DNA of 13,598 bases from Paracoccaceae bacterium. Lineage in GTDB: Bacteria; Pseudomonadota; Alphaproteobacteria; Rhodobacterales; Rhodobacteraceae. The translations under genes and the position numbers were made by a program. The DNA is taken from positions 1 through 13,598 of the forward strand of contig JALQUQ010000034.1 of the NCBI GenBank assembly GCA_023263735.1. Reading direction: 5' to 3'. A model generated the notes under the pieces. That model was not told the DNA's origin and did not search any database. It saw nothing but the letters and a program-made list of their open reading frames with translations. This document shows, piece after piece, positions 1 to 13,598 of this stretch; position 1 is the first letter of the stretch, and each line of letters starts with the position of its first letter.

Positions 1-1
1 G

Positions 2-100
2 GGCGATCCGGCGATGCATGCGCATCTCTTCGAGTTCGACACGGTGCATGTGCGTTGGCAGGCAGAGTTTGCACATGACGCGGACAGCATCACCATCGAC
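2..100 (+). pseudogene. gap: Internal fragment of glyceraldehyde-3-phosphate dehydrogenase, joined to foreign sequence
   Basis: The second frame from the left edge reads as about 33 residues resembling GAPDH residues ~35-70, the end of the Rossmann NAD-binding part. The core [10 protein letters not shown] aligns with the family's KYDSTHGRF segment, and the following ADSITID aligns with the beta strand before the conserved GK. The usual glycine after the histidine is valine here. The enzyme oxidises glyceraldehyde-3-phosphate in glycolysis and gluconeogenesis. The N-terminus would lie left of the window. After about base 100 the homology stops, and the frame ends at TGA (128-130) after unrelated residues. 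From base 100 a different frame is a guanylate kinase C-terminus, so this is a sequence join and not a natural gene end. The identification rests on recognising a short motif run by eye. Confidence 0.5.
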
Positions 101-186
101 TCAAAGCCATCGTTCATGCCCAGCGGCTGAGCTTTCAAGCTCAACGAACCAGCCGCCCCGAAGTCTTTCAAAACCTCAACCTCTGA
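100..186 (+). CDS. gmk: Guanylate kinase, C-terminal end only
   Basis: In the first frame, from the CTC at 100 to the TGA at 184-186, the translation begins [10 protein letters not shown] and ends with FQNLNL. This matches the C-terminal helix of guanylate kinase, which in E. coli begins LTTIIRAERL. The enzyme converts GMP to GDP with ATP in the cytoplasm. Everything upstream of about base 100 is missing and replaced by a GAPDH-like fragment in another frame. Its position directly before rpoZ (8 bases) and spoT is the standard gmk-rpoZ-spoT order of beta- and gammaproteobacteria, which supports the call. Only 28 codons are visible, so no catalytic residue can be checked. Confidence 0.6.
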
Positions 187-194
187 GAACCCAA

Positions 195-398
195 ATGGCC
201 CGAATCACCGTCGAAGATTGCCTCGAAAAAATCCCCAATCGCTTTCAATTGGTTTTGGCTGCCACCTATCGCGCTCGGATGCTGAGCCAAGGCCACACCG
301 CCAAGCTCGAAAGCAAAAACAAGCCTGGCGTGACCGCCCTTCGCGAAATTGCGGCCGGTCATGTGGGTCTTGAAATGCTGAAAAAAGTCCCCGGTTGA
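195..398 (+). CDS. rpoZ: RNA polymerase omega subunit (betaproteobacterial type)
   Basis: This 67-residue protein begins [17 protein letters not shown], the invariant start of omega, and has the ALREIAAG helix at about residues 48-55. Omega chaperones the beta-prime subunit into RNA polymerase. The ATG at 195 is chosen because the omega N-terminus begins exactly there; the frame is open upstream to base 18, but that part has no omega-like residues. The short length and the ending [10 protein letters not shown] are typical of Comamonadaceae-like betaproteobacteria. Alphaproteobacterial omegas are usually over 100 residues with an acidic tail, so this gene does not fit the alphaproteobacterial genes further right. 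It lies 8 bases after the gmk end and is followed by a clear terminator. Confidence 0.95.
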
Positions 399-415
399 GC
401 CCAGCTCACCTCGGC

Positions 416-438
416 AAGCACCTTCGGGTGCTTTTTTT
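416..438 (+). terminator. Rho-independent terminator after rpoZ
   Basis: A perfect 7-bp stem, AAGCACC (416-422) with GGTGCTT (427-433), encloses a TTCG tetraloop and runs straight into T's through 438. It is 17 bases past the rpoZ stop and 73 bases before the spoT start, so it probably ends or attenuates the gmk-rpoZ transcript. If so, spoT needs readthrough or its own promoter. I saw no convincing -35/-10 pair between 439 and 511. Confidence 0.9.
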
Positions 439-511
439 ACGCCCAATACCTTTGACTTACTCCGTCACCCCCGGCCACGCTGGGGAACAGCCTTCGCGAT
501 AAAGTAGCGGC

Positions 512-2680
512 ATGACGACTTCCTCATTGCCTCCCACCGAGATGGATTCAGCGGCACAGGCTGCTGCGGCCAGCTTCCAAAGTCTGGTGGATCAGCTCGG
601 CTACATGAGCAGCGAGGATGTGGAGTTGGTGCGCCAAGCCTACCGACTGGCCGATGAAGCCCACCTTGGCGTCACGCGCAAAAGTGGGGAGCCCTACATC
701 ACCCACCCCATTGCAGTGGCCGTTCAATGTGCCCAGTGGCAACTCGATTCGCAGGCCATCATGGCCGCGTTGTTGCACGATGTGATTGAAGACACGGGGA
801 TCACCAAGGGCGAGCTTTTGGAGCGGTTTGGGCCCAGCGTGGCCGATTTGGTCGACGGCCTCACCAAGCTCGACAAGCTCAACTTCAACACCAAAGAAGA
901 AGGCCAATCCGAGTCGTTCAGAAAAATGCTGCTGGCCATGGCGCAGGACGTGCGCGTGATTCTGGTCAAGTTGGCCGACCGTTGGCACAACATGCGCACC
1001 CTGGGCAGCATGGCTTCGCATCGGCGCAAAGCCATCAGTGCCGAAACGCTGGAGGTGTATGCCCCCATTGCCAACCGGCTCGGCTTGAATCACGCCTACC
1101 GCGAGTTGCAAGAGTTATCGTTTCAGCACCTGAACCCTTGGCGGCATCAGGTGCTGGAAAAGGCAGTGCTCAGGGCCCGCAAGCGTCGCAGCGATTTGAT
1201 GCGCGTGGTGCAAGAGTCCGTCGAAAAGGTGTTTGGCCAAGCGGGCATCACCGTTGGCATTGAATTTCGCGAAAAAACCCTCTACTCCATCTATAAAAAG
1301 ATGGATAGCAAACACCTCAGCTTTGCGCAGGTGACCGACATATACGGCTTTCGCCTGATCGTGCCCAGTCTCATCGATTGCTACACCGCCATGGGCCACC
1401 TGCACCAAATGTACAAACCGGTGCCAGGCAAGTTCAAAGACCACATAGCCATTCCCAAGGTCAATGGCTATCAGTCGCTGCACACCACCGTGGTTGGGCC
1501 TGCTGGGGTCAACATCGAATTTCAAATGCGCACCGAAGAAATGCATCGCGTGGCCGAGGCCGGGGTGGCGGCGCATTGGTCCTATCGCGAAGGCGTGCGC
1601 GCGCAGAACCCCTTTGCCGTTGATCCGGGCCGCTGGATCGCGCAACTGACCGAACGGCTGGATGAAGACGATCACGACGAGTTTCTCGAAAACGTCAAAC
1701 TCGAGATGTATTCGGATCAGGTCTTCTGCTTTACGCCGAAGGGCGATGTGATCCAGCTTCCGCGCGGGGCCACCCCTTTGGATTTCGCCTATGCCATCCA
1801 CACCCGGATCGGCAATGGCACCGTTTCCGCCAAGGTCGACGGCATTCGCGTGCCGCTGTGGACGCGGTTGAAGAACGGTCAGTCGGTTGAAATCATCACG
1901 GCCGAAGGGCAGCGCCCACAGTCAAGCTGGATCGATATCGTCGCGACCGGTCGGTCAAAGGCCGCCATCCGCAAATCCTTGCGTGAAGAAGATCGGGGCC
2001 GGTTCATCAAGCTTGGGCAGGAATTGGCCCGGGCCGCATTCGAACATGTGGGCAAGAAGTGTTCTGAAAAGGCACTTCGCACTGCGGCCAAGATTTTGGG
2101 GATTCCCGACGAGTTCGAAGTTCTGGCACGGATCGGCTCGGCGGACCTGACCGCGCGGCGTGTGGTCGAGGCGGTCTATCCCGAATTGTCGCGCGCGGAT
2201 TTGCCGGTGGTGGATGCCGCCCGTCCGGTCGTTGGTCTGACGGATGAGCAGGTTTTCAAACGTGCCCCGTGCTGCCAACCTCTGCCGGGTGAGCGGATCG
2301 TTGGCATCACCTATCGCGGCAAGGGAATCGTGGCCCATGCCATCGATTGCCCTGCTTTGGCCGAATTTGAAGAGCAGACCGAGCGTTGGGTCGATCTGTC
2401 TTGGCATTCCGGGCGGCATGCGGCGGTGCATACGGTCAGCTTTGATCTGACCATCGCCAATGATGCCGGGGTTCTGGGGCGGATCTGCACATTGATCGGC
2501 GAGCAAAAGGCCAATATCTCGGACCTGACCTTCACCGATCGAAAGCCAGACTTTTACCGGTTGCTGATTGATGTCGATCTGCGCGATGTTGAACATCTGC
2601 ACATGGTTATGACCGCGTTGGAGGCCGAGACCGATGTTGCACAGGTGGAGCGACACCGGAATTTGGAGCGGAAGCCCTGA
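512..2680 (+). CDS. spoT: Bifunctional (p)ppGpp synthetase/hydrolase, beta/alpha chimera
   Basis: A full-length 722-residue RSH enzyme that makes and degrades the alarmone (p)ppGpp. The HD hydrolase domain comes first: His65 in the THP motif, His89-Asp90 in LLHDVIEDT, and LADRWHN at 154-160. The synthetase domain has REKTLYSIYKKM (253-264), DIYGFRLIV (276-284) and Glu336. Then come a TGS domain (about 401-465) and a C-terminal ACT domain (about 641-715). Both active sites look intact. Residues 1 to about 345 resemble betaproteobacterial SpoT. From about residue 357 (SYREGVRAQNPFAVDP onward) the protein is Rhodobacterales-like. The change falls in the conserved MHRVAEAGVAAHW block (bases 1541-1579) without breaking the frame. 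The 5' half goes with the betaproteobacterial rpoZ upstream and the 3' half with the alphaproteobacterial genes downstream. RSH identity is certain; whether this exact gene exists in one genome is doubtful. Confidence 0.93.
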   Translation: MTTSSLPPTEMDSAAQAAAASFQSLVDQLGYMSSEDVELVRQAYRLADEAHLGVTRKSGEPYITHPIAVAVQCAQWQLDSQAIMAALLHDVIEDTGITKGELLERFGPSVADLVDGLTKLDKLNFNTKEEGQSESFRKMLLAMAQDVRVILVKLADRWHNMRTLGSMASHRRKAISAETLEVYAPIANRLGLNHAYRELQELSFQHLNPWRHQVLEKAVLRARKRRSDLMRVVQESVEKVFGQAGITVGIEFREKTLYSIYKKMDSKHLSFAQVTDIYGFRLIVPSLIDCYTAMGHLHQMYKPVPGKFKDHIAIPKVNGYQSLHTTVVGPAGVNIEFQMRTEEMHRVAEAGVAAHWSYREGVRAQNPFAVDPGRWIAQLTERLDEDDHDEFLENVKLEMYSDQVFCFTPKGDVIQLPRGATPLDFAYAIHTRIGNGTVSAKVDGIRVPLWTRLKNGQSVEIITAEGQRPQSSWIDIVATGRSKAAIRKSLREEDRGRFIKLGQELARAAFEHVGKKCSEKALRTAAKILGIPDEFEVLARIGSADLTARRVVEAVYPELSRADLPVVDAARPVVGLTDEQVFKRAPCCQPLPGERIVGITYRGKGIVAHAIDCPALAEFEEQTERWVDLSWHSGRHAAVHTVSFDLTIANDAGVLGRICTLIGEQKANISDLTFTDRKPDFYRLLIDVDLRDVEHLHMVMTALEAETDVAQVERHRNLERKP

Positions 2681-2718
2681 TGTGATGTCGGGGACGAAAG
2701 GGGAGAGGGGCCGGACGG

Positions 2719-3399
2719 GTGGTATTCAGACGGCGTAACAAGCGCACGGCGACCGAATGGATGCGGGAGTCGGTGTACCCCCGTGGTGGTTGGCGCCGAG
2801 CGGCGCTGTACGTCTGGCGCAGGGTGACGCGGTTGCCCGATCCCCCGCATCGAATCGCTCGTGGCGTTTTCGCTGGCATCTTCATTTGCTTCACCCCGCT
2901 CTTTGGGTTGCACCTGTTTTTGGCCGCTTTGCTGGCGCTGATCATTCGCGGCAATGTGGTGGCGGCGCTGCTGGCAACGCTTGTGGGCAATCCGCTGACC
3001 TTTCCCTTCATCGCCGTCTTGTCTGTGGAATTGGGGCACCTGATTCTGCGCACCGGGGTCGAAGGGGTGCCGGCCAGTCAAATCCTGTCAGCCTTTGCCG
3101 AGGCGGGGGCTGAGCTGTGGTCAAACATCTGGGCGATCTTTGGCCCCGATCATCCGCAATGGTATCACCTGAAACACTTCTACTTTGGCCTGTTCCATCC
3201 CTATCTGATTGGCGGGTTGGGGCCGGGGGTCGTTTCGGGGTTGGTGGGCTATTACGTCAGTTTGCCGATGATTTCGGCCTATCAGAAACTGCGCATCAAA
3301 CGGCGGCGCGACCGGGCCGAAAAGTTGCGGGCGCGTGCTGCTGAACGGCTCCGCCATCCCATCGGTCTGGCAGAAAAAGAAGAAAGCGGAACACCGTGA
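2719..3399 (+). CDS. DUF2062 inner-membrane protein (first of a tandem pair)
   Basis: A 226-residue protein of the DUF2062 family, whose biochemical role is unknown. After a basic N-terminus it carries the family signature LPDPPHRIARGVFAG (39-53). Hydrophobic segments follow at about 50-77 and 79-110, the second including GNPLTFPF, and another lies near 165-195 (HPYLIGGLGPG). The tail is highly basic and probably cytoplasmic. GTG at 2719 is taken as the start because a strong purine-rich ribosome site (GGGGAGAGG, about 2700-2708) precedes it and the residues align from position 1 with the next gene. It starts 38 bases after spoT, so the two are probably cotranscribed; DUF2062 genes are commonly found beside RelA/SpoT in Rhodobacterales. 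I cannot assign a molecular function. Confidence 0.88.
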   Translation: MVFRRRNKRTATEWMRESVYPRGGWRRAALYVWRRVTRLPDPPHRIARGVFAGIFICFTPLFGLHLFLAALLALIIRGNVVAALLATLVGNPLTFPFIAVLSVELGHLILRTGVEGVPASQILSAFAEAGAELWSNIWAIFGPDHPQWYHLKHFYFGLFHPYLIGGLGPGVVSGLVGYYVSLPMISAYQKLRIKRRRDRAEKLRARAAERLRHPIGLAEKEESGTP

Positions 3400-3459
3400 A
3401 TTTACCACGGCGCCCCTTGTCGCTTGGATCGGTTCAGACGATTTAGGCGGGGCGTGCGG

Positions 3460-3495
3460 TTTGATGCCATCAAGGTGCCATCAAACGTGATCACG
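3460..3495. promoter_or_regulatory. Hairpin plus palindrome in the gap between the DUF2062 genes
   Basis: The 162-base gap between the two DUF2062 genes contains an inverted repeat, TTTGATG (3460-3466) with CATCAAA (3479-3485). Its inner arms CATC and GGTG can also pair past one C-C mismatch. Immediately next to it is a perfect 10-bp palindrome, CGTGATCACG (3486-3495). There is no T-run, so a simple terminator is unlikely. An operator, or a structured leader for the second gene (start about 3562), is possible. No regulator can be named from this sequence. Confidence 0.35.
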
Positions 3496-3561
3496 ATCGG
3501 CAAGGCTTGATGACAGTCTTTGCCGAAAGCGTCGGGGTTTGCCACAGGATCGAGGCAGCAA

Positions 3562-4224
3562 GTGGTCTTTAAACGCCGCAAGCCCAAAAGTTGGGGGCTT
3601 TGGTTGCGCGAGATGGTTTACCCGACGGGTGGGTTTCGCCGCGCTGTGACCTATGTCGTGCACCGCATGCGCCGTTTACCCGACAAACCACACCGGATCG
3701 CACGGGGCGTCTTTGCCGGGTGCCTGATCGGTTTCCTTCCGCTGCCGGGTCTGCAATTCGTGGGCGCGGCAGTTCTGGCTTGGCTGATGCGCGGCAATAT
3801 TTTTGCGGCTCTGCTGGGCACGTTCAACTCGAACCCCGTGACCACGCCGTTCTTCGCGATGGGGGCCATCGCGCTTGGCCATTGGATGTTGGACATCCAC
3901 ACGCCCCTGACGCCCGAAATGATCGGCGACGCCTTTGCGCAGGCGGGCATCGATCTTTGGCACAATGTCATCGCCTTGTTCACGCCCGAACGCATGCATT
4001 GGCAGGGCCTGATGCAATTCTGGTCTGATATCTATGTGCCTTATTTCATTGGCGCTTTGATCCCCGGCACGGTCTTGAGCGCGGGGTTCTATTATCTGAC
4101 GATTCCGATTGTGCGGGCTTATCAGCATACCCGCGCAGCCAAGGCCAAAGAGCGGGGCGAACGCCGTCGCCATCTGCGCAAAACGGCCCAACAGACCAAA
4201 CCGCACAAAGCCGAAGGCGAATAG
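3562..4224 (+). CDS. DUF2062 inner-membrane protein (second of a tandem pair)
   Basis: A 220-residue paralogue of the preceding gene. Counting by hand, 47 of the first 80 positions are identical with no gaps, including LPDxPHRIARGVFAG (39-53) and the RGN at 77-79. The membrane segments fall in the same places, and the tail is again rich in Lys and Arg. The frame is open back to an ATG at 3520, but the GTG at 3562 is preferred: GAGG (3552-3555) sits about 6 bases upstream, and alignment with the paralogue starts exactly there. Function is unknown; family membership and membrane location are what the sequence supports. A role linked to SpoT or to the lipid and export genes downstream would be inferred from position only. 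The pair probably arose by tandem duplication. Confidence 0.85.
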   Translation: MVFKRRKPKSWGLWLREMVYPTGGFRRAVTYVVHRMRRLPDKPHRIARGVFAGCLIGFLPLPGLQFVGAAVLAWLMRGNIFAALLGTFNSNPVTTPFFAMGAIALGHWMLDIHTPLTPEMIGDAFAQAGIDLWHNVIALFTPERMHWQGLMQFWSDIYVPYFIGALIPGTVLSAGFYYLTIPIVRAYQHTRAAKAKERGERRRHLRKTAQQTKPHKAEGE

Positions 4225-4304
4225 TCAGACTTTGCCCATTATTTCCTTTGTCCGCCAAGGCTTCGGCAGTAGCGTCAGGCGAGCATGCCTAGGGAGGGTT
4301 GAGG

Positions 4305-4757
4305 ATGTTCGGCAAGTTTACCTGCGCGGCTGTGGCGGTTCTGGCGATCAATCCGCTGACCGCGTTCGCGCAGTCGGTCAGCGAATGCGATTGGCGGGCG
4401 TCGTCCGAGGTTTTGGCCGAGCCGTGGGAGTCGAACACGCGCACCTTCGCCAATGGGCAGATTCGGGTGGCTGTGATCGACACCGTCGAACCGGCCGCGG
4501 CATCGTTTCATCTGTTGGTTCTCTCTCCGCCCTATGACGAGTTGGGCAGTCGGCAATGCCGCATCGTTTCGCTGGAGGAGGGGTTTGGCTTTGCCGGATT
4601 CGATCTTTCGCAGGCCGTGGCCAACTATGATCCGTCGCGCGGTCTGACGGTGCAGGCCCCCGTCACGATCTGGTCGGATGGGGACCAGTATTATGAGCGT
4701 TGGTTGGCGGTCACGATCAATTCGGCGACCGGTGACGTTACGGGGTGGGTCCAGTAA
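4305..4757 (+). CDS. Small exported protein of unknown function
   Basis: A 150-residue protein with a clear Sec signal peptide: Lys4, a hydrophobic run at about 5-19, and an Ala-Phe-Ala cleavage site at 20-22, leaving a mature protein that starts at Gln23. The ATG at 4305 is supported by GGGAGG (4292-4297) seven bases upstream; a TTG at 4299 is in frame but too close to that site. The mature part is about 128 residues, acidic, Trp- and Tyr-rich near the end ([12 protein letters not shown]), with two cysteines (28 and 85) that could form a periplasmic disulfide. I do not recognise a family. It ends 19 bases before acpS, so the two are probably cotranscribed, although no functional link to acyl carrier protein activation is evident. 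Confidence 0.75.
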
Positions 4758-4776
4758 ACAGGCTTGGGCGCCGCGC

Positions 4777-5214
4777 ATGATCCTTGGCATTGGAACCGAT
4801 CTGGCGAATATCGACCGCATTCAGGGGGTGCTGGATCGGTTTGGCGACCGTTTCAAGAACCGGGTGTTTACCGCCCGGGAACAGCGCAAGGCGCAAAGCC
4901 GCCCAAGGGCCGAAGCCGCAACCTATGCCAAACGGTGGGCCGCCAAAGAGGCGTGTTCCAAGGCGCTTGGCACCGGGTTGCGCATGGGCATCGCCTGGAA
5001 GGACATGGCCGTCAGCAATCTGCCCACAGGGCAGCCGGTCATGCATCTGACAGGATGGGCGGCCGAGCGCTTGGCCGCCATGACTCCGCCGGGTCATGAG
5101 GCGGTTGTTCATGTCAGTTTGACGGATGATCACCCTTGGGCACAGGCCTATGTGGTGATCGAGGCGCGACCCCTGCACGCGGCTGTGACAGGCGCTGATG
5201 TGCGGTTCGCTTGA
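4777..5214 (+). CDS. acpS: Holo-[acyl-carrier-protein] synthase
   Basis: This 145-residue enzyme transfers 4'-phosphopantetheine from CoA to the serine of acyl carrier protein, which activates fatty acid synthesis in the cytoplasm. It has both signature motifs: IGTDL at 5-9 with metal-binding Asp8, and [14 protein letters not shown] (54-67) with Glu58. The ATG at 4777 is chosen because AcpS proteins begin with this [13 protein letters not shown] sequence; the frame is open further upstream but overlaps the preceding gene. The length is slightly above the usual 120-135 residues because of a C-terminal tail of about 12 residues. A hairpin follows the stop codon, and lepB starts 57 bases on, the normal order in Rhodobacterales. 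Confidence 0.96.
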
Positions 5215-5228
5215 CTAATTGGCGATGG

Positions 5229-5252
5229 GGGCGCATGAAGCGCCCAACTTTT
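5229..5252 (+). terminator. Weak terminator-like hairpin between acpS and lepB
   Basis: GGGCGC (5229-5234) and GCGCCC (5240-5245) form a perfect 6-bp GC stem with an ATGAA loop. Four T's follow after AAC (5249-5252). The stem is short and the T-run is offset, so partial termination or transcript 3'-end stabilisation is more likely than a full stop; lepB could still be reached by readthrough. Confidence 0.5.
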
Positions 5253-5271
5253 ACAGGCAACAGGGCGAACA

Positions 5272-6078
5272 ATGTCAGGTTTTTCTAAATCCTCGGGCGG
5301 ATCAAAGTCTGAAGGCGGGATTGTCGAACTGATCAAGACTGTGGTGTATGCCCTGTTGATTGCTGGCGTGTTTCGGACGCTGTTCTTTCAGCCGTTCTGG
5401 ATTCCGTCGGGCAGTATGAAAGACACCCTGTTGATCGGCGATTTTGTTTTCGTGAACAAGATGGCCTATGGCTATTCCAAATATTCCTGCCCCTTTGCCC
5501 TGTGCCCCTTTAGCGGCCGTATCCTGTTTTCCGAACCCGAGCGGGGCGATGTGGTGGTGTTCAGCCATCCGGTCCATGGGCAGGATTTCATCAAGCGTCT
5601 GATCGGTCTGCCGGGCGATACGGTGCAGATGAAAAATGGCGTGCTGTTTCTGAACGGCCAAGAGGTGAAACAGGAACCGGCAGGCGTCTTCGAGGAACCC
5701 TACGAAGCGCAGGGCCCGATGGGTTATGCCCCGCGCTGTGCCAACGATCCGGTCGGGTTCAACGGTGTCTGCCAAAAGGAACGTTCGATCGAAACCCTGC
5801 CCGAAGGACGCCAGCATGCGATCCTGAACATCGTGAACAACGGTCCGGGCGACAATACCGATATGTTTACGGTGCCCGAAGGTCATTACTTCTTTATGGG
5901 CGACAACCGTGACAACAGCCAGGACAGCCGCTTTATTCAGGCGAATGGCGGCGTGGGCATGGTGCCGGCAGATCGTTTGATCGGTCGCGCAGACCGGATT
6001 ATGTTCTCGTTCCGGGGGACGTCGATGTTCCAATTCTGGACTTGGCGCTCTGACCGGTATTTCAAGAAAGTGGAGTGA
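5272..6078 (+). CDS. lepB: Signal peptidase I
   Basis: A 268-residue inner-membrane serine protease that cuts signal peptides from exported proteins on the periplasmic side. One N-terminal membrane anchor (about 17-38) is followed by box B, IPSGSMKDTLL, with nucleophile Ser48. The general base Lys108 lies in DFIKRLIGLPGD, and box E, GDNRDNSQDSR, is at 210-220. All catalytic parts are present, and the length fits the alphaproteobacterial form with a single anchor. The ATG at 5272 gives the short Ser- and Gly-rich cytoplasmic leader usual in this group. The ribosome site upstream is weak (AGGG near 5262). It is the first gene of the tight lepB-rnc-era run; rnc begins 9 bases after its stop. Confidence 0.97.
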   Translation: MSGFSKSSGGSKSEGGIVELIKTVVYALLIAGVFRTLFFQPFWIPSGSMKDTLLIGDFVFVNKMAYGYSKYSCPFALCPFSGRILFSEPERGDVVVFSHPVHGQDFIKRLIGLPGDTVQMKNGVLFLNGQEVKQEPAGVFEEPYEAQGPMGYAPRCANDPVGFNGVCQKERSIETLPEGRQHAILNIVNNGPGDNTDMFTVPEGHYFFMGDNRDNSQDSRFIQANGGVGMVPADRLIGRADRIMFSFRGTSMFQFWTWRSDRYFKKVE

Positions 6079-6087
6079 CGTCGCCAC

Positions 6088-6774
6088 ATGCGTCTTTCGG
6101 CAGAGCTGAAGGCTTTTGAGGCCCAGATCGGATACACCTTTCAGCGCAAAGAGCTGTTGGTGCGTGCCGTCACACATGCGTCGCTCAGTTCCGCGACACG
6201 GCCTGATAACCAGCGGCTGGAGTTTCTGGGGGACCGTGTTCTTGGGCTCATCATCGCGCAGGCGATGATGGCCGCCGACAAATCGGCATCAGAAGGGCAG
6301 TTGGCGCCCCGGTTCAATGCGTTGGTGCGCAAGGAAACCTGTGCCGAGGTGGCCCGGTCGATCGGATTGGGCGAAGTCATGAAAATGGGCCGGTCGGAAA
6401 TGATGACCGGGGGGCGCCGCAAGGATGCCCTGCTGGGCGATGCGATGGAGGCCCTGATCGCCGCGGTCTTTCTGGATTCGGGGTTTGACGAGGCGCGCAG
6501 CTTTGTGCTGCGGCTGTGGGGCGAACGGGTGGACGAGGCCGAGGCCCGCATCCATAACCCCAAATCCGCCCTGCAAGAGCGGGCGCAGGCCTTGGGTCTG
6601 GGATTGCCGAGCTATATCGAAGTGGCCCGCTCGGGGCCGGATCATGAACCGCTGTTTACCATCGAAGCCCGTCTGGAAGACGGTCGCACCGCGACCGCGA
6701 CGGGCAAGGGGAAACGGGCGACCGAAGCTATAGCGGCCGAAGCTTTGCTGGCCAGAATGGAAAAAGAACAATGA
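6088..6774 (+). CDS. rnc: Ribonuclease III
   Basis: This 228-residue endonuclease cleaves double-stranded RNA, including the 30S rRNA precursor. The catalytic domain carries the signature [13 protein letters not shown] (41-53), with Glu45 and Asp49 matching E. coli Glu41 and Asp45. GDAMEAL supplies Asp118 and Glu121, equivalent to Asp114 and Glu117. The residue matching E. coli Glu38 is Gln42. A C-terminal double-stranded-RNA-binding domain starts at NPKSALQE (157-164) and ends with the [16 protein letters not shown] helix. The length is normal. The ATG at 6088 follows GGAG in the last lepB codons. The stop codon overlaps the era start as ATGA, so translation of the two is probably coupled. 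Confidence 0.97.
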
Positions 6775-7688
6775 CGGATCGCACGCGTGCAGGATTTGTT
6801 GCGCTGATCGGTGAACCCAATGCCGGCAAATCGACGCTGCTCAACCGAATGGTGGGCGCCAAGGTGTCTATCGTCACGCACAAGGTCCAGACGACCCGCG
6901 CCCGCATTCGGGGCGTTGCCATGGAGGGCAACACGCAGATCGTCTTTGTGGACACGCCCGGATTGTTCAAACCGCGCCGCCGGCTGGACCGCGCCATGGT
7001 CAAGGCCGCTTGGGGCGGCGCGGCGGATGCCGACATCGTGGTGTTGCTGATCGAGGCCCATCGCGGCCTGACCGAGGGGACGCAAGCCATCATCGACCGT
7101 CTGGCCGAGGAAATGCCCAAGGGCAAGCCTGTCGCCTTGGCGATCAACAAGATCGACCGGGTCAAGGCCGAGGTTCTGTTGGCCCTGACCCAAAAGATGA
7201 ACGATACCTTCCCCTTTGCCAAAACCTTCATGATCTCGGCCGAGCGAGGATACGGCGTCGATGATCTGCGCGAATGGCTGGGGGCAGAATTGCCCGAGGG
7301 TCCGTGGTACTATCCCGAAGACCAAATCGCAGATCTGCCGATGCGCATGATCGCGGCCGAGATGACCCGCGAAAAGCTGACGCTGCGTCTTCATGAAGAG
7401 CTGCCCTATCAACTGACCGTGGAAACGGAAAAGTGGGAGGATCGGCCCGACGGAACCACGCGGATCGATCAGGTGATCTATGTCGCGCGCGAAGGTCACA
7501 AGGGGATTTTGCTGGGCCACAAGGGCGAGACGATCAAACAGATCGGCAGTCAGGCCCGGGCTGAAATCTCGGCCTTTCTGGATCGCACCGTCCATCTGTT
7601 CCTGACCGTCAAGGTTCGCGAAAACTGGCTGGACGAAGCAGAGCGCTATTCCGAGATGGGTCTTGATTTCAAGGACGGCGACGCCTGA
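6771..7688 (+). CDS. era: GTPase Era, 30S ribosome maturation
   Basis: A 305-residue GTPase that binds the 3' end of 16S rRNA during assembly of the small ribosomal subunit. All G motifs are visible: G1 GEPNAGKST (14-22), the TTR switch I (41-43), G3 DTPG (61-64), G4 NKID (126-129) and G5 SAE (156-158). The C-terminal KH RNA-binding domain has [11 protein letters not shown] at 249-259. The length is that of a complete Era. The start overlaps the rnc stop by four bases (ATGA), the usual rnc-era arrangement, which couples processing of pre-rRNA with its assembly. A DUF1491 gene follows after 12 bases. Confidence 0.98.
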
Positions 7689-7700
7689 TCGCTGCCGCCC

Positions 7701-8030
7701 ATGCGTCTGACCACTGATTTCTGGGTGCGGGCCTATATGCGCCGTCTGGCCTTGGCCGATATCCCTGCTTTTGTCGTCGCCCATGGGGACGATACGGCGG
7801 GGGCGGTCTTGGTCAAGGTCAGCACTCTGGACGGCAAAGCCTGTCTGTATCAGCGCAGCTTTGATCTGATGGAAAACACCCGGTCTTGGTCAGTGCTGAG
7901 CCAGGGTGAAGAGGCGGCGGTTGACGCCTCTATTCAAAAGCAGCGTGGATTTGACCGCGATTTGTGGGTGATCGAGGTCGAGGATCGCCAGGGGCGGAGC
8001 CTGTTGGACGAACCCGGCCTTTCGTCGTGA
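7701..8030 (+). CDS. DUF1491 family protein
   Basis: A 109-residue soluble protein beginning MRLTTDFWVRAYMRR, the typical start of the DUF1491 family, followed by AFVVAHGDDTAGAVLVKV and a C-terminal WVIEVEDRQGRSLLDE segment. The family is small, known mainly from alphaproteobacteria, and has no established function. It has no signal peptide or membrane segment. It lies 12 bases after era on the same strand, so it is probably the last gene of the lepB-rnc-era transcript; this position near era is common in Rhodobacterales. It ends 9 bases before the end of a convergent minus-strand gene, with no hairpin visible between them. Confidence 0.88.
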   Translation: MRLTTDFWVRAYMRRLALADIPAFVVAHGDDTAGAVLVKVSTLDGKACLYQRSFDLMENTRSWSVLSQGEEAAVDASIQKQRGFDRDLWVIEVEDRQGRSLLDEPGLSS

Positions 8031-8039
8031 TCCAAGGGG

Positions 8040-8645
8040 TCAGAGGCCAAGGCGGCGTGTCAAACGGCCAAGCCCCCAGATCACTGCCCCGGCCAAACCA
8101 AAGACGATGACGAGGCCCACGATATTCAGGCCGATGCGCAGCGCCCCAAACCGCGCGACATCCAGAAAGAAATAGGGGTAGCTGCCGGTCATCCCCCCCC
8201 GGATCAGGGCATAGAGGCAATAGGCCACCGGCCAGATCAGCCACAGCGGCATGCGGCGCAGCGGTTCATCCCGCGGGCCAAAGCTCATCCACCACAAGAG
8301 GGTCGCCACCGGAACGCCAAGGTGAAAGCCAAAGTCGGTCCACCAGTTCAGTCCCTGCAAGGGGTCGGGCGGCGCAAGCAGGGTTTGATAGATCAGACAG
8401 ACCATGGTGATATTGATCACGCCCGTCATATGCCAGCCGGGCCCGGCCCTGTGGCCAAAACCTTCGGACAAAAGAACCCCAGCGACCAGAGCATTGGTCA
8501 GAATGGTGAAATAACGCGCCATATCCCACAGGCGGGGGCCCCACGGCTCCAGTCCCGGCTTGCTGCCGTTCAGGTAAAACTGCCCCAAGATCGAGGCGAT
8601 GGCCGCAAAGGCGATGATTAGGGCAAGGGGGCGTTTCAGCGTCAT
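8040..8645 (-). CDS. Pr6Pr-type integral membrane protein
   Basis: A 201-residue, strongly hydrophobic protein with about six membrane segments. Features typical of Pr6Pr-family membrane proteins are RYFTILTN early, HLGVPVATLLWW in the middle, and YALIRGGMTGSYPYFFLDV towards the C-terminus. No enzymatic role is established that I can rely on. The frame is open to 8819, but the ATG at 8643-8645 (MTLKRPLALII) is chosen because membrane homology begins there and a longer form would run into recO. No clear ribosome site precedes it. It sits on the opposite strand between DUF1491 and recO, convergent with the first and divergent from the second, and looks like an insertion into the housekeeping cluster. 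Confidence 0.8.
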   Translation of the reverse strand: MTLKRPLALIIAFAAIASILGQFYLNGSKPGLEPWGPRLWDMARYFTILTNALVAGVLLSEGFGHRAGPGWHMTGVINITMVCLIYQTLLAPPDPLQGLNWWTDFGFHLGVPVATLLWWMSFGPRDEPLRRMPLWLIWPVAYCLYALIRGGMTGSYPYFFLDVARFGALRIGLNIVGLVIVFGLAGAVIWGLGRLTRRLGL

Positions 8646-8723
8646 GGCATCAGCAAAGCCAAGCGCGATCAGCTTTGCAAGTGTTCCCTTGCGTTGGATG
8701 GGGGCAACACGGATAGTCCGCCC

Positions 8724-9479
8724 ATGGAATGGAAAGATACGGGTCTGCTTTTGTCGGTGCGGCCGCACGGCGAAGGCTCGGCCATTATTGAGGCACTGAC
8801 AAAAGATCACGGCCGACATCTGGGCGTGGTCCGGGGGGGATCATCGCGCAAGATGGCCCCCATTTTGCAGGTCGGTTCCGTGCTTTCGCTGGAGTGGCGT
8901 GCGCGTTTGCAAGACCACATGGGCAGCTTTCGCGCCGAACCTGTGAAAAGCCATACCCATTTGATGCAAGATCCTTTGGCCCTGTCGGCCTTGGTTTCCT
9001 TGTGCGCCCTGCTGAAAATCGCCCTGCCCGAGCGTGAGGCGCATCCGCAGATGTATGCCCGGTCGCTTGCGTTGATCGGTGCGCTGCAAACCGATCCGCT
9101 GGATTGGATGGCCGATTATGTGCGGTGGGAAATGGTGCTGCTGGAAGAGTTGGGCTTTGGGCTGGATCTGGGGCGCTGCGCCGTGACCGGATCGCGAGAG
9201 GATCTGATCTATGTCAGTCCAAAATCGGGCCGATCGGTCAGCCGACAGGGGGCGGGTGACTGGGCCGATCGTCTGCTGCCCTTGTCTCCGCTGTTGCTGG
9301 GGCAGGGGCGGGCGACGCTCAGGGACCTGCAAGATGGGTTGCGCGTGACGGGGCACTTCTTGCAGCGGGAATTGGCCGAACACCTGCACGCGGGGCATCT
9401 GCCCGAAGCGCGGCACCGCATGGTTGCGCGTATGGAGAAGGCGTTGCACGGAAAACTTCCGCCAAACTCGACACCCTAA
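8724..9479 (+). CDS. recO: DNA repair protein RecO
   Basis: A 251-residue protein that works with RecR to load RecA onto SSB-coated single-stranded DNA in the RecF pathway. The N-terminal OB fold starts MEWKDTGLLLSVRPHGE, and GVVRGGSSRK lies at 34-43. The helical C-terminal half contains RCAVTGSREDLIYVSPKSG (151-169). Only Cys152 of the zinc-finger cysteines of classical RecO is kept, which matches my recollection of alphaproteobacterial RecO. The ATG at 8724 is chosen because the conserved start is exactly there; an in-frame ATG at 8694 would add ten unrelated residues. It is separated from the era cluster by a minus-strand gene, so it needs its own promoter in 8646-8723, where I see no strong consensus. 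Confidence 0.93.
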   Translation: MEWKDTGLLLSVRPHGEGSAIIEALTKDHGRHLGVVRGGSSRKMAPILQVGSVLSLEWRARLQDHMGSFRAEPVKSHTHLMQDPLALSALVSLCALLKIALPEREAHPQMYARSLALIGALQTDPLDWMADYVRWEMVLLEELGFGLDLGRCAVTGSREDLIYVSPKSGRSVSRQGAGDWADRLLPLSPLLLGQGRATLRDLQDGLRVTGHFLQRELAEHLHAGHLPEARHRMVARMEKALHGKLPPNSTP

Positions 9480-9539
9480 AGTCGCAATCAGGCCAGCCGC
9501 TGCGAACTTGCAGTGGTTTGACTGGGGCAGAGAGACGCC

Positions 9540-10766
9540 ATGGCCAGATATATTCCCCTGTTCTTGAAACATGCCCCCAAGGCCCGCGTTCGGGACTTTG
9601 CGGTTCTTGCCGGGCTAGAGGCGACGACCCGCTCGCTCTTGCTGATCGTGGCCCCGCTAACCGTCTATGACGCCTTGCAGGATTCCGAAAAGTTCTCCGC
9701 GATCTATTTTGTGGTCGGAATCGTGTCATTGGGCTGGGGGCTGATGGTGCCATGGGGAACGCGGTTCATTCCCCGGCGCTGGATGTACAGCCTTGGCTGT
9801 GGGCTTTACATGATCGGCCATCTGTTGGGGGGCAGCGGGATTGCGGCGCTTGTTCCCCTCTGTGCGCTGTTTCTGGCCATGGCTACGGCCACGACCTTTG
9901 TCTGCCTGAATGCCTATATTCTGGATTTTATCGAACGTCAGAACCTTGGCCGCGTGCAATCGATGCAGATGTTTTTTGCGGCGATCCCTTGGTGCACGGG
10001 GCCGTTGACGGGGGTTTGGCTGCGCGAGATCTGGCAGCCCTTGCCCTTTATCGTGGCCGGCGTTGGGGCCGCTGTCCTGTTGGCCGTGTTCTGGGTCTTG
10101 CGATTGGGCAATGGCAAACAGGTTGCGCGGGCCAAAGGGCCAGCGGCCTTTCCCTTGGCCTATCTGGCGCGGTTTGCCGTTCAGCCCCGGCTTTTGGCAG
10201 GGTGGAGCTTTGCCGTGATCCGGTCGTGCGGCTGGTGGACCTATTTCCTGTATCTGCCGGTTTTTTGCATTGAAAACGGATTGGGCGACAAGGTTGGGGC
10301 GACGGCGGTGTCAATTTCCAACGCCTTTCTGTTTACCGCCCCGATCATCTTTGCCTTTTCGCGCAAATTGGGGGTGCGGCGGTCGTTGCGGCTGTCCTTT
10401 GCCTTGGGTGGCGGATTTTGGGCGGCGGCGGCGGCGCTGTCTGAGGCGCCGGTGATGTCGGTGGCGTCGGTGATGCTGGCGTCGGTGTTTCTGGTGGTGC
10501 TGGATGTCATCGGGGGTCTGCCGTTCATGATGGCCGTCCGCCCGTCTGAACGGACCGAGATGTCCGCCGTTTATTCCAGCTTTCGCGACGTCTCGGGCAT
10601 TTTGACGCCCGGCTTTGCGTGGTTGGTCTTGCAGGTGGCGCCGCTGCCCGGCGTCTTTGCCGTGATGGCCGTGCTGATGGCGATCTGTTTCCTGATCGCC
10701 GGGGCCCTGCATCCAAGATTGGGCGTCGTGCGCCCCTCACGCGGGGGGCTGGTTCAAGAGCCCTGA
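9540..10766 (+). CDS. MFS-like membrane transporter
   Basis: A 408-residue protein with about 12 hydrophobic segments in two halves and a longer polar stretch (about 190-207) between them, the pattern of the major facilitator superfamily. A short loop, GTRFIPRRW, near residue 78 resembles a degenerate loop-2/3 motif of that superfamily. It therefore probably moves a small solute across the inner membrane by secondary transport; the substrate is unknown. The ATG at 9540 follows a purine-rich GGCAGAGAG. It begins 60 bases after recO and ends 64 bases before the glutathionylspermidine-synthase-like gene on the same strand. A role in moving a polyamine or thiol conjugate would be guessed from position only. 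Confidence 0.8.
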   Translation: MARYIPLFLKHAPKARVRDFAVLAGLEATTRSLLLIVAPLTVYDALQDSEKFSAIYFVVGIVSLGWGLMVPWGTRFIPRRWMYSLGCGLYMIGHLLGGSGIAALVPLCALFLAMATATTFVCLNAYILDFIERQNLGRVQSMQMFFAAIPWCTGPLTGVWLREIWQPLPFIVAGVGAAVLLAVFWVLRLGNGKQVARAKGPAAFPLAYLARFAVQPRLLAGWSFAVIRSCGWWTYFLYLPVFCIENGLGDKVGATAVSISNAFLFTAPIIFAFSRKLGVRRSLRLSFALGGGFWAAAAALSEAPVMSVASVMLASVFLVVLDVIGGLPFMMAVRPSERTEMSAVYSSFRDVSGILTPGFAWLVLQVAPLPGVFAVMAVLMAICFLIAGALHPRLGVVRPSRGGLVQEP

Positions 10767-10791
10767 TGGTTGCACTGGCGGGCAGTGTTTC

Positions 10792-10823
10792 CTATCTCCA
10801 CTTGGCATCAGGGAGAAGGATAG
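10792..10823 (+). promoter_or_regulatory. Imperfect hairpin over the ribosome site of the YgiC-like gene
   Basis: In the 64-base leader, CTATC (10792-10796) and the overlapping TCTCC (10795-10799) can pair with GATAG (10819-10823) and GGAGA (10812-10816), with a short bulge. The downstream arm holds the purine-rich ribosome site (GGGAGAAGGA, 10811-10820) for the ATG at 10831. If it forms, the hairpin would hide that site and lower translation. It is short and imperfect, so chance is a fair alternative. Confidence 0.3.
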
Positions 10824-10830
10824 CCACCGC

Positions 10831-12012
10831 ATGCAGCGCCTAAGATTGCCCGAACGTCCAGATTGGAAAGCCAAGGCGGAACAGCAGGGTTTTACCTTTT
10901 CGGAAATGTATGGCGAGCCCTATTGGGACGAAAGCAGCGCCTATGCCTTTTCCCTGCGCCAGATCGAAGAGGATATCGAAGATCCCTCGACCGAATTGCA
11001 CCAGATGTGCCGCGTGGCGGTGGATCATGTGCTGGGCAGCGAAGAGCTGATGGAAAAGCTGGCCCTGCCGCGGCCGCATTGGGATTTCATTGCCCAAAGC
11101 TGGAAGGCGAACGAGCCGGAATTATATGGCCGCATGGATCTGGCCTATTCCGGCAAGGGGCCGGCCAAGCTGTTGGAATACAACGCCGACACCCCGACAT
11201 CCTTGTACGAAAGCGCGGTGTTTCAGTGGCAATGGCTGGAGGATCAGCGGGCGGCAAATGTGCTGCCCCAAGGCGCGGATCAATTCAACCGCATCCACGA
11301 GGCCTTGGCCGAACGGTTCGCCGAAATTTGCGCGCCCGGCAGCGATGTGCATTTTGCCGCCGTTGGGGGGCTGGTCGAGGATTATGCGACCGTCGAAACC
11401 ATGGCCTATGCCGCACGTGAGGCGGGGTTGGGCGCACATTATACCGATATGGAAAAGATCGGCCTGACCGAAGAGGGCCAGTTTGCCGACAGCCAAGATC
11501 GGGTCATCGGGACCCTGTTCAAGCTTTATCCGTGGGAAGACATGTTGCGCGACACATTCGCCGCGCATCTGACCACGGCCCATTGCCGGTTTATCGAACC
11601 CCCTTGGAAAGCGATCTTGTCAAACAAGGGGATTCTGCCGGTCTTGTGGAAGCTGTTTCCGGGTCATCCCAACCTGCTGCCCGCCTTTTTTGAAAAGGAC
11701 ATTACGGAAATCAGCCGGAACCTGCATCTGATGACCCAAGGCCATGTGTTAAAGCCGCTGTTTTCGCGTGAGGGGGCGTCGATCACGATTGTTGAGCTGG
11801 GGCAGGTGACGCATCAGTCGGAAAACCGCGCCTATGACACCCACCCGCGGATCTTGCAGGCCTATCACCCCTTGCCGCAAATGGGGGGAATGTATCCGGT
11901 GATTGGCTCTTGGATCGTCGGGCAAGCTTGCGTAGGGATGGGCTTGCGCGAAGATCCCGGTCGGGTGACGCAGGATCTGTCCCGGTTCAAACCGCATTTT
12001 ATCGAGGAATAG
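10831..12012 (+). CDS. ygiC: Glutathionylspermidine synthase family ATP-grasp protein (YgiC-like)
   Basis: A 393-residue cytoplasmic protein, similar in length to E. coli YgiC. It has the family's LLEYNADTPTSL (114-125), FIEPPWKAILSNKG (254-267), LPAFF (283-287), the ATP-grasp segment LKPLFSREGASI (307-318) and the C-terminal SWIVGQACVGMGLRED (360-375). The family is related to the synthetase half of glutathionylspermidine synthetase/amidase, which joins glutathione to spermidine with ATP. The amidase half is absent, and whether YgiC-type members make that product is not settled. The ATG at 10831 follows AAGGA at a spacing of about 10. The next gene is its usual partner YgiB, 4 bases downstream, here in ygiC-ygiB order, the reverse of E. 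coli. Confidence 0.9.
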   Translation: MQRLRLPERPDWKAKAEQQGFTFSEMYGEPYWDESSAYAFSLRQIEEDIEDPSTELHQMCRVAVDHVLGSEELMEKLALPRPHWDFIAQSWKANEPELYGRMDLAYSGKGPAKLLEYNADTPTSLYESAVFQWQWLEDQRAANVLPQGADQFNRIHEALAERFAEICAPGSDVHFAAVGGLVEDYATVETMAYAAREAGLGAHYTDMEKIGLTEEGQFADSQDRVIGTLFKLYPWEDMLRDTFAAHLTTAHCRFIEPPWKAILSNKGILPVLWKLFPGHPNLLPAFFEKDITEISRNLHLMTQGHVLKPLFSREGASITIVELGQVTHQSENRAYDTHPRILQAYHPLPQMGGMYPVIGSWIVGQACVGMGLREDPGRVTQDLSRFKPHFIEE

Positions 12013-12016
12013 CCGC

Positions 12017-12583
12017 ATGAAACGTTCCACCATTGTGCCCGTCGTCATGCTGGGGTTTGCCGGGGTGCTGGCCTACAGCGCCTTTAGCGGCGAAGAGACG
12101 GTTGCCGCCTCAACCTTTTCCGACCCCCAAAGCTGTGCAAACGCGGTGGGCAGCGCGGAGTATATCACGCGCGAAAGCTGCGAACAGGGTTTTGCCGAGG
12201 CAAAGGCCGAACACGAACGCTCTGCCCCGCGTTATGAGTCCAAAGAGTTGTGCGAGGCCGAACACGGTGTCGGCAATTGTGATACCGGTGCCGAACAGAG
12301 CGGGGGCGGCTTCAGCTTTATGCCGCTGTTCGTGGGGTATATGATCGGCAGCATGATGGGCGGTGGCCGCCCTGTGGCGCAGCCGCTGATGCCAAAAGCA
12401 GGGGGCGGGATCGCGACCCCGGCGGGCACGGCCGTAGGCGGGCTGAACACCGCAACGAATATCGGGAAAACGGCGTTCACCCCGGCGGCAACCACTGCTG
12501 GCCTGCCGCCGATGACCAAGGCGCAGGTCGCCTCGCGTGGCGGGTTTGGCGCATCCAAGACGGGGGTTTCGCTGGGCGGCTAA
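12017..12583 (+). CDS. ygiB: YgiB/DUF1190 family envelope protein
   Basis: A 188-residue protein with one N-terminal hydrophobic segment (about 5-23) and four cysteines at 40, 55, 79 and 88. The spacing around APRYESKELCEAEHG resembles the APKYATREDCVAEFG region of E. coli YgiB. A glycine-rich hydrophobic stretch (FMPLFVGYMIGSMMGGG, 101-117) and the family's RGGFG near the C-terminus (174-178) confirm DUF1190. Function is unknown; the conserved pairing with YgiC suggests a joint role at the envelope. Unlike E. coli YgiB there is no lipobox cysteine after the hydrophobic segment, so it is probably anchored by an uncleaved N-terminal helix. It is 4 bases from ygiC, so translation is likely coupled. 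Its stop codon lies in the loop of a strong hairpin. Confidence 0.88.
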   Translation: MKRSTIVPVVMLGFAGVLAYSAFSGEETVAASTFSDPQSCANAVGSAEYITRESCEQGFAEAKAEHERSAPRYESKELCEAEHGVGNCDTGAEQSGGGFSFMPLFVGYMIGSMMGGGRPVAQPLMPKAGGGIATPAGTAVGGLNTATNIGKTAFTPAATTAGLPPMTKAQVASRGGFGASKTGVSLGG

Positions 12584-12595
12584 GCGCCGCCCAGC
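12571..12595. terminator. Strong hairpin over the ygiB stop codon, between convergent genes
   Basis: A perfect 10-bp stem, GCTGGGCGGC (12571-12580) with GCCGCCCAGC (12586-12595), has a 5-base loop that contains the TAA of ygiB. The yghU gene ends 10 bases further on, on the other strand, so the hairpin lies between converging transcripts. No T-run follows in either direction, so it is probably an RNA 3'-end stabiliser or a non-canonical bidirectional terminator. Confidence 0.6.
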
Positions 12596-12604
12596 CCGTA
12601 ACAC

Positions 12605-13459
12605 TCAGGCTTTGGCTGGAACCGTGTCAAAGTCGCTGGCGTCATGGCGCTCGCGCAGTTGTTCCCACGGCTCGCCCCAGGTCCGGTTGACCTTGCCGCC
12701 ACGAATGACGGCCGGGCGGGCGTCGATCCGTTCGGCCCATGCCAACAGGTTTTTGTAGCTGGTCACGTTCAGGAATTCGCCCGCGTTGTACGACCGGCCA
12801 AGAACCGTGCGCCCATACCAAGCCCAGATCGCGATATCCGCGATCGTATATTGGCCGCCTGCCATCCATTCATTCTTGGCCAGATGCTGGTCAAGAACAT
12901 CCATTTGCCGTTTGGCTTCCATGGTAAAACGGTTGATCGGATATTCCATCTTAAACGGCGCATAGGCGTAGAAGTGGCCAAAACCGCCGCCCAGATAGGG
13001 GGCGCTGCCCATTTGCCAGAACAGCCACGACAGGCATTCGGTGCGGCCTGCAAGATCGGTCGGGATCAGCGCGCCGAATTTTTCGGCCAGATACAGCAGG
13101 ATATTGCCGGATTCGAAAATCCGCTGCGGCGGGTTGACCGAATGGTCCATCATCGCCGGAATTTTCGAATTCGGGTTCACATCGACAAAGCCCGAACCGA
13201 ACTGGTCGCCTTTGCCAATGTCGATCAGCCAAGCGTCATATTCGGCGCCGGTGATCCCCATGGCCAAAAGCTCTTCCAGCATCACCGAAATCTTGACGCC
13301 ATTCGGCGTGGCCAGCGAATAAAGCTGCAGGGGGTGCTTGCCGACAGGCAATTCCTTTTCGTGCTGGGCACCGGCGGTTGGGCGGTTCGTTCCGGCCCAG
13401 GCACCGCCATTTTCCTTGTCCCAAGTCCAAACCTTGGGCGGGGTGTAAGTCTCGGTCAT
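12605..13459 (-). CDS. yghU: YghU-type glutathione transferase / disulfide-bond oxidoreductase
   Basis: A 284-residue glutathione-S-transferase-fold protein of the nu class. An N-terminal extension of about 43 residues (with WTWDKENGGAWAGTNRP, 11-27) is typical of YghU. It is followed by a thioredoxin-like domain with the TPNG motif (51-54), where the Thr and Asn contact glutathione, then NPNSKIPAM (95-103) and ESG (116-118). The helical C-terminal domain starts near 135 and includes YTIADIAIWAW. E. coli YghU reduces disulfides with bound glutathione. The ATG (13457-13459) has AAGGG about 6 bases upstream on the minus strand. It converges with the ygiC-ygiB pair; in E. coli yghU neighbours the gss glutathionylspermidine gene, so the association with this chemistry recurs. 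Confidence 0.93.
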   Translation of the reverse strand: MTETYTPPKVWTWDKENGGAWAGTNRPTAGAQHEKELPVGKHPLQLYSLATPNGVKISVMLEELLAMGITGAEYDAWLIDIGKGDQFGSGFVDVNPNSKIPAMMDHSVNPPQRIFESGNILLYLAEKFGALIPTDLAGRTECLSWLFWQMGSAPYLGGGFGHFYAYAPFKMEYPINRFTMEAKRQMDVLDQHLAKNEWMAGGQYTIADIAIWAWYGRTVLGRSYNAGEFLNVTSYKNLLAWAERIDARPAVIRGGKVNRTWGEPWEQLRERHDASDFDTVPAKA

Positions 13460-13480
13460 TCAATACCCTTTCCGATGAAA

Positions 13481-13502
13481 AGGGGGCGGTGTCCCGCCCC
13501 CT
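13481..13502 (-). terminator. Rho-independent terminator for the minus-strand dehydrogenase gene
   Basis: AGGGGGCGG (13481-13489) and CCGCCCCCT (13494-13502) form a perfect 9-bp stem around TGTC. On the minus strand the stem is followed by TTTTC, giving a GC-rich hairpin and short T-run. It lies 21 bases past the stop of the partial dehydrogenase gene and about 20 bases before the yghU start, so it should isolate yghU from upstream transcription. Confidence 0.8.
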
Positions 13503-13523
13503 GTCAGCCTCTGGCCTGTCTGC

Positions 13524-13598
13524 TTAGACCGACAGGCAGATGTATTTCATTTCCAGATAGTCTTCCATGCCGTGGCGGCTGCCTTCGCGGCCCAGACC
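13524..13598 (-). CDS. gabD: Succinate-semialdehyde dehydrogenase, C-terminal end only
   Basis: The minus strand reads GLGREGSRHGMEDYLEMKY, then five more residues and TAA (13524-13526), running off the right edge. This is the C-terminus typical of NAD(P)-dependent succinate-semialdehyde dehydrogenases of the GabD type (GLGREGS, then EDYLE-KY). The enzyme oxidises succinate semialdehyde to succinate in the 4-aminobutyrate pathway. Other aldehyde dehydrogenases share GREG, but the EDYLE-KY ending favours GabD. The catalytic part is outside the window. An inverted repeat, GCCTGTC (13514-13520) with GACAGGC (13531-13537), spans the stop codon, and a strong terminator follows. Confidence 0.8.
   Translation of the reverse strand, partial: GLGREGSRHGMEDYLEMKYICLSV

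What the first reader, a model, noticed from the sequence alone, without database searches (positions are those of the whole stretch)
1541..1600. spoT switches from a betaproteobacterial to a Rhodobacterales sequence inside one reading frame
Residues 1 to about 345 resemble Comamonadaceae-type SpoT (for example LGYMSSEDVELVRQAYRLAD and TEEMHRVAEAG). Residues from about 357 on resemble Rhodobacterales RelA/SpoT (SYREGVRAQNPFAVDP). The change falls in the conserved MHRVAEAGVAAHW block, where the two DNAs are probably nearly identical. Upstream neighbours are betaproteobacterial and downstream neighbours alphaproteobacterial, so the switch is regional. An assembly or amplification chimera bridged by the conserved block is the best explanation; homologous recombination between phyla-level classes is the exciting but less likely one.
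Basis: partly seen in the sequence, partly recalled or inferred. Interest (0 to 1): 0.75.

Follow-up and report, generated by a model that had tools for sequence, protein, structure and literature searches.

The report
Chimeric contig splitting one spoT gene
The gene that seems to change from one bacterial class to another halfway through is almost certainly a patchwork that arose in sequencing or assembling a mixed community, because a single-origin version of the gene is known and pieces matching both of its ends lie in this same assembly.

Summary
At sites that separate 82 distinct alphaproteobacterial spoT genes from 29 distinct betaproteobacterial ones, the window has the beta base at 105, the alpha base at 5 and neither at 7 of 117 sites left of 1550, and the alpha base at 115 of 115 right of 1579. 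The switch falls in 1550-1579, residues 347-356.

I read it as a chimeric contig of a fragmented bin (740 contigs, 85.77% complete). Residues 347-722 match two all-alpha proteins at 376 of 376 (P0121) and 375 of 376 (P0122). Contig C34 of the same bin carries the genes found upstream of spoT in relatives, plus spoT residues 1-147 identical to P0122; it then jumps to another lineage and stops.

There are more pieces than reported: a Rhodobacteraceae-type gap fragment (1-100), a beta gmk tail with rpoZ, and spoT residues 253-326 matching a different betaproteobacterium. None of 308 listed relatives combines a beta left with an alpha right of the junction.

Assembler or wet-lab cause needs the reads, which were not available.

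The parts
1..100 (+). fragment of an alphaproteobacterial gap (GAPDH) gene, reading frame 2; perhaps the overhang of a chimeric read at the contig end
   Evidence: Pfam Gp_dh_N E 4.3e-4, 21 bits, below its cut-off of 31.7; 81% to gap in G238 and 80% in G226, both same family; no second copy in the own genome
100..186 (+). betaproteobacterial gmk (guanylate kinase) 3' end, frame 1, stop codon 184-186
   Evidence: same C-terminus in beta loci; the full gene in L113 is TIGR03263 guanylate kinase, 233 bits, and sits just before rpoZ
195..398 (+). betaproteobacterial rpoZ
   Evidence: TIGR00690 rpoZ E 5.7e-17; up to 81% DNA identity to genomes of family f43
512..1267 (+). spoT residues 1-252, beta parent A
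   Evidence: 97-99% identical to P0001 by segment
1268..1489 (+). spoT residues 253-326, identical to beta parent B proteins such as P0004; the return to parent A lies somewhere in residues 302-326
   Evidence: P0004 74 of 74, P0001 61 of 74 over 253-326; alignment
1415..1579 (+). spoT residues 302-356, identical to beta parent A
   Evidence: P0001 55 of 55, P0004 49 of 55
1550..1579 (+). beta-to-alpha crossover interval of 30 nt (VAEAGVAAHW)
   Evidence: no diagnostic site inside; alpha relative L102 identical to the window over 1550-1603
1580..2680 (+). spoT residues 357-722, Rhodobacterales
   Evidence: P0121 366 of 366 and P0122 365 of 366; 115 of 115 diagnostic sites alpha
2681..10660 (+). 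ordinary Rhodobacteraceae neighbourhood (two DUF2062-like genes, acpS, lepB, rnc, era, recO and others)
   Evidence: order kept in 7 of 8 genus loci to 9309 or beyond and in 5 of 8 to about 10660; the eighth, L144, is a short contig; NCBIfam names

Best explanation
C277 is a chimeric metagenome contig. Its right 12 kb is the spoT-to-recO region of a Rhodobacteraceae genome. The beta part looks patched in the same way, and the outer end carries a scrap of gap. Shown: the switch, its position, single-origin relatives of both halves, and an alpha 5' end on C34. Inferred: that the source is a mixed community, and that shared k-mers or template switching made the joins. The frame stays open because homologous codons were joined in register.
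For: Single-origin relatives of both halves. C34 of the same bin keeps the gene order found upstream of spoT in the four loci shown (of 88 compared), carries spoT residues 1-147 identical to P0122, then switches lineage and ends at residue 403. Diagnostic sites 105:5, then 0:115. Crossover interval free of diagnostic sites. The left flank ends in a gap scrap instead of returning to the alpha locus. Of 308 relatives listed, none is beta-like at residues 280-346 and alpha-like at 357-380. The best 80 of 585 relatives in genome contigs all match the all-alpha P0121 almost end to end. Fragmented bin.
Against: The beta parents' DNA was not found: the closest of 399 sampled family genomes is 75% over about 950 bases, and none of the 35 beta loci in hand has the exact 30-mer of the crossover; the 7 printed differ at 3 to 5 of 30 bases. 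Two joins have little apparent overlap: gap|gmk about 1 base, and residues 253-256 about 14 bases if P0001 stands for parent A; k-mer bridging explains those poorly. P0121 and P0122 come from unnamed ENA contigs and could themselves be imperfect. Native residues 148-346 were not found in the bin. No reads.
Confidence: 0.96

Rival explanations
1. True homologous recombination moved a betaproteobacterial rpoZ and spoT 5' part into a Rhodobacteraceae genome and made a working hybrid SpoT.
For: The open frame is intact and the domains are complete. The crossover lies in a conserved block. The order rpoZ-spoT is found in both lineages.
Against: Native-type upstream genes and spoT residues 1-147 are on C34. 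The left flank does not return to the alpha locus. The beta part matches two beta sources. No listed relative has the junction.
Confidence: 0.015
2. A special case of the best explanation: the molecules were chimeric before assembly. Template switching or ligation in amplification or library preparation joined fragments of different species, and the assembler followed those reads.
For: Several joins lie within 1.6 kb, some with almost no shared bases. The gap join lies 100 bases from the contig end, which could be one read length (the real read length is unknown).
Against: The alpha-beta join and the return to beta A lie in long conserved stretches, as k-mer bridging would give. No reads to tell.
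Confidence: 0.3
3. The beta A / beta B / beta A pattern inside residues 1-356 is natural recombination between related betaproteobacteria, and only the join to alpha and the gap scrap are artefacts.
For: Recombination between relatives is plausible. The apparent overlap at residues 253-256 is short.
Against: Of 308 listed proteins, none over 70% identical in residues 1-256 exceeds 79% in 257-303. The contig is chimeric elsewhere.
Confidence: 0.25

Closest known systems
Inter-species chimeric contigs of metagenome assemblies (PMC3100316 and PMC7299287; passages of each read)
   Same: Sequence of more than one genome in a contig. PMC7299287 says that graphs of related species are linked by shared k-mers, or by sequencing errors, and that this can give chimeric contigs. 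PMC3100316 finds in simulated data that contigs mixing different species are noticeable, and that with Newbler and Velvet the mixed species share only the family or a deeper rank.
   Different: Here the parents belong to different classes, the join preserves an open frame, and at least one join has almost no overlap.
Bifunctional RelA/SpoT (Rsh) proteins
   Same: HD, RelA_SpoT, TGS, RelA_AH_RIS and ACT domains.
   Different: The two halves have different closest relatives, and none of 308 listed relatives has this combination.

Membership tests
Chimeric metagenome contig | the two sides have different closest relatives, with a sharp switch | tested here: met
Chimeric metagenome contig | single-origin versions of both sides exist | tested here: met
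   P0001, 327 of 345 over residues 1-345; P0121, 376 of 376 over 347-722
Chimeric metagenome contig | the expected missing part of the host's gene lies elsewhere in the same assembly | tested here: met
   in part: C34 has upstream genes and spoT residues 1-147 identical to P0122; native residues 148-346 were not found
Chimeric metagenome contig | the join lies in a stretch identical in both parents | tested here: inconclusive
   30 nt without diagnostic sites; exact 30-mer in one alpha relative (G410) and in none of 35 beta loci; the beta parent's DNA was not found
Chimeric metagenome contig | coverage step or no spanning read pairs at the join | not testable with these tools
   no reads available
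Recombinant (horizontally acquired) allele | the donor segment is flanked on both sides by the host locus | tested here: not met
   the left flank is a gap scrap, not the alpha genes seen on C34; the contig ends there
Recombinant (horizontally acquired) allele | same junction seen in another genome or sample | tested here: not met
   in none of 308 listed proteins; only the best 120 of 7999 scored candidates were listed per search
Bifunctional RelA/SpoT protein | HD, synthetase, TGS and ACT domains | tested here: met
   Pfam hits, but pieced together from different parents

The most novel reading that the evidence does not exclude
A minority strain really carries a working SpoT whose hydrolase-synthetase half is betaproteobacterial and whose regulatory half is rhodobacterial, made by homologous recombination across classes at a 30-base conserved block.
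Probability: 0.015. Interest if true: 0.75.

Novelty: not a real feature. Interest (0 to 1): 0.07.

Why it matters
It is a clear example of how a conserved block in a housekeeping gene can give an in-frame, annotation-passing hybrid protein in a genome bin. Taken at face value it would be filed as cross-class recombination. The practical value is a warning: the first 1.58 kb of this contig, and C34 after about base 6563, should not be counted as this organism's sequence.

Tried and rejected
Rejected: a normal gene of one lineage (105:5 against 0:115 diagnostic sites). Rejected: a beta genome carrying an alpha insert, since 1550 to about 10660 keeps the gene order of genus relatives.

Led nowhere: finding the beta parents' DNA. 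Closest of 399 genomes of family f43: 75% over about 950 bases, and 83% for 1268-1440. The gap fragment gave only a 22-base match in 1 of 15 other genomes of the genus, so its exact source is open. A literature search for recombination between distant bacteria gave nothing of use; only its listing was seen.

Limits: the diagnostic sites are defined from the same 111 references, so the lack of contrast in those is partly by construction. 2 of 88 alpha loci gave no ORF by my filter, and sequences with identical C-terminal parts were collapsed (86 to 82 alpha, 35 to 29 beta). In one search only 21 of 25 alpha and 7 of 23 beta loci passed the motif filter and were printed. Segment identities use only the 308 proteins listed; one search uses the 120. 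The 80 loci are the best of 585, so they favour full-length matches.

On rechecking I corrected the gmk stop codon, the start of the second beta A stretch (residue 302) and the P0122 identity (365 of 366), and added the 30-mer test and the gmk family check.

Full report
What the window is. The window is the whole of contig C277, 13,598 bases, of a genome in 740 contigs totalling 3,202,843 bases, 85.77% complete with 2.8 contamination. I take it to be a metagenome bin; that is inferred from its fragmentation and its mixed contents.

The ORF 512-2680 encodes 722 residues with RelA/SpoT domains. Residues 1-345 have P0001 as best hit (95%, 740 aa); named hits further down include Limnohabitans, Ramlibacter and Curvibacter. 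Residues 357-722 are identical to P0121 (366 of 366) and match P0122 at 365 of 366. Both are 705-aa proteins from ENA contigs without names; named hits below them include Pseudotabrizicola, Thioclava and Paracoccaceae. That these genera belong to Comamonadaceae and Rhodobacterales is recalled, not looked up. Aligned over their length, P0121 and P0122 are alpha-type and P0001 is beta-type throughout.

Where the switch is. I extracted spoT from 86 of 88 alpha loci and 35 of 35 beta loci (82 and 29 distinct) and marked sites fixed at 90% or more to different bases in the two groups. Left of 1550 the window has the beta base at 105, the alpha base at 5 and neither at 7 of 117 sites. At 1550-1579 there is no such site. 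At 1580-2677 it has the alpha base at 115 of 115. At the protein level the counts are 64 beta, 3 alpha, 7 neither for residues 1-345, and 49 alpha, 0 beta, 2 neither for 357-722. The largest left-right contrast among the 111 references is 0.06, which is partly by construction. An alpha relative of the same genus, L102 from G410, is identical to the window over 1550-1603; the 7 beta rows printed differ from the window at 3 to 5 of the 30 bases. Among all loci in hand other than the window's own, only G410 holds the exact 30-mer.

Why I call it an artefact. First, single-origin versions exist: P0121 equals the window over residues 347-722 at 376 of 376, and P0001 matches residues 1-345 at 327 of 345. 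Second, the same bin holds contig C34, 7,333 bases. Its genes keep the order found upstream of spoT in the four loci shown of 88 compared; it includes an rpoZ, and its last ORF is the 5' part of an alpha spoT. Residues 1-147 of that ORF are identical to P0122. From residue 148 on, none of the 120 alpha proteins exceeds 88% in any segment, and P0122 is at 78-81%. So C34 looks chimeric too, at the conserved RLHNMRTI block, and it stops at residue 403. Searching the bin with P0001 and with P0121 finds only C277 and C34. Pieces matching both ends of one all-alpha gene are thus in the bin, on two contigs, while residues 148-346 are missing. Third, the left side of C277 does not return to the alpha locus. 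Bases 1-100 are a fragment of gap (Pfam Gp_dh_N E 4.3e-4, below its cut-off), 81% identical to a Rhodobacteraceae gap gene, and they butt against the tail of a betaproteobacterial gmk with about one shared base. Fourth, the beta part is mixed: P0001 matches at 97-99% in segments of residues 1-256, 72% in 257-303 and 55 of 55 in 302-356 (the last two overlap because residues 302 and 303 are shared), while P0004 matches residues 253-326 at 74 of 74. Fifth, of the 308 proteins listed by the three searches, none is beta-like at 280-346 and alpha-like at 357-380: 185 pass the first test, and the best of them reaches 46% in the second. Each search lists only the best 120 of 7999 scored candidates.

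The right side is ordinary. From 1550 onward the window keeps the order of genus relatives: 7 of 8 loci to 9309 or beyond and 5 of 8 to about 10660; the eighth, L144, is a short contig with its last match at 4144. The best 80 of 585 relatives in genome contigs all match the all-alpha P0121 nearly end to end. In the relatives search 43 of 61 genomes match 1541-2700, among them 14 of the 15 others of the same genus.

How the joins arose. The alpha-beta join and the return from beta B to beta A (residues 302-326) lie in conserved stretches, so an assembler could cross them by shared k-mers, a cause described in PMC7299287 (passages read). In simulated metagenomes contigs mixing different species are noticeable even in simple communities, and with Newbler and Velvet the mixed species share only the family or a deeper rank (PMC3100316, passages read). 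The gap|gmk join, and perhaps the join at residues 253-256, have too little overlap for this and suggest chimeric reads. The figure of about 14 bases at the latter uses P0001 as stand-in; P0002 shows that a beta A relative can share residues 253-264 with beta B, which would lengthen the overlap. Reads are needed to divide the cause between assembler and bench.

What stays open. The beta parents' DNA was not found among 399 sampled genomes of family f43, so near-identity across the block is shown on the alpha side only. True cross-class recombination is not formally excluded without reads, but it would have to coexist with native-type upstream genes and a spoT start on C34, a gap scrap at the other end and a two-source donor. 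I put it at 1.5%.

Noticed in passing
L087 (contig C34 of the same genome), about 6563: A second apparent chimeric switch in the same gene: spoT residues 1-147 are identical to P0122, the rest fits another Rhodobacteraceae lineage.
   Followed up: yes
window 1-100: Fragment of an alphaproteobacterial gap gene joined to a betaproteobacterial gmk tail with about one shared base.
   Followed up: partly
P0121 against P0122: 9 of their 11 differences lie in residues 79-92, which suggests another local mosaic or a strain difference.
   Followed up: no
window 2719-3399 and 3520-4224: Two related genes in tandem whose best NCBIfam match is the BspA model, far below its cut-off (107.8 and 77.3 bits against 300); they look like ordinary DUF2062 membrane proteins (name recalled) and lie at the same place in genus relatives.
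   Followed up: partly
window 12605-13459 (minus strand): Glutathione-dependent disulfide-bond oxidoreductase (509.7 bits against a cut-off of 325), beyond the stretch shown to keep the order of relatives.
   Followed up: no
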